From Massospora cicadina (lineage: Eukaryota > Entomophthoromycota > Entomophthoromycetes > Entomophthorales > Entomophthoraceae), in assembly GCA_022478985.1 (NCBI GenBank), contig JAKSZP010009245.1, positions 1 through 64,000 of the forward strand: DNA of 64,000 nt, read 5' to 3'. The translations under genes and the position numbers were made by a program. Below are positions 1 to 64,000 of this stretch, piece by piece (position 1 is the first letter of the stretch; every line of letters starts with the position of its first letter). The notes beneath the pieces are model-generated. The model did not search any database and had not been told where the DNA came from. It was given only the letters and a program-made list of their open reading frames with translations.

Positions 1-2250
1 TCCCCCACATCTATGATGCTCTGGCCCAATTCTCTGGATCTAAATTCTTGTCTGCCATGGACTTGGCTAGCGGGTATTGGCAGATTGATCTTTCTCTACA
101 GGATCAGGAGAAGTGCGCCCTTATCTGCATTGAGTGTTTGTTTCTAACCCACTCAGCTACCTCAGGGGTTGTTTAATGCGCTTGCTACTTTTCAGTGGGC
201 TATGGATCACGTTCTCTAAGACCTTAAGCTGATCTGTGTCATTGTCTACCTTGATGACATAACATTCTTCCCAAAAACGTTTAACAAGCATCTCAATCAC
301 CTAAAAAGAGGTGTTTTAACGCTTGAAGTCATCCAACATCAAACTAAAGCCCTCATTTTGTACTTTCTACCAGAAGAAGCTGGACTTTCTCGGGAACTCC
401 ATCTCTCAAGATATACAACCACTACAGGATAAGGTTGAAGTAATATCCAAGATGCCCACACCTAAAACTCTTCATGAAACACAAGTCATCTTGGGCATAA
501 TGGGGTACTACTATCCATTTATCCCAAAATCTCCTAACTCAGCAAGCCCCTTGTCCGCCTCCTGGATAAGAACACCCCCTTATATTGGGGTGCTAAACAA
601 AAGGCCGCGTTTGAGACCTTAGAGAAGCTATTGCAAAAAAGGCCAATACTCCGCCACCCTGACTATGGCAAGCCCTTCATGTTATTCAGGGATGCCTCTG
701 ATTATGCTGTTGGAGCTATCTTAGCTCAATTGGATGAAAATTGGGTCGATCATCCAAAGTCTTATTTTAGTAAAATGCTTTCTGAAGGCTGAGTGCAATT
801 ACAGCATCACTGAGAAGGAGTGCTTGGCTGTCCTGCTCGCTGTTAACCACTACCGTTTTTTCTTAAATGGGGCGGAATTTAAAGTGATTACTGACCACGC
901 TTCGTTAAAGTGGTTACAAAATATGAAAAATCCTACTGGGCGGTTTGCTAGGCTCTTAAGCTCAAAAATTATGATATGACCATTGAGCATCAAGCAGGGA
1001 CTCGCCATATGAATGTTGATGGGTTAATGCGTCTGCATGTCATCCACCTTGACAATAGTGAGTCTGAGAGGTTTCATGATGTCATAATGGCTCCTGACGT
1101 GTGGGCTGATGAAGATAAACCAGTACAGAAGATGCTAGCATGACATTCCCGCAACAAAAAAGTGGAGAACGGGAAAATTATATAAGAAAATAGGGGTGAA
1201 TTGGTTGCCCTATCTCAGACCATCAGAGTGAGTAACCATGATTTTGGAGCTCCGTACCCTTCTAGAGCATAGCGGAGTACAAAAAACCTATGAGTGGGTC
1301 AAGGCGATATTACTGTGAGGGCATCATGGTGACAATAACTGAAGTCCTGGATGCATGTCTGACCTGCAAGAAGCAATCCAGCTATAATACTAGGTATCAT
1401 TATAAACCACTACGCCTCAACAATCCTTTCACACCATAAGTCTAGATGTAGTAGGTCCTCTACCTCATACCACTGTTTGAAATCATTATATCTTGGTCTG
1501 TATTGATCATTTTACCAAATGGGTTGAGGCTGTGGCTCTGCCTGCTCAAACTGCTAAAACCACGGCCACGTTCCTTCATCAATATATATTTTCTCGCCAT
1601 GGTTGCCCCCAGGTCCTGCTCTGTAACAATGGGAAAAACTTTACCTCCTGAGTGGTGAAAATCCTCACTACCTCCATGGGAACATAACAACTCTTTTCTG
1701 TCCCTTACAACCCCTCAATCAATGGTACTGTGGAAAGAGCCAATGGGACAATAGTCTCTATTTTATGCAAAATGGCCACTTCTGACCCTCTTCACTGGGA
1801 TCTTTACCTACCCAGTGCTCTCATGGCTTACCTTATCATCTATCACAGGATCCTTAAAAGGTCGCCATTCTGAGTATTGTATGGGTGTGAACTTAGGGTT
1901 CCAGATTTACTAGAAAAAAATCTTTACTGATAAGACTAATCCTGAGCAAGCTAAGAAGTTAGCCTATCACATCATCCAGTTGCAATCAGAAGTGATGACC
2001 AATTTGGCGAAGGTGGTCACCAAAGAGGGTCAAGCAGCTAATGAGTTCCGGCCTCCTCTACCTACATTCCAAGTGTCAGACTTGGTGCTATAGTAACATA
2101 ATTATATCACTCTCAGAAGTGAGAAGCTCAGGTTTATCTGTGAAGGCCCTTTTGTCATTATCTATAAGTGAGGGGATGAGTACTCAATAAAAATAGCCTG
2201 GCTACCAAAGTTAACATTAACCATGTCCATGGCTGATTCTTGTGCCCTTA
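1..2250 (+). pseudogene. Ty3/gypsy element J, pol remnant (RT-RNase H-integrase)
   Basis: Decayed pol gene of a Ty3/gypsy LTR retrotransposon; the 5' part lies outside the window. Reverse transcriptase begins at base 3, with the AMDLASGYWQIDL block near 55-95 and an intact VYLDD catalytic motif at 244-258. RNase H lies at about 650-1010 (TEKECLAVLLAVNHYRFF and ITDHASLKWLQ). Integrase follows at about 1230-2250, with SLDVVGPLP, VCIDHFTKWVEAVALP and GTVERANGT blocks. The second catalytic Asp region reads LCNNGKNF, so the usual Asp is Asn. Many in-frame stops and frame changes show the copy is dead. It ends just before a purine-rich tract and the LTR at 2281. Confidence 0.9.
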
Positions 2251-2280
2251 CTCTTCCCCTAACACTCTTAAAGGGGGTAA

Positions 2281-2975
2281 TGTCAGACAATTACAAGTCT
2301 TATATTGTGAGAAGAATGTTTTTGATGAGGATGATTGTAAAATTGGCCAAAAGACCCTGGCCTATTCATGGTGTAATCCTTTGAATTGGGGCAATAATTC
2401 AATAAATATTAGTAAAACTCAACCAAATGGTTCAATTTTAGATAGCCAGAATATTCCGACTCCTTGGCAGAATCAAGGGAGCTCTTCTAAGGTCCCTCAC
2501 CGCCTTACTACTATTATCATTCAAGCCACACCGTGGAGAACAGGCCCTTTTATAGGGTTTTTAGGTGTCCTTAAAAGTGCAGATATTTTCTCACATGGTG
2601 ATTGGCTCAAATTTATTAAAAGAATACCTCATGAGCTTGTCCTACCCAGTCTTGACCCTCCATCAACCTTTCCTCTAAAGCAAGGTGAGATTTGAGGGCT
2701 TTAGTAGGTCAAATGACAATATTTCCTTATTTGCTCAAATCTTATAATGATTCAATGTGTACGCCTTTGAGCCCAAAGTGAGTTTAATTACTAAGCCAAG
2801 ATATTGTATGAGGGTTCTTTTTCTTATCCCTGCGGCAATTAATAACAATAAAAAAATCACAACTTTTTAGTTTTTGTGCCTCTTTATTTTATTAATTTAA
2901 GTGGCTTTCATCCCCTGTTTGTTGGAGTTTAGGCTTTAACGCACTAGTGAGCCTATACCTACCTAAAATCCAACA
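2281..2975 (+). repeat. 3' LTR of gypsy element J
   Basis: The segment starts with TGTCAG directly after the polypurine tract aaagggggtaa and ends with CCAACA, so it has TG...CA ends and is about 695 bp. The integrase frame stops just upstream, as expected for a 3' LTR. The 5' LTR is outside the window, so the 3' boundary and target duplication cannot be verified. Confidence 0.6.
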
Positions 2976-3206
2976 GTTCCAAAGGCAATTTGAGAACTCA
3001 AACCCTGCAATCACTATAGATGTCTAAAAATGATAGCAAAGGTGAATCAATACTAAATTATGTTAATGGAAAGCACTTAGATTTTGAAAGTCAGGTTTTC
3101 ACAATGTTATATCTAGTAGATGCTTTAACTAATCACTGGCAGTTGCAGAGCACCAGAATTACACTGCATTTAAATTCCACCTGAAGAGTTCTAAAATAAG
3201 GGCATG
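2976..3206 (+). pseudogene. Gypsy element C, left part of reverse transcriptase
   Basis: Short degenerate RT segment. The reading around 3090-3150 (FTMLYLVDALTNHWQLQ) matches the conserved RT block usually seen as FTKLDLVDAYxxLQ. The block is continued at 11884 by MLFGMRNASAVFQ, the MPFG-NAPAxFQ block. The interruption is element A, whose 5-bp target duplication gcatg occupies 3202-3206 and 11884-11888. C is therefore older than A. The left boundary at 2975 is set by the J LTR and is approximate. Confidence 0.65.
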
Positions 3207-4376
3207 TGTTGGGATTTTTGCCCATATTCCCAGCCTGCTAAATTACCTGGTGTCACTAGGGGAAAATTCCCTAAGGCAAAGTTTTTCAGAAGTCGGTTGG
3301 CCCAAATTTTGGAGGAACTATGTTTGGGGGATTTTGGGATATTCGCCTGGTTGTATCCATTAAGGATTGATCTGAATGAATACCTAATATCTCATAGGGT
3401 GGAGTGGACGATGAAATAGGAGCATCTGATAGTGATTAACTATCAGGTGTACCAATTGGGATTGGTCAGGTTTCATCACCAACTGATTGGGAATGAATAG
3501 TGAGTTGCGAGGTGAATGATGTTGCCTGCAACTAGTGAATCGATTGGTTGGTGAAGTGACCTGCCATAATGGGTAAAAAGTCACATTACCTAAGCAGGTC
3601 GCTAGCCAATTATGGTTGGTTCACTTGGATTGAGAGGAAAACATTAGGGACACGTTTTCTGACTCTTTCCATTTGAGGTCTTGAGGATGTCCAACAACGT
3701 AATCCTAGCTAGGATGGGGAAGACCATCACTGCTAAGATGAGGAAGGGTGATGTAATGGCAATGGCTGCCATTTCATCGAAGAGGTGTTAACTGAGGGTT
3801 AGATGGCCAAAACCCCTACTATATAATTCCCTAGGATACACTCTAATAAGAAAATAAAAAAACACATACAAAAAAAACACAAAATAACAGACATTAAAAC
3901 ATTATTACTAGTTTTATTTGTAATATTGTTGATTTGGTTATAGTTAGACTATCAGCATCCAGTGTGAAGTTCCATCTCAAGGATATTATTGCAGGAGGCA
4001 ATAATTGGAAGACTCTCGGAGAGAAGAGCAGAAATCTGATTGGGGATCTAGAGATGAAGGGAACCACAAGCAGGGATAGCTGCTGACTGTGTGTTGGGCT
4101 GAGAGAGACTGTCACCAGGGTATCTTAACGAAGATTGGGTGTACAAGAGTATAGGGAACAAATCCCTATGAGTATGACTTATCAAGTATCTAATTGGAAG
4201 TACTGGCCAAAGCGTTGGGCCAAATAATAGTTTGAACTCAACTACGGATAACAGTCTCCATAATATTATCAGATAATCCATTTTATACAACGCAAGGTGC
4301 ACGAGGAAATTGAACTTGTGCAGTAAAAAGGTTACTGGATTGATGACCAATAATCAAATTAGAGTAAATTTTTACA
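3207..4376 (+). repeat. 5' LTR of element A
   Basis: This 1170-bp LTR has TG...CA ends and is homologous to the LTRs of element B (reverse orientation at 16969-18118 and 30663-31808). A TATA-like ctatataat lies near 3820. A degenerate primer-binding site (tattgctcactataagg) follows the LTR at about 4380-4396; in B and D the intact version is TGGTGCTCACTAC. Confidence 0.9.
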
Positions 4377-4422
4377 AGTTATTGCTCACTATAAGGGTAG
4401 TTGAGTAAAAAATATATTGATA

Positions 4423-5510
4423 ATGTCATACAAAGAAGATGTTTCCAATTTTGGAAATATGTTACTGAAGGAAGTAACAAAGATAGAACGTGAAGAGGAT
4501 CACGTTCAGTGGCGTTCACCCAGCTCAGCAATGGAGTTCTAAGTGAAGTTAAATATAGATACTCAAGTTTAGGGAAAAGGACTTGCAGCCTAGATATGGA
4601 ACTATCTAGTGCTTCAAGGAAACCAGTTCCATCAGACATCTACTTGAGATGAAGTGTATCAGCAGGGCCAACTTGGGTCTAAATTGGGTCCGCTGGACTT
4701 AGTCCTGAGGAACAGCAGGATCAACTCAGGTTAAAATTGGATCCGCTTTAAATAGTCCTGATGAGAGAGTGTTTAGATGAGGTATTGGATGAAATAAGAA
4801 GCAGTTAATCCAGAGAATTGGATTGCTATACCAATGAAGAGATGGAGTCAAAGTAAGAAATGATTGATCCAAGATAGTGGAGGAAATTGTTTGACTTAGT
4901 AACGCTCAATCACTGGTCAGAAGTTGTTGGAGACGAGTTCATCAATTTGGAGAAATTGGATGAAGCTAATGCGGCCAGAACGACCTGTGTAATTAAGGAT
5001 AGCCATGAAGGCTGAAAATCGTTTTCAGGAGGAAAAACGAGCTGGACAATCAGACAAAAATGTTAGCTGATGAAATACAAAGATTCAAAAGCATCATTTG
5101 CTAAATAAGAGATGAAATTAGGGTCTGTTGGACTAATTTCCATTTAGGATTAAAGGCCTAATTCAGGAGAGCTGCTCAAAGTTGGCAAGTATAGCCTATA
5201 CATGAGGAAACAGCGCTGCTGTCATATAGTGAAGGTCAATACTAATTGGAAGTATTGAACCTAAGAGAAAATAATTGCAATATTCCCAGCGGACCACTGA
5301 ACCATTAAATGGTTATGTCCTGAGATTTTGGTCAAGTCCTAGATGAGTACCACTGAACTAAATGGTTATTAAAGCTTAAGAGGATGAGATTTTGAACCAT
5401 GATAACTAGTAGGTTTAAGGACCCAGGACCCAATTTGGATGAAGGGGAAAAGAAGGACCTCTGAGCCTTTTTGTAGGCTGCAAGTCCCATTGCAAAAAGG
5501 AAAATACAAA
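4423..5510 (+). pseudogene. Element A gag remnant
   Basis: The ATG at 4423 starts MSYKEDVSNFGNML, collinear with MSYKDEIRKLWMEL of element B, so this is the Gag start about 45 nt after the LTR. The frame is soon broken by many stops. No zinc knuckle is recognisable. The region is A/G-rich and degenerates before the RNase H block at 5740. Confidence 0.6.
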
Positions 5511-5689
5511 AAAATATATATAATATTTAAATATCAATTTTATGGTCTAGGAGTTTCAGACTTAAGAAGCGACAAGAAATCCTGACAGCCAAATGGAGGA
5601 AATTCCACCCTTGATTAGATGAAATTATTGGCCAGGGTAGCCAAAAGTCTTAACATATTGGTTGATTAAGAGCAACTCGCTTATCTGTT

Positions 5690-7275
5690 GAAAGGCCAAT
5701 AAGAGAAGATGCTCAAATTGTTGTAAAGTATTGGAGAAAATTCGCCCAAATAGCCAAGCCTTTATTTCATTTATTAAAGGATCTGAAAAAAGGATTTGTA
5801 TGGAATGAAGAGGCACAGGACTCCTTCAATGAGTTATGCTGGTATCTGATAAATTCGCTGATCCTGAAATATCCAAATTTTGATAGGGAGTTTATCATTC
5901 AAACTGATGCTTCACTGATGCTGATTGGTGCCATACTGAGCCAAGAAGATGAACTTGGGGATGAGCATCCAGTGGCATATGTGAGCCAGACATTCTCAGC
6001 TGCTGAGAGGAACTACACCGTAACTGAGCGTGAATGCCTTGCAGTCATTTATGCATGTAAGCAGTTTTGGGTGTATGTCCACAGAATGCACTTTAAAATG
6101 GTGATGACCACTCTTCTCTGCATTGGCTGCACAATATACAGGATCCAGAAGGATGACTGGCCCAATGGACACTTAAGCTTTAGGCTTACAATTATGAAAT
6201 AGTCCACTAAGTGGGGCTTCTCACTAGAATGCAGACGGCTTATCACGGTTACCAATGGTACAGTTGGTATACCCGCAGGCAGATGAGCTATTCCAGAGAA
6301 TGGTCAAAGGAAGAATCGAGGACAAGCCTTGAGAAATCCAAAATGCGCTTTGAAAAGCAATGGAAAACACCAAGACTATGGATGGACAAGTATCCAAGAT
6401 GATCAACGGGAAGTGGCTATTATTCCCAAAACCGTCAGAAAGAGCAGCAATAGTTCAAACAGCTCACAATGTTGTTGGGCATGGAGGCCTGAGAAAAACA
6501 ACCAATCAATTCACCAGTAAAATTACTGGATATTGATTACTTATGATGTTGCGGATCATCTGGCTTGTTGCATGGAATGCCAGCTGCATAAACCACACAA
6601 GAATAAAGCTGGATACTGACTGGTCTGACATGAATTCACCTGGCACATGGTGTCCATTGATGTGATGGGACCGCTGGCAATGAGCACAGGAGGAGTCAAG
6701 TACATTATAGTAGCCATTGACAATCTGACGAGATGGGTTGAAATGAAAGCCCTAACCAGAGTTGATGCTACCAGCACTGCGAGATTCATCCTAGATCAAG
6801 TAGTATACTGGCATGGATGTCCACAAGTCCTACTGAGTGACAATGGGACCAACTTCACATCTCATGTGATCCTAAGGCTAAATGAAACAATGGGGATCTG
6901 AGGAGTCATGTCAGTACCATACCAGCCAGAGATGAATGGACTGGTAGAATGGGTCAATGGGACGCTGGCCGCGATGGCGAGGAAGATAGTCACAGGAAGA
7001 ACTTCCGCGTGGGGAATGTACCTGAGTTCAGTGATGTTCGCCTACAATATTAGTCATCATATAGTGATGGGGAAGACACCGTTTGAATTACTATACAGGA
7101 GGAAGGCCGCGTTGCCACCAATATTGTATTTGGTAGTAGAACCTATGTCAGGGATGAGTACAGAACAATACTTGAATCAACTGACAAGTATCCTGATCAA
7201 TATGCAATTGCAAGCATTTGATATGACCTTGAAGAAAAGGATATGGGCGAAATCAACGGATGACAAGAACTGACC
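5690..7275 (+). pseudogene. Element A RNase H and integrase remnant
   Basis: The RT tether and RNase H begin about 5740 (AKPLFHLLKDLKKGFVWNEE, then QTDASL and TERECLAVIYACKQFWVY). Integrase follows: zinc-binding HGGLRKTTNQF with CCMECQLHKPHKN at about 6470-6610, and the catalytic core with SIDVMGP (about 6655), LSDNGTNF (about 6834) and NGLVEWVNG (about 6938), so the D-D-E residues are still visible. The distal part reads MGKTPFELLYRRKAALPP. Two or more frame breaks separate these parts. No RT palm motif is present upstream. Confidence 0.9.
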
Positions 7276-7782
7276 AGCATTAGAAGAATATTGAATAGGG
7301 GAAAGAGTCGCCTATTGCAATATGCATAAATTTGATGAAGGAACAAATTAGATGCATTGTGGTCAGGTCTGTTCAAAGTAATTGCCAAGATGGTGACTGA
7401 TGCTTACTCCATCAAGAATTTCTTGGATGGAAGAGTAGTAAATTGAGTCCATGCTAAATATTTAAAGCGTTAGATTGAAGAAAAAAATAAAAGAGTTCCC
7501 AAAGGATTAATAAACCATTAAGTTGGTCATGTCCTGATGATTAGGTCAAGTCTGAAAAAGGACCTCTGAACCAATCTAGATGGTTAAGTCTGAAAAAGGA
7601 CCTCTGAACCATAGAAAACTGGTAGGTTTAAGTGCCCAGGACCCAGTTTGGGGAAAAGATGGACCTCTGAACCAAAACAAGGTCAAGTCCTATACGAAAA
7701 AAATAATGATAAAAAAGTGATAAAAGATATTGGAAAAAAAATTTAAAAAAAATGCATAGGGAAAAAGCCAATATTTTTATTT

Positions 7783-8956
7783 TTATTGGTTGTCCTCAGT
7801 ATGGGGATGATTCCGCCTATGTTGCCTCTTGGGGGAGGGAGGATGGATCACAGTTGGAAGAAACAGCCCATCAAAATCAATATGCAATTGGACACTTGTG
7901 AGGGAGTGACCTACACGAAACCACATTCATTGAGCAGACGCCAAGCCCTGAGAAAATGTGACTAGGGGAAGGGAAATTGAAATGTTGGAAGAAGCCAATT
8001 GCAAAACCCCGGAGCAGGGAGGAAAACAGCAATAGAGAAAGAGGCAATCAGCAAATAACCCTGAGTAATCCCAATAAGGCACTGGAGCTGGAAGATTTGT
8101 CTTGAGCGCCTGCCAATGGGCTTCATCATGGACACCAGACATGTGAGCCAGCAGCAAAGAAGGAATACTCAAAGGGGGTTGTCAAATCATGCCCTAATTA
8201 ATGCCATCAATGGAAGATAGCAATGAGAAGCTCCAGAGAAGAGGTAGTTGTGCAGAGAGCAGATTGCATCCTGCAGACGATGACTATGGGCTTCATGAAA
8301 GCTAAAGCTGAATGACCAATGGAAGCAAGGCAAGTCTGGAAGCTTCATCGACCAAATTTGAAGAACTTGGCCATCAAAGTGAAGAGCACAAGTGGCAGTA
8401 TTCCAATCCAGAAGGTTGTCCAGATCAGAGGGATTCAGCACTAATGTCAACTCCTCGGTGACTTGGGCCCAGAGTTCAGCGTAAGGGAGCTCAAAGTGTA
8501 TGCCATTCCCAATTGAAAGCTCAGAAACCAGTACAGCAGGTTTGTATAATTGACTGAATCAGAAAAGGAACTCAGGGAGCAAGTCCAACCCAGCCAAGAA
8601 CGAATGATCCAGAGCGACTGACATGATCTCCTGAGCATTGATGATGATGTTTGGAGCATCAGCAAAAGGAGCCAAATCCATGAGGTTTTTAAGCCCAAAT
8701 CAGTAATTGCCTGCAAAGGAAGAGTTGGCTGAGAGTTGTTCAAAACAATGGACAGCCTGGTTTTGGAGGGATTGGTTACCGTTTCTGGTAATTTGACAGA
8801 AGTACTAGCCGCTTGCACCAGACTAGGCGTATGAATCCTGGAAGGACCATAGAAGAGGTTCCGTCAAGCATCCTAACTCATCTGCTGGAAGAGGCGGAGG
8901 TCCGGATCAGACAGACTGTTAAGAAGCTGCTGATAGCGAGATTCTGAATTTGACAT
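7783..8956 (-). pseudogene. Antisense ORF of element A (conserved unknown protein)
   Basis: Between integrase and 3' LTR the opposite strand carries a long protein-like reading, from ATG at 8956 (MSNSESRYQQLLNSLSDPDL) to TAA at 7783-7785, about 390 codon positions. The C-terminus reads FDGLFLPTVIHPPSPK then HRRNH. It contains a few stops and frame breaks. The same gene at the same place occurs in element B (18698-19869), with long matching stretches such as AHWQALKTNL, YWDYSGLFADCL and LYCCFPP. A TATA-like ctatataag lies just upstream on the coding strand (about 8980-8990). I do not recognise the family. Antisense ORFs are known in some plant Ty3/gypsy elements; I know of no named fungal counterpart. 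Confidence 0.65.
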
Positions 8957-10260
8957 AAGAGCAGGACTAGAGGGGGAATGTTGGACTTATATAGAAGTTG
9001 ACATCATGCACTCTATAATCCATTAGGCTCCAATTTTGGGGAAATTAATCTCAAAATTACTGAGATAAGCTTTCTGAGGGAAGAATTAAAAATGACTTAC
9101 AGCCAATAGGTTATGAGCGAGATAACGAGGGCAAATAGAAATAAGTATTCTTAATCAAGCCTTTGAAACAAACATAAACAGCAATATTCTCCTGTTTAGG
9201 ACAAGGAGAGAATCAGGAATTCAAGGATGCCAGACCAAGAATCCTGAATATGACAATGGTTCATATGCCCTGATGGGGGAAATCAGATCCTGGGACTAAT
9301 ATCATCATGAGTAAATCGATCAGCCCAGCATGACAGAAGGTCATGGGGACTGCGCTATGAGTAGGTGGTAGCGAGAAGGAAGAGGAGGAAGAGGAGGAAC
9401 GCCATATGCCAAAGGTTGTCCTGAGCAGCATTGAGTATTGACGTGTGTACTCCACTTGAACCAATGAAGTATTCAACCAGGTGTCCAAAGTGATGTTCTC
9501 ATGCCCCAGTCCTTTTCTCACTGGAAATCTAGGCATGAGGGGGATGTGTTGGGATTTTTGCCCATATTCCCAGCCTGCTAGATTACCTTGTCACTAGGGG
9601 AAATTCCCTAAGGTGAAGTGAATTGGAAATTAGTTGGCCCGAATTTTGGAGACACTACATTTAGGGATTTTGGGATATTCGCCTGGTCATATCCATTGGG
9701 GATCAATCCAAATGAATACCTAATATCTTATTGGGCGGAGTGGCTGACAAAATAGGGGCATCTGATAGTGATAAACTATCAGGTGTACTGATTGGGATCA
9801 GTTGGGTTTCATCAATGATTGATTGGAATGAATAGTGAGTTGTAAGGCAAGTGATGCCACCTGCAACTAGTGAATTGATCAGTTGGTGAAGTGAACTGCC
9901 ATGATGGGTAAAAAGTCCCATTACCTAAGCAGGTCGCTAGCTAATTATGGTTGGTTCACTTATATCGAGAGTAAAATATTAGGGACACGTTTTCTAACTC
10001 TTTCCATTTGAGGTTTTAAGGATGTCCAATGACGGAATCCTAACCAGGATGGGGAAGACCATCACTGCTAAGATGAGGAAGGGTTATTCAATGGCAACAG
10101 CTGCCATTTCATTGAGGAGGTGTCAACTGAGGGTTAGATGGCCGAATACCTACTATATAATTCCCTAGGATTCACTTTAATAAAAACATTGTTAAACACA
10201 TACATTAAAAAACATAAATTAACAGACATTAAACCATTCTTATTAGTTTTATTAGTAACT

Positions 10261-11417
10261 AGCTGACTTACCCATGCTTCGCTACAGAGTCTATAAAATT
10301 TCAGATATTCAATTTATTAATATAGATTTTATATTATAGATAAACAAACCCACTCATCAAGCTAATTGCTCAATTGAATCAATCAAAAACCACCTACCAT
10401 TCAGCTAAACCTAACTGAATTTAACAAATCAACCAATAACTAATCACCCCTCAAAGCTAAACTGTGAACTATTAAATCAAACAAAAGCCATCAACCACTT
10501 GGCCAAACAAAAAAACTTATTAAATCAATCAATTAGCACTAAACTGCTACCCAAAACATCTCTTTATACTTAAAATCATTGAGTATGTGACTGTCAGCAA
10601 GAGGGGTCCCATGGTCCCCTTGCCTCAAATAAATGAGTATGTGACATATTTTCCAAACTACTAAATCAACTTCTACTTAACTTGCCAAAAGTATCCTATT
10701 AATTAGGGGGAACCAAATTAGGCAGTTTGCTAAAATATATAAGCCTAACGTCAAGATACCCGTGTTTCACTATGGTATTTAGTTTATCAAATGATAAGCT
10801 CAAATTGAAGCCTATAGGCTGTGCCAGCACTACCCTTGAGCCACTCAGACTAACAGCTCCACTGTTGTTCTCGTGACTGGTGAGTTGATTATCCTAACTA
10901 CTTAATCTACTTAAACTCTAATACTGATTATTGTTGAGTTTCAGGTGAGCAATTTGGTGAATTTATTAAATAATATTTACCAATTCTCACCCACTCACCC
11001 AAATAAATTAAACTTATTAGACTTGATTAGCTTCAGATGAGCAAATTGGTGAATTATTAGATAATATTCGCCAATTCTCACCAACTCACCCAAATAGATT
11101 GAACCTATAATACTCGATAATTGGGACCATCTAGTACTAAAAAAAAATACTCGATAAAATCAGATTTGATCTTATTTGCCAATTCTCACCCACTCACCCA
11201 AATAGATTAAACTTATCTGACTCAATTAGCTTCAGGTGAGCAATTTGGTGAATTAATCAGATATTTTTCAATCTTCACCCACTCGCCCAAATGGATTAAA
11301 CCATCAGGCTCAATAATTTCAGATTTGATATGATTTGCCAATTCTCACCCACTCACCCAAATAGATTGATCCTATCAGACTCAAAGGTTTCAGATGTTAG
11401 TCCTTGAGTGAGTGTGT
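10261..11417 (+). repeat. Repeat I1 inserted in the A 3' LTR
   Basis: The insert starts CTAGCTGACTTACCC followed by atgcttcgctacag, the same terminal motif seen at 39396. Flanks read ttttattagtaa (left) and ttttattatgtaa (right), a probable 12-13 bp target duplication, since the 5' LTR has ttttatttgtaa once at this point. The right half holds about four degenerate copies of a roughly 90-110 bp unit (caattctcacccactcaccc ... ggtgagcaatttggtgaat). A reverse-oriented relative lies at 41331-41830. No ORF is seen. Confidence 0.7.
11121..11145 (+). mobile_element. Tiny retroposed tail 1
   Basis: A 25-nt insert ending GGGACCATCTAGTACTAAA plus extra A residues sits between two perfect copies of aatactcgataa (11109-11120 and 11146-11157). 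An A-rich end plus target duplication is the signature of LINE-type retroposition of a heavily 5'-truncated RNA. The same 3' end occurs at 40891 and 51630. Confidence 0.75.
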
Positions 11418-11883
11418 TTTATTATGTAAATATTGTCAATTTGGTTATAGTTAGACTATCAGCATCCAGTGTGAAGTTCCATCTCAAGGATATTATTGTA
11501 GAAGGCAATAATTGGAAGACTCTCAGAGAGAAGAGTAGAGATCTGAGTGGGGATCTAAAGATGAAGGGAACCACAAGCAGGGATAGCTGCCAACTATGTG
11601 TTGGGCTAAAAGAAACTGTCATCAGGAGATGTTGACAAAGATTGGGTGGACAGTAATATAGGGAACAAATCCCTATGAGTATGACTTATCAAGTATTTAA
11701 TTGGAAGTACTAGCTGAAGCGTTGGGCCAAATAATAGTTCAAACTCAACTATGGATAATAGTCTCTATACTATTATTGGATAATACATTCTATACAACAC
11801 GAGTTGAATGAGGAAATTGAACCTGTGCAGTAAAAAGGGTACTGGATTGATGACTGATAATCAACTTAGAGTAAATTTTTACA

Positions 11884-14260
11884 GCATGCTTTTTGGCATG
11901 AGGAATGCGTCAGCTGTCTTCCAGATTACCAATGACAGTGGCCTGAACTTAAATGTGCAATGCTGCGTTGCTTACATGGACAACATCCTGATTTTCTTCA
12001 AGAACAAGGAGGGACACATCAAAGATGTGTGGAAGATGCATGAGGCCATAGACAGTGCTAACCTCTGGAATAAGCCCTCTAAGTAAATTTTTGAAGGCTC
12101 CATCTCTTTATCAAGCAAGTGCTATTCAAAAAGGATAAGCATTATGCTCAGGTAAACTTAAAGCAATGAGGAAATTGTTAGAGATCAGGTATAAACCAGG
12201 TCTGAAGCTTTCTTGGGGTCAAGAATTTTCTTTGATGGTTCATCAGAAGTCTGTCTGAAATGGTTGCACCTCTTACCAGAGCTCACTGGGAAATTCCTTT
12301 TTCAGTGGGGAGAGGAGGAGTAAAAGGCTTTCTGGGCCATCAAGGATGCCCTGCTCTCCACCCCAGTCCTGGCATATCCAGACACTGACTGACCATTCAA
12401 AGTGAAAACAGATGCTTTGAATTTTGCAATGGGTTCTCTTGCAAAGTGAGGAGGACAGCCTGGAGCACTTAGTCTGTTATATCAGTAATAAATATTACCA
12501 GCTGAGACAAACTACTCAGATTAAAAAAAACTCCTGGAATTGTCACCACTTTAGATGAATGACAGCACCATCTGTTGTACTCTTGGAATCCATCCACAAT
12601 CTGGACTGACCATATAGCCTTATAGTTCCACAAGAGCCCTAGGAGAATGACCTAGTGGCAATCCCGCTGGAACCTTGTTCTTTCCTAATGTAATTTAAGA
12701 TCAAATATAAGCTGAAGGTGGATAATCATATAACAGACATGCTTAGCCAAGGCCCTGAGATGTTTTTTTTGAAGAAAGATCTCAGTGGGTACAATATGGC
12801 CACCATGCTACTCCCAAGGTGTTTGTCACAATACAGGAGAATCGTCCAACTTGTAGGATAGGATTTGCACCACAAAGAATTTCTTCATTTTTGGGATCAA
12901 AATTAGAAAGGGTCTTAAGGATGAAAACTCCAAAGGCATTTACTAAAGTTTTAGGAAGGATGGAGGCCTCATCTTCAATCAGGATTTTTTATTGGTCCCA
13001 ACTCTTACTCCAAACTGAGTTAAAGGAGCTATTTCATGACCACCCACTGGTGGGACACCCAGGTATTTAAAAAATAATTTCATCCTCCTCTGTAAGTACT
13101 CCTAGCCAGGCCTAACAGTAACTTTAAGGGGTTACGTGGTTTAATGACTCATCTGCACCTGGTTTAATTATCCAGGACAAATCCTGTGGGGAAGCTTAAA
13201 CCTTTACAAATCGCAGAGTTTCTATGGATTTTGCTAGGAGTATTTTTCTATAATCAGGCTTCCAAATTCCAATAGTTTTAATGCCATTATGGTTATGGTG
13301 GATTGTCTGACATGGTATGCAGAGTTCTTATGCACCTAAAGGTCACAGCTAAGGACACCTTGTAGATATTATTAAAAAAGTTCTCAAGACATGGCGTCCC
13401 TGACAAGATCATCTCAGAAAGGGGTCTATAGTTCATCTCAAAGTTTTGAGATCACCTCCTCAAGATGTTAAAGTCAAGCAGTACCACTCCTCAGTGTATC
13501 GCCCCTCAGTCTGACAGACAAACAGAGAGAGTTAATATGACCCTTGAGCAGCGCCTGTGATGCTACCTCATAGTGCAACAGGGAGATGGACATGCTGACT
13601 AAAAAATTTCTCAGTTTGTGTACAATAACTTAATACACTCTTTGATGAAAATGTCAACATTCTACACATACTACAGATATTAGCAAGGATGATGGAAGGC
13701 CACATAAGAGGAACAAATTTATTCATTAAAGACCAGGTGGCCAATGTGAAGGAGAACCTGAAAAGCCAGAGATCAAACCTGGAAAAAGCTTTCAAGGACC
13801 AAAAGAAAATGCAGATGCTTAAAGCTCCAAAGTGTCAGCTCTCAAGGTGGGGGACTTCATGATGATTAATGCTAAGCACTATTCATTCCCCAAGAATGCG
13901 AAAAATTTGCACCTGTCAACTTAAACCTTGCAAGCTCATCTACAGGTGAACAAAGTGGCCTACAAAATAGAATTTCTGAGGGATCGCATGTTCATCTTTT
14001 ATTACATGTCTCACAGATGAAATTTTTGAAGGGGCCATTTCCAAAAATCCTAAGCCAGTCCACTCTGGAAACCCCAGAAAGGCTGAGTATGAGGTGGAGG
14101 AGATTCTGGAAACTAAGATCTCCCATGGCAAGCGCTGGTGTCTAGTCAAGTGGGTTGCCTACCCTATAGAGGAATCCTCCTGGAAAACTGCCAAAGATTG
14201 TTTCAACTGCCTTAGAAGGGCAAATAATAATGGGGTGCAGGGAGCTCTCATCTGGAGGGG
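11884..14260 (+). pseudogene. Gypsy element C, right part of pol with chromodomain
   Basis: RT continues with LFGMRNASAVFQ and AYMDNILIF (the second catalytic Asp is Asn) near 11885-12000. RNase H follows around 12290-12430 (KAFWAIKDALLSTPVLAYPD). Integrase covers roughly 13030-13600, with HDHPLVGHPG in the zinc-binding part. A chromodomain closes the protein at about 14082-14230 (YEVEEILETKI, LVKWVAYP, ESSWKTAKDC), which places C among the chromoviruses. Stops and frameshifts are frequent. A purine tract ctggagggggtaata ends the internal region, and the 3' LTR is cut after about 40 bp by element D. Confidence 0.85.
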
Positions 14261-14303
14261 GTAATATAATAGTTAAGGTATTGCATGGCCACCATATAGC
14301 CCT

Positions 14304-14796
14304 TGTTGAGGAATCGATATGACTGGATAATAATTCACTCATCCAGTGGATCATATTTATGAGTCAATGCAAGTTTTGAGAGTGAGCAATAGATTATGCC
14401 AATGCAAAGTGAATTGATCAAAGTCTTTATAGTTTGGAGAATCTAGGGATTTCCGCCAAAGCCTTAATGATAAAATGAAACTCCTAAATTGGTAATGAAT
14501 AACAAATTACTAAGTGGAAAGAGTGAAACTTACTAGGAATATCATGGAATAAGAGTTGAGCGTGGGAATGGGAAGAGAAGGTCAAATATGAGGAAAGAGA
14601 GTAGTAAGGAAGCGTAATGGAAGTAGCCATTAAGTTTTAAATATATAAATTGGTATCATTGTGGCAATAGCTCCTTATTAAGTTTTATCATTAATTATCA
14701 AGGGCCAGAAATCCTCATATCTCTTGTCCATTGATCAGTGGGTTTTACCCTGTGCAACCCATTTGGCAGAGCCAACCAAATCCGCCAAAATTAACA
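14304..14796 (+). repeat. 5' LTR of element D
   Basis: It begins TGTTGAGGAATCGATATG and ends AATTAACA. It is homologous over its length to 36136-36630 and has TG...CA ends. Confidence 0.88.
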
Positions 14797-14797
14797 A

Positions 14798-14815
14798 TGG
14801 TGCTCACTACAGGGG
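14798..14815 (+). other. Primer-binding site of element D
   Basis: TGGTGCTCACTACAGGGG begins with TGG, complementary to the CCA end of a tRNA, and lies one base after the LTR. Element B has the near-identical TGGTGCTCACTACTGGGG at 30642-30659 on the minus strand, so the two families probably use the same priming tRNA. Confidence 0.75.
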
Positions 14816-14999
14816 GCCCATTGATCAACACTTAAAAAGCTTCATATTTATTTAAAAGTTATGGTGCAACTAGCTCACCTTGATGGGGTACTATTCTAGT
14901 TTATCAAATTGTCTCAATACATGGAACTGAAACTTACCTTATATACACTACTCCAGGCTCAATAAATACTTTTCTGAAAAAAGTATAACTGAGCAGCTC

Positions 15000-15960
15000 G
15001 CCAAAGCCTTTCACCAACTTCACCTGGTGGGTGACCAAACCAACCAACTTGCCAACCTCTTGAGCAATACTATCAAGCGGCTATACTGTGCAGAGTGTAA
15101 ATTAAAAAAGGTTGTCATGGAGTAGGAGATATACATCAACAAGCTGCTCCCATTAAACCATGATGGAAACATACATGGGTTTTTCATGAAGTTTGAATTT
15201 GCCATAGAGGGGGCTTCCAATTGGCAGAAAAATAAACTGTTTTTATCCACTTTGGATGTCTTGAGTGCCAACCAGGTCACATTTTACCTTAAGGATAGTA
15301 CTGTAGCATATCAAGAGTTGAAGGAGATTGTGATCCACCTGTTTGGGGGTGTGGCAAAAATGGTGCAGTGCAAGGTGGAGTTTTTGACAATTCAGTTTCA
15401 AAAAAATATGTCCTTAATGGGTTTTTGTGGAGCATTTCATGGCTGAGGCTCATGGGTTGGTAAAAGAAAATATCTTAACTAATGAGGAGGTGGGAGTAGC
15501 AATGATAGCGGCTGTTAAGCCATAAAGAGAACTGTATAATGCTATGTCTTAAATTCTTCATGAAGATGTGAGCTATTAAAAATTGTCAATTATTTACTCC
15601 ATCTATCCATCACTTTTAGTTCTCCTGATTTGGAATGAAAGGCCCTTGCAACTGCTACCAAATCCCCATTGATATTGGAACAACAATGACTTGGCTATAA
15701 TCCATTGGGGATCATTCATCCCCATAATGCTCTGGAAAGTCCTTTTCGCCCCCATTATTATCAACTAGCTTAGTCTCATCTGAATTATAACCCATTAATT
15801 AATTTCAGACTTGGATCTATGGGTGTGATGCAGAGATGAGTGCCATTTACAAATGCTTGTTTCTTGTGCAGCCAACGAGGCCATTATTCTTCTAGCTGTT
15901 TTAGGAAAACTGAATGTCAATGCAGTACCAGTTGCCACAAATGAACAGGGAAAAGGTCGT
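15000..15960 (+). pseudogene. Element D gag with zinc knuckle
   Basis: A capsid-like region at about 15186-15446 contains ASNWQKNKLFLSTLDVLSAN and TVAYQELKEIVIHLFGG, typical of retrotransposon Gag. A CCHC zinc knuckle, CFLCSQRGHYSSSC, is intact at 15858-15899 with the spacing CX2CX4HX4C. Several stops and frame shifts separate the parts. Confidence 0.8.
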
Positions 15961-16394
15961 GCAGAGTAGAGATGGGGCGCTCTACTTCTACCGATACAAA
16001 CTTATCTCTCCCTAATGATTCTCATGAGTTTTTTGTGTCAGTCCTGGTACTCACCTCAATAATTTATTATATGAACAAATCCCCTATGATATATTGTCCT
16101 CAAGCCAAGGGAGAGACCCCTATAATGCAGACATGGAGTTCCACCAATATGTGCAAAAGCCATAAACCTGGAAAATCCTTGAGTGGAATGGTACAGTCAA
16201 TGGCAAACCTTTAACACATGTTACAGCTCTAAAGGAGGTGTAAGTGGCTATTCCAGTAGAGAAAATTGCCCAGGATTATCATCATGTTGGTGCCAGTATT
16301 CTCACTTTTCTGGATAACCAAAAGCCCCTAAATGTTTATGTATAAAACCAATGGGTTTCCCTATTTGGAGTGTAAATATTTGTGAAATTTTTGT

Positions 16395-16670
16395 ACAAAA
16401 TACCAAAATTTGGGTGATATCAATTTTGGCATACTCATCAATATAATATCAACTAAGCTCATAGCTAAGCTTCCATTAAAACCAGATGTGGACCACAGAG
16501 TAATGTACGGGACCGCAGGGGCACATAGCACTGTGTCAAAGGGTGCATACAGTGCGTTGCCTTTGAGGTTCAGGTTGGCCAGCAATCTTCTTTAGCAATG
16601 TTGCCTAAAATAATTATGACATGTTGATCAGTGCTGCATTCATGCGGAAATTTTGGGCCATGGTTATTAG
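16395..16670 (+). pseudogene. Element D protease region
   Basis: The reading STKLIAKLPLKPDVDHRV, followed by GAYSALPLRF and then AAFMRKFWAMVI around 16635, has the layout of a retropepsin domain between Gag and RT. The catalytic Asp-Ser/Thr-Gly triad is not intact (ILINIISTK). Element B is inserted about 300 bp further on. Confidence 0.6.
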
Positions 16671-16968
16671 GTGGATGAAACCATCAGTATCCTAGGACAA
16701 CATATTCCCAATTACTTTACCTAATTTGAGTCCCAACAGACCCAATCCACTCCAGTAAAATTAATCTTGTATATAGTGACTGGGTGATTTCTGTACAATA
16801 TTGGCAGATGAAGTGGATGACATGAGCTCTTCCTAACCAGATTTACAAGTATAATGGTATTCCTCTGTGAGCTGTGAGCATTTAAGCATACCTTATGGGC
16901 ATCAGGTCATAATAAGGATGGAGCTTGAAATAGATACCCAGAAGGTCTATATGGTGAGATTATGGGGC

Positions 16969-18118
16969 AGTAAAAATTTATAGGATACTAATTATTTTAG
17001 CCAATACCCCTATAAATATATAACTTGCACAGGTTTGGGCTTTGTGCAAATACTCCGCGTTGTATAGTAGTTGATATAATTGTTTGATACTAGTATGACG
17101 ACTATTATCTGTAGTTGAATGGAAGTACTAGATTTCAGTCTAATGCTTAGCCAGTATTTCCTCTCAAAATACAAATGATGTAATAAATAAGAATTCATTC
17201 CCTTGTACCACCTAACTTGATCTACTCTTATATCTCCATTTACGGTTTCCCTGGTTTTCCAAACAGTTGGCAACAATCCCTGATTTAATACAGCTTCTCC
17301 TCATAAATCTCCGCTCAGATCCTTACTCTTTATCTTAAAGAGTCTCCCAATCATCACACACTGAAATAATATCCCTTAGAAAGATAGAAAAAATTAATGC
17401 TATAAAGTTTACTAAGCTAAGACTTAAGTAAAAGTGATAATCTGGGTATTTTTATCTGGTAGATTATATATTTTATTATTAGTGAATTCTAGGGAATGTA
17501 TAGTGGGGGATTTGGCGCCCAACCTTCAGTTGACACATCCTTGATTAAAATTGCAGTCATTGCCATTGAATTACCCATCCTTGTCTCAGCAGCGATGGTC
17601 CTCCCCATCCTGGCTAGGATTCCATCATTGGACATCCTCAAGACCTAAAACGGAAAGAGTCAGAAAACGTGTCCCTAACATTTTCCTCTTGATCCAAGTG
17701 AACCAACCATATTTGGCAAGCGACCTTCTTAGGTAATGGGACTTATTTCCCATTAAGGAAGGTCACAAACCAACTGATTGATTCACTAGTTGCAGTGGCA
17801 TCACTCATCTCACAACTTACTCCTTAAATTCCCAATTGGTCAGTGATGAAACCTGACTGATCCCAATTGGTACACCTGATAATTAATCAACTATCAGATG
17901 CCCCTATTTCGTCAGCAACTCTGCCTGATGAGATCTTAAGCACTTGTCCAGATTGATCCCAGATGGATCCAACCAAGTGAATAACCTAAAAAAAACCCAA
18001 ACATTGTTACCCCAAAATCAGGGTCAATTAATTTCTAATTCACCTCAAATTAGGTAATTATCCCCTAATAATCCCTGATAATTTAGCTGGCTGGGAATAT
18101 GGGCAAAAATCCCAACAC
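16969..18118 (-). repeat. 3' LTR of element B
   Basis: On the minus strand it starts TGTTGGGATTTTTGCCC at 18118. The far end reads AGTAAAAATTTATAGG on the plus strand, where the 5' LTR has TGTAGAAATTTATAGG, so one terminal base has mutated. Confidence 0.9.
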
Positions 18119-18697
18119 ATCCCCCTTATTGCCTAGATTTCCAGTGAGAAAAGGACTGGGGCGAGAGCACACCGCTTCAGACACTCAGGTTGAATACTTC
18201 ATTTGCTCAAGTGGAGCATGATCATAAGTACTCAACGCTGCTTGGGATGACCTTTGGCATGCGGCTCTCTTCCTCGTCCTCCTTGCTACCACCTACTCAG
18301 AGCATGGTCCCCATGATCTTCTGTCATGCTGGGCTGATTGATTTACTTGTGACAATATTAATCCCAGGATCCAGTTTTCCCCCATCTGGGCATATGACCC
18401 ACTGTCATATTCAGGATTCTTGGTCCAGCGTCCTTGATTTCCTGATTTTCTCCTCATCCTAGACAGGAGAATCTTGCCATCAATGTTTGTTTTGTGGTTC
18501 AATTAAGAATGCTCATTTATGTTCGCCCTTGTTATTTCTCTCATAACCTCTTGGCTCATATCACCCTTAATTCTTCTCTGGAGAGCTTACTCACTAATTT
18601 TGAGATTAATTTCTCTGAAATTGGAGCTTAATTGATTTCAGAGTGCATAATGTCAACTATCATATAAGTCTGACATCACCACTCTCATCCAGCTCAT

Positions 18698-19869
18698 ATG
18701 TCAAATTCTGAGTTGCGGTACCAACAGCCGCTCAACAGTTTGTCTGATCAAGATTTATGTCTCTTCCAGAGTATGAGTCAGTCTGCATGACGGAACTTTT
18801 TCTATTGTCCTTCCAAAACTCATACCCTAGTCAAGTACCAGTGGCTAGTCCTTCTGTAGAATTACCAGAAATGATAACCAACCCCACTGAAACCAGGTTA
18901 GCAATTGTCTTTAATGACTCACAGCCAATCCTTCCTCTGTCATCAATTTCAGAGTTAGATTTCAAGACTCTCATGGATTCAACTCTTTTGCAGATGCACC
19001 TAACATCATCATTGATCCTCCTGAAATAATGCCACTTTCTCTTGATTGTTCCTTCCTCACTGGATTGTACTTGCTTTTGGAGTTCCTCTTCTGACTCAGT
19101 CAATATTACAAGCCAGCTGTCTTGGCCACTGAACTCACCATTGGCAACAGCATACATTTCAAACTCATTTTGCAGAATTAAGGGCCCAAGTCACTGAGGC
19201 TTTATCCATGGCTCTGAATTCTTATGACATTGAGAACATCCTAGATCAGGATATTGCAGCTTATGCTCTTCACTTTGCCAGCCAAGTTCTTTGAAGTTGG
19301 GCCATGAAGCTTCCAGCCTCTCACAGTTTCCATTGCTCTTTTTGCTTCAGCTTCTGAGAAGCTTGTAGTCATCTCTTTCAGGATGCCATTTTCTCCTTGC
19401 AAGACTATTTCATTTCTGGTATGTCCCATCAGTATCTTCCACTGATGGCTTTAATAGAGGGAATGATTTGGCAACCCCCATCTAGTATCCCTTGTTTGTT
19501 GCTGGCCCATATGTCCAGTGTTCTTGACAAAGCCCATTGGCAAGCGCTCAAAACCAATCTTCTGGTTTCAGTAACATATTGGGATTACTCAGGGTTATTT
19601 GCTGACTGCCTCTTATTGTACTGTTGCTTCCCTCCCCACTCTGGGGTATCATGTTTGGCTTCTTCCACATCTCAATTTCCCTTCCCCTAGTTGCTTTTTT
19701 GCAGGGATCTGCATCTGCTCAACAAACTTAATTTTGTGTAGGTCTAGCCCTCACTAGCATCTGATCTCAAATAGATTTTGATGGGTTATTCACTCCTACT
19801 GTGATCCATCCTCCCTTCCCCAAGAGGCGACATAGGCGGAATCATTCCCAAATTGAGGATAATCATTAA
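18698..19869 (+). pseudogene. Antisense ORF of element B (conserved unknown protein)
   Basis: The plus strand, antisense to element B, reads from ATG at 18698 (MSNSELRYQQPLNSLSDQDL) to TAA at 19867-19869, about 390 codon positions, the same length as in element A. Best-preserved blocks are PEMITNPTETRLAIVFNDSQ (about 18865-18920), AHWQALKTNL, YWDYSGLFADCL, LYCCFPPHSGV and the C-terminal PTVIHPPFPKRRHRRN. Frame breaks and stops show this copy is inactive. An in-frame TGA in the sequence TGACGGAAC is shared with element A; it may lie in a short intron starting at gtatgagt or be a shared old mutation. A TATA-like catataag precedes the ATG by about 30 nt. No family recognised. Confidence 0.65.
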
Positions 19870-20199
19870 AAAATAAAAATTATAAAAATATATCACTTTT
19901 CTATGCGGTTTTAATAATTTTTCTAATATATTAATAAATTTCTTATTTCTTCTTTTTTCCATGGGACTTGACCTTATTTCAGTTCAGCAATCCATTTTTT
20001 CCCCAAACTAGATCCTAGGTATTCTTAGACCTACCAGTTTTCTATGGTTCATAGGTCTTACTACTTTAAGACTTAACCATCAAGATTGGTTCAGAGGTCC
20101 TTTTTTATGGACTTGACCAAATCATTAGGACATAACCAACTTAATGGTCCAGTGGTCCTTCAGAAACTCTTTTTTTATTATTTTTTCATTGATCCATCG

Positions 20200-20602
20200 C
20201 TTCACATACTTAGCATTGATTCAATTTACTACCCTTCCATCTAAAAGGTTCTTGACGGAGTAGGCATCTGTCGCCATCTTAGCAATAATCTCAAATGGAC
20301 CCAACCACAATGCATCCAGTTTGTTTCTTCTCCCAAAATCATACATATCACAATAGGCAACTCTTTTGCCTATTTTTATTCTGATAAGGCCAGTTGGTTC
20401 TTATCATCCATTGTTTTCGCTCATATCCTTTTCTTCAAAGTAGTATTAAATGCTTGCAATTGCATTTCAATCAAGATATTCATCAGTAAGTTCAGGTACT
20501 GCTCAGAACTCATCCCCTATGTTGGTTCCACCACTGAATATAAAATTGGTATCAACGTGGCCTTCATCCCATATTTAACTTAAATAACATTTTTTCTGTC
20601 AC
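20200..20602 (-). pseudogene. Element B integrase C-terminal end (left of the LINE)
   Basis: This is the reverse complement of the distal integrase region of element A (7095-7450): the counterparts of MSGMSTEQYLNQLTSI and MQLQAFDMTLKKR are readable. It is the part of B cut off from the rest of pol by the LINE at 20603. Confidence 0.75.
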
Positions 20603-20851
20603 CAAAACTTTTCTTTCTCGTTGCAATCACTTTGCAACCTATTCAATTCAAGACTGAATCTAGTTTGATAATCTCACAGAGGAGACTAGTCTGCGCCCAT
20701 GTCAGGGAGCAGTTGGGCAATAAAGATAAGAGGAGCAGGTGGAAGGCCCGCGGCCTCCAGCGTTCAAAAATGCCCTGGAGAATCTGGCGGAATAGACAAA
20801 AATTTTAAAAAACTGGCGGTCATTATTTCCCCAGAAATCCTCACTTAGCAA

Positions 20852-21901
20852 GTGCGATGCAACCAGTACATCAACACGCCGCACTCCCAACCAATCTCGT
20901 CAGTGGAATTCAGAGTCCGCGTGTTTCTGGACATCCAAAAAATGGCCTTATGGGAAAAATTTTGTGAAGATGTGCACACAATTTTCCCAACCGCGGTGTA
21001 TGTTGCACCTCACTCCATGTCACGCGGTTGGCTGGACCTAGGTTTCAAAAGCAAAAAGGCAGCAGATGAGGCTGCAGCAGTGCGCATAGTGGTCAACCTC
21101 CCCAAAGGGCAACAGGTCATTGAAACCAAATGCACCAGATGGACAAAATCAAACCAAATTTTCCTCATGTTCAACTTTTTGCCTTTTACGGTAAAACATG
21201 ATACTTTGGAACAACACCTGAAAGATGGTCTCGCCATATATGGTGAAATACAATCTTTTGAAATGCAACGCTTCATGCTGATGCCACACCTGTGCACTGG
21301 CAAAGCCATCGCAGTTCTGACCCCAACTGAGGAGATTGTGAAGGACCTAACCCAGATCCTGCACTCCACTTTTATTGATATTGTAGGGCATACCACCCAC
21401 CCATTCTGGGTGACCGTGGACAGCGCGCCCCCTATTTGCACCCACTGTGATGCGTTTGGCCATAAGGCGCACGCATGCCCCATCAAGGAGGGTGTCACAT
21501 TCCAAGAACACCCCTCAGCGGCTATGGCCAGCGGAGAGGCGCACTATGAACCAACCTCAAGCACCAAAGAGGCTTTCCCGTGGGTAGCTCAAGGCTGCTA
21601 CCTACTGGTAAAGCCTATCTCCCAGAAAGAGCAGAAGAAGGCCAAGCAGGCCCATAGGGCTATGGCCAAGGAAGCGGCCAAAACCACCACTGCTATCCCA
21701 CACTCACAATGCCAGGAGGACATGGAAACCTTCTCAGTGGAAGCAACTCAGGAATCCATCAACCAATCAGATTGGGAAGCCCATGCTGAGCAGGCCACTC
21801 AATCTGAGGATCTGATGGGAGATTTGATCTCACCCAATCATTGCACCCAAGCTCCGGTTGAAACTGACTTGGGGTCCAACCTACCTAAAAAAATTTTTTG
21901 A
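20852..21901 (+). CDS. LINE ORF1 protein with CCHC zinc knuckle
   Basis: An uninterrupted 349-codon ORF, the only long intact TE frame in the window. It is the nucleic-acid-binding partner expected for LINE ribonucleoprotein. Residues about 20-190 have the alternating hydrophobic pattern of an RRM-like domain (FRVRVFLDI, RGWLDLGFKSKKAADEA, IFLMFNFLPF). A zinc knuckle CTHCDAFGHKAHAC (CX2CX4HX4C) lies at residues about 197-210. The C-terminal 130 residues are polar and probably disordered (KEQKKAKQAHRAMAKEAAK). The true start is uncertain: the related copy at 63678 stays open further upstream, where this copy has a stop. ORF2 begins about 220 nt downstream. Confidence 0.85.
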   Translation: MRCNQYINTPHSQPISSVEFRVRVFLDIQKMALWEKFCEDVHTIFPTAVYVAPHSMSRGWLDLGFKSKKAADEAAAVRIVVNLPKGQQVIETKCTRWTKSNQIFLMFNFLPFTVKHDTLEQHLKDGLAIYGEIQSFEMQRFMLMPHLCTGKAIAVLTPTEEIVKDLTQILHSTFIDIVGHTTHPFWVTVDSAPPICTHCDAFGHKAHACPIKEGVTFQEHPSAAMASGEAHYEPTSSTKEAFPWVAQGCYLLVKPISQKEQKKAKQAHRAMAKEAAKTTTAIPHSQCQEDMETFSVEATQESINQSDWEAHAEQATQSEDLMGDLISPNHCTQAPVETDLGSNLPKKIF

Positions 21902-22117
21902 CCCACTCAATGGTGCACTGAACTCATCCGCACCGCAAAAAATTCGTCCAACGTTGGGAAAACAAAAGTGAAGGCTAAAGCCAACGTGACTCTTTCCGCA
22001 AAAATCAACAAAAACTCTGATAGCATTGCTGCTAACACCCACGCTGCTGTGAAGGCCCGCGGGGATCTAGAAGAGGCTGGTGGGCCCAGGTGCCCACCCC
22101 CTCACACCTAAGGTGCG

Positions 22118-25100
22118 ATGGGGAAACCTTCACTTTAGGGACGTTTAATATTGCCAGACTCAAGGCCTCCCCATCCCAGGCTAGGAAACTGAGTTTTTTA
22201 CAACACAATTTACCCATGAATATCCTGGCCATCCAGGAGTCCCACTGTCCATGAGGTTTTGAGGAAGCTTGGAAAACAATGCTCCTCCTATCCCTATCCT
22301 TTTGGTCGAAGCACTGTGGGGTGCTAATTCAGAAAAATAATTTTTTCAAATTTTTAGCCTCAGAAACATTCCTAAATGGCTGAGTGCTTGTTGTCACTTT
22401 CTCGTGGGCTGACGTAGCACATGCAATCATCAACATCTATGACCCAAACAGTGCACGTGAGCGTCAGGAATTTTTCTCATCAGTCAAATCCCTCCTGCTA
22501 CCCCCAGACTCTTTCCTAGTTGGCGACATGAATTGTTGGCTAAACACACCAACGGACCAGTGGCCTTCCTCACCCCATGCCCCCCAGGGTCATGTAGAAC
22601 TATGCATTCTAAAGGCCACCCTCAGGTTAATGGATGTGCTGCTGTGACATGCCCCACTGCTCAAAAACATGACACGTCCCCACGTCCACAATGGCCAATT
22701 AAGGTCCATGACCCTCATTGACCTTATTCTAACGCCGGCAAAATTCCAACCCCACATCTTTCACTTCAAAACAACAAAAATGGAATTCTCCAACCATCAG
22801 CTGGTCTCGCTAACCTACCACCTAACTGTCACAGCTGCTAAGGCCCCACATTGGTGCAAAATCTGCCCCCCCAAGCTTGCGTCACCAGGATTTTCCACAT
22901 GGGTGGAAGAGGCAACTTTGGCAAAAAATTTTGTTGCACCATTTTGTGTGGACCCCATTTCCACATGGGCAACTTTCAAAGATGACACTATCCGCCACTA
23001 TTGCCATCTCTCCCCCAGATGCTCATGAACCATATTGGCAGTTATCTCGTGCACTCTGACGGAGTTGGCACACTTGGAGTCCAACATCCCAGTTACAGGA
23101 TACAGCTCTGCATGGGGCAGGAAGTGGGCAGAGGCAGCCGCCCACCTTAACGCACTCAAAAGACAACACAAACATTGGGTTTGTGTTCAGTACAGGGCCA
23201 CATGCATCACAAAAGGTGACAAGTGCACCACACATTTCTTTAAAAAAATTTTGCACCACGCCAGAATGTGGCCTGCACACAGGTGCAAAGATTGGATAAT
23301 TCCATTGTGGATACACCAGCTGAAGTGGCAATCGAAATGAAAAAGTATTACTCTGAGTTGTACTGATCCTATCCAATTCAGCTGGCCAAAGTGGCGGAAT
23401 TTCTTAACCGAGCCTGCATCCACACCATTTTCTGATACCCGGAAATAATGAATTTGATTACTCCAAACAAATTATGGACAGCCATTTACGGTGCGCCAAA
23501 CTGAAAATGCCCAGGCCCAGATGGCATTTCATATGAGTTCTACAAAAAATATTTCAAATATATATCCCCATTGCTGCTCACCTCACTTAACAAAATCCTG
23601 TTGGAAACGCGCCTCCTACCAGGAGGACATGAGGCCTTTACTGTCACACTCTTCAAGAAAGGGGATAAGCTAGACTTAGCCAACTGGTGCCCCATTTCTC
23701 TAACAAACACAAACACTAAATTTTTAACTAAAATCATGGCTAACCATTTAGGGATTGTAGCATCTGCCACCATCTCCCCAGAACAATTTGGTTTCATCCC
23801 CAGAAGGTCGATTTGGGACAACATGCACTCTGTGGCTAACGCATGCCAGTCCACAGCCTCTGGGGCACTTGTATTCTTGGACCAACAGAAGGCCTATGAT
23901 AGAGTAAACTGGGAATACCTCAGGCCTGCCTCCATCAATTCCGCCTACCCCCTCGCTTCATCAACTGAGTAATGCTGCTCACGGAATCTGCTACAATGGC
24001 AGTGCGTGGCCCTAGCTTCCTAACGGAAGTAGTCCGCCCTCAAAGGGGCTTGTAACAAGGGGACCCCCTCAGCCCACTCTTATACAACTTCAGCCTTAAT
24101 CCACTACTGCGAAATGTGAATGCCCAACTCACTGGGGTCCATGTGCCAGGCCAAGCCCCAGTCAAGATAATGGCGTTTGCAGATGATTGTGTGTTGGGGT
24201 GTCTAATAATCAAGATGCACGCGCACTTGAAGCTTTCATCCAGGAGTATTCCCGGGTAAGCAACGCAGCACTGAACGCTTCCAAAACCGAAATCATCATT
24301 CTTGGTCAGTTTCAGAACTGCTGGGCCCCAGCAATCAGTTCCCAACCCAGCCCATCTGCTCGCCCACATCCTCGCCCTACTAACTCAACACACACCGCTC
24401 CACTGGTGCTCCCCTTTGTGCCACGCCCTACCATAGGACCAGTACACCATCTGGGCGTGTGGATGGAGGCAGGCGGATATGTGTCAGCAGTAATGAAGTG
24501 CCATATTCTAGACAATGTGACAAAGCGCATCGCCTCTCTCAGAGCCCACCCTACTAACCTTACTGGCAGGGTTGTTTTAGCCAACTCTATGCTCCTCTCC
24601 AAAGTCTGGTTTGGAGCCCACACCATCCCCTTCTCCCCAAGCTTCTTCAAATCCTTGTATGCCTTGCTGCAAGGATGGCTTTGGTCAGGCCGCCCTCAAC
24701 CAGTGCGGCTAGAGGTCATGTTTGGCCCTCATCATAATGGTGGCATGCGCCTGCTTGACTTCAAAGCCCATGCTGCCAAGATCCTGGGCACCTGGATTGC
24801 GGCTGTCACCGCCCCTACACTCCCCTCCCAACACTGTTCCCGCGCAGCCTGCTCCAACTTCTCCCGCGCTTTGGGCCTCAACAATCCATCAAACCCCCAC
24901 TCCCTGATGAAATACCTCGCATCACACACATTGGCCACAGGTCCCCACGGGACTAAAACCCACTACAAACGAATCCTACTCTCCATGCGGAGTGCTGAGT
25001 GGAGAATTCGTATTAGCAGACATACAACCCAAAAAGGCCGCCCCTCTCCTCAGTTCACATAAGAGGTACAGGGGCTACCCATTCAGGATGGCGTGATCCC

Positions 25101-25640
25101 CATTCAGCCCCACGTCCTATCCAGGGTGGACTACCTGGACATGATGGACATCCCTTATTCCATTGAGACCCAAAAACTATCTGGAAATCCGTACACCATC
25201 CTCTGTTGCAGCCTCAAGTCTGCTCCCATTTGTGGCGCTGCCTGAGGCGGGTGTATCATATAGCTGAGCGCTCTAACGCTTTACACTCATCCTGTGTCGT
25301 ATGTGGCCAGTATGGAACGCTGTTTTACCGCCTGGAAAAGTGTCCTACCTCTAAAGTGATATGGTGTGAAGTTCAACGTCTGCTGGGCCAGGATCAAACG
25401 CATCCCTTCAGTCTATTGAGAGATATGTTTGCTCTATCAATGGCCTCCTCCTGTCCACCCTCCCTCCATGCTCTGGTAGTTGCAATCGCCATGTGGACTA
25501 TCCACACGATTGTCTTGGATGCCATCGCAGGCTCCACCCCCACCCTCCCAGAAGCTGTCCACAGATTCCGGTCTCATTTGGTGGACCACTTTCAGGCGTG
25601 GATGTTTGGATACCTCCCACCGCGTCACTGACAGCTGGTC
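22118..25640 (+). pseudogene. LINE ORF2: AP endonuclease, reverse transcriptase, zinc motif
   Basis: This encodes target-primed reverse transcription functions. Endonuclease motifs in order: GTFNIARLK (22138), AIQESHC (about 22230), VGDMNCW (about 22520) and SNHQLVSL (about 22790; the usual Asp of SDH is Asn). RT motifs: CPGPDGIS (about 23508), NWCPISLTNTNTKFLTK (about 23680), FLDQQKAYDRVNW (about 23875), QGDPLSPLLYNFSLNPLL (about 24055) and FADDC (about 24175). The C-terminal zinc-type motif CVVCGQYGTLFYRLEKCP is at about 25292. There are at least several frame changes (one right after FADDC) and stops (for example after ESHCP), so it is a dead copy. The C-terminal 180 residues match the LINE fragment at 61744-62715. 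Confidence 0.9.
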
Positions 25641-25892
25641 TCCTCCTGGTTCCCAGTCTGGTTCATCAAATCAGACCCCTTCCTCCACACGTGTTCAATT
25701 GTGGCTACGGCCCCTTCACACGTTTCCTCCCCCTCCCCATAAGTGGCGTTCCCGCTGGCAACAAGAGATAGCATCGCTTCTCTGGGGTGCCTCCCCTGGT
25801 ACTAAGTTTTGTCTCTTCTGAGTCATATTCAGAAGTGTCCATCCCATGGTCAGCCTTCCCCACAATAAATTTAAAAACCTTTTCTCTGTCAC

Positions 25893-28800
25893 TGTATGAT
25901 GGCTGATATTGTAAGAAAATGTCACCAAACTCATGTACATTCCCCATATGGAAATTCTTCCTGTGATCATTTTCCTCAGAGTTGCAGTCAGCATCCCATT
26001 AACTCGTTCCACCAGTCCATTCATCTCTGGCCAGTGGGTACATACATGACTCCTCAGATCTCCATTATCTTATTTAACCATGGTATCACATGAGACATGA
26101 AGTTTGTCCCATTGTCACTCAGCAGGACCTGTGGGCATCCATATTGGTATACTACTTGATCCAGGATAACTTTGCAGTACTTATAGCATCTACTTTTTCT
26201 AGGGTATTTGTCTCAACCCATCTCATCAGATGATTGATTGCAACTATTATGTACTTGACTCCCCATGTGCTCATTGTCAGCAGTTCTATCACATCATTGG
26301 ACACCATATGCCAAGCAAATCCAGGGCAGACCAGTTGGCATCCAGTCATATTCTTATGTGGCTTGTGCAACTGGCACTCCACACAACAAGCTAGATAGTC
26401 AGTTACATCATAGTTGATTGACTCCCAGTAGTACTGGAAAATATTGTCAGTCATTTTTCTCAGGCATCCATGCCTGACAACCTTATGAGTGGCTTGAATG
26501 ATAGCTGCTCTTTTCTGATGGCTTTGGGAATAATAACTGCTTCCCACTAATCATCTTAAAAACTTGTCCATCCAAGTTCTCATTGTTTTACATCACTTTT
26601 TAAATTGCACCTTGGATTTCTTGGGGATTGTTCCAAATTTCTCCATTGACCATTCTCTGGAATAACTTATCCGCCTGCTGGTATACCATCTGGATCATTG
26701 GTAACCACAATAAGCCATCCACATTCTGATAATAAGCCCCTGCTGGTGGACAATCTCATAATTGTAAGCCTGTAACTTCAATTTCCATTGGTCCAGTTAT
26801 CCTTCTTGTTCTCACAAATTGTGAAGCTAATGCAATAAGGAGTGGTCCATCACCACTTTAAGGTGCGTTCCATAAGTGTACACCCAAAACTGTTTACAGG
26901 TGTAAATGATTGCAAGGCATTCATGCTCAGTTACAGTGTAGTTCCTCTCAGCGACTGAGAGTGTCTGACTTACATATGCCACCGATGTTCATCCCCAAGT
27001 TCATCTATTTAGCTTAATATGTCACTGATTGCTGTTAACAAAGCATTGGTTTGTATAATAAATTCTTGATCAAAATTTGGATATTTCAAAATTGGAGGAT
27101 CTATCAGGTACTGGCGTGATTCATCAAAGGATTTATGTGCTTTTTTCCATAAAAATCCTTTCTTAAGATCCTTCAACAGATGGAATAAGGGCTTTTAAAT
27201 TCCGGCAAAATCTTGATTAATTTTTCTATAGTATCTGACCATTTTAAGGAACACTTAAATATCTTGGACACTCTTTGGCACAGCCAATCATTCTATGGCT
27301 TTGATTTTCTGGGCTTGCAGCTGCAGTCCATTAAAGTTGATCATGAATCCCAGATATTCCAACTCCTTCTTGAAGAAGTGACACTTCCTCAGCTTAATCT
27401 TCAGGTTTTCCATGGACAGTCTTTTGAACACTTCTTCCAAGCGGTGTAAATGGTCAGTAAACGTTCTACTAAACACATTGATATCATCCAAGTACACCAG
27501 GACGCATGAAAACTTCAATTAATTTAGTATAGCGTCCATGGCCCTCTGGAACGTTTCAGGCGCTTTGCATAGACCCTGGGGCATCCTCATCAGTTGATAT
27601 AGCCCCTGCGTGGTAATAATCGCACATTTTTATTGGTCTTTTCTTGTCAAATCGCTTTGCCAATATCCTGATATCAGATCCATTGTGGAGAAATACTTTG
27701 CTTCTTCCAATTGATCTAGCGCATCATCAATTCTTGGTAGGGGATATGAATCCTTCTTCATAATCTTATTCAGCTTTCAGTAGTCAATCACCACCCAGTT
27801 GGAGCCATCCATTTTCTTCATGGTTAGAATTGGACTCGCCCAGGGACTCAATGATGGAACTAGAAGCCCATGCTTCACTAGTTTTCTGATTTCATCTTCT
27901 ACTGCCGCTTCAGCCACCTTCAACTATCAAATCAGTCTCATCTTGATCAGCAAATTTTCCCTGGTATTGACCTTGTGGATCACATCTCTTGCACATCCCA
28001 AATTGTGGTCATCCTGGGTGAATACTTCCTGATACTTTTTTTACAATTTGAGCATTTCCTCTTGCTGTCCTTCCATCAGATCAGCAAGATTTTCTCAACC
28101 AACCAATAGGTTGATACTCTTGGTTACCCTGGACAGTAATCTCATATCATTGAGGGTCCCAAAATTGTGGAATTTTCTCAGTTTGGCCATCAGGATTAGA
28201 TGAACAAACATGACGATCTGATTCTTCTCAAACTTCATCAGTTTTTCACATAAATTCGCCAGGAGAACGTGAATTTCTATATGGCCTGGCATTATTATTC
28301 CAGGACCCACCCAAGGCTCTACTATGGACTTCTTTCAGGGGCTTCCAACCTCCCCATACAGCAGCTCCAGTATCTCTAATGTCAACCCCGTATCAACTAT
28401 CATTTGTTATCTCAGCAGTATGGTTTTTGCATTCTTGATCCTCAGTGGAATTCCCTGATTTTCTAGGATTTCTGTCAGCATTTCTCATCACTTTCGGCCA
28501 ACTAGTTATAATCAAACCAGGACAATGCCATCATTATATATCAAGATGATGAAGTTAATTCTTCTACTCAGTGGAGCTTCCCTATCCTTCTGATAGACCA
28601 ATGGTAACGTCTGACCCAATATGGTCAACTTTATTGTCCTCAAAGTTACATTTAACTCTATACTTCCATAGAATTTCTGTCATAGACAAAATGTCATAGT
28701 TTTGGTTGGCCAAAACTATCGCTGGAGCAGATACCACCATGGATCTGAATCAAAGTAGTAGAGTGCTATATGCTCCACATGAGATGGTGGTATTCAGCCC

Positions 28801-30613
28801 AGCTGTCCCATACTCCTTCTTATGTTCCAAGTCAGGATGAGATCTTCATCCTCTTCACTAGCTTTGTCAAGACAATGTTAATGGGCACTCCACTGTCAAC
28901 AATCACCATCACCCATACTCAATTCATAAGTATATCTATATAACATACACTCAAAGTATTGTAAGATAGTATTTACTGAGTGTATAGTAGCATTATTAGC
29001 TGAATCAAGGGTATGAATGATTTGTGCCAATAAATCAGGAAATGATTTCTTTATCATGCTGAGGGGGATTGACAGACTTGCCTCATATAATCGCACTTCA
29101 GTCAATTCTTCAGAATTATCTGAAGCTCAAATCTTGTCTGTTAATTGTTGGGCTTATGGCAAGAAAACTTCCTTAATTATCTCAGGGTCAATCCCTTTCT
29201 CCTGGATCTTGTTACTGCGTTCACATCCAAATTGACCACTTGATAAAGTTGATCCTGTACATCTTCATCCATGAGCAGATCACTGATGTCAATTTCCTTG
29301 TGCATAATATTGGGAGGAACAGGCTTCTCTGCAGCTCTAGACTGTTCCCCATCTAGGTCTCAGGCCCTTTTCCTGACTTTTTTGAGGTTGCAGGCTCTTT
29401 TTCTTGGACCATGTTGATTTGATCCTTGAGCTTCTTGAATTTACAGAAAAATGTCCCTTTTCTCCGCATTGGTAACAGACTTTCTCCTTCTTATTAATCT
29501 GTCTAAAGTTTTTGGGCCTATTCCCTACATGGTTTGGTTGTTCATCTTCTTAGCACCCTCGTTCCCCTTTGTGGTATTTGAATTTCATACTGGGCTTGAT
29601 TTAAAACTTCTGTTTGGGGAATCAAAGGTTGCTCCCAAGGTTTTCAAATTGTCTACCATCTGAGAGGTAGTAATTTCCATCATGAACATGGAAGAGATCA
29701 TTTGGTGCAAATTGTGGATGGGCTAAAGGGCTGCTTGTAATGCAATTCTGGCATCAAATTCATCCAGCACATTTTCTCCAACCAGGATTTGTGATTCCTG
29801 GTAGAAAAGATCAGTGAAGCTTGCTAAAGATTCATCTTTATGGAACTAGATGCTCATAAACTCTTGTTTGCATTTTGGCATGTGCATCAGGCTTCTAAAT
29901 TCCTTCATAATGGCTGCTTTTGCATCTGCATATGACCAGCTGTCCCCCTCCAGGTGGGACAACACTAGTATTTGACAATCAGTATCTAGGCAATTCATCA
30001 CCATCAATGCCTTTTGACAATTGCCATATCTGTACATGGTCATATCAAACAACCAAAAAATGCTGGGGCATTATCCTAATGAAAAGTCAGCAATTATGGT
30101 GTCGCCTTAAATTTCTTTGAGGTTCCTCTAGCCACCTCTCTAGGTTCAGCTACTCAGCTCACTTGAGGAGTGATTTTGGGCATCATCTCTGAAATAGCGG
30201 TAAAAGCATGCAGCATGTTTCTTGAATTAGTCATCTTCCCAATTATCGTATAAGGAGTTCTTTGGCATTGGTTGCCACATATGGCTCATAATCACATTTG
30301 TGAGTTTTTAACTCCTCACCTGTTTAGTCAGCTGCTCGATATCAGCAATGAATGCTCTTAAACAAATGCAATCTACTTCACGCTCTGTTTTCAGAAATAA
30401 ACTTCTCAAATTAAGTTCCCTTCTTTCTTCTTTAATGACATTACTTTGTAAGTAACTCATTTCTGAAACTGGTGCATTATTGATCCCTTCTTCCATATTG
30501 GTGACACTTCCTTCCAGGGCTGCAAATTCTTGATGATCTGCTGAGTTCAGGGCATTCTGATTTACAGTTGACAACTCCATCCATAGTTTTCTTATCTCAT
30601 CTTTATATGACAT
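25893..30613 (-). pseudogene. Element B gag-pol remnant
   Basis: Minus-strand reading of element B. Gag starts at the ATG 30613 (MSYKDEIRKLWMEL), and a capsid-like part lies at about 29846-30052 (SHLEGDSWSYADAKAAIMKEF). A broken zinc knuckle, VCYQCGEKGHF, is near 29440-29475. The protease region is unclear (28300-29100). RT covers about 27240-28050, with LVYLDDINVFSRTFTDHL at about 27440-27510 (catalytic YLDD intact) and KCHFFKKELEYLGFMI. RNase H lies about 26790-27130. Integrase is at 25893-26550, with the zinc-binding CCVECQLHKPHKN, core KYIIVAINHLMRWVE and NGLVERVNG. Stops and frameshifts occur throughout. The frame is continued at 20602 beyond the LINE. Confidence 0.88.
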
Positions 30614-30641
30614 CACTTCTAAATTCTTCTACTCAACTACA

Positions 30642-30659
30642 CCCCAGTAGTGAGCACCA
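30642..30659 (-). other. Primer-binding site of element B
   Basis: On the minus strand TGGTGCTCACTACTGGGG follows the 5' LTR by three bases. It is nearly identical to the site of element D. Confidence 0.72.
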
Positions 30660-30662
30660 CTT

Positions 30663-31808
30663 TGTAGAAATTTATAGGATGTTGATTAATTTTGGCCAAT
30701 AACCCCTATAAATATATTACTTGCAAAGGTTCAGGCTTTGTGCAATTCTCTGCGTTCTATAATAGTTGATATAATCGTTTGATAATAGTATGGTGACTAT
30801 TATCCATAGTTGAATGGAAATACTAGATTTCAATCCAACGCTTAGCCAGATTTTTACATAAAATACTTACAATGTCTTGAATAAGAATTTATTCCCTTGT
30901 ATCACCTAACTTGATCTACTCTTAGATCCCCATTTATGGTTTCCCTGGTTTGACACACAGTTGGCAACAATCCCTGATTTGATTCAGCTTTTTCTCTGGA
31001 TCCCCGCTCAGATCCTTACTCTTTATCTCAAAAAGTATCCCAATTACCACACACTGCAATAATATCTTGAGAAAGTATAGAACAAATGAATGCTATAAAG
31101 TTTACTAAGCTAAGACTTAAGTAAAAGTGATAATCTGGGTAATTATCATCTGGTAAATTATATATTTTATTATTAGTGAATTCTAGGGAATGTATAGTGG
31201 GGGATTTGGCACCCAACCTTTAGTTGACACATCCTTGATGAAATTGCAGCCATTGCCATTGAATTACCCATCCTTGTCTCAGCAGCGATGGTCTTCCCCA
31301 TCCTGGCTAGGATTCCATCATTGGACATCCTCAAGACCTAAAACTGAAAGAGTCAGAAAACGTGTCCCTAACATTTTCCTTTTGATCCAAGTGAACCAAC
31401 CATATTTGGCAAGCGACCTTCTTAGGTAATGGGACTTATTTCCCATTAAGGAAGGTCACAAACCAACTGATTGATTCACTAGTTGCAGTGGCATCACTCA
31501 CCTCACAACTTACTCCTTAAATTCCCAATTGGTCAGTGATGAAACCTGACTGATCCCAATTGGTACACCTGATAATTAATCAACTATCAGATGCCCCTAT
31601 TTCGTCAGCAACTCTGCCTGATGAGATCTTAAGCACTTGTCCAGATTGATCCCAGATGGATCCAACCAGGTGAATAACCTAAAATCCCCCAAACATAGTT
31701 ACCCCAAAATCAGGGTCAACCAATTTTTAATTCACCTTACATTATGGAATTATCCCCTGGCAATCCCTGGTAATCTAACCAGTTTGTAATAAGGCAAAAA
31801 TCCCAACA
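30663..31808 (-). repeat. 5' LTR of element B
   Basis: On the minus strand it runs from TGTTGGGATTTTTGCC (31808) to TTTCTACA (30663). It aligns with 16969-18118 throughout with few differences. It has TG...CA ends and is followed inward by the primer-binding site. Confidence 0.92.
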
Positions 31809-31813
31809 GGGGC

Positions 31814-33006
31814 CCTATCAGTAATTGTGGATCAAACCTCATGTGGCTCCTGGACTTCTGTTACCAGGGCATGGGTAAGTGAAGGTGTTGATAGCAAACC
31901 TTCAGAAGAAGTCTATAAAGGTTCAAAGGCATTAGGTGGTGGCTTATCTGCATCTGATTTTTATTGATGTTGTCCACTGGATACATGATTTTGGTTCTTA
32001 GGAAGATCTTGAGCTACCTTAAAAACCTCAGCGAGCACAATGACTGTGGTTCCACGTGAGGCACTAACTAGTCTGTCAGAGTACCAGAAGGACAGGGTTA
32101 TGGATTTGTTTTAGAAGTACCAAACCATTTTTGTATCTGATGATCATGACTTGGGATGTGCATGTGGGATTGTGAATTATTTGGACACAGGGGCCACCCT
32201 TCAATTCAGTCATGGCATATCCATTGCTCTAAGGCAGTAGAAGAAGTGGCATCCGCTGAGATAGATAAATTGGTTAAACAGGGAATGTTAGAGCTATCAA
32301 AGAGTCTCTAGGCGTCCCCAGTGCTATTTGTCATGAAGAAAGATAGCACCAATCAAGTAGTAATTGACTACCTGAAGTTTAACAGAATTACAAAAAAACT
32401 CATACCTTCTTTCACAAATTGATGATGCTCTAGATCATCTGGGTGGTGCCAAATATTTCTCCACTATAGATATAATATTGGGGTACTGGAAAATCAAGTT
32501 TTCAGCGGTGGAACAAGAGAAGTGTGCTATAATCACCTTGAAAAGGTTGTTCCAGACTACAAGTATGCCACATGGTTTGTGCAATGCCCCAGCTAAATTC
32601 CAGTATGCTGTGGATACAATTTTGGGTGATCTGAAGCTGTCTTGTATTCTAGTCTATCTTTATGATATTAATATGTTCTCACGGACATTTACAGAACATT
32701 TTGATCACCTGAGACAAGTGTTTACCAACTTGCTAAAGCTAAAATTAAAACTAAGCCCCAAAAGTGCCACTTTTTTAAGAAGCAGTTGGAATACCTTGGG
32801 TTTGTGGTAGACTCTAAAGGGATTAGTCCTCAGCTGGCAAAGGCAGAAGCTATATGCAAGATGACTTGGCTGGGTAATAAGCATAATAATCAAGTGTTTT
32901 TAGGGATAGTCAGTTACTAATGGCAGTTCATTCCTAACTTCAGCTATATTGAGGCTCCGCTATTTGAGCTATTAAATAATAATGGCACCTTCAAATTAAT
33001 GGAATA
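31814..33006 (+). pseudogene. Element D reverse transcriptase remnant
   Basis: RT frame after the B insertion: YFSTIDIILGYWKIKF (about 32450-32500), MPHGLCNAPAKFQYAVDTIL (about 32568) and VYLYDINMFSRTF (about 32650), where YLDD has become YLYD, so polymerase activity would be lost. The thumb reads LKLSPKSATFLRSSWNTLG. The tether (PLFELLNNNGTFKLMEY) is cut at 33006 by E1 and resumes at 34437. Confidence 0.85.
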
Positions 33007-34436
33007 TGTAAGTCCTGGGGAATGTCCCCTAGCCATTGATTGGGCCCTTTTCCCATTCCCAAGTAAGAAGGTATTGAAGAGGGTGGCTGTACCTCTTGTT
33101 ACCCAGGGCAACCTCACCCACATGGTAGACAAATGCTGGGTAACAGCTCTTCCACTTTGAACTCCTCCCCCAGTGCCCACACTTACCTTGGCAGAACTGG
33201 TACATTCAATTGGGGAAATCTATGCCAAGATCGCTGAAATGAAACCAATTGACCCAAAATTGAGTGGGAGTCAGCCCAATATTCAGATTCCATGTAGTCA
33301 GAAAGGGATGAAGATTGCCCCATCAGCTGGAATCACTGATGGTTTCAATTTAGCCAATGTTATGTTTGGAAAAATCAACCCCCTTCAAAATCATTGGGGA
33401 CCATCCCTGATGGACAAGTAATAGCATTGGACACCATCAATGAGGGTTTGAAGCTCCTTCTGGCAATTTGGGCATTGTGGCTGATGCAACGCTCTTGACC
33501 AAACAAATGACCCAGCAACTGGGCATGGGCAGTTTGGGCGTCCTGAACCTGTTCCCAACTAAATGGGGCCACCCCTACATGGGGTGGCCTTGGGAAATCC
33601 CCACCGCTTGTTGGGCCAAACACCATCATGCTAACTGTTGGAAATGTATCTGAGCCTTGGTTCAGATGTTTGAGGTCAAATGACAGTGACTTGGCCTGCC
33701 ACCAAATTCTTTGATGTCAGTTCCCAGTGAACTTATCCACTCCATTTCCAAATGATTCACCAGTTAGGTCAAAATTGAGGGTCCTGATTACAGCTTGTCA
33801 TCGCATCAATTGACCACTATTTAATCAGTTGCATCGCACTGAGAAAATTGTTGGTCAATTTTTTTCTTTTCTTTTGCAATAAAATTTTGCCTCAATAAAT
33901 CAATTAATTTTTATTTATTTATTTTCCTTATGGCCGCATCCCCGATGGCTTTTCCCTGGTGGCCCATCAGTCTGTACACCAGATGGGCTCTACCAGTACT
34001 CATGGTCACTATGGCTCCCACCATCATAGATTGGATTCAGCGAGCTAGATATTTCTGGCAATTTAACCCTGTTGTTATAAACTTTTGACAACAGTATACT
34101 GGGATCTTGTGGCCTTATGTCCACCATCTTCAAGCAAGGTCCACCACCTTGTCTCCCCAGTTGAACCAGCCCCATATACCAGTGAACCCATTGAAACTAT
34201 TTCTGTGGCTCCGCCTCCTTCAGTAAGACCTCCAGGGTCTGAGGCAGGCTTGATTTGGTTTGTTCTTGGGATCATATTCACTGTTGTCTTACACCAATGA
34301 TTCATTGTTTCCCAATGCCTGGCTCCATACAACATCATCTGATCAGCAATGCCTCTGACATTCTGGCTTGCTTTTTGGGTGCTTATGCATCCCAACTGGC
34401 AGGCCAGTTTAAACTTCTTCTGCTGTTTCCATGACA
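33007..34436 (+). repeat. E1, LTR-like 1.43-kb unit inserted in element D
   Basis: The unit has TG (TGTAAGTCC) and CA (CCATGACA) ends and sits between gaata (33002-33006) and gaatg (34437-34441), a near-perfect 5-bp duplication. An inverted second copy is E2 (42340-43774, 1435 bp). It looks like a long solo LTR, with AATAAA signals near 33880-33900. It also contains readings conserved between copies: one from about 33022 to 33421 (VPLVTQGNLTH, DKCWVTALPL, PTLTLAEL), one around 33465-33560 (GVLNLFPTK in E1, GILNLFPTK in E2) and one around 33930-34080 (AFPWWP, TRWALPVLMVTMAPTIIDW). Whether these are genes or chance is open. Classification is uncertain. Confidence 0.6.
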
Positions 34437-34880
34437 GAATGATGTCAAAATGCTTTTGATGTTCTACAAACTGCGTTGGCTAGTGCGCCAATTTTGCAAT
34501 ATCCTAATTTCAAAAAGGATTTATTGTACAAATGGATGCTTCTCTTTCCACCATAAGGAAAATGCATATCAAAAGAATGATGATGTAAAGCATCCCATTG
34601 CATATTGTAGCCAAAGCTTAACAGGTCCTGAACATAATTACATTGTGACTGAGTGGGAGTGCTTAGCGGTAATATATGCATATAAACAGTTTTGGGTCTA
34701 CCTTTATGGGGTTAAATTCAAAGTGGTTGCAGATCATGCATCATTGTGATGGCTGCAGAACCTGTGGAAACCTGAAAGGCAGCTTGCATGATAGGCTTGA
34801 AGCTACAAGCATATGACTTTGAGATCATACACCAACTGGGGGCAAAACACCAGAATGCAGGCTGTCTCTAATGATTACCA
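34437..34880 (+). pseudogene. Element D RNase H remnant
   Basis: The RT tether resumes after E1 with QNAFDVLQTALASAPILQYP. RNase H follows with HPIAYCSQSLTGPEHNYIVT, EWECLAVIYAYKQFWVYL and VVADHASL up to 34749. The first catalytic Asp region (MDAS-like, about 34530) is frame-disturbed. Confidence 0.85.
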
Positions 34881-34989
34881 GCAGTCTCCATTATGGCATA
34901 TTTGGCAGATATAATGTATGAGAAGCTGCTTATGGGAAAATATCATGATGTGCCACCATAAGTGATAAAAGTGCTGGATGCACTTAGAC

Positions 34990-36110
34990 AGTATACCTTC
35001 TTATGCAATGGGAAATTATATAATCAGATTGGAGAATTGACGCTGAGCTTTCCAAAGCCCTCCACCAGACAACAATTATCTTGGATGCACATAGAGTAGT
35101 AGGTTATGAAGTGTTGTAGAAAATGCTGGAAGCCTTGTGATCCCATTACTATTAGGAAAGCATGCACTACAATATGTAGAAACAATTGCTTGTTGTCACC
35201 AGTTTCAAGTGGAGAAACCTTTCTATAAGAAGACCATCTATCAGCTAGTTAAGCCTCATTTCACTTGACAGACTGTTTCTCTTGATGTGATGGGGCCTAT
35301 GTTGACTGGTGCAAACTTCTCTAAGTATATAATAGTAGCAATTGACCACTTGAAAAGATGGGTAGAAGCAAGAGAAATCAATGATTTGGGGGCTGTCACC
35401 ACCAACAAGTTTATCATAAAGTGTGTTATACAGTGACATGGCTGTCTACAGTATATTCTCACAGACAACAGAACTAATTTTACATCATATATTCTGTCCA
35501 AGTTGAACAAATTAATGGCAATCCACAGGGTCTTGACTACACCCTACCATCCTGAATCTTATGGAATGGTGGAATAGGAAATAGAATATTGGTAAATATT
35601 CTCTGCAAGCTTGTAAAGAATTGGCTCTCTGAATGGAGTACCCTTCTATTCACCACCATCTTCAAATACAACATTAGTTATCATTCATCAACAGGGAAAA
35701 GTCCCTTCCAATTACTCTATGGAAGCTATCCAGCCTTACTGGTGTTGCTTTATTCCTGTATGGAGGATACCGGTGAAGTCAAGCCCCAATATCATTTGAC
35801 TACCTTAACAGACATGCTGATTAAACTCCAAACTGAAGCATATTCTACTAGCCTAGTCAAAAAGATTTAGTATCAGGTGGCCAACCAATGTAGATACAGC
35901 AGCATCCCACTGTTTGGGATAGGAGATCTTGTTCTGTTCCATGACCAACATGGGTTTGGAAGAAGGAACAAGCTTGCCAGCATATGGATTAGACCATTTG
36001 AGATAATTGAGAAGACTAGTGTTGACACCTAAAATATTAAGAAACCTGCAGGTGGTTAGATTATCAACCAAGTACACACAAAGTTCCTTTGAGCATACAA
36101 TCATTAGGAG
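34990..36110 (+). pseudogene. Element D integrase remnant
   Basis: The catalytic core shows SLDVMGP (about 35281), VAIDHLKRWVEA, LTDNRTNF (about 35458) and ESYGMVE (about 35555), so all three catalytic acidic residues remain. The distal region reads YNISYHSSTGKSPFQLLYGS. A GPY/F-like C-terminal part runs to about 36100. No chromodomain is seen. Stops interrupt the frame (for example right after GMVE). Confidence 0.85.
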
Positions 36111-36135
36111 TTTACTGTTCAGTCAAGGAGTGTAA

Positions 36136-36630
36136 TGTCAAGAAATTGATATGACTGGACAATAAGTCACCTATCCAGTGGAACATTTTTATGAGCCAAG
36201 GTGAGTTTTGAGATTGAGTGAAAGATTATATCAATGTGAAAAGAATTGATTGAAGTAACTATGGTTTGTTAAATCAAAGAAATTCTGCCAAGCCTCAATA
36301 ATAGAATAAAATTCCTAAATTGGTAACAAATAACAAATTACTAAGCAGAAAGAGTGTAATTGACTAGAAATACCATGAAATAAAAGAGTTGAGCATGGGA
36401 ATGGGAAGAGAATGTCTTTTATGAGGAAAGAGATTAGTAGGGAAGCATAATGGAAGTAGCCATTAAGTTTAATATTGAATAAATTGGTACCATTTGGGTA
36501 ATAGCTCCTTATTAAGTTTTATTATAATTATCAAGGGCCAGCAATCCTCATATCACTCATCTGTTGCTCAGTGGTTTTTACTCTGTGCAACTCATTCAGC
36601 AGAATCAATCAAATCCACCAAAAGTTAACA
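36136..36630 (+). repeat. 3' LTR of element D
   Basis: It begins TGTCAAGAAATTGATATG and ends AAGTTAACA. It follows a purine-rich aaggagtgtaa and aligns with 14304-14796. Confidence 0.88.
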
Positions 36631-38276
36631 CCCTAATATTTCCTCAGGGAAGATCAATGCTGGACAGGTAGATTATGAAGGAAAAAGCTTTTAATAATGG
36701 CAATCTGACAAATCAAATACTGATAAACATTTTTTGATTTATTCAAAATTTTGCAATAAGAACAAAAACAGAATAACTAGCTTTCATAATGAATCAAAAA
36801 TGAGGAGCTAAAGTGATTAAAGAAGTTTTATAAATGACAATAGTATCCATCCAAAGTTGTAGAATGAACCTAGAATGAGAATATTAGAGACTAGTTTCTT
36901 TAAAATAGTTCCACTAAAGGCTAAGCTGTCTGCTGACTCCATGAGAATAAGCTGATTTTCCCCTAGAACTATCCACAATTTTAGTATATATTTACACAGG
37001 CAAAAATGTTTTAAGTAACTTTATTTTTGAATAAATTCAACTAAAACTTCAAAAAATTAAAATATTATATGGAAATTTTAAAATTAGCTTTATTTTAGAA
37101 TTCAAGGAGATTTCTGGTATTGTAGCAAAAAATGGACTATTCTTTGGACTTGGCTAAGGCAATTACATCTCTCTATGCCCTATCAGGAGGTCAAATGCTC
37201 CTGCTTGCCTTCAGTATTGTCCTCACTATAGCCAAGGGCTCATAGTGAATTGTTTCACAAACTAACAGGTCCACATTCATACCTCTGGCATGCTCTCCTG
37301 TTTGTGGGCCCTCTCCTGGGTCCTCCTGCCAAACTGCTTTGCAGCCATTCGGGAAGGGCCCATCAGTCACATAGTTGTGCTTAAGCAGTGCAAGTATATA
37401 TAGTTCATGTGCTACATATTCTGTTAAAATTGCAAACTGTTGTTTAATCTAATACATTTATTTATTTCATGGCAAAGTTTGTACTAAGTATAAACTAGGG
37501 AGGTAACTTTCTAAAAGTTTGTTCATACCATTATGCAATTATACTCTGCCTTTTTTCCTCGGTACACTTGATTTTTTATATTATTACAATTAAAAGCCTT
37601 AAGCTATAACTGACAAACTATATATATAATAACTTTGTGAGACAGTATAGATTTATACAGAAATAAGCATTACAAAACTTATACATTGTATAATCAAAGT
37701 AAAGAATCTCTCCTTTAGAATTTTATCTACTTTAAAGTATGATCATACAATCAAAACTTAATGCGAATATTGAACCATTATTAGGCTTTTTTACATGGTT
37801 ATACACCAGCAAGTATTGTATACCATGCTTAAAACTTTTGTAAATATTAAAATCTTATTTTACATTCAGATTTTGTTAATTGCATCAACGCTAGCTCTAG
37901 GGCTAAATGTTAAACTTTTTTTAGATCTACATACCTTTATATTTCTTTTATACAAAGGTCTGAATGAACAGCTTAAACATAAAACAAATTATATAAATTT
38001 CGTAAAAGATAAAAAGTAACCACTTTTTTAAAAATTAACCACTTTTTTAAAAATTAACTGCATAAAAACAAAATCCAACTAAACTGAAGTCAAGGCATAG
38101 TATATACATGCATAGTGCAAAAGTAAGCTATAAATATATCAAAAATTTTGCACAATTAAAAAATTTAGCCAAATAAATAAAACAACTTAAATTCTTGCTT
38201 AGAAAACAATTTTTTTCCAAGCAGAGATTTTTTGCAACAAAACGCTGTTTTAATAATTTGTAAAAAAACATTTTTT
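36631..38276. other. A/T-rich intergenic DNA, 3' of RPL16
   Basis: No gene, LTR or repeat recognised. A GC-richer patch at 37140-37390 lacks a convincing ORF. The part nearest 38276 must contain the RPL16 3' UTR and polyadenylation site. Just after 36634 there may be the continuation of element C's 3' LTR, but I could not confirm this. Confidence 0.5.
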
Positions 38277-38952
38277 TTAATATCCGAATTCTTTAAGTTG
38301 AGCATTAATCTTCTCAATCTTCTCATTTTTAACGATCTGAGCTTTAGTAGCTTTGACCGCCTTAATGCGTTCATAATAAGCTTGTGATTTGATCTTTCTC
38401 TTCTCCTCAAGCTTAGCAACAACATCCTGGTACTTCCATCCCACTTCAGAAGCAAGGCGATTGAGAGTAGTATATTTGCGCGCAGGCTTAAGGCGAAGAA
38501 CTCTGAGAGCTGCAGGAACAACCATACGTTTCATCTTGTCATATGGAGGAGGAATTCCCTCAAACAACTTTATACGATCTAATGCAAGAGCACCGCGAGT
38601 AATTTTATGAGGAACCATGCCATTTAATGACACGATAGAGCATGCGAGATGGAGCACGGAAATGAAAAGGTCCTCTCTTGGGGTTAACAAGGCATCTTTT
38701 GTTGAGGTAAGTGTTATATTTCACTTGTAATCGTTAGAACTTTATTAGGCTTTTTCTTACACTTGTTGCGAAAAAGGGAACCACTGATATTGATTTCTTC
38801 GCAACGAACAACAACGACACGTTGACCAGAAAGGGCTTGTTTTGCGACAATAGAAGCTAAACGCCCCAAAAGGTGACCTTTTCCATCGATTACAATAACC
38901 TATGTATTTAGTTTTTATTATTCATATGTAGTACCTTTTCAAAAGTACTCAT
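38277..38952 (-). CDS. RPL16: 60S ribosomal protein uL13 (L13A/L16) gene, with frameshift
   Basis: Structural protein of the large ribosomal subunit. There are three exons on the minus strand: 38935-38952 (MSTFEK), 38761-38899 ([16 protein letters not shown] onward) and 38277-38723 ([20 protein letters not shown] to KEFGY-stop). Intron 1 (38900-38934, 35 nt) and intron 2 (38724-38760, 37 nt) have GT...AG ends; intron 2 has a branch-like ttctaac. Family blocks visible: [28 protein letters not shown] and [14 protein letters not shown]. Spliced length is 604 nt, one base more than a 200-codon frame. The extra base lies at about 38617, between the RVIK codons and the GMVPHK codons, and puts the second half out of frame. 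Intact introns argue against a processed pseudogene, so a base-call error or a recently broken duplicate is likelier. Confidence 0.93.
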
Positions 38953-39074
38953 TTTCAGCGCTTTTTGAAAGTGAAAGAGAGACTGACTCAAAGCTGATGA
39001 TCTCTAAAGGGTTGTCTCCTAAGCTCTGATCAAATTCGAACTTAGTTTACCGTTTTTCAAATTACAATGTAATT

Positions 39075-39097
39075 GGTCAGCTTACCTCGAATAAATG
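39075..39097 (+). mobile_element. 23-nt LINE 3'-end stub upstream of RPL16
   Basis: The insert contains gtcagcttacctcgaataaa, the 3' end shared with the LINE-type elements here. It lies between two perfect 15-bp copies of aattacaatgtaatt (39060-39074 and 39098-39112). It is the shortest plausible product of 5'-truncated target-primed reverse transcription, located about 120-145 bp upstream of the RPL16 start codon, in its promoter region. Confidence 0.75.
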
Positions 39098-39242
39098 AAT
39101 TACAATGTAATTCATAAAATCAATCCGGAAAAATACCCTTTGCCTAATCACAGATGTTTACAAGCAAATTTTCTCAATTACAATAAAAACCCGAAAGCCT
39201 TGTTCTCAGAAAATTCCAAAATTTTGATTTTATACGAAACTA

Positions 39243-39395
39243 GCAGGAAAGCGGCTTCGCCCGCGTTTATTAATCAACCGATAGACAGTTACCAGCGTTG
39301 CTCCGTTTATATCTATATCTATACTAGTGGAGTTACCTAGCGCTGCTCGGGTTTATTTATTATCAGCTATTTGAACTGATTAATTTAATTTTATA
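39243..39395 (+). repeat. Two stacked terminal repeat motifs
   Basis: actagcaggaaagcggcttc with gcccgcg at 39239-39266 and actagtggagttacctagcg with ctgctcggg at about 39325-39352 are variants of the terminal motif of the element starting at 39396. Each is followed by a short A/T-rich stretch, suggesting fragments of related elements inserted end to end. Confidence 0.5.
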
Positions 39396-39907
39396 TTATA
39401 GCTAGCGGAGTTACCCGTGCTTCGCTACAGTATCTATAGAATTTCAGATGATTCAAATCGATTAATTTAAATTTAAATTATAGATTAAACTCTCAGCCAT
39501 AACACTATATAGCAAACACTATCAAAACATATAGGATATTCACTTGTTATATATGAAACTTTTTATTTTACTTTAGATTTTCAAAAATCCTTTTTTTTAG
39601 TGCTCACCTACATCACCGTAAGGAACCTACATACCAAATTTCAAGTTTCCAGGTTAGTATATTTTTTGGAGATTTTGTGATGAGTCAGTCAGTGGTATTT
39701 CTCTTTTATACATATAGATAAGATAGATTTAAATCTCCCTTACTTTCTGTTTGGGTCCGAACATTGCTAATTTTTGAAGCGAGGAGCCCCCTGATCCCGC
39801 TTCCGCCATGGCCATCTAACGGTTTGCCGTTGACAGCCTGTTTAGTTGGTTTAAGTTAGGTTTCGATGTCGTTTTTCTCATTTGAGCATTTCGCGCCTTT
39901 TATTTTT

Positions 39908-40507
39908 AACCTATTTTGAAAAAGGAGAAGGTAATCAATTCGACCTGTATGTATGTTTTTTTCCTTTTTTCTGTTTGTTCGCGCACAACTCTGAAAATAC
40001 TGGACCAATTTGGATGATTATATTCAAAAATAGAGGATGCTCCAACTTAAGCCCCATTTTACTTTTGTAAGTATTGGGCAAGAATCTGCCCATTAATTTA
40101 GTAAGTATATTAAAATGGGCTCGGAAGCGATGGATATTTGTGTGACTAATACAACTCCGGATAAACTTAATTCGGCATCGGTGAAGCGATAGCTTCGAAG
40201 CACTTTTTAACCGACTTTGAAAAAGGAGAAGGTTCTTAATTCGACCTGTATGTATGTTTTTTTCTTTATTTCTGTTTGTTCGCGCATAACTGAAAATACT
40301 GGACCAATTTGGATGATCATATTCAAAAATCGAGGATGCTCCAACTTAAGCCCCATTTTACTTTTGTAAGTATTGGGCAAGAATCTGCCCATTAATTTAG
40401 TAAATATCAAAATAGGCTCGGAAGCGATGGATACTTGTGGGACTAATACAGCTTCGGATAAACTTTCTTTCCGGCATCAGTAAAGCGGTAGCTTCGAAGC
40501 ACTTTTG
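39908..40507 (+). repeat. Two-copy tandem duplication, 301-bp unit
   Basis: Unit 1 is 39908-40208 and unit 2 is 40209-40507, both starting with aacc and continuing ttgaaaaaggagaagg. They are nearly identical, both ending in gcttcgaagcacttt. G3 (46862-47160) has only one such unit, so the duplication is specific to G1 and recent. Confidence 0.85.
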
Positions 40508-40583
40508 ATATGTCATATGGCTGGGGGATATGTTCAAAATTCAGTCAGTATGAGCTCATAGCGAGACGAGCTAAATTGTTATA

Positions 40584-40862
40584 GATGGCTATCGTTTTTG
40601 CATAATTTGACCAATAAACTCAAATAAATTTGATAGAAAATGAATTATTTTAGATAGCGATCAATAAATTTACCATAGATTGACTAGTAAAAGCAACCAA
40701 ATCTAATAAAATGAATTACTGTAGATGGCGATCAGTAAATTCAGCATATGTTGACCAATAAAATCATCTAAATTTAATAAAATGAAGTATTGTAGATGGT
40801 GATCAGTAAATTTAATATAATTTGACAATAAAATCAACTAAAGTTAATAAAATGAATTATTA
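40584..40862 (+). repeat. 70-bp minisatellite array, 4 units (G1)
   Basis: Units start at about 40584, 40653, 40724 and 40795, each with gatggcgatcagtaaattta, gaccaataaaatcaactaaa and aataaaatgaattattgta segments. The same monomer is found in two other elements (45385-45665 reverse, 47230-47790). Confidence 0.85.
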
Positions 40863-40890
40863 ATATTTGTTTATAAGATGCTATATAATA

Positions 40891-40911
40891 GGACCATCTA
40901 GTACTAAAAAA
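40891..40911 (+). mobile_element. Tiny retroposed tail 2
   Basis: A 21-nt insert, GGACCATCTAGTACT plus an A run, lies between perfect direct repeats aagatgctatataata (40875-40890 and 40912-40927). The paralogous positions in G2 (about 45350-45375, reverse) and G3 (about 47805-47830) lack the insert, giving natural empty sites. Confidence 0.8.
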
Positions 40912-41094
40912 AAGATGCTATATAATATATATACAATGAGTTTTAATTTTATAGAGAAATAGTAAGGGGTCAAAAAGGATATATAGAGGTAGCAATATTT
41001 AATAAAACTAGGAAAAAGAGCCACTTTTAAAAAATGACTAATTTTTTGGGGAGAAAAGAACTGGAAGTATAGGTTTTTTTTTGGAAAAAATAGA

Positions 41095-41330
41095 ACTTTC
41101 TTAAAAAAAAATTTTGAGAAAAAAGAACCTTTATAAAAAAGCTCTAAAAAGTATAAAAAATTGAGAAATTATGCCTCCTCAATAAAACCCTTTTTGAAGT
41201 TGGCACCATATTTTAACTGACTTATAATAGATATTTATAATATATATATATATATACTCAGCACTGTATATTCTAAGTTGCTTATAGCTTACATTTGGAG
41301 CCAATTCAGACATCTACTTGATAAAAATTT
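41095..41330 (+). repeat. H1: partial palindromic MITE-like unit
   Basis: The left arm (agctctaaaaagtat ... gagaaattatgcctcctc ... aataaaaccctttttgaagt) and centre are present. The right arm is missing, replaced by the I2 repeat at 41331. Confidence 0.6.
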
Positions 41331-41830
41331 TCACTGATGTACCGACTGACATCTGAAACCTTTGAGTCAGATATATTCAAACTACCTGGGTGAGTGAGTG
41401 AAAATTGGCAGATCTTATTGAATCTGAAATTATTGAGTATGATAGGTTCAATCTATTTGGGTGAGTGGGTGATGATTGGTGAATATTATCTAATAAATCA
41501 CCAAATTGCTCACCTGAAACTCAACAAAAATCAGTATAAGGGTTTAAGTAGATTAAGTAGTTAGGATATTCAGCTCACCAGCCATGAGGGCAGCAAAGCT
41601 GTTAGTCCATGTGGCTCAAGAGTAGTGCTGGCACAGCCTATAGGCTACAATGTGAGCTTATCATCTGATAAACTAAATACTGTAGCAAAGCATGGATATC
41701 TGTAAGTTAGGTTTATATATTTTAAAACCTGCCTAATTTGGTTCACCTAATTAATAAAATACTTTTACAAGTTAAGTAGAAGTTGATTTAGTAGTTTGGA
41801 GGATATGTCTTATACTCAATATTTTAAGTA
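41331..41830 (-). repeat. I2: reverse-oriented relative of I1
   Basis: This is the reverse complement of much of 10640-11400, including the units with gggtgagtgggtga and tcaccaaattgctcacctga and the segment tagtgctggcacagcctata. No ORF. It shows that I1 is a dispersed family, not unique LTR sequence. Confidence 0.7.
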
Positions 41831-41844
41831 TAAAAATTTTTTCA

Positions 41845-42195
41845 AGGAAAAAGAACTTTCTTAAAAAAGCTCTAAAAAGTATTAAATAATTGAGAAATTA
41901 TGCCTCATCAATAAAACCCTTTTTAAGTCAGCACCATCTTCCAAGCTAACTTATAAAATTTTACATACAAAAAAAATTATATCTTATGTCTGGATTGGGT
42001 CCAAATGTAAACTATAAGCAACTTAGAATATACAGTGCTGAATATATATATATATATATATATATATAATAAATGCCTATTATAAGTCAGTTAAAATATG
42101 GTGCCAACTTTAAAAGGGTTTTATTGAGAAGGTATAATTTCTCAATTCTTTCATACTTTTTAGAGCTTTTTTAAAAAGGCTTTTTTTCTTAAAAA
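41845..42195. repeat. H2: palindromic MITE-like unit
   Basis: Long inverted repeats of about 100-110 bp flank a short centre with a TA microsatellite. Left arm: aaaaaagctctaaaaagtat to about 41960; right arm: its reverse complement to about 42175 (atactttttagagctttttt). No ORF. Homologous to H1, H3 and H4. Confidence 0.75.
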
Positions 42196-42339
42196 TTATC
42201 TTTTTGAGAAGATTTTTTTTCTCCAAATAAACCTTTATCTGTAAGAAAAGTGTTTATAACTTTCCTGTTTCCAGCGTGGTGGTACTTGGTGCACAGAGCC
42301 AATGCATGGAAACTAGCCATTAGTACTAAAGCTACTAGT

Positions 42340-43774
42340 TGTCATGGAAGCAGCAGAAGAAGTTTAGACTAGCCTGCCAGTTGGGATACATAAGCATCCA
42401 AAAAGCAAGCCAGAATGCCAGAGGCATTGCCAACTGAATGACTTGATATGGAGCTGGGCATTGGGAAATGACAAATTGTTGATGCAACACAACATTGAGT
42501 ATGATCCTGACAACAAACCACAATGAGCTCACTCCTGACCCAGGGGGTCTTGCTGCAGGGAGTGGGATCACAGAGATGGTCACAATGAGTTCTTTGGCAT
42601 ATGGGGTCATTTCAACTGGGGAGGCAAGGAGACAGATTCTCTCTTGCAATTGGTGGTCATAAGGCCACAAGATTCCTGTGTACTGTTGCCAGAAGTTTAT
42701 GATAATGGGGTTGTAGAGCCAAAAATATCAGACTCGCTGAATCCAATCAACAATGGAGGGGGTCATAGTGACCAAAAGTACTGGTAGAGCCCATCCAGTA
42801 TATGGACTGACAGGCCACCAGGGAAATGCCACAAGGGATGCACTCAGAAGGGATAATATAATAAAAAAAATTGTTTGGTTTTTTAGCAAAATTTTATTGA
42901 AAGGAAATGAAGAAAGTCAACCAACAATTTTATCAGTGCTATGCAACTGATTAAATAGTGGTCAATTGGGTTAGTGACAAGCTGGGATCAGGACCCTCAA
43001 TTTTGACCTAACCAGAAAATTATTTGGGAATGGGCAGGTTTGTTCCTTGAGAACCAGCATCAAAAAATTTGGCAGTGGGCTGAGTCACTGTCAGTTTGAC
43101 TTTGAATGTCCAAACTGAGGCTCAGATATATTTTTGACAGTTGGTGCAACAGCATTTAGCCTGATAAGTGATGGGAATCCCCCAAGGCTACCCCATATAG
43201 GGATGGGTCCATTTTGGTTGGAAATAGGTTCAGGATGCCCAACCTGCCCATGCTCAGTCACTGGGCCATTCATTCAGTCAGTAGCATCACATCAGCCACA
43301 ACACCCAAATTGTCAACAGGGGACTTTGAACCCTCATTAAAAGCATCCGATGCTATAGCCTGCCCATTGAGGATGATCCCTCAATGACTTTGGTAGGTAG
43401 GTGATTTGCTCAATTGACCCATTAATCAAATTGGAACCATTGGGTGTTCCAGCTGATAACTCAGTCTTCATGCCTTTCCGGCCACTTGAGATCTGAGTAT
43501 TGGCTAGATTACCACTCAAATTAAATTTAATTGATTTCAATTTGACAATCTCAGCACACTTTTTGCTGATTCCCTGTAACAGTTCTGCCAAGGTAAGTGT
43601 GGGTACTGGGGGTAAGATCTGAAGTGGAAGGGCTGTTACCCAGCACTTGTCTACTATGTGAGTGAGATTGCCCTGAGTAACAAGGGGTACCACCTTCCTC
43701 TTCAGTGTCTTCTTACTTGGGAATGGGAAAATGGCCCAATCAATGGCCAGAGGATGTTCCCCGGGACTGTAACA
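42340..43774 (-). repeat. E2: second copy of the LTR-like unit E
   Basis: This is the reverse complement of E1 over its whole length (TGTCATGG at 42340, GTAACA at 43774). The reading equivalent to E1's first ORF is open here for 118 codons (43693 down to 43340: VPLVTQGNLTHIVDKCW, PTLTLAELLQGI), where E1 has one stop. The downstream small reading (WPYDHQLQERICLLASPVE) is at 42335-42670. No clear target duplication is seen (ctagt versus gtcaa). Confidence 0.6.
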
Positions 43775-44420
43775 GTCAAGGTCCTACCTGACTGCCATAC
43801 GGCCCTTACCTTTAGGGCTACCAATAAGAGTATAGAGAAGGAGTTTCAAAGTTCAGCCATGAGATTTAATCAAATTCGAGATAGTTCAGTTTGGAAATAT
43901 GATATGAATATTAATTCTGATAATACATTTAAGTCTGATAGTCAGAATCCGGAGTTCGGATCTCATAAGCAGGCCAAAAGTTGGAAATTTTCAAGTTCGA
44001 AACCCCATTAGTACTAATTTAAGCTCAGGTTTTGAACAAGGCATTTTTTTAATTTTTTAAGCTTTTTTAAACCATGAGAGTGCCTAGCATTCTCCAGCAC
44101 ATATAATACAGGAAATCAAGTTAGATTCTCTAACTTTGTTTTCTCAATCCTACAGACAAATAAACTAAAAGTTTATTTTTATTATATTCTTATTTTATGA
44201 CAGGATTCAACATGTATGATGATAGTGAGTTGGCACAGGCTTTAGCTTCTCTCTATTCCTTGTCAACAGGACAAATTGCACTATTATCAACCAGCATTCT
44301 GGCTACTATCCTACATGGTTTAATAACTGATCATGGCCTCAATGCACATAGCAGGAAGTTTCTCTCTTGTGTAGTCTCAGCTATATAGACTGCAACTTGG
44401 CTTCTTTTGCCAAATTCATT
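43775..44420 (+). other. Unassigned stretch with two short ORFs
   Basis: Two open readings have no recognised relative: 43850-44011 (MRFNQIRDSSVWKYD, ending SSSKPH) and 44197-44388 (MTGFNMYDDSELAQAL, ending FLSCVVSAI). The second begins at atgacag followed by gattcaac, which could also be a splice acceptor. Both are short and could be chance or old gag fragments. Confidence 0.3.
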
Positions 44421-45210
44421 TGTTGCATACTGGAGAGAGCCTGTTCATCACAGGGACTTACACTAGTGCTCAGCAAAGGGTGCTGGAACAATAATAATTA
44501 AAACCAAGAAGTGTGATTAGGAACTATTCAAAAATGACATGGTGCACAAGGGGAGAAGGGGTAAATGGCCCAGGCTGGAGAGTACCTGGGTGAACCAATG
44601 ATGCATGTGGGGAAAATCTGATTGTGTTTAAAATGGATTGGTTAATGAGGTGTAAGACCTCTGTGAAGGGGTCCACACACAGGATTGTATAAAATAATAT
44701 TTGAATAAAATGGGGAAAAAATGGGGAATCTTTTATTCAGAAAGTTGACCAACAAGGAATGTTGGTCAGGGAAAACATTTAAGCGTTGACAGAGGAATAT
44801 GGGGTTTGCAGGAGTGGGCTCAAGCACTGACCTACCAATAAGCATATATACTATCCCAATTGGTATAATATGCCAAAACTGACTTCACTTGTGTTATTAA
44901 TTGAAGTTGAATTTGACCCAAACACACAATTGTGTAAACAGAACTGGTTTTGAAACCCCGTTCCTTGACTAATTGAACTGAACCATTTGCGTTCATTATG
45001 TAAACTGTTCATTTCAATGCTTAGGCTGAAGTATGGGGCTGGGCATTTGGCTCCTCACTAATACCAACCTGGGCATATTCTGCCCATACCCAGCGTTGGT
45101 CTAGGGTATGCCTCAGGTCAGAGAGGCCCTGTGACTTCACCTTTGGGCCTCCTGGTGCCCAGCCTTATCTTTGGGGTTGATCCCCACTATGATGTCATGT
45201 GACCATAACA
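44421..45210 (-). repeat. Solo-type LTR (K), related to element F LTRs
   Basis: On the minus strand it starts TGTTATGGTCACATGACATC and shares with the F LTR the layout GACATCAT, ACCAACGCTGGG, GGTCAACTT with AATAAA, then GTGTGGACC and CTTCACAGAGGTCT. About 790 bp with TG...CA ends. No internal element follows. It interrupts repeat G2 at aaaagaactgg. No matching target duplication was found, so the 44421 end is approximate. Confidence 0.65.
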
Positions 45211-45745
45211 TTACCCCCAGTTCTTTTCCCCCAAAAAATTAGTGCATTTTCAAAGGTGGCTCTTTTTACTACTTTTATTAAATATTACTATCTCTATATA
45301 TCCTTTTTGACCTCTTACTATTTCTCTATAAAATAAAACTCATTGTTTAAATATTATATATAGTATCTTATAAACAAATATACTAATAATTCATTTTGTT
45401 AAATTTAGTTGATTTTATTTGTCAAATTATATTAAATTGACTGATTGCCATCTACAATATTTCATTTTATTAAATTTAGATGATTTTATTGATCAATGTA
45501 TGCTAAATTTACTGATCACCATCTATAGTAATTCATTTTATTAGATTTGGTTGCTATTATTAGTCAATCTATGGTAAATTTATTGATTGTTATCTAAAAT
45601 AATTCATTATAAAATTTGGATGAGTTTATTGATCAATTTATGCAAAAACAAAAGCCATTTATAATGATTTAAGCTCATCCTGCTATGATCTCATACTGCC
45701 TGAATTTTGAACATGCCCTTCAACCATAGGACATATATTATAAGT
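45211..45745 (-). repeat. G2: reverse copy of repeat G with minisatellite
   Basis: Reverse complement of G1: the tail segment (ctaattttttgggggaaaag at 45230-45250), then the 70-bp minisatellite (45385-45665, about 4 units) and the segment matching 40515-40580. CpG sites found in G1 (for example gcgagacgagc) are TpG or CpA here. Confidence 0.7.
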
Positions 45746-45820
45746 GATTGTGCTAGGATTTAAACAACTGACAATTTAAAATTTTTTAGAGCCAAAAGCT
45801 GAGCTGATTATGCTAGAGGA
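45745..45820 (-). repeat. tRNA-like repeat, copy 1
   Basis: On the minus strand, aatcagctcagcttttggc resembles a D-arm/A-box and gtttaaatcctagc resembles a T-arm/B-box. A second copy is at 46295-46380. It is not a functional tRNA: stems do not pair well and the spacing is long. It may be a tRNA-derived SINE head. Confidence 0.4.
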
Positions 45821-45844
45821 GGTATTTATATAAAATTTTATAAA

Positions 45845-46170
45845 AAAACCTCTTTTACAAAAAGCTCTAAAAAGTATGAAATAAATGAGAAATTATGCCT
45901 CTTCAATAAAACTTTTTTTTGAAGTTGGTGCCATCTTCCAACCTGACTTATAAAATTTTTCTCACAAATACAAATTATATCTTATGTCTGGATTGTCTCC
46001 AAATGTAAACTATAAGCAACTTAGATTATACAGTGCTGAATATATATATATAATAAATGCCTATTATAAGTCAGTTAAAATTTGGTGCCAGCTTCAAAAA
46101 GGGTTTTATTGAGAATGCATAATTTCCCAATTATTTCATACTTTTTAGATCTTTTTTTAAAGGAGGTTCT
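45845..46170. repeat. H3: palindromic MITE-like unit
   Basis: Same arms as H2 (aaaaagctctaaaaagtatg left; atactttttagatctttttt right) around a centre with a short TA repeat. Arms of about 100 bp pair as an imperfect hairpin. Confidence 0.75.
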
Positions 46171-46204
46171 TTTTTTCCCCAAAATTTTTTTATATTATCT
46201 TTTT

Positions 46205-46245
46205 GGTAATTCTGTCACCTGCTCAGCTTACCTTGAATAAACATT
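46205..46245 (+). repeat. Degenerate LINE 3'-end sequence
   Basis: ctgctcagcttaccttgaat followed by aaac matches the shared LINE tail (cagcttacctc, then aataaa). No target duplication is evident. Confidence 0.45.
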
Positions 46246-46294
46246 TATATATATTTAAATCAAATGATAAAAAGTGATCAAATAAAAGTGATTG

Positions 46295-46380
46295 TGCCAG
46301 AATTTGAACATCCAACCCTTATAAAATTTAAGTTTAGAGCCAAAAAGATGAGCCAATTATGCAAGAGGAGGTATTTATAA
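46295..46380 (-). repeat. tRNA-like repeat, copy 2
   Basis: Homologous to 45745-45820. The minus strand shows ttggctcatctttttggctc and the B-box-like atgttcaaattctggc. Non-functional as a tRNA. Confidence 0.4.
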
Positions 46381-46583
46381 AATCAATTGGGTTTTTGATT
46401 CAGTTTTGACTTAGAATAACTTCAAAAGAGCCAAATAGCCACTAACCACTTAACAAAACATTTGAAATATCAAATCAACTGAATATCTAACTGCTCAGCT
46501 GTAACAATATAGTGAATACATCAAGTATATATAAAGTTTTCATTTATTATATATAAAACTTTTTATTTTACTATGGAAATAAT

Positions 46584-46714
46584 AAAAAAATTATTTGAGG
46601 TGGGTTGACCTTAAGACAAATATACCACACTGAGAATTTTTATAGTCAGTACAGGTTTTAAACTCAAAACCTGCACTAGGGTGAAAGCAGTTTTACCTGC
46701 CCAGCTAACCACCC
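46584..46714 (-). mobile_element. tRNA-derived SINE, copy 1
   Basis: A 131-bp insert between tttactatggaaataat (46567-46583) and tttactatgaaaataat (46715-46731). On the minus strand it begins gggtggttagctgggcaggt (A-box-like) and has gcaggttttgagtttaaaac (B-box-like) about 35 nt later, then a short body. It ends ggtcaacccacctcaaataa followed by T and A runs, resembling the LINE tail. It is too diverged for a functional tRNA. Confidence 0.8.
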
Positions 46715-47229
46715 TTTACTATGAAAATAATAATTTTTAAAGTTCATAAACCTTCTCAATGAAAAAATACTTATATGGCTTAAACTTTTATGGTGATTGG
46801 TCAAATGGTGTCAGAGTCTATAAAGCTCAGATATATATATATACATGTACCAACATCCATTTTTAACTGACTTTGAAAAAGAAGGAGGTTCTCTATTTGA
46901 CCTATATTTTTTTATGTTTGTTCATGTATAATTCTGAAACTACAGGACTAATTTGAATGCCTAAATTTCTCAAAAAAGAGGATGCTCTAACTTAGGTCCC
47001 ATTTTACTTTTGTAAGTATTGGGCAAATATCTGACCATTAATTTAGTAAGTATATCAAAATGGGCTTGAAAGTGATGGATCCAATTGTAAAACCAGTTCA
47101 TAGCTGAATAAAATTTATTCTGGCATTGATGAAGCAATAGCTTTGAAGCAACTTTGACATGTCCTATGGCTGAGGGTATACTCAAAATCTAGACAAGTAT
47201 GAGATCATAGCAGGATGAGCTTAAACCAT

Positions 47230-47790
47230 TATAGTTGGCTAGCATTTTGCATAATTTGACCAATAAAATTAACTAAATATGATAAACTATATTATCTTGA
47301 TGTTGAATAGTAATTTTAGCATAGATTGACCAATAAAATTAACTAAACCTAATAAAAAATAATTACTTTAGATGGCAATCAGTAAATTTAGCATAAGTTG
47401 ACTAATAAAATAACCTAACTTTTATTAAAATGAATTATTGTAGATTTCAATCAGTAAATTTAGCATGGATAAACCAATAAAATCAACTTAATTTGATAAA
47501 CTGAATTATTTTAGATGGCAAACAGTAAAGTTAGCATAAGTTGACTAATAAAATTAACTGAATTCAATAAAATATTTTTGTAGATGGCAATCAATAAATT
47601 TAGCATGAATTGACCAATAAATTCAACTAAATTTAATAAAATAAATTACTGTAGATGGTGATCAATAAATTTAGCATAATTTGACCAATAAAATCATCTA
47701 AATTTATTAAAATGAATTATTGTAGATGACAATTAGTAGATTTAGCATAAATTGAGCAATAAAATCAACAAAATTAATAAAATAAATTAT
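47230..47790 (+). repeat. 70-bp minisatellite array, 8 units (G3)
   Basis: About eight units of 69-71 bp, each with gatggcaatcagtaaattta, gcataa-ttgaccaataaaat and aataaaatgaattattgta parts. Twice the copy number of G1 and G2. Confidence 0.82.
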
Positions 47791-47999
47791 TAGTATATTT
47801 GTTTATGAGATACTGAATTTAATATATACATTGAGTTTTATTTTTATAGAAAAATAGTGAGGTTTCAAAAAAAATATAATATAGGAATTTTTTAATAAAA
47901 TCAGAAATAAGATCTACTTTTAGAAATGTACTATTTTAAAAAAAAAGAACTGGATAAATACTTTTAAAAAGAACCTTTTTCAAAAAATTTTTTGAGAAA

Positions 48000-48340
48000 A
48001 AGAACCTTTATAAAAAAGGCACTAAAGTTTATAAAATTGAGAAATTATGCCTCCTCAATAAAACTCTTTTTGAAGTCAGCACCATATTTTAACTGACTTA
48101 TAATAGGCATTTATAATATTTATATATATACTCAGCATTGTATATTCTAAGTTGCTTATAGTTTACACTTGGACCCAATCCAGACATAAGATATAAATTG
48201 TATTTGTGAGCAAAATTCTATAATTCAGTTTAAATATGGTGCCAACTTCAAAAAGGGTTTTATTGGGGAGACATAATTTCTTGATTATTTCATACATTTT
48301 AGTGCCTTTTTTATAAAAAAATTCTTTTTTTCTAAAATTT
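48000..48340. repeat. H4: palindromic MITE-like unit
   Basis: Inverted arms gagaaattatgcctcctcaa with taaaactctttttgaag (left) and cttcaaaaagggttttattg (right) flank a centre identical in layout to H1. Its centre is inverted relative to H2 and H3. Confidence 0.72.
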
Positions 48341-48350
48341 TTTTGTATCT

Positions 48351-48830
48351 TCTAGAGCATATAAGCTAGAAATTTAAGATTTAATATAACAGTTATTAGT
48401 TTATAAAAACCTACTAAAATCTATATAGTAAGCTAGATGAAGTATCTATTCTATATCCAGATGGTGAGTATTTTTGTTGATAATATTTTATCTAGCATTT
48501 TGGTTTTATTTCATTGATAAAATAGGTTTAACAGGTTTGCTATGCAAGTGTGGTTAGCTTAATAGGGGATATCTTGCTACTATTCTGCTGCAGGGCTGAT
48601 TCAGAACAGGGTAAAATTCTAAACTGTATAGGAAAAAATATTATTTCCTCCCCTCTAATCTTATTAATATTTTATTATAAAAAGATAGAAGAAGGATATA
48701 ATGATAAAATAAAAAAGAAAGGGTGTCTGCCTGATGAGGTGAAACCTGTTACCACTCTGATGCAAATTTTGATTTGTAACAGGTTTGAAATCTATACTAT
48801 TTATGATGAATTATTGTTTCTTCTATCCAT
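48351..48830. other. A/T-rich stretch, nothing recognised
   Basis: A 97-codon open reading at 48550-48843 has low-complexity, hydrophobic composition and no recognisable motif. I treat it as chance. Confidence 0.4.
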
Positions 48831-48840
48831 GCTTAATATT

Positions 48841-50761
48841 TAAATTTAAATTTATTTGAGGTAAGCTGACCAGGGGATGGACATTACCAATACAAAACAA
48901 CAGCTGAAAACACAAACCAAATGCCCTAAATGAGTGGTGAGACACCAAAACAAAAAGGAAAATTAACATACCAGGTGTAGCAGTTGTGAACTGCTTATCC
49001 CACCATGGCGGAGGGGGAGGGGTGATCAGGTGAACTATTGATTTCATCTTCACAAATGAAGAGGCAGATCAAAGCTGAGAGCAAAGGGGCTGGGGCATCC
49101 ACAGGATGTGGGTTGAGGAAAAATAGAAAATTGTTAATTTCTTTGGTAACAATCTGGGCCTGGAGCATAGCCTCCAGGAATTCAGCAACATGGTGTTTGG
49201 CTTGTATGTGTGCATCAGGAAGCTGGAAAAATTTTGTGATATTGGCTCTGGTGATGCGCATGGTGGGGGAAAATTCTGCCAGTGCAACAACTTGCTTGAT
49301 AGCAGAGGTGGCAGTTTCCCTTAATTGTTCAATTTCCACTTTTGCAACCTCAGGGAAATCAGCAGGGAATTCTGATAAATGTAGCCCTTCATTAAATTCA
49401 GTGACAGATAGTGCCACAATTTCACAGAGATGGCAGTTATCAGGAGAGGCTACTGCTGCCTCAGCAAGTTGATTGTCACTCAAGAATGGGGTAGCGGTGG
49501 GTTTGGGGACATATTTCTTGGGTGGGAATGTGCATCAAAATCTGAAGGTAGATTTGGTTCCAAATTAATTGGAAAGTCAGGAGGTGGGACAATTTCCCCA
49601 GATTCAGTTAATTCATCCAATAAGTCCCAGAAATTTTGGTTGTGCATGATTGATTCAGAGGGATGTGGTTTTGGTTGGGTAAGTTTTGGGGTGTGAAATT
49701 GGTTGGATTGAATTTGAGCCAAACCTGCTCCTGATTGGGTGTATTATGATAATTAAGCTGGCTTGGGCTTTGGTTGCAAAGGTTTTGTTGATTTTTGAGC
49801 GTTTATCTTGAGGGGGTGGGGCAGCCAAAATACCCACTCAAATGCTGTTTGTGTGGCCTCATGTGTGGGCTTGGTGGATTCCGCTTGTTTTGAATTGTAG
49901 CTACAGTTTTTTTTTGGAATTATCCAACTCATGTTAGAGGGAGCAAACGGTGCAGCTGTTGTCAATAAAAGCCCAAAATAAGTGATCTGGTGCAGATGGG
50001 ATATGAGCACATGGTGGGATGTGCTGGGCTATGGTTGGCTGGTGGGGGGTAATGGTGGCCATTGCCCATGGTGCCGCTAACTGCTCAGCTCTGCTCAGGA
50101 CCAAGAAGTGGAGGATGGGGTTTGTACCATATTTGGACAGCCCCATCATCAATTCTTCATAGAATGTTTGAGGGGAAGGTGCAAAGGAAGGTTTGCAAAG
50201 GTCACCACCATTGTGGTGTCACTGTGGAGGCATGTACGGGTTGTGGTAATAGGTGTGTTTTTATATATTAAGGGCATTGTTGCTGTAGCAGCTGCATCCT
50301 CTTCAGTGGGAAAACCAATATCAAAATAGCCCTTATAAGGGCAGAAGTCAATAAATCCCACTGGTGAAAATGTGGATGTTGCCAGCTCAATTATTGCTTT
50401 GTCAGCATATGGGAAGAGACACCCATATTTGACTTGGAGGCAAAAGTGAATATTGGATCAGGGTAGGGCAAGTGGGTGGGGGTGGGTTGGGTGGACTTGT
50501 ACTAAGTGTAATAATAAGTCCCTTGGAGGAACAAATCAGCCCAATGCATTAGGCAGACTGGATGAGCCAGTTTGCACGCGTTTGCCTGCTGAGCAGAAAA
50601 TTCTAGCAGGTGGAGCGCCACTGCCCCACGCTGGTGCAGCAAGTGGCAGATCCACCAACATAAATGGAAAATTAATATGGTGTAGGTGGTGATGGAAAAT
50701 TTAATGGATGCTTTTATTAAATTTGCTTGAAAGTGATGTCAAGTGAATAAAAAAGCTCTCC
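48841..50761 (-). mobile_element. ORF1-only retroposon, copy 2
   Basis: A 1.92-kb unit on the minus strand whose 5' end (about 50761) and 3' end (tccatcccctggtcagctta, then cctcaaataaattt at 48841) correspond to copy 1 (59699-61591). Flanks tgcttaatatt (48830-48840) and tgcttaatgatatt (from 50762) look like a decayed target duplication. Its single gene occupies most of the unit. No endonuclease or RT sequence is present. Confidence 0.75.
48995..50661 (-). pseudogene. ORF1-type protein of the ORF1-only retroposon, copy 2
   Basis: Decayed version of the gene at 59798-61502. ATG at 50661 (MLVDLPLAAPAWGSGAPP), then blocks collinear with copy 1: FIDFCPYKGYFDIGFPTEED, PLIYKNTPITTTRT, TMVVTFANLP, APHQ-type PTIAQHIPPCAHI, a broken zinc knuckle (CTVCSL then HELD), NQNFWDLLDELTESG, and an intact C-terminal frame of 162 codons (49483-48995), SDNQLAEAAVASPDN to PSPSAMVG-stop. 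Frame changes separate the blocks. CpG sites of copy 1 are mostly TpG/CpA. Confidence 0.78.
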
Positions 50762-50872
50762 TGCTTAATGATATTTTATTTTTATAAAAATTGAATGAAT
50801 ATATGGATATTAATATAAAAATAAGGGAGAAAGGTAATTGTCTATCAGGGTAGTTTCTGCTACCACTATATA

Positions 50873-51001
50873 AAAAATTATTCAAGGTGGGTCAACCTTG
50901 TGACAAATATACCACATTAAGAATGTTTTAGCCAGTACAAGTTTCAAACTCAAAACCTGCACTAGAGGTGGAAGCAGTTTTACCCGCTCAGCTAACCACC
51001 C
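50873..51001 (-). mobile_element. tRNA-derived SINE, copy 2
   Basis: A 129-bp insert between perfect 18-bp duplications ttctgctaccactatata (50855-50872 and 51002-51019). Minus strand: gggtggttagctgagcgggt (A-box-like), ggttttgagtttgaaacttg (B-box-like), ending ggttgacccaccttgaataa and a T/A tail. It pairs clearly with copy 1 at 46584. Confidence 0.85.
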
Positions 51002-51019
51002 TTCTGCTACCACTATATA

Positions 51020-51607
51020 TTTACTTTTAAAATGGGTTTTCTAAGTGATTATGGCAGTTTGGTTGATTTTATAAATTTTGGTTTTAGCTGAATAATTGGT
51101 AGCATTTATAATATAAAATCAAAAGATTAAAGGCATCTGATAAATAATACCTTATAGCAAGCATGAGAATCTGGCAGCTAGTGTTTATTTGTAATTTCCA
51201 TATAATTTTGTTTTATTTTTAGACTATATATTATAGTTATAGATAAACCACCAAACCTCTTAGCTAAAATCATTAAATATTGAACATACCAAATGAGCTA
51301 ATTGCTAACTGCTTGATAAAACTGAACTGAACTTATCAAATTGACCAAAAAATTATCAACCACTTACTGAAAACTAATATTCTACTATTAAATTAGCCAA
51401 TCACTAACTGCTTACAAAATCTATTGAGAATATTTATTAACTAAATGACCACCAGCCGCTTGGCAAAATCACTTTAACTATAAATTAACCAAACTAAATA
51501 ACCTTAAACTGCTCAGGTAAAACAATATATTGAGTTATTATAATCATATATACATTTTTACATCCTATATAACTTTTAAAAATATGAAGATTGAAATCTG
51601 GCTTTGC
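51020..51607 (+). repeat. A/T-rich repeat remnant related to G/I heads
   Basis: 51230-51560 repeats short segments such as aattgctaactgctt, cagccgcttggcaaaa and aaactgctcaggtaa, which also occur at 10360-10560 and 46440-46510. A diverged member of the same non-autonomous family. No gene seen. Confidence 0.45.
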
Positions 51608-51654
51608 TAAGATCAGTGTATCCCCCCTTTAGGTTGGGACCACCTAGTGCTAAA
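51608..51654 (+). mobile_element. Tiny retroposed tail 3 (longest)
   Basis: A 47-nt insert between perfect 14-bp repeats aaatctggctttgc (51594-51607 and 51655-51668). It ends GGGACCACCTAGTGCTAAA, the 3' end of tails 1 and 2. Its start TAAGATCAGTGTATC resembles the conserved 5' part of U2 snRNA, and its end resembles the 3' end of 5S rRNA with an internal gap; both resemblances are weak. Confidence 0.75.
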
Positions 51655-51789
51655 AAATCTGGCTTTGCGGTGCACAAAACCCCACTTCTGTCCACCTATA
51701 TTGAAAACTTTAGATCTGCATGCAATAGATTTGGCAGGACATTGCATACACACAAACATTTCTATCTTTTATTGTAGACTAGCTATTAA

Positions 51790-52409
51790 GTTTTTTATTA
51801 AAATTAGAAGTCCAGGTTCTTCAAAGGCTACATAAATATTAGTCATTATAGCTCCAGAAGAATCTCTAAGTAGACTTTAGTTCTCTAAGGAAATCTCATG
51901 GCAGAATAGATGTCTTTGCCAAGGCAAATCTCTGCTAGAATACAGGCAATATCTCTAGTTAGCACTAGGCAATCAATAGTTAAACCAAGGCTATATTTAA
52001 AACAAACAAGTATATCTTTATTAGTTAAAATTTAGGGATATTTTATAACTTTAAAGAAGTTTGGGATTATATAGGGTATACTTTAGTAGAATTTTAGGAT
52101 AATGTAGATGACAACAATTTCCAAATGGCACAATCTTTTTGAACAATGTGGCAGAATGTGGATGTTTATAATGAATATGGTCTTTCCTGATTGCTGTGGC
52201 ATAATTGGAAGGTTTCTGTATGACAAAATCTTTTCCAGATAATCTGGCAGATTCAGGAGGGATTTAAGATAGTAGTTGCTCATTTGGGAGTTATTGTTCA
52301 TAGCAGTTTTGGTAGCTTCCATAGTAGTGAAACTCTAATGTTTGAGTTACAAATTTTATCTTGAATTCAAAATTTATCTGAACTAGTGCAAATCCCATCA
52401 TTCCTGACA
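51790..52409 (-). repeat. LTR of gypsy fragment L (far boundary uncertain)
   Basis: On the minus strand it starts TGTCAGGAATGATGG right after the purine tract cttgagggggcat. A TATA-like ctatataatccc lies near 52065-52080. The far end is not defined; 51790 is an estimate from the end of the neighbouring repeat. Confidence 0.4.
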
Positions 52410-52745
52410 ATGCCCCCTCAAGATATTTCTGAGGAGGGACGTAACTTTGGAAAAATCTATCATATACTTGATTTACAATGGAGCCTGATTTAACTGAAGC
52501 AATCAAGTACTCTAGCCCTTGATGATAGATAACTTGATAAGGTCCTGACCATAGCATAACAATTTTATGAATCTGGACCCCTGATTGAAGGTGTTAGAAC
52601 ATGAACAGATCTCCTAGCTGGTACTCAGGCAAAACTGGTTTTTAAGTGTTTCTTTGATCTGCTTCTCATCTGTAAGGCTTTCCGCTAAGGGCAATAATCC
52701 AGGTGGTGCCTACTACCCCATTTCAGGTAATAAATGCCAATTTTA
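52410..52745 (-). pseudogene. Gypsy fragment L, integrase C-terminus
   Basis: Minus-strand reading YQLGDLFMF followed by KIVMLWSGPYQVIYHQGLEY is the GPY/F module at the end of Ty3/gypsy integrases. The upstream part (TWIIALSGKPYR) is also integrase-like. It is cut off at its 5' side near element F. Confidence 0.65.
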
Positions 52746-52845
52746 ATTTGAGAAATATCCTATGTTTGTGCCCATTACAATCTCCCTCTTGCCTAACACT
52801 TAGTATGCTGAAAAGGTTATGCTCCTATGTAGAAAAATCCCTCAA

Positions 52846-53709
52846 TGTCATGGTTAGAAAATGACATCATCCTTGAGACCAATGTAAGAGACAAAGCTGC
52901 ATGCAGGGAGGCCAAGAAGTTGAAGTTAGCGGGCCTTTCTGACCTCAAGAATACCATAGACCAACGCTGGATGAAGGCAAAGTATGCCAAAGTTGGTCCT
53001 ATGGATGAAAGCAAAGTTTGACTCTGTATAAGAGCAGGAGCATTAAAATGAACTAGCTTTGTTACAAATTAAAAATGGTTCACTTTATTTTTTTTTATAA
53101 ACAGAGTCTCAAAACCTGTTCAGTTTTCAAAATTTCTAGATCAGGTTGGCCACTCCTACAATCAATTACCTGAGTTCATTCAATTACCAGGTGCAGTGTA
53201 TTGTCCAATGGAAGTGTACACCTATTGGTGCAACTTAGCTTAGACCCACTTTCTCCAATTGATTGTTTCTCCTATTTTTCTTAAATTCCTCATGTCAAGA
53301 CCAATATTCCCCGTTGGTCAACTTCTCCCATATAATAAATCCTTTTTCTAAGTACACCATTTTATATTTATGTTGTCTTGGATGATCCTGTGCGTGGACC
53401 TCTTCATGGAGGTCTTGTGCTACATTAGCGCTTAATTGTATCTATAAATACATTATCCTCCCATGCACCATTGGGGCGCCCAGGTTCCCTGCAACCTAGG
53501 ACGCCCATACCTTACCCCTTCATGCACTGCGTTGCTTCTATTTGGTTAATTACTCTAACAATCACCTCCTCAACTTGGTTTATTATTGCTTAAGCAACCT
53601 TTGCTGGGCTCTAATAGCTTTAATACTTGTGAATAGTTTCCTAGAGTTGTCCCTGTGCACCATGCACTTCCACGCTGGAAACAGGAGAGTTATAGATACT
53701 CTCCTTACA
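52846..53709 (+). repeat. 5' LTR of element F
   Basis: Starts TGTCATGGTTAGAAAATGAC and ends CTCCTTACA. Homologous over its length to 57950-58814. Confidence 0.9.
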
Positions 53710-54216
53710 TTATTCAACCAACCAATTTCTTTTACATGCATGAACTTTTTCATGTGGGACTTTCACAAAGTGTAAACAGTGTGCGCCAGCTGGGTTCAGC
53801 TGCACTACTGTTTCATTGTTTCCCCAAAAGTTGGAGCCTTTTAGTGTTAATTTGGCTGCCTCCAACTGGAAAGTACCCACCCTTCTTGCTCATACTCACT
53901 GAATATGGACACTTCAAAGATTGGAAGTCATGATTCACCAACTTTATGCCAAAATTTATAAAATTAATTTCAATAAATGGGGTTTACTTTGGCAGTACGT
54001 TCAGATGATGCAGGCAGAATCTTCAAAGATGGGCCTGGGGGTGATGGCCTTGGATAACGTTGGGCAATTCGTTGCTGTAAAGGGATTAGGGTTGTTCATG
54101 TCTAAAAACGCGTTTTATAATGAAAACGCCATATATACCTCCAAACCATATTTACTCTATTATGGCTCAGATATAAAACCTACCCCCATGTATCAAATTA
54201 CCATAGAGAACCCCGT

Positions 54217-54750
54217 TTGACCTCTTCCATGATTTGCAGCACTCAAGAGGTTGGAAAGGAACTGCTTTTACAATATAAAAATGTTTATGCCCTCACTGAA
54301 GATATGGTGGGATATGTGGCCTCAGTAGCAAGAGTGGCCAATTATCCCTCATCATTCTTTGATTCAAAAACATACCAGAGTGACATGTTAATGCCAGATG
54401 AAGAGTTTGTTGGTGAATTACTGGCATTTTCTGCTTTAAAAAGACCATACAGGGTATTTTCTACTGACTGCTACCCTTTTCTCTCCTCTTTGGAGAGATT
54501 CAGAACCACTATTTTGGTGGATATTGGAGCCTCTGAAAATTTTATGTACCAAAGCCTAGCTGACTACCTTGAGCTGATTTATGTACCAGTTGTTATGGTT
54601 AGAGGAGGGGCGTCCCAAGGTATTCTCATGCTGAGAATTTGGGGTTCGTTGGACTATCAAGTTGGCAACTATCATTTGTCTGACCACTTCCAAGCTATCA
54701 AAAAACTCTTGTACCATTATTTTGGGTGTAGAGTGGTGGCGAAAGTTTGA
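54217..54750 (+). pseudogene. Element F protease region
   Basis: A 177-codon open frame. Near its centre, TTILVDIGASENFMYQSLAD is a retropepsin active-site block; the usual Asp-Ser/Thr-Gly reads DIG, so activity is doubtful. The Gag capsid and zinc knuckle expected upstream were not found in 53710-54216. Confidence 0.7.
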
Positions 54751-55084
54751 TGTCAGGACTAACTTGAAAGAAAATACCCTATCCCTCACATTAAAAAATG
54801 GTCACACATTAGTGGTTCCTTTGTCTGAGGCTAACTTCTAGGGCGATTTTCCCCACTGGCCCAACATCCACACCCTCAGTCTCGCTCCAATGCTGAAGAC
54901 CTCTGTAAAGGTTCCCCTACCTTCCTGTTTGGAGGGGTTAGAATCTTCGTTTGATGTGGTTTCAGCTAATGCACTACCTGATCATTCCAAGTTTGATTGT
55001 GAGTTCAAGCTCACTGTGGATCTGGTGCATATATCTTCCCCTATTTACCCATTGACTGTCCGGGAGGAAGAGGTTTTAGATGTG

Positions 55085-56260
55085 TGAGTTAATGAGAAGT
55101 TAGCCAAAGGCGAGATTTTTTAGTGTACCTCCCCTGTATGCTCCCCACTTCTCTTTGTTGAGAAGGCTGATAGTACTCTATGCCCATGCATAGACTATAA
55201 GAACCTCAACAACGTCACTGTACCAGATCTCCATCCCATCTCTTTGGATTCTCAGATTGCCCGCTATGTAGAGAAGGCTAAAGTCTTCTCCAAACTGAAT
55301 TTCCCTAATGAATCAAATCATATCCAGAATAAGAAGGGACATGAATGGTTAACCGCATTATGTACCAGAAAAGCGATTTTCCAGTTTCAGGTTATGCCCT
55401 TTGGGCTTAAGGGTGCCCCTGCTATCTTTCAACGCCGCATTGATGCAGCATTGAGGAACTTTCTGGGGTATGAGCGGTTGCATACATGGATGATATCCTG
55501 GTGTTTTCCCTTAATCATGAGTCCCATGCAGTACACCTTCAGCAAGAGGTGGAGAGGTTAAGTGCAGCCCGCCTTACGCTAAAGATTAGCAAATGTGAAT
55601 TCTCTAAGTCCTAGGTCACTTTTCTGGGCAACGTCATGTTTGACCAAGGAGATATGATAACTCCAGACAAGGAGAAGGCAATTTGGGAGTGGCCCACACC
55701 CACTCCAGTTAAAGAATTGAGGAGTTTTTTGGGGATGTGTACATTCCTCAAGAAGTTCATGCCCAATCTTTCTGAGGTGGCCGCACCCTTGTATAAGGCC
55801 AGTGGTGCAAAAGTGCTTCAGTGGTCCCCATTTTGGAGGACGCTTTCCAAGCAGTAAAGTGCACCCTGTTGTCCACTTCTGTCCTTTGCCATGTGGATCC
55901 TTCAAAAGAGGTCATTGTGTCTACTGATGCCTCCAACTTCACCATAGCAGCTGCCTTGTTACAAGTAGGCAAAGATGGTATAGAGCATCCTGTGAGATAT
56001 TTCTTAGGAAAATGTCTTTGCCTGAGTTAAATTATGCTGTTTATGAAAAAAAGATACTAGCAGTGGTGGAGGAACTGACTTATTGATGTCACCACTTGCA
56101 TGGCTCTTCCCAACCTTTCTGTGTACATACAGATCACTGTGCCTTACTGTACTATCGTGCTCCTCATGTCCTAACTCCACGGCAGACCCATTGGCATGAG
56201 ACCCTTGCTTAGTTTGCACTTTCTTATGAGTTCACCAAGGGCAAGGAGAATGGGTTGGCG
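55085..56260 (+). pseudogene. Element F reverse transcriptase and RNase H
   Basis: RT blocks: CIDYKNLNNVTVPDLHPI (about 55187), AKVFSKLNF, FQFQVMPFGLKGAPAIFQRR (about 55379) and, after a frame shift, AYMDDILV with the catalytic YMDD at 55483-55494. The thumb and tether follow (KELRSFLGMCTFLKKFMPN, about 55710). RNase H starts near 55920 (STDASNFTIAAALLQVGKDG). It has stops and frame changes. Confidence 0.88.
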
Positions 56261-56359
56261 GATGCTTTGAGCCACAATCCTGCATTAGCTCCTGATCCAA
56301 AGGAGGTAGAGGTTCATAACACACAGTTAATGATTCCACCAAATAAGATTGTGTCTCAA

Positions 56360-57560
56360 CTTCCCTCTCCCCTGGCCAGATGGGCCAGCACTTGCACCTC
56401 TGGAAAATGCGGAGGAATACAGTATGTTCAGAAAGGTAGTACTTTCTCAGCCGCTATCAGCCAAATATACTATGGTAATTGCTAAGAACACTCTGAATCA
56501 GGAGGATCTAACCAGGGGTTATAATGTAAAGGATGAGATGGTGTGGTTTCAGGGGCGCCTATGGGTTCCTGCGGGACCACTTTGCCTGGAAATCATTCAG
56601 GAGCATGATGGAATCACCGTTGGTCATCCTGGGAAAGCGAAGACCTTGGAGGTAATTCAACGCACCTACAATTGGAAGGGCTTACCTGCTCAGGTGGGAC
56701 AGTATTGTAAAGAGTGCCTGATCTGCAATCAAATGAAACCAAATTGTCAACCTTTAGCAGGTTTGTTGGCCCCAATCCAAAAGGCTGAAGGGCCCTGAAC
56801 TTCCCTATCAGTTAATTTCATTGTGGAATTACCCGTTTCTGATGGTTATGATGCCATCATGGTGGTGGTGGACCGTTTTAAAAAGTTCGCTCACTTCATT
56901 CCTTGCAGAACAACAATAATCGCTGCTGAGATAGCTAAGCTCTTCGTCACTCATGTGTTTGCACTTCATGGGGTTCCCCAAGAAATTATTAGTAATTGGG
57001 GACCCCAGTCTACCTCCGTCTTTTGGGCAGAGCTGTGTAAGACTCTTCAGATTCACCACTGACGTTCAACTACCTATCATGCACAATCAGCTGGGCAGAC
57101 TGAACGAGTGAATCAGTGCTTAGAACAGCTCATGTGGTGTTACACCGCTGCAGATTATTCAGATTGGGTTCCTCACCTTCCTATGGCCCAGTTTAGCTAC
57201 AACAACACTTTGCATTCTTCAATTGGTTGTTCCCTATTTTTCGCCAGCCATGTTTTTAACCCCACCTTTAACATGGAGCCCAGTTGTGTATCCAAAGTTA
57301 AAGCATTGGTGGACTTTGCCAAGACTATCAAGAAAGTACACCAAGGGGTTTCCACAAGTTTGAAGGCGGCAATGCAAGTATATAAGGATAACACTGGTGG
57401 TAAGCAATGTGTGGGTCCAGCATAAAAAGAAGGGGATCTCGTGATTCTTGATGCCTGTAACATCCCCATCAAGCAGCCATGCAAAAAGCTGAGACCAAAG
57501 AGGATTGGCCCTTACTACGTGGTTAGAAAGGTGGCCATACCTCATACCAGTTAGATCTTC
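56360..57560 (+). pseudogene. Element F integrase
   Basis: The zinc-binding module GHPGKAKTLEVIQRTYNW with CKECLICNQMK lies at 56610-56740. The core shows FIVELPVSDGYDAIMVVVDR (first Asp), IISNWGPQSTSVFW (the second catalytic Asp is Asn) and GQTERVNQCLEQ (Glu present). The distal part contains AQFSYNNTLHSSIGCSLFF. One stop separates the core from its end (after TLQIHH). Confidence 0.88.
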
Positions 57561-57644
57561 CCTCTTCATTTCAGATCTTTTCTGTCTTTCATGAGGGAAA
57601 ATTGACGTTGTTTGAGGGCCCCCACCAGAGTCTCCTGAGGCTTA

Positions 57645-57830
57645 TCTTATGGATGGGGTGCCAGAGAGGGAAGTAGAAGAAATAGTAGCCTCCCGCAGAG
57701 TAAATAAAAGACTTGAATATCTGGTATTTATGGAAGGGGTTTGATGAAGCGGAGAGCAGTTGGGCACCAGCATATGACTGTGCACATGCCCAAGACCTAT
57801 ATGAAGCTTTGCACAAGTGTTTTTCCCAGG
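57645..57830 (+). pseudogene. Element F chromodomain
   Basis: Readings EVEEIVASRRVNKRLEYLV and then, one frame over, GFDEAESSWAPAYDCAHA form a chromodomain at the end of integrase, which in chromoviruses targets integration to marked chromatin. Confidence 0.75.
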
Positions 57831-57949
57831 CCGCCAGATCTCAACCAAAGCAAACTGTTGCTGCAATGAAGTTGGCCCCAGCCCATAAGAACTTTTCCCT
57901 GACGCAAGCCCCTGGAGGGGGGTTGAGCCCTGAAGGGAGGAGAGGATAA

Positions 57950-58814
57950 TGTTATGGTTGGAAAATGACATCATTATTGGGACCAACATAAGAGACAAAG
58001 CTGCATGCAGGGAGGCAAAGAGGGTGAAGTTAGCAGGCCTCCATGACCTCAAGCATACCATAGACCAACGCTGGGTGAAGGCAAAGTATGCCAAAGTTGG
58101 TCCTATGGATGCAAGCAAAGTTTGGCTCTGTATAAGAGCAGGAGCATTAAAATGAACTAGCCTTGTTGCAAATAAAAATTGGTTTGCTTAAGTTTTGGGT
58201 GAACAGAGTCATCAAACCTGTTCAGTTTTCAAAAATTTATAGCCTGGGTCAGCCACTCCTATGATCAATTACCCAAGTTTGGTCAATTACCAGGTACAGT
58301 GTATTGCCTGATGGAAGTGTGCGCCTATTAGTGCGCCTAGGCTTAGACCCACTTCCTCCAATTGATCATTTCTTCAAATTCCCTTAAATTCCTCATGTCA
58401 AGACCAATCTTCCCCATTGGTCAACTTCTCCCATATAATAAATCCTTTTTCTAAGTACACCATTTTATATTTATGTTGTCTTGGATGATTCTGTGCGCGG
58501 ACCTCTTCATGGAGGTCTCATGCTACATTAACCACTTAATTGTATCTATAATTACATTATCCTCCTAGGCACTGTTGAGGCGCCCAAGTTCCCTCCAACC
58601 TAGGACGCCCATACCTTACCCCTTAATGCACCGTGTTGCTTCTATTTGGTTAATTACTCTAACAATCACCCTCCTCAACTTGGGTTATTATTGCTTAAGC
58701 AACCTTTGCTGGGCTCTAATAGCTCTAATACTTGTGACTAGTTTCATGGCGTTGTCCCTGTGCACCATGCACTTCCACGCTGGAAACAGGAGTGTTATAG
58801 ATACTCTATTTACA
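57950..58814 (+). repeat. 3' LTR of element F
   Basis: Starts TGTTATGGTTGGAAAATGAC after the polypurine tract and ends CTATTTACA. Homologous to 52846-53709. Confidence 0.9.
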
Positions 58815-58819
58815 CTCAA

Positions 58820-59683
58820 GTCTACTAAAACGTTAGATTTACCCCAGGCAAGTCTAGCAATACTGCCACCCATTTCCCCAAAGTTCTGGAAATTAAAAAT
58901 TTCATACGCCTTATGATGCTCAAGAACAAGAATGAAAATTTGGCAAAGAAATTTGAGATATCTGACCCTAATTTTATCTTTCCATTATTTCCCCTATTTC
59001 CCTTTCTGATAATTTTAGAAATTGCTGTCAATTGAGAGATGGACCTCCAAATATGGAGAGTGCCTCAATTTGGGAAAATTTTACAAAATTTTAAAGATAG
59101 CTAGGTTGTGGGTCAGCCAATCATTTAGTGGCCCATCACCTCCCTCGACCTCAGTTCTTGTGCCACCATGTGAACTAGCCTCTCCCCATATCAGTTCTTA
59201 CGCTAACTCATGAACTGAACCTCTTCCTCAAGCATAAAACCTGTAACCCTGCAGCAGGAGAAGATGCCAAACCCAGAGCTGCAGAACCCCAAGAACAGTG
59301 TTGCAAACCAAACCCCCCTTTTCCCTATATAAAGACCAATGCCCTTACTAGTGAGAGTTTCAGCCTATTTTGTTCTACAAGATTAGTTTGATTTTTAATA
59401 AAATCATTTCTCCTATTATCATTTTTATTTCGTCATCTTTTAATAATTTTTGTGCACCATGATGCCTGCTGAGGCCATTTCAGTGCCTCTGCAAAGATGG
59501 CCTTCCCTCATCAATTAGAGGACTTGGTGGCCACACTCACATAAGTTGCTTAGTTACTTTCAGTGGCTAATCAAAACCCACCAGTGTGTAACCAGAGCCA
59601 ACTTGAGCTCCCCAAATCCTTACAGGTTGGCTTAATCTAGCTTCTTTGACTGAACTGGATTACTGTATAGCTGATCTACATAG
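58820..59683 (+). other. Possible LTR end plus gag start of another element
   Basis: A TATA-like cctatataaagacc at about 59325 and AATAAA near 59400 resemble an LTR promoter and polyadenylation region. They are followed by ATG readings (MAFPHQLEDLVATLT at 59498) that look like a Gag N-terminus. No second LTR or boundaries were found, so this is tentative. Confidence 0.4.
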
Positions 59684-59698
59684 TAGCTTCCTAATCTT

Positions 59699-61591
59699 CA
59701 ATTTATTCGAGGTACGCCAACCAGGGGATAGACAGTACCAATCACAACACTCAAAATGGCAAAACAAACTACTAACCAGGTGGGAAGCAGAAACTGCTTA
59801 ACCCACCATAGCAGAGGGTGAGGAGGGGTCGGGGGGTTGGTTTTCAGAAAGACCCGCCTCAATCAAGGGGTGTTGGTTGCAGTACTGGATCAGAGCAGAG
59901 AGCCAGGGCGTTGGGGCATCTGCATAGTGGGGGCTGAGGTCAGCGTAGTAGGAGTTTTCCACTTCTGCATCAAGATAATGACGGGAAAGTGTCTCAACAA
60001 AAGCTGCGAGGAGAACTTCAGCTTCTTTGCGGGCTTCAGGAAGTTGGGTGAAAAGGGAGATACTGTGGCGGGTGATTTTGGCTGAGGGGTTGAATGAAGC
60101 AAGTGTTGCGACATTCATAACAGCAATTTCAGCATCATCAAATAATTTTGAGATGTCACTGCAGGGAGATTCAGGGAAGTCAGGGGGGAAGAAGATGGTG
60201 GGCAGGCCATGCTGGAGCTGAGCCACTGACTGGGCCACCGCGGTGCGTAGTTTTGGGCAATGAGGAGAGGCCACCGCAGCTAAGGCGAGCTGGTGGTCAC
60301 TTTGGAAGGGGTTGTATTGGGTAGAGGAGCAAAATGGCGAGGGGTAGGGGTTTCATCAAAGTCAGGAAGGAAAAATTCTGCCCGACTATAATCGCCATGG
60401 CAGAGAGGCTGACCTGTATGCTTACTAATAAGGATATTACCTGATTCGTCAGTTTCAGCCAATAGATCCCATGGATTTTGGTTCACTGGAATAGTGGCAT
60501 TTAAATTTGAGTGGGTAGGATTGGGCGAATGGGCAGCTGCTTGGGTACAAATGTTGGTCCAAGCATTGCTCTAATTGGCTGGCGTAGATTTAGGTGGGAG
60601 AGTGAGGATGGAGGTTTTGGGTGGGGCTGATTTTCCATGTGGGCCCACTGAACGAGATTGGAGGGTGGGAGGGGGCAGCAAAGCGCCCCATACTGAACCT
60701 CCAGAGGGGGCTCAGAAGCTGCATCAGCAGATTTGGCCTTAGGGCACGCTCTTTTTGCATGGTCGAGGCCAAAGCAGAGGGAACAAATCTGCCTACCATT
60801 ATCAACCTGAGCCTAAAAGAAATGATCAGGTGCTGCAGCCACACTAGCGCGGGGTGGGATTTGTTGGGCTATGGTAGGGTGGTGTGGTATGATGGTGGCT
60901 GTTGCATGAGGAGCAGCAAGGCGTTCTGCACCAGAAGGAATGGCAAAGATGAGGTTGGGCTGAGTGCCATAAGCCATGAGCCCCGCGACCAACTGGTCAT
61001 ACAAAACCTGGGGTGGAAGGTGGGATGGGAGATTTGCAAAGGATACCACTAGCGTGGTGTCTGAAGGGAGGCGAGTACGGGTTGTGGGAATGGGGGTTTT
61101 TTTATAAATTAGAGGAGTTTGTGCTGCCGCTTCAGCATCCTCCTCAGATTGGAACCCAACGTCAAAGTAGCCCTTAAAAGGGCGGAAGTCTATAAAGCCA
61201 GCTGGCGCAAAGGCTTTAGTGGCTAGGTCAATAATTGCCTTATTGGCATATGGGAACAAACGTCCATAGTCCACTCTGAGGCAATAGCGAATAGCAGAGC
61301 GAGGGAGGGCGAGAGGATGGGGGCGAGAAGGGTGGATGCGCGCCAGGTGGAGTGCTAGGTCTCGTGGGGGGACAAAACGGTTGGAAGCAGTGGGTGGGCT
61401 GTTTGAACCTGTCCGAACGCGCTTGCCTGCAGGGCGGAAAACGCTAGGTGGGGGTGCACTGCTGCCCCACACTGGGGTGGCAGGCGGCAGAGCCAAGGAC
61501 ATCAAAGAATAGGTTTTGGCAGATGGCTGTGGATAAATAAACTTAAATTTAAAATCGCTCAAAAGTGACTTTGAGCGGTTAAAGAGAAGTT
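59699..61591 (-). mobile_element. ORF1-only retroposon, copy 1 (complete, with target duplication)
   Basis: A 1893-bp unit flanked by perfect 15-bp repeats tagcttcctaatctt (59684-59698 and 61592-61606). On the minus strand it has a short leader (about 90 nt to the ATG at 61502), one long gene (61502-59798) and about 100 nt of 3' sequence ending tatcccctggttggcgtacc then tcgaataaattg. It contains no endonuclease or RT. The layout matches copy 2 at 48841-50761, so it is a transposing unit, not a random truncation. Confidence 0.85.
59798..61502 (-). pseudogene. ORF1-type protein of the ORF1-only retroposon, copy 1
   Basis: About 568 codon positions. N-terminal proline-rich part (SLALPPATPVWGSSAPPP), then an RRM-like nucleic-acid-binding region (AIRYCLRVDYGRLFPYANKA, GFIDFRPFKGYFDVGFQSEE, TTLVVSFANLPSHLPP), then zinc knuckle ICSLCFGLDHAKRACP (CX2CX4HX4C) at about 60745-60785, a linker with NQNPWDLLAETDESGN, and a C-terminal alpha-helical region of about 165 residues (SDHQLALAAVASPH to SPSAMVG-stop). 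The N-terminal two-thirds resemble LINE ORF1 (20852-21901) in layout; the C-terminal region has no counterpart there. One in-frame TAG (60813-60815) and two frame changes (near 60510 and 60280) interrupt it. Confidence 0.8.
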
Positions 61592-61743
61592 TAGCTTCCT
61601 AATCTTTGTATAGTCAATTTACTTCCAAAGATCTTCTTGATCTATTGACCTCTGCCCACTTGGTAAGGTCTATTCCTTTAAATATTAAATAGAAAAAGAT
61701 ACACAATAAATAATTTCCTATAAATCCTGATATAGTGAATATT

Positions 61744-62715
61744 TTTTTTAATCAACTGAGTTAAGCCAACCAGGGGATGGATATTACCAAATATATGTAA
61801 AACTAAGGAAATAACTGACAAATATAAAATTGGGCACCCCAGGGTACTCAAGTTACCCCTGTTGCCAGCGGGACTGCCAGGTATGGGGGGTTGGTGCACT
61901 ACTCTGAGGGGGTTTCCCCTGCTATGGAGCAGGTGTGAAGGAAAGGGTCTGTGTGGAGGAACCAGAGTGGGAACCATGATTCTATGAGCGCTTTTTGCCT
62001 TGGTCTCATATATCCATAGAGCCAGGCTTGGAAGTGCTCCAGTAAGTGGACATGGAATCTGTTAATAACCCCATGAATGGTTGGGACCGTGCCCTTGAAC
62101 GCATCTAATGCAATTGTGTGGATTGTCCACATTGCAATGGGTATTATTAGGGAGCGGAGGGTAGATGGGATTGGTGACTTGATCTGGAGTGTGAAGATGC
62201 TCTTTGGTATTGAGAATTCCTGTTTGTTTTGGATCTTAAGCAGGCGTGCGACTTCCTGCCATATAGCTTTGGTTGGGGGGCATGTTTCTAGGCGGTGATG
62301 TAGGGATCCCTCCCCTCCACATACTGCACATGTTTTGTGGAGGGAGTTGGAGCAGTCCGCCATCCTATAGGTCCTTCTCAGACAGCACCAGGCGTTTGCT
62401 CTTATCCTCAGTTGTAGGAGTGGGTGGTGAGTCATTTTCCACACTGCCTTCTGTGTGGTTAAATCATAGGGAATGTCCAACATATCTAGGTATTCTATCC
62501 TAGCTATGTTTGGGGTTGTTGCGAGCATATCTCTCTGAGGGTGGTTTTCTGGGTTTCTTGATTTGAATTGGGGGCTGGGTCGTCCCCTTCCCTGTATAGT
62601 ACCCATGTTCTCTATGGTCCTCCCATACGGCAGATAGTTTGAAAATATGTTTAAAATGAGGGGAGGTTCCATGCGGACCTGTTGCAGTAGGGTGCTTGGC
62701 AAGGTATGAAAGTAG
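61744..62715 (-). mobile_element. 5'-truncated LINE with target duplication
   Basis: A 972-bp minus-strand insert flanked by perfect 16-bp repeats tgatatagtgaatatt (61728-61743 and 62716-62731). It contains only the last part of ORF2 and the 3' end (tccatcccctggttggctta, then an A run). It is a standard product of incomplete target-primed reverse transcription. Confidence 0.9.
61899..62710 (-). pseudogene. LINE ORF2 C-terminus (zinc-type motif)
   Basis: Open for about 260 codons after an early frame change. LSYLAKHPTATGPHGT matches the full LINE's LMKYLASHTLATGPHGT. The zinc-type motif CAVCGGEGSLHHRLETCP and then AMWTIHTIALDAF match the C-terminus of 22118-25640. This copy is less broken than the full-length LINE in this region. 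Confidence 0.88.
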
Positions 62716-62731
62716 TGATATAGTGAATATT

Positions 62732-63468
62732 GCAATTTGCGCTTTCAACTGGGTGAGTATGGCACATGTAGCATTGCACCCAAACAGGTATAACTTTTAT
62801 GAGGACAGTATACTATGAATACAAATGTGAAAGTTAGATCAAGAACTAAGCCTTTTATTTATTTGAAAGTATCCATTAAGTCCACTGTAGTATCATTGTG
62901 CCCTCCTAGTGGTAAGAATCTGGCATAATGGCAATCCAGTGCTCCTTAGATAAACTTGGTAACCAAGTTTAATTTTTTCTGTCCATCAATTCCAATGTGT
63001 GGACAAACAAAATATATTCTGGCCTCTAGTTAGTCAGCTTTTTTCAGCTCATAAATAATCAAGAGTTTCCTCCTTATGGTCTGCTAATATCAGTGGATTA
63101 AGCTTTCTGAGATATAATCATTGTTTGTCTAAGGTCAGCCACATATTGGGGTAGTCTGTTCAATCTCTTTGGCATCTTGGAAATCATCCATCTTATTCAG
63201 GCACAATTTTAAGGTCTTGATTGGTAGGGATTGTTGGAATCTGGGCAAAGAGTTGAGCTCACAGGTGCCTTTTGGCACTAGATTTCAACAATATATCAAG
63301 TGCTGGAGTATTAAGACTCTTGATTGCTATTATAAGGATATCAGGACAACTTTTAGACCACATATAAATATAAATTATAATAGTAAAAATGGTTAAACTA
63401 TTATAACTGTTGGCTTAGTAACAAAAGCAATCCCTTATTATTTAACGCCTCTTAATATTTAGAATACT
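62732..63468. other. Stretch without recognised genes
   Basis: I see no protein motif, LTR end or repeat shared with the rest of the window. Confidence 0.4.
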
Positions 63469-64000
63469 GAACTTTTCTCTCTCGTTGGAATCACTTTTGC
63501 AACTTATTCAATTCAAGTCTGATTCTAGTTTGATAATCTCACAGAGGAGATTAGTCTGCGCCCATGTCAGGGAGCAGTTGGGCAAGTAAGGTAAGAGGAG
63601 CAGGTGGTAGGCCCGCGGCCTCAAACATTTGAAAGCGCCCCGGAGAAACTGGTGGAATAGAAAAAAATGAAAAACTGGTGGTCACTATTTCCCTGGAAAT
63701 CCTCACTTGGCAAGCACAATGCAACCAGTACATCAATACACCGCACTCCCAACCACTCTCTTCAGTGGAATACAGAATCTGTGTGTTTCTGGACATCCAA
63801 CAAACAGCTTTATGGGAAAAATTTTGTGGGGATGTGCACACTTTTTTCCTGACCGCGGTGTATGTTGCACCTCACTCCATGTCACATGGTTGGCTGGATT
63901 TCAGTTTCTGAAAACAAGAAGGCAGCAGACAAAGCTGCTGCAGTGCGTGTAGTGATCGACCTCCTCAAAGGGCAAAGGGTTGTCAAAACCAAACGCACCA
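63469..64000 (+). mobile_element. 5' end of another LINE copy, cut by the window edge
   Basis: It starts acttttctctctcgttgg, matching 20608 onward in the full-length LINE, and continues with the ORF1 start (CNQYINTPHSQPLSSVEY, FLDIQQTALWEKFC) up to a stop in the GWLDFSF block near 63909. The matched start at two loci fixes the 5' end of the LINE family. Confidence 0.85.

Follow-up and report, generated by a model that had tools for sequence, protein, structure and literature searches.

Does the genome of the fungus Massospora cicadina harbor retroposons that supply their own ORF1 protein and borrow the ORF2 of a partner LINE? The question is raised by a 1.89-kb unit, here termed E1, in the analyzed window (the whole stretch of 64,000 nucleotides). 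A preliminary description of this DNA had delimited the unit by a perfect 15-bp target duplication, and had assigned to it a single ORF1-type gene and a LINE-type 3' end with neither endonuclease (EN) nor reverse transcriptase (RT). The features of E1 are as follows.

59699..61591, minus strand: E1, complete ORF1-only non-LTR retroposon (exact 15-bp duplication; 38 of 40 scored matches cover query positions ≤3 to ≥1888 of 1893)
59684..59698, unstranded: target site duplication, 3'-end copy (exact repeat of TAGCTTCCTAATCTT)
61592..61606, unstranded: target site duplication, 5'-end copy (exact repeat of TAGCTTCCTAATCTT)
61556..61591, minus strand: 5' terminus, hairpin CGCTCAAAG-TCAC-TTTTGAGCG (same form in LA/LC, LB and E2, described below)
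60504..61502, minus strand: ORF1 N part, with CCHC knuckle and predicted RRM-like region (window copy interrupted by one in-frame stop, 60813-60815)
59801..60711, minus strand: ORF1 C part, shifted to the -1 frame from that of the N part (the window copy has additional breaks)
59699..59745, minus strand: 3' terminus, hairpin GGTAC...GTACC and AATAAAT tail

The 15-mer TAGCTTCCTAATCTT has two exact occurrences in the window and no others, one at 59684 and one at 61592, which bracket 59699-61591; in the corresponding null none of 20,000 random pairs of 30-bp stretches lying 1890 bp apart shared a 15-mer. The unit and its perfect duplication therefore stand as described, as does the lack of EN and RT, since no EN/RT match was obtained within 59699-61591. 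The gene starts with an ATG at 61502 on the minus strand and contains a CCHC knuckle, CSLCFGLDHAKRAC (C-x2-C-x4-H-x4-C; 60744-60785, minus strand). The single ORF1-type gene is correct as to content, with a predicted RRM-like region and the knuckle both present, but not as to an intact reading frame, which in the window copy is interrupted by one stop and by frame changes. At ~52.8-58.9 kb, direct repeats (52844-53709 and 57948-58814; 5.1 kb apart, 86-94%) surround gag-pol-like frames; judged by eye, this element is an LTR retrotransposon adjoining E1.

To place E1 among its genomic relatives, we searched the 1.47-Gb assembly of M. cicadina. The 40 best of 6547 first-look candidates, window copy included, were scored; these are 96-100% identical, and 38 of them span both ends of the unit. 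As the ranking favors full-length copies, a second sample was chosen by the 5' terminus alone. At least 100 exact-match places were listed, and the first 21 were taken minus C108 (the same locus as L020, already sampled), leaving 20 copies, each read for 401 bases where the 3' end was expected. E1 3' sequence lies at ~1.9 kb in all 20 (92-98% identity); 19 extend to nt 1891-1892 and the other, L066, to nt 1813, which is the edge of its stretch. This spacing leaves no space for an ORF2 ahead of the 3' end, and the ORF1-only reading thus withstands the finding that had been named as fatal to it, namely that most copies run on into an ORF2. Pattern searches with ≤2 mismatches found the 5' terminus (29 bases) at 1671 and the 3' terminus (27 bases) at 1853 genomic places, with no match to either reversed control. 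The similar numbers of the two ends suggest that most E1 copies are full length, although the patterns are unequal in length and variability and their counts only roughly comparable. By these terminus counts E1 alone makes up ~3 Mb, a minor part of the genome.

Insertion was analyzed in 30 of the 40 scored copies (L001-L030). Target duplications of 15-24 bp with ≤1 mismatch flank 29 of the 30, L007 being without any, and exact duplications of ≥11 bp are found in 26. The insertion site is T/AA-rich (the slash marks the cut), with T before the cut in 17 of 29 copies, position 1 being A in 17 of them and position 2 in 21. The expectation that genomic copies would share the same two ends and carry variable duplications was borne out by these two samples. 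Variable target duplications, a fixed 3' end and the absence of an LTR are the features by which non-LTR retroposons are generally recognized, and E1 has all three. Mean divergence among the 30 copies is 1.87%, each copy differs from the column majority by 14-31 substitutions, and private variable columns far outnumber shared ones (308 versus 43), from which it follows that the amplification of E1 is a recent burst from few sources. One copy, L002, has tandem repeats of AATAAATC in its tail, which would fit slippage at the primed end.

The preliminary description had also pointed to a second unit of the same layout and gene in the window:

48841..50761, minus strand: E2, second ORF1-only family (of 40 places scored, the window copy among them, 33 extend from query positions ≤23 to ≥1911 of 1921)

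The layout of E2 is indeed that of E1; the two are 67.8% identical at the DNA level across 690 bp and have further short matches at the 3' end, and their amino acid identities are 67% and 54% in two stretches of the N part and 42% in the C part. The claim that this second unit is bounded by a duplication fared less well, the window E2 having only a weak one (8 bp exact; best score 7, where the null has its median at 3, its 95th percentile at 7 and its maximum at 16). Five sibling loci carry longer ones, with exact 16-bp duplications at L054 and L057 and duplications of 11-17 bp with 1-2 mismatches at L053, L055 and L056. A genome search with E2 gave 8924 first-look candidates; the 40 places scored (42 rows) are 84-90% identical to the window E2, itself excepted. 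A third E family, L049, was found in the flank of the E1 copy L027, with amino acid identities of 42-44% in the N part and 37% in the C part, a LINE-type 3' end and no ORF2 in the 2.8 kb beyond. Short sequences bearing the E2 3' terminal motif also occur at 46203-46253 and 39074-39096, with no E-type ORF1 match listed alongside.

That E1 and E2 are merely two unrelated internal deletions brought together in the window by chance is next to impossible in our estimate. Nothing was found in favor of it, and both units have fixed ends and high copy numbers. The candidate was rejected on the fixed ends of 38 of 40 and 33 of 40 scored copies, the 20 of 20 copies chosen by their 5' end and the 1671 and 1853 termini. 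Elsewhere in the window, an ORF of 147 codons at 38280-38720 (minus strand) resembles ribosomal protein uL13 (L13A/RPL16) and is presumably a host gene amid repeats, and arrays of a 71-base unit (family D1, 10 copies) lie at 40.6-40.9 and 47.2-47.9 kb, inverted near 45.4 kb.

If E elements encode no ORF2, the enzymes for their mobilization would come from elsewhere, and the window itself contains candidate partners:

20603..25876 (ends approximate), plus strand: LA, candidate partner; full-length LINE carrying ORF1 and a broken ORF2 (17-bp duplication, 2 mismatches)
20849..21898, plus strand: LA ORF1 (CCHC), distant homologue of E-type ORF1
22384..23025, plus strand: LA endonuclease region in two fragments (assigned by eye; no hit in Pfam)
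23505..23969, plus strand: LA reverse transcriptase core, putatively L1-like (RVT_1, E 3.1e-12; LINE-1 ORF2 PDB entries, E 7e-15 to 1.4e-14)
61743..62716, minus strand: LB, 5'-truncated copy of a second LINE family
63470..64000, continuing to ~68736 of the contig, plus strand: LC, second full-length LINE of the LA type, 5' end

The six PDB hits of the LA RT comprise 8c8j, an RNA-directed DNA polymerase (4.7e-15), the four LINE-1 ORF2 entries and, at 0.008, R2. The ORF2 of LA is split into several frames and its C-terminal zinc region scores below the cut-off; LC, mostly outside the window, is 87.5% identical to LA. Of 5084 first-look candidates from a genome search with LB, 40 were scored, and four of these were extended upstream. 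All four have EN and RT, and three have an LA-like ORF1 by tblastn (33-48% amino acid identity), with only the 3' part of ORF1, detected with an LB ORF1 query, at L045. LINE duplications resemble those of E1 in length, being 15-17 bp with 1-2 mismatches at LA, LC, LB_L044 and LB_L047, and 10 bp at LB_L046 (duplication scoring null, 99th percentile score 11).

An alternative origin is that E units arose, perhaps repeatedly, by internal deletion from a LINE outside the sample that has an E-type ORF1 and an ORF2, much as HAL1 derives from L1. HAL1 provides a precedent, being described as having originated independently several times from L1 in mammals (PMC5753468). Such a LINE would have an E-type ORF1 upstream of its EN, whereas in 0.31 Mb of distinct DNA the EN places, seven in number (LA, LC, four LB and one next to the LB copy on C3414), are all preceded by an ORF1 of the LA/LB type, and matches to E-type ORF1 were also obtained with two of these ORF1s, at 25% and 33%. 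This survey covers two LINE groups and 0.31 Mb of a 1.47-Gb genome, which leaves some room for the alternative. From the other direction, we examined 40 distinct E-type gene ends (30 of E1, six of the E2 family and four from unselected flanks). None has EN/RT within 5 kb downstream, with ≥1.5 kb available in 39 of the 40, and no longer version continuing into an ORF2 was met among them; in the LINEs examined, EN starts ~0.2 kb past ORF1. The ORF1-only layout is moreover common to three diverged families (E1, E2 and L049). On this balance we consider derivation by internal deletion unlikely.

What E elements and LINEs do have in common is the form of their termini. At the 3' end, the motif TGTCCATCCCCTGGTYRGC is common to E1, E2 and LB, with a variant, CATCCCATGG, in LA, and it lies between two 5-base arms which differ in sequence and keep their complementarity: GGTAC/GTACC in E1, GGTAA/TTACC in E2 and LB, and GGAAG/CTTCC in LA. 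The LINE-type 3' end first ascribed to E1 is thus confirmed by a motif and hairpin that LA and LB also carry. The hairpin was tested on 75 occurrences in L001-L057, which gave 46 distinct 29-mers (two poor fits included), against 500 shuffles. Pairing occupies 90.4% of cells versus 76.0% in shuffles, the covariation score is 0.351 versus 0.113 and cells changed on both sides number 27 versus 8.9, none of these values being reached in any of the 500 shuffles; two of the five measures, both-side-changed pairs (2 versus 2.3) and further pair types (7 versus 7.7), are not above shuffles. Shifting the partner arm abolishes the pairing. The 3' hairpin is therefore preserved by compensating changes across E elements and LINEs, and since the arm changes cluster by family they reflect few independent events. 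The GGTAC stem of E1 was found in none of the LINEs examined, so the partner of E1 may be another LINE or an RT tolerant of the stem. The 5' ends, compared by eye in 15 rows, likewise form a hairpin, its loop TCACT-like and its arms particular to each family (CGCTCAAAG/TTTTGAGCG in E1, GTTGCAA/TTGCAAC in LA, GTAAC/GTTAC in LB and CACTTGA/TCAAGTG in E2_L057); among these rows L045 is mislocated, and the best fold of several E2 rows and of LB_L044 is without this hairpin. A further element at 50880-51000 (minus strand) has a tRNA-like head (TAGCTGAGCGG ... GGTTTTGAGTTTGAAAC), behind which comes a tail similar to the 3' end shared by the LINEs, and, by eye, is probably a SINE using the same machinery.

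The protein encoded by E elements is homologous to the ORF1 of LA (hhalign probability 90, E 1.7e-6). In the model of the relative P0001, residues 95-165 run beta-alpha-beta-beta-alpha-beta (block mean pLDDT 61-81 over residues 91-160; overall mean 46), and the 50 Foldseek matches listed are nearly all RRM proteins, with E-values ≥0.05 and none below E 0.001. E-type ORF1 is accordingly best described as a predicted RRM-like region with a CCHC knuckle and an extra C-terminal part. A Pfam scan of pieces of E1, E2 and P0021 gave no domain above the cut-off, and an E1 ORF1 profile had no hit to PDB sequences at E ≤ 10. The C part is modeled as helical at low confidence (pLDDT 46), and the sole alignment of its profile with LA ORF1 (probability 26) lands on columns of the N part. 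No single frame crosses the whole gene in any of the 30 E1 copies. In all 30 the frame changes after the CCHC knuckle at an identical C-run (nt ~880 of the unit), which may represent a fixed mutation, recoding by programmed frameshift or, the assembly being largely nanopore, a homopolymer error. From the ATG position as far as nt 1088 the N part remains open in 16 of 30 copies (counting L015, which stops two codons short of this point); the C part, read in the -1 frame, is open in six of 30. A second C-run, at alignment column 1412, is polymorphic in length from 11 to 19 among L001-L030. The relative P0021 reads uninterrupted for 587 aa on a 1857-base contig, with N part, knuckle and C part in one frame, and is 56% identical to P0001 over 74% of the latter; its source may be Massospora or another fungus. 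The ending PSPSAM is found in E2 and P0021, and SSPSAM in E1.

In a first protein search with E1 ORF1 all 16 relatives were labeled M. cicadina, and of 28 hits to E-type ORF1 in all, 27 are Massospora hypothetical proteins, L0F63_* (P0001-P0016, P0019, P0020 and P0022-P0030). The gene models P0001, P0005, P0009, P0019 and P0020 read across the frame change, possibly by way of false introns. Their annotation as proteins of the fungus would accord with a host RNA-binding gene whose processed copies acquired LINE ends. We regard such an origin as very improbable, given that both E ends match LINE ends, that the protein is homologous to LINE ORF1 and that 27 of the 28 hits fall in one repeat-rich genome. 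Some annotated M. cicadina proteins are instead transposon ORF1s.

Selection on E-type ORF1 was estimated by NG86 between the E1 copy L014 and the window E2, with Ks near saturation and values correspondingly rough. Ka/Ks is 0.17 over 164 codons, 0.17 over 92 codons and 0.29 over 152 codons of the C part, a further C stretch of 95 codons being saturated. Comparison with the L021 flank gave 0.16 (68 codons), 0.66 in an overlapping row of 145 codons and 0.46 in the C part, and comparisons with L048, L051 and the pair L049 and L050 gave 0.33, 0.54 and, where unsaturated, 0.15-0.35; rows for L029, L021 at 1603-2511 and window 59803-60711 belong to copies of E1 itself, whether in frame or not. We read the best-aligned in-frame stretches as suggestive of selection on E-type ORF1 after the E1/E2 split or in coding ancestors of both, and the ratios would also be compatible with selection in an ORF2-bearing ancestor. 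These values bear on whether E elements are SINE-like RNA parasites which owe their mobility to two LINE-like ends alone and carry ORF1 as a passenger. The termini could by themselves recruit ORF2, and no E1 ORF is intact in 30 copies. A passenger gene is nevertheless hard to reconcile with the low ratios to E2 and L048 and in the shorter L021 stretch (the 0.66 row notwithstanding), with the intact P0021 and with the conserved PSPSAM or SSPSAM ending, and we judge this reading improbable.

E1 and E2 are thus very probably two families of an ORF1-only non-LTR lineage, ~1.9 kb long, which encodes its own ORF1 protein and would obtain ORF2 from an LA/LB-type LINE. Fixed ends, duplications at T/AA-rich sites like those of LINEs, the lack of an ORF2, shared termini and a low E1-E2 Ka/Ks are all features of the E1 unit as observed. 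In the mechanism that we propose, E RNA would most likely be transcribed from its own 5' end and translated into an RNA-binding ORF1 protein (RRM, CCHC and C-terminal part) which would coat the same RNA. The ORF2 protein of an LA/LB-type LINE would then recognize the 3' hairpin, nick a T/AA-rich target and reverse-transcribe the E RNA. A broader proposition, held tentatively and with a little less than even confidence, is that E elements are long-lived obligate LINE parasites with their own ORF1 rather than recent half-LINEs, present in thousands of mostly full-length copies, whose ORF1 and termini have diversified alongside their partners. The identity of the E2 and LB 3' stems is cited for the latter, and P0021 suggests that the lineage exists outside one strain.

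Some SINEs carry LINE-derived 3' tails that are recognized by a partner LINE. E elements resemble them in sharing the 3' end of a partner LINE and differ in carrying a protein-coding gene and a LINE 5' terminus as well. A closer likeness is to HAL1, a non-autonomous L1 derivative with ORF1p only and without EN/RT, described as having arisen several times independently (PMC5753468), in that E elements also encode ORF1 alone. They are not members of HAL1, because their host is a fungus (a zoopagomycete) and their ORF1 is related to the LINE ORF1 of that same fungus rather than derived from mammalian L1. Other differences are the distance of E-type ORF1 from the ORF1 of the LINEs examined (~23-33% amino acid identity), its extra C-terminal part, and an AATAAAT-type tail behind a conserved hairpin in place of poly(A). 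HAL1 ORF1 is reported to have retained its coding capacity for ~29-44 Myr in the guinea pig (PMC3627910); for E elements the E1-E2 Ka/Ks is 0.17-0.29, yet none of 30 E1 copies is intact. As to the mobilization in trans by a partner LINE ORF2 that marks HAL1, the observations on E elements are shared termini and similar target duplications. HeT-A, which has a Gag and no RT of its own and is thought to rely on the RT of TART or TAHRE (PMC5537684), is likewise a non-LTR element without RT. E copies, in contrast, are separate insertions with target duplications on many contigs and do not form telomeric head-to-tail arrays; the RT of their candidate partner is putatively L1-like. The published M. 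cicadina genome is given as 1.488 Gb with 92% transposable elements (PMC9584336), and the accessible text of a paper that mentions a LINE expansion in this species does not refer to ORF1-only units (PMC10515909); our search of the literature in open papers found no report of a fungal ORF1-only LINE. The known ORF1-only LINE relatives come from mammals and flies, to which this fungus adds a case with three or more diverged families, many copies and, within the window, candidate partners. This suggests that pairing one's own ORF1 with a borrowed ORF2 is a repeatable and durable strategy, and fungal E elements make it testable why the ORF1 protein should come from the RNA that it packs. E elements act like HAL1 and HeT-A and are members of neither.
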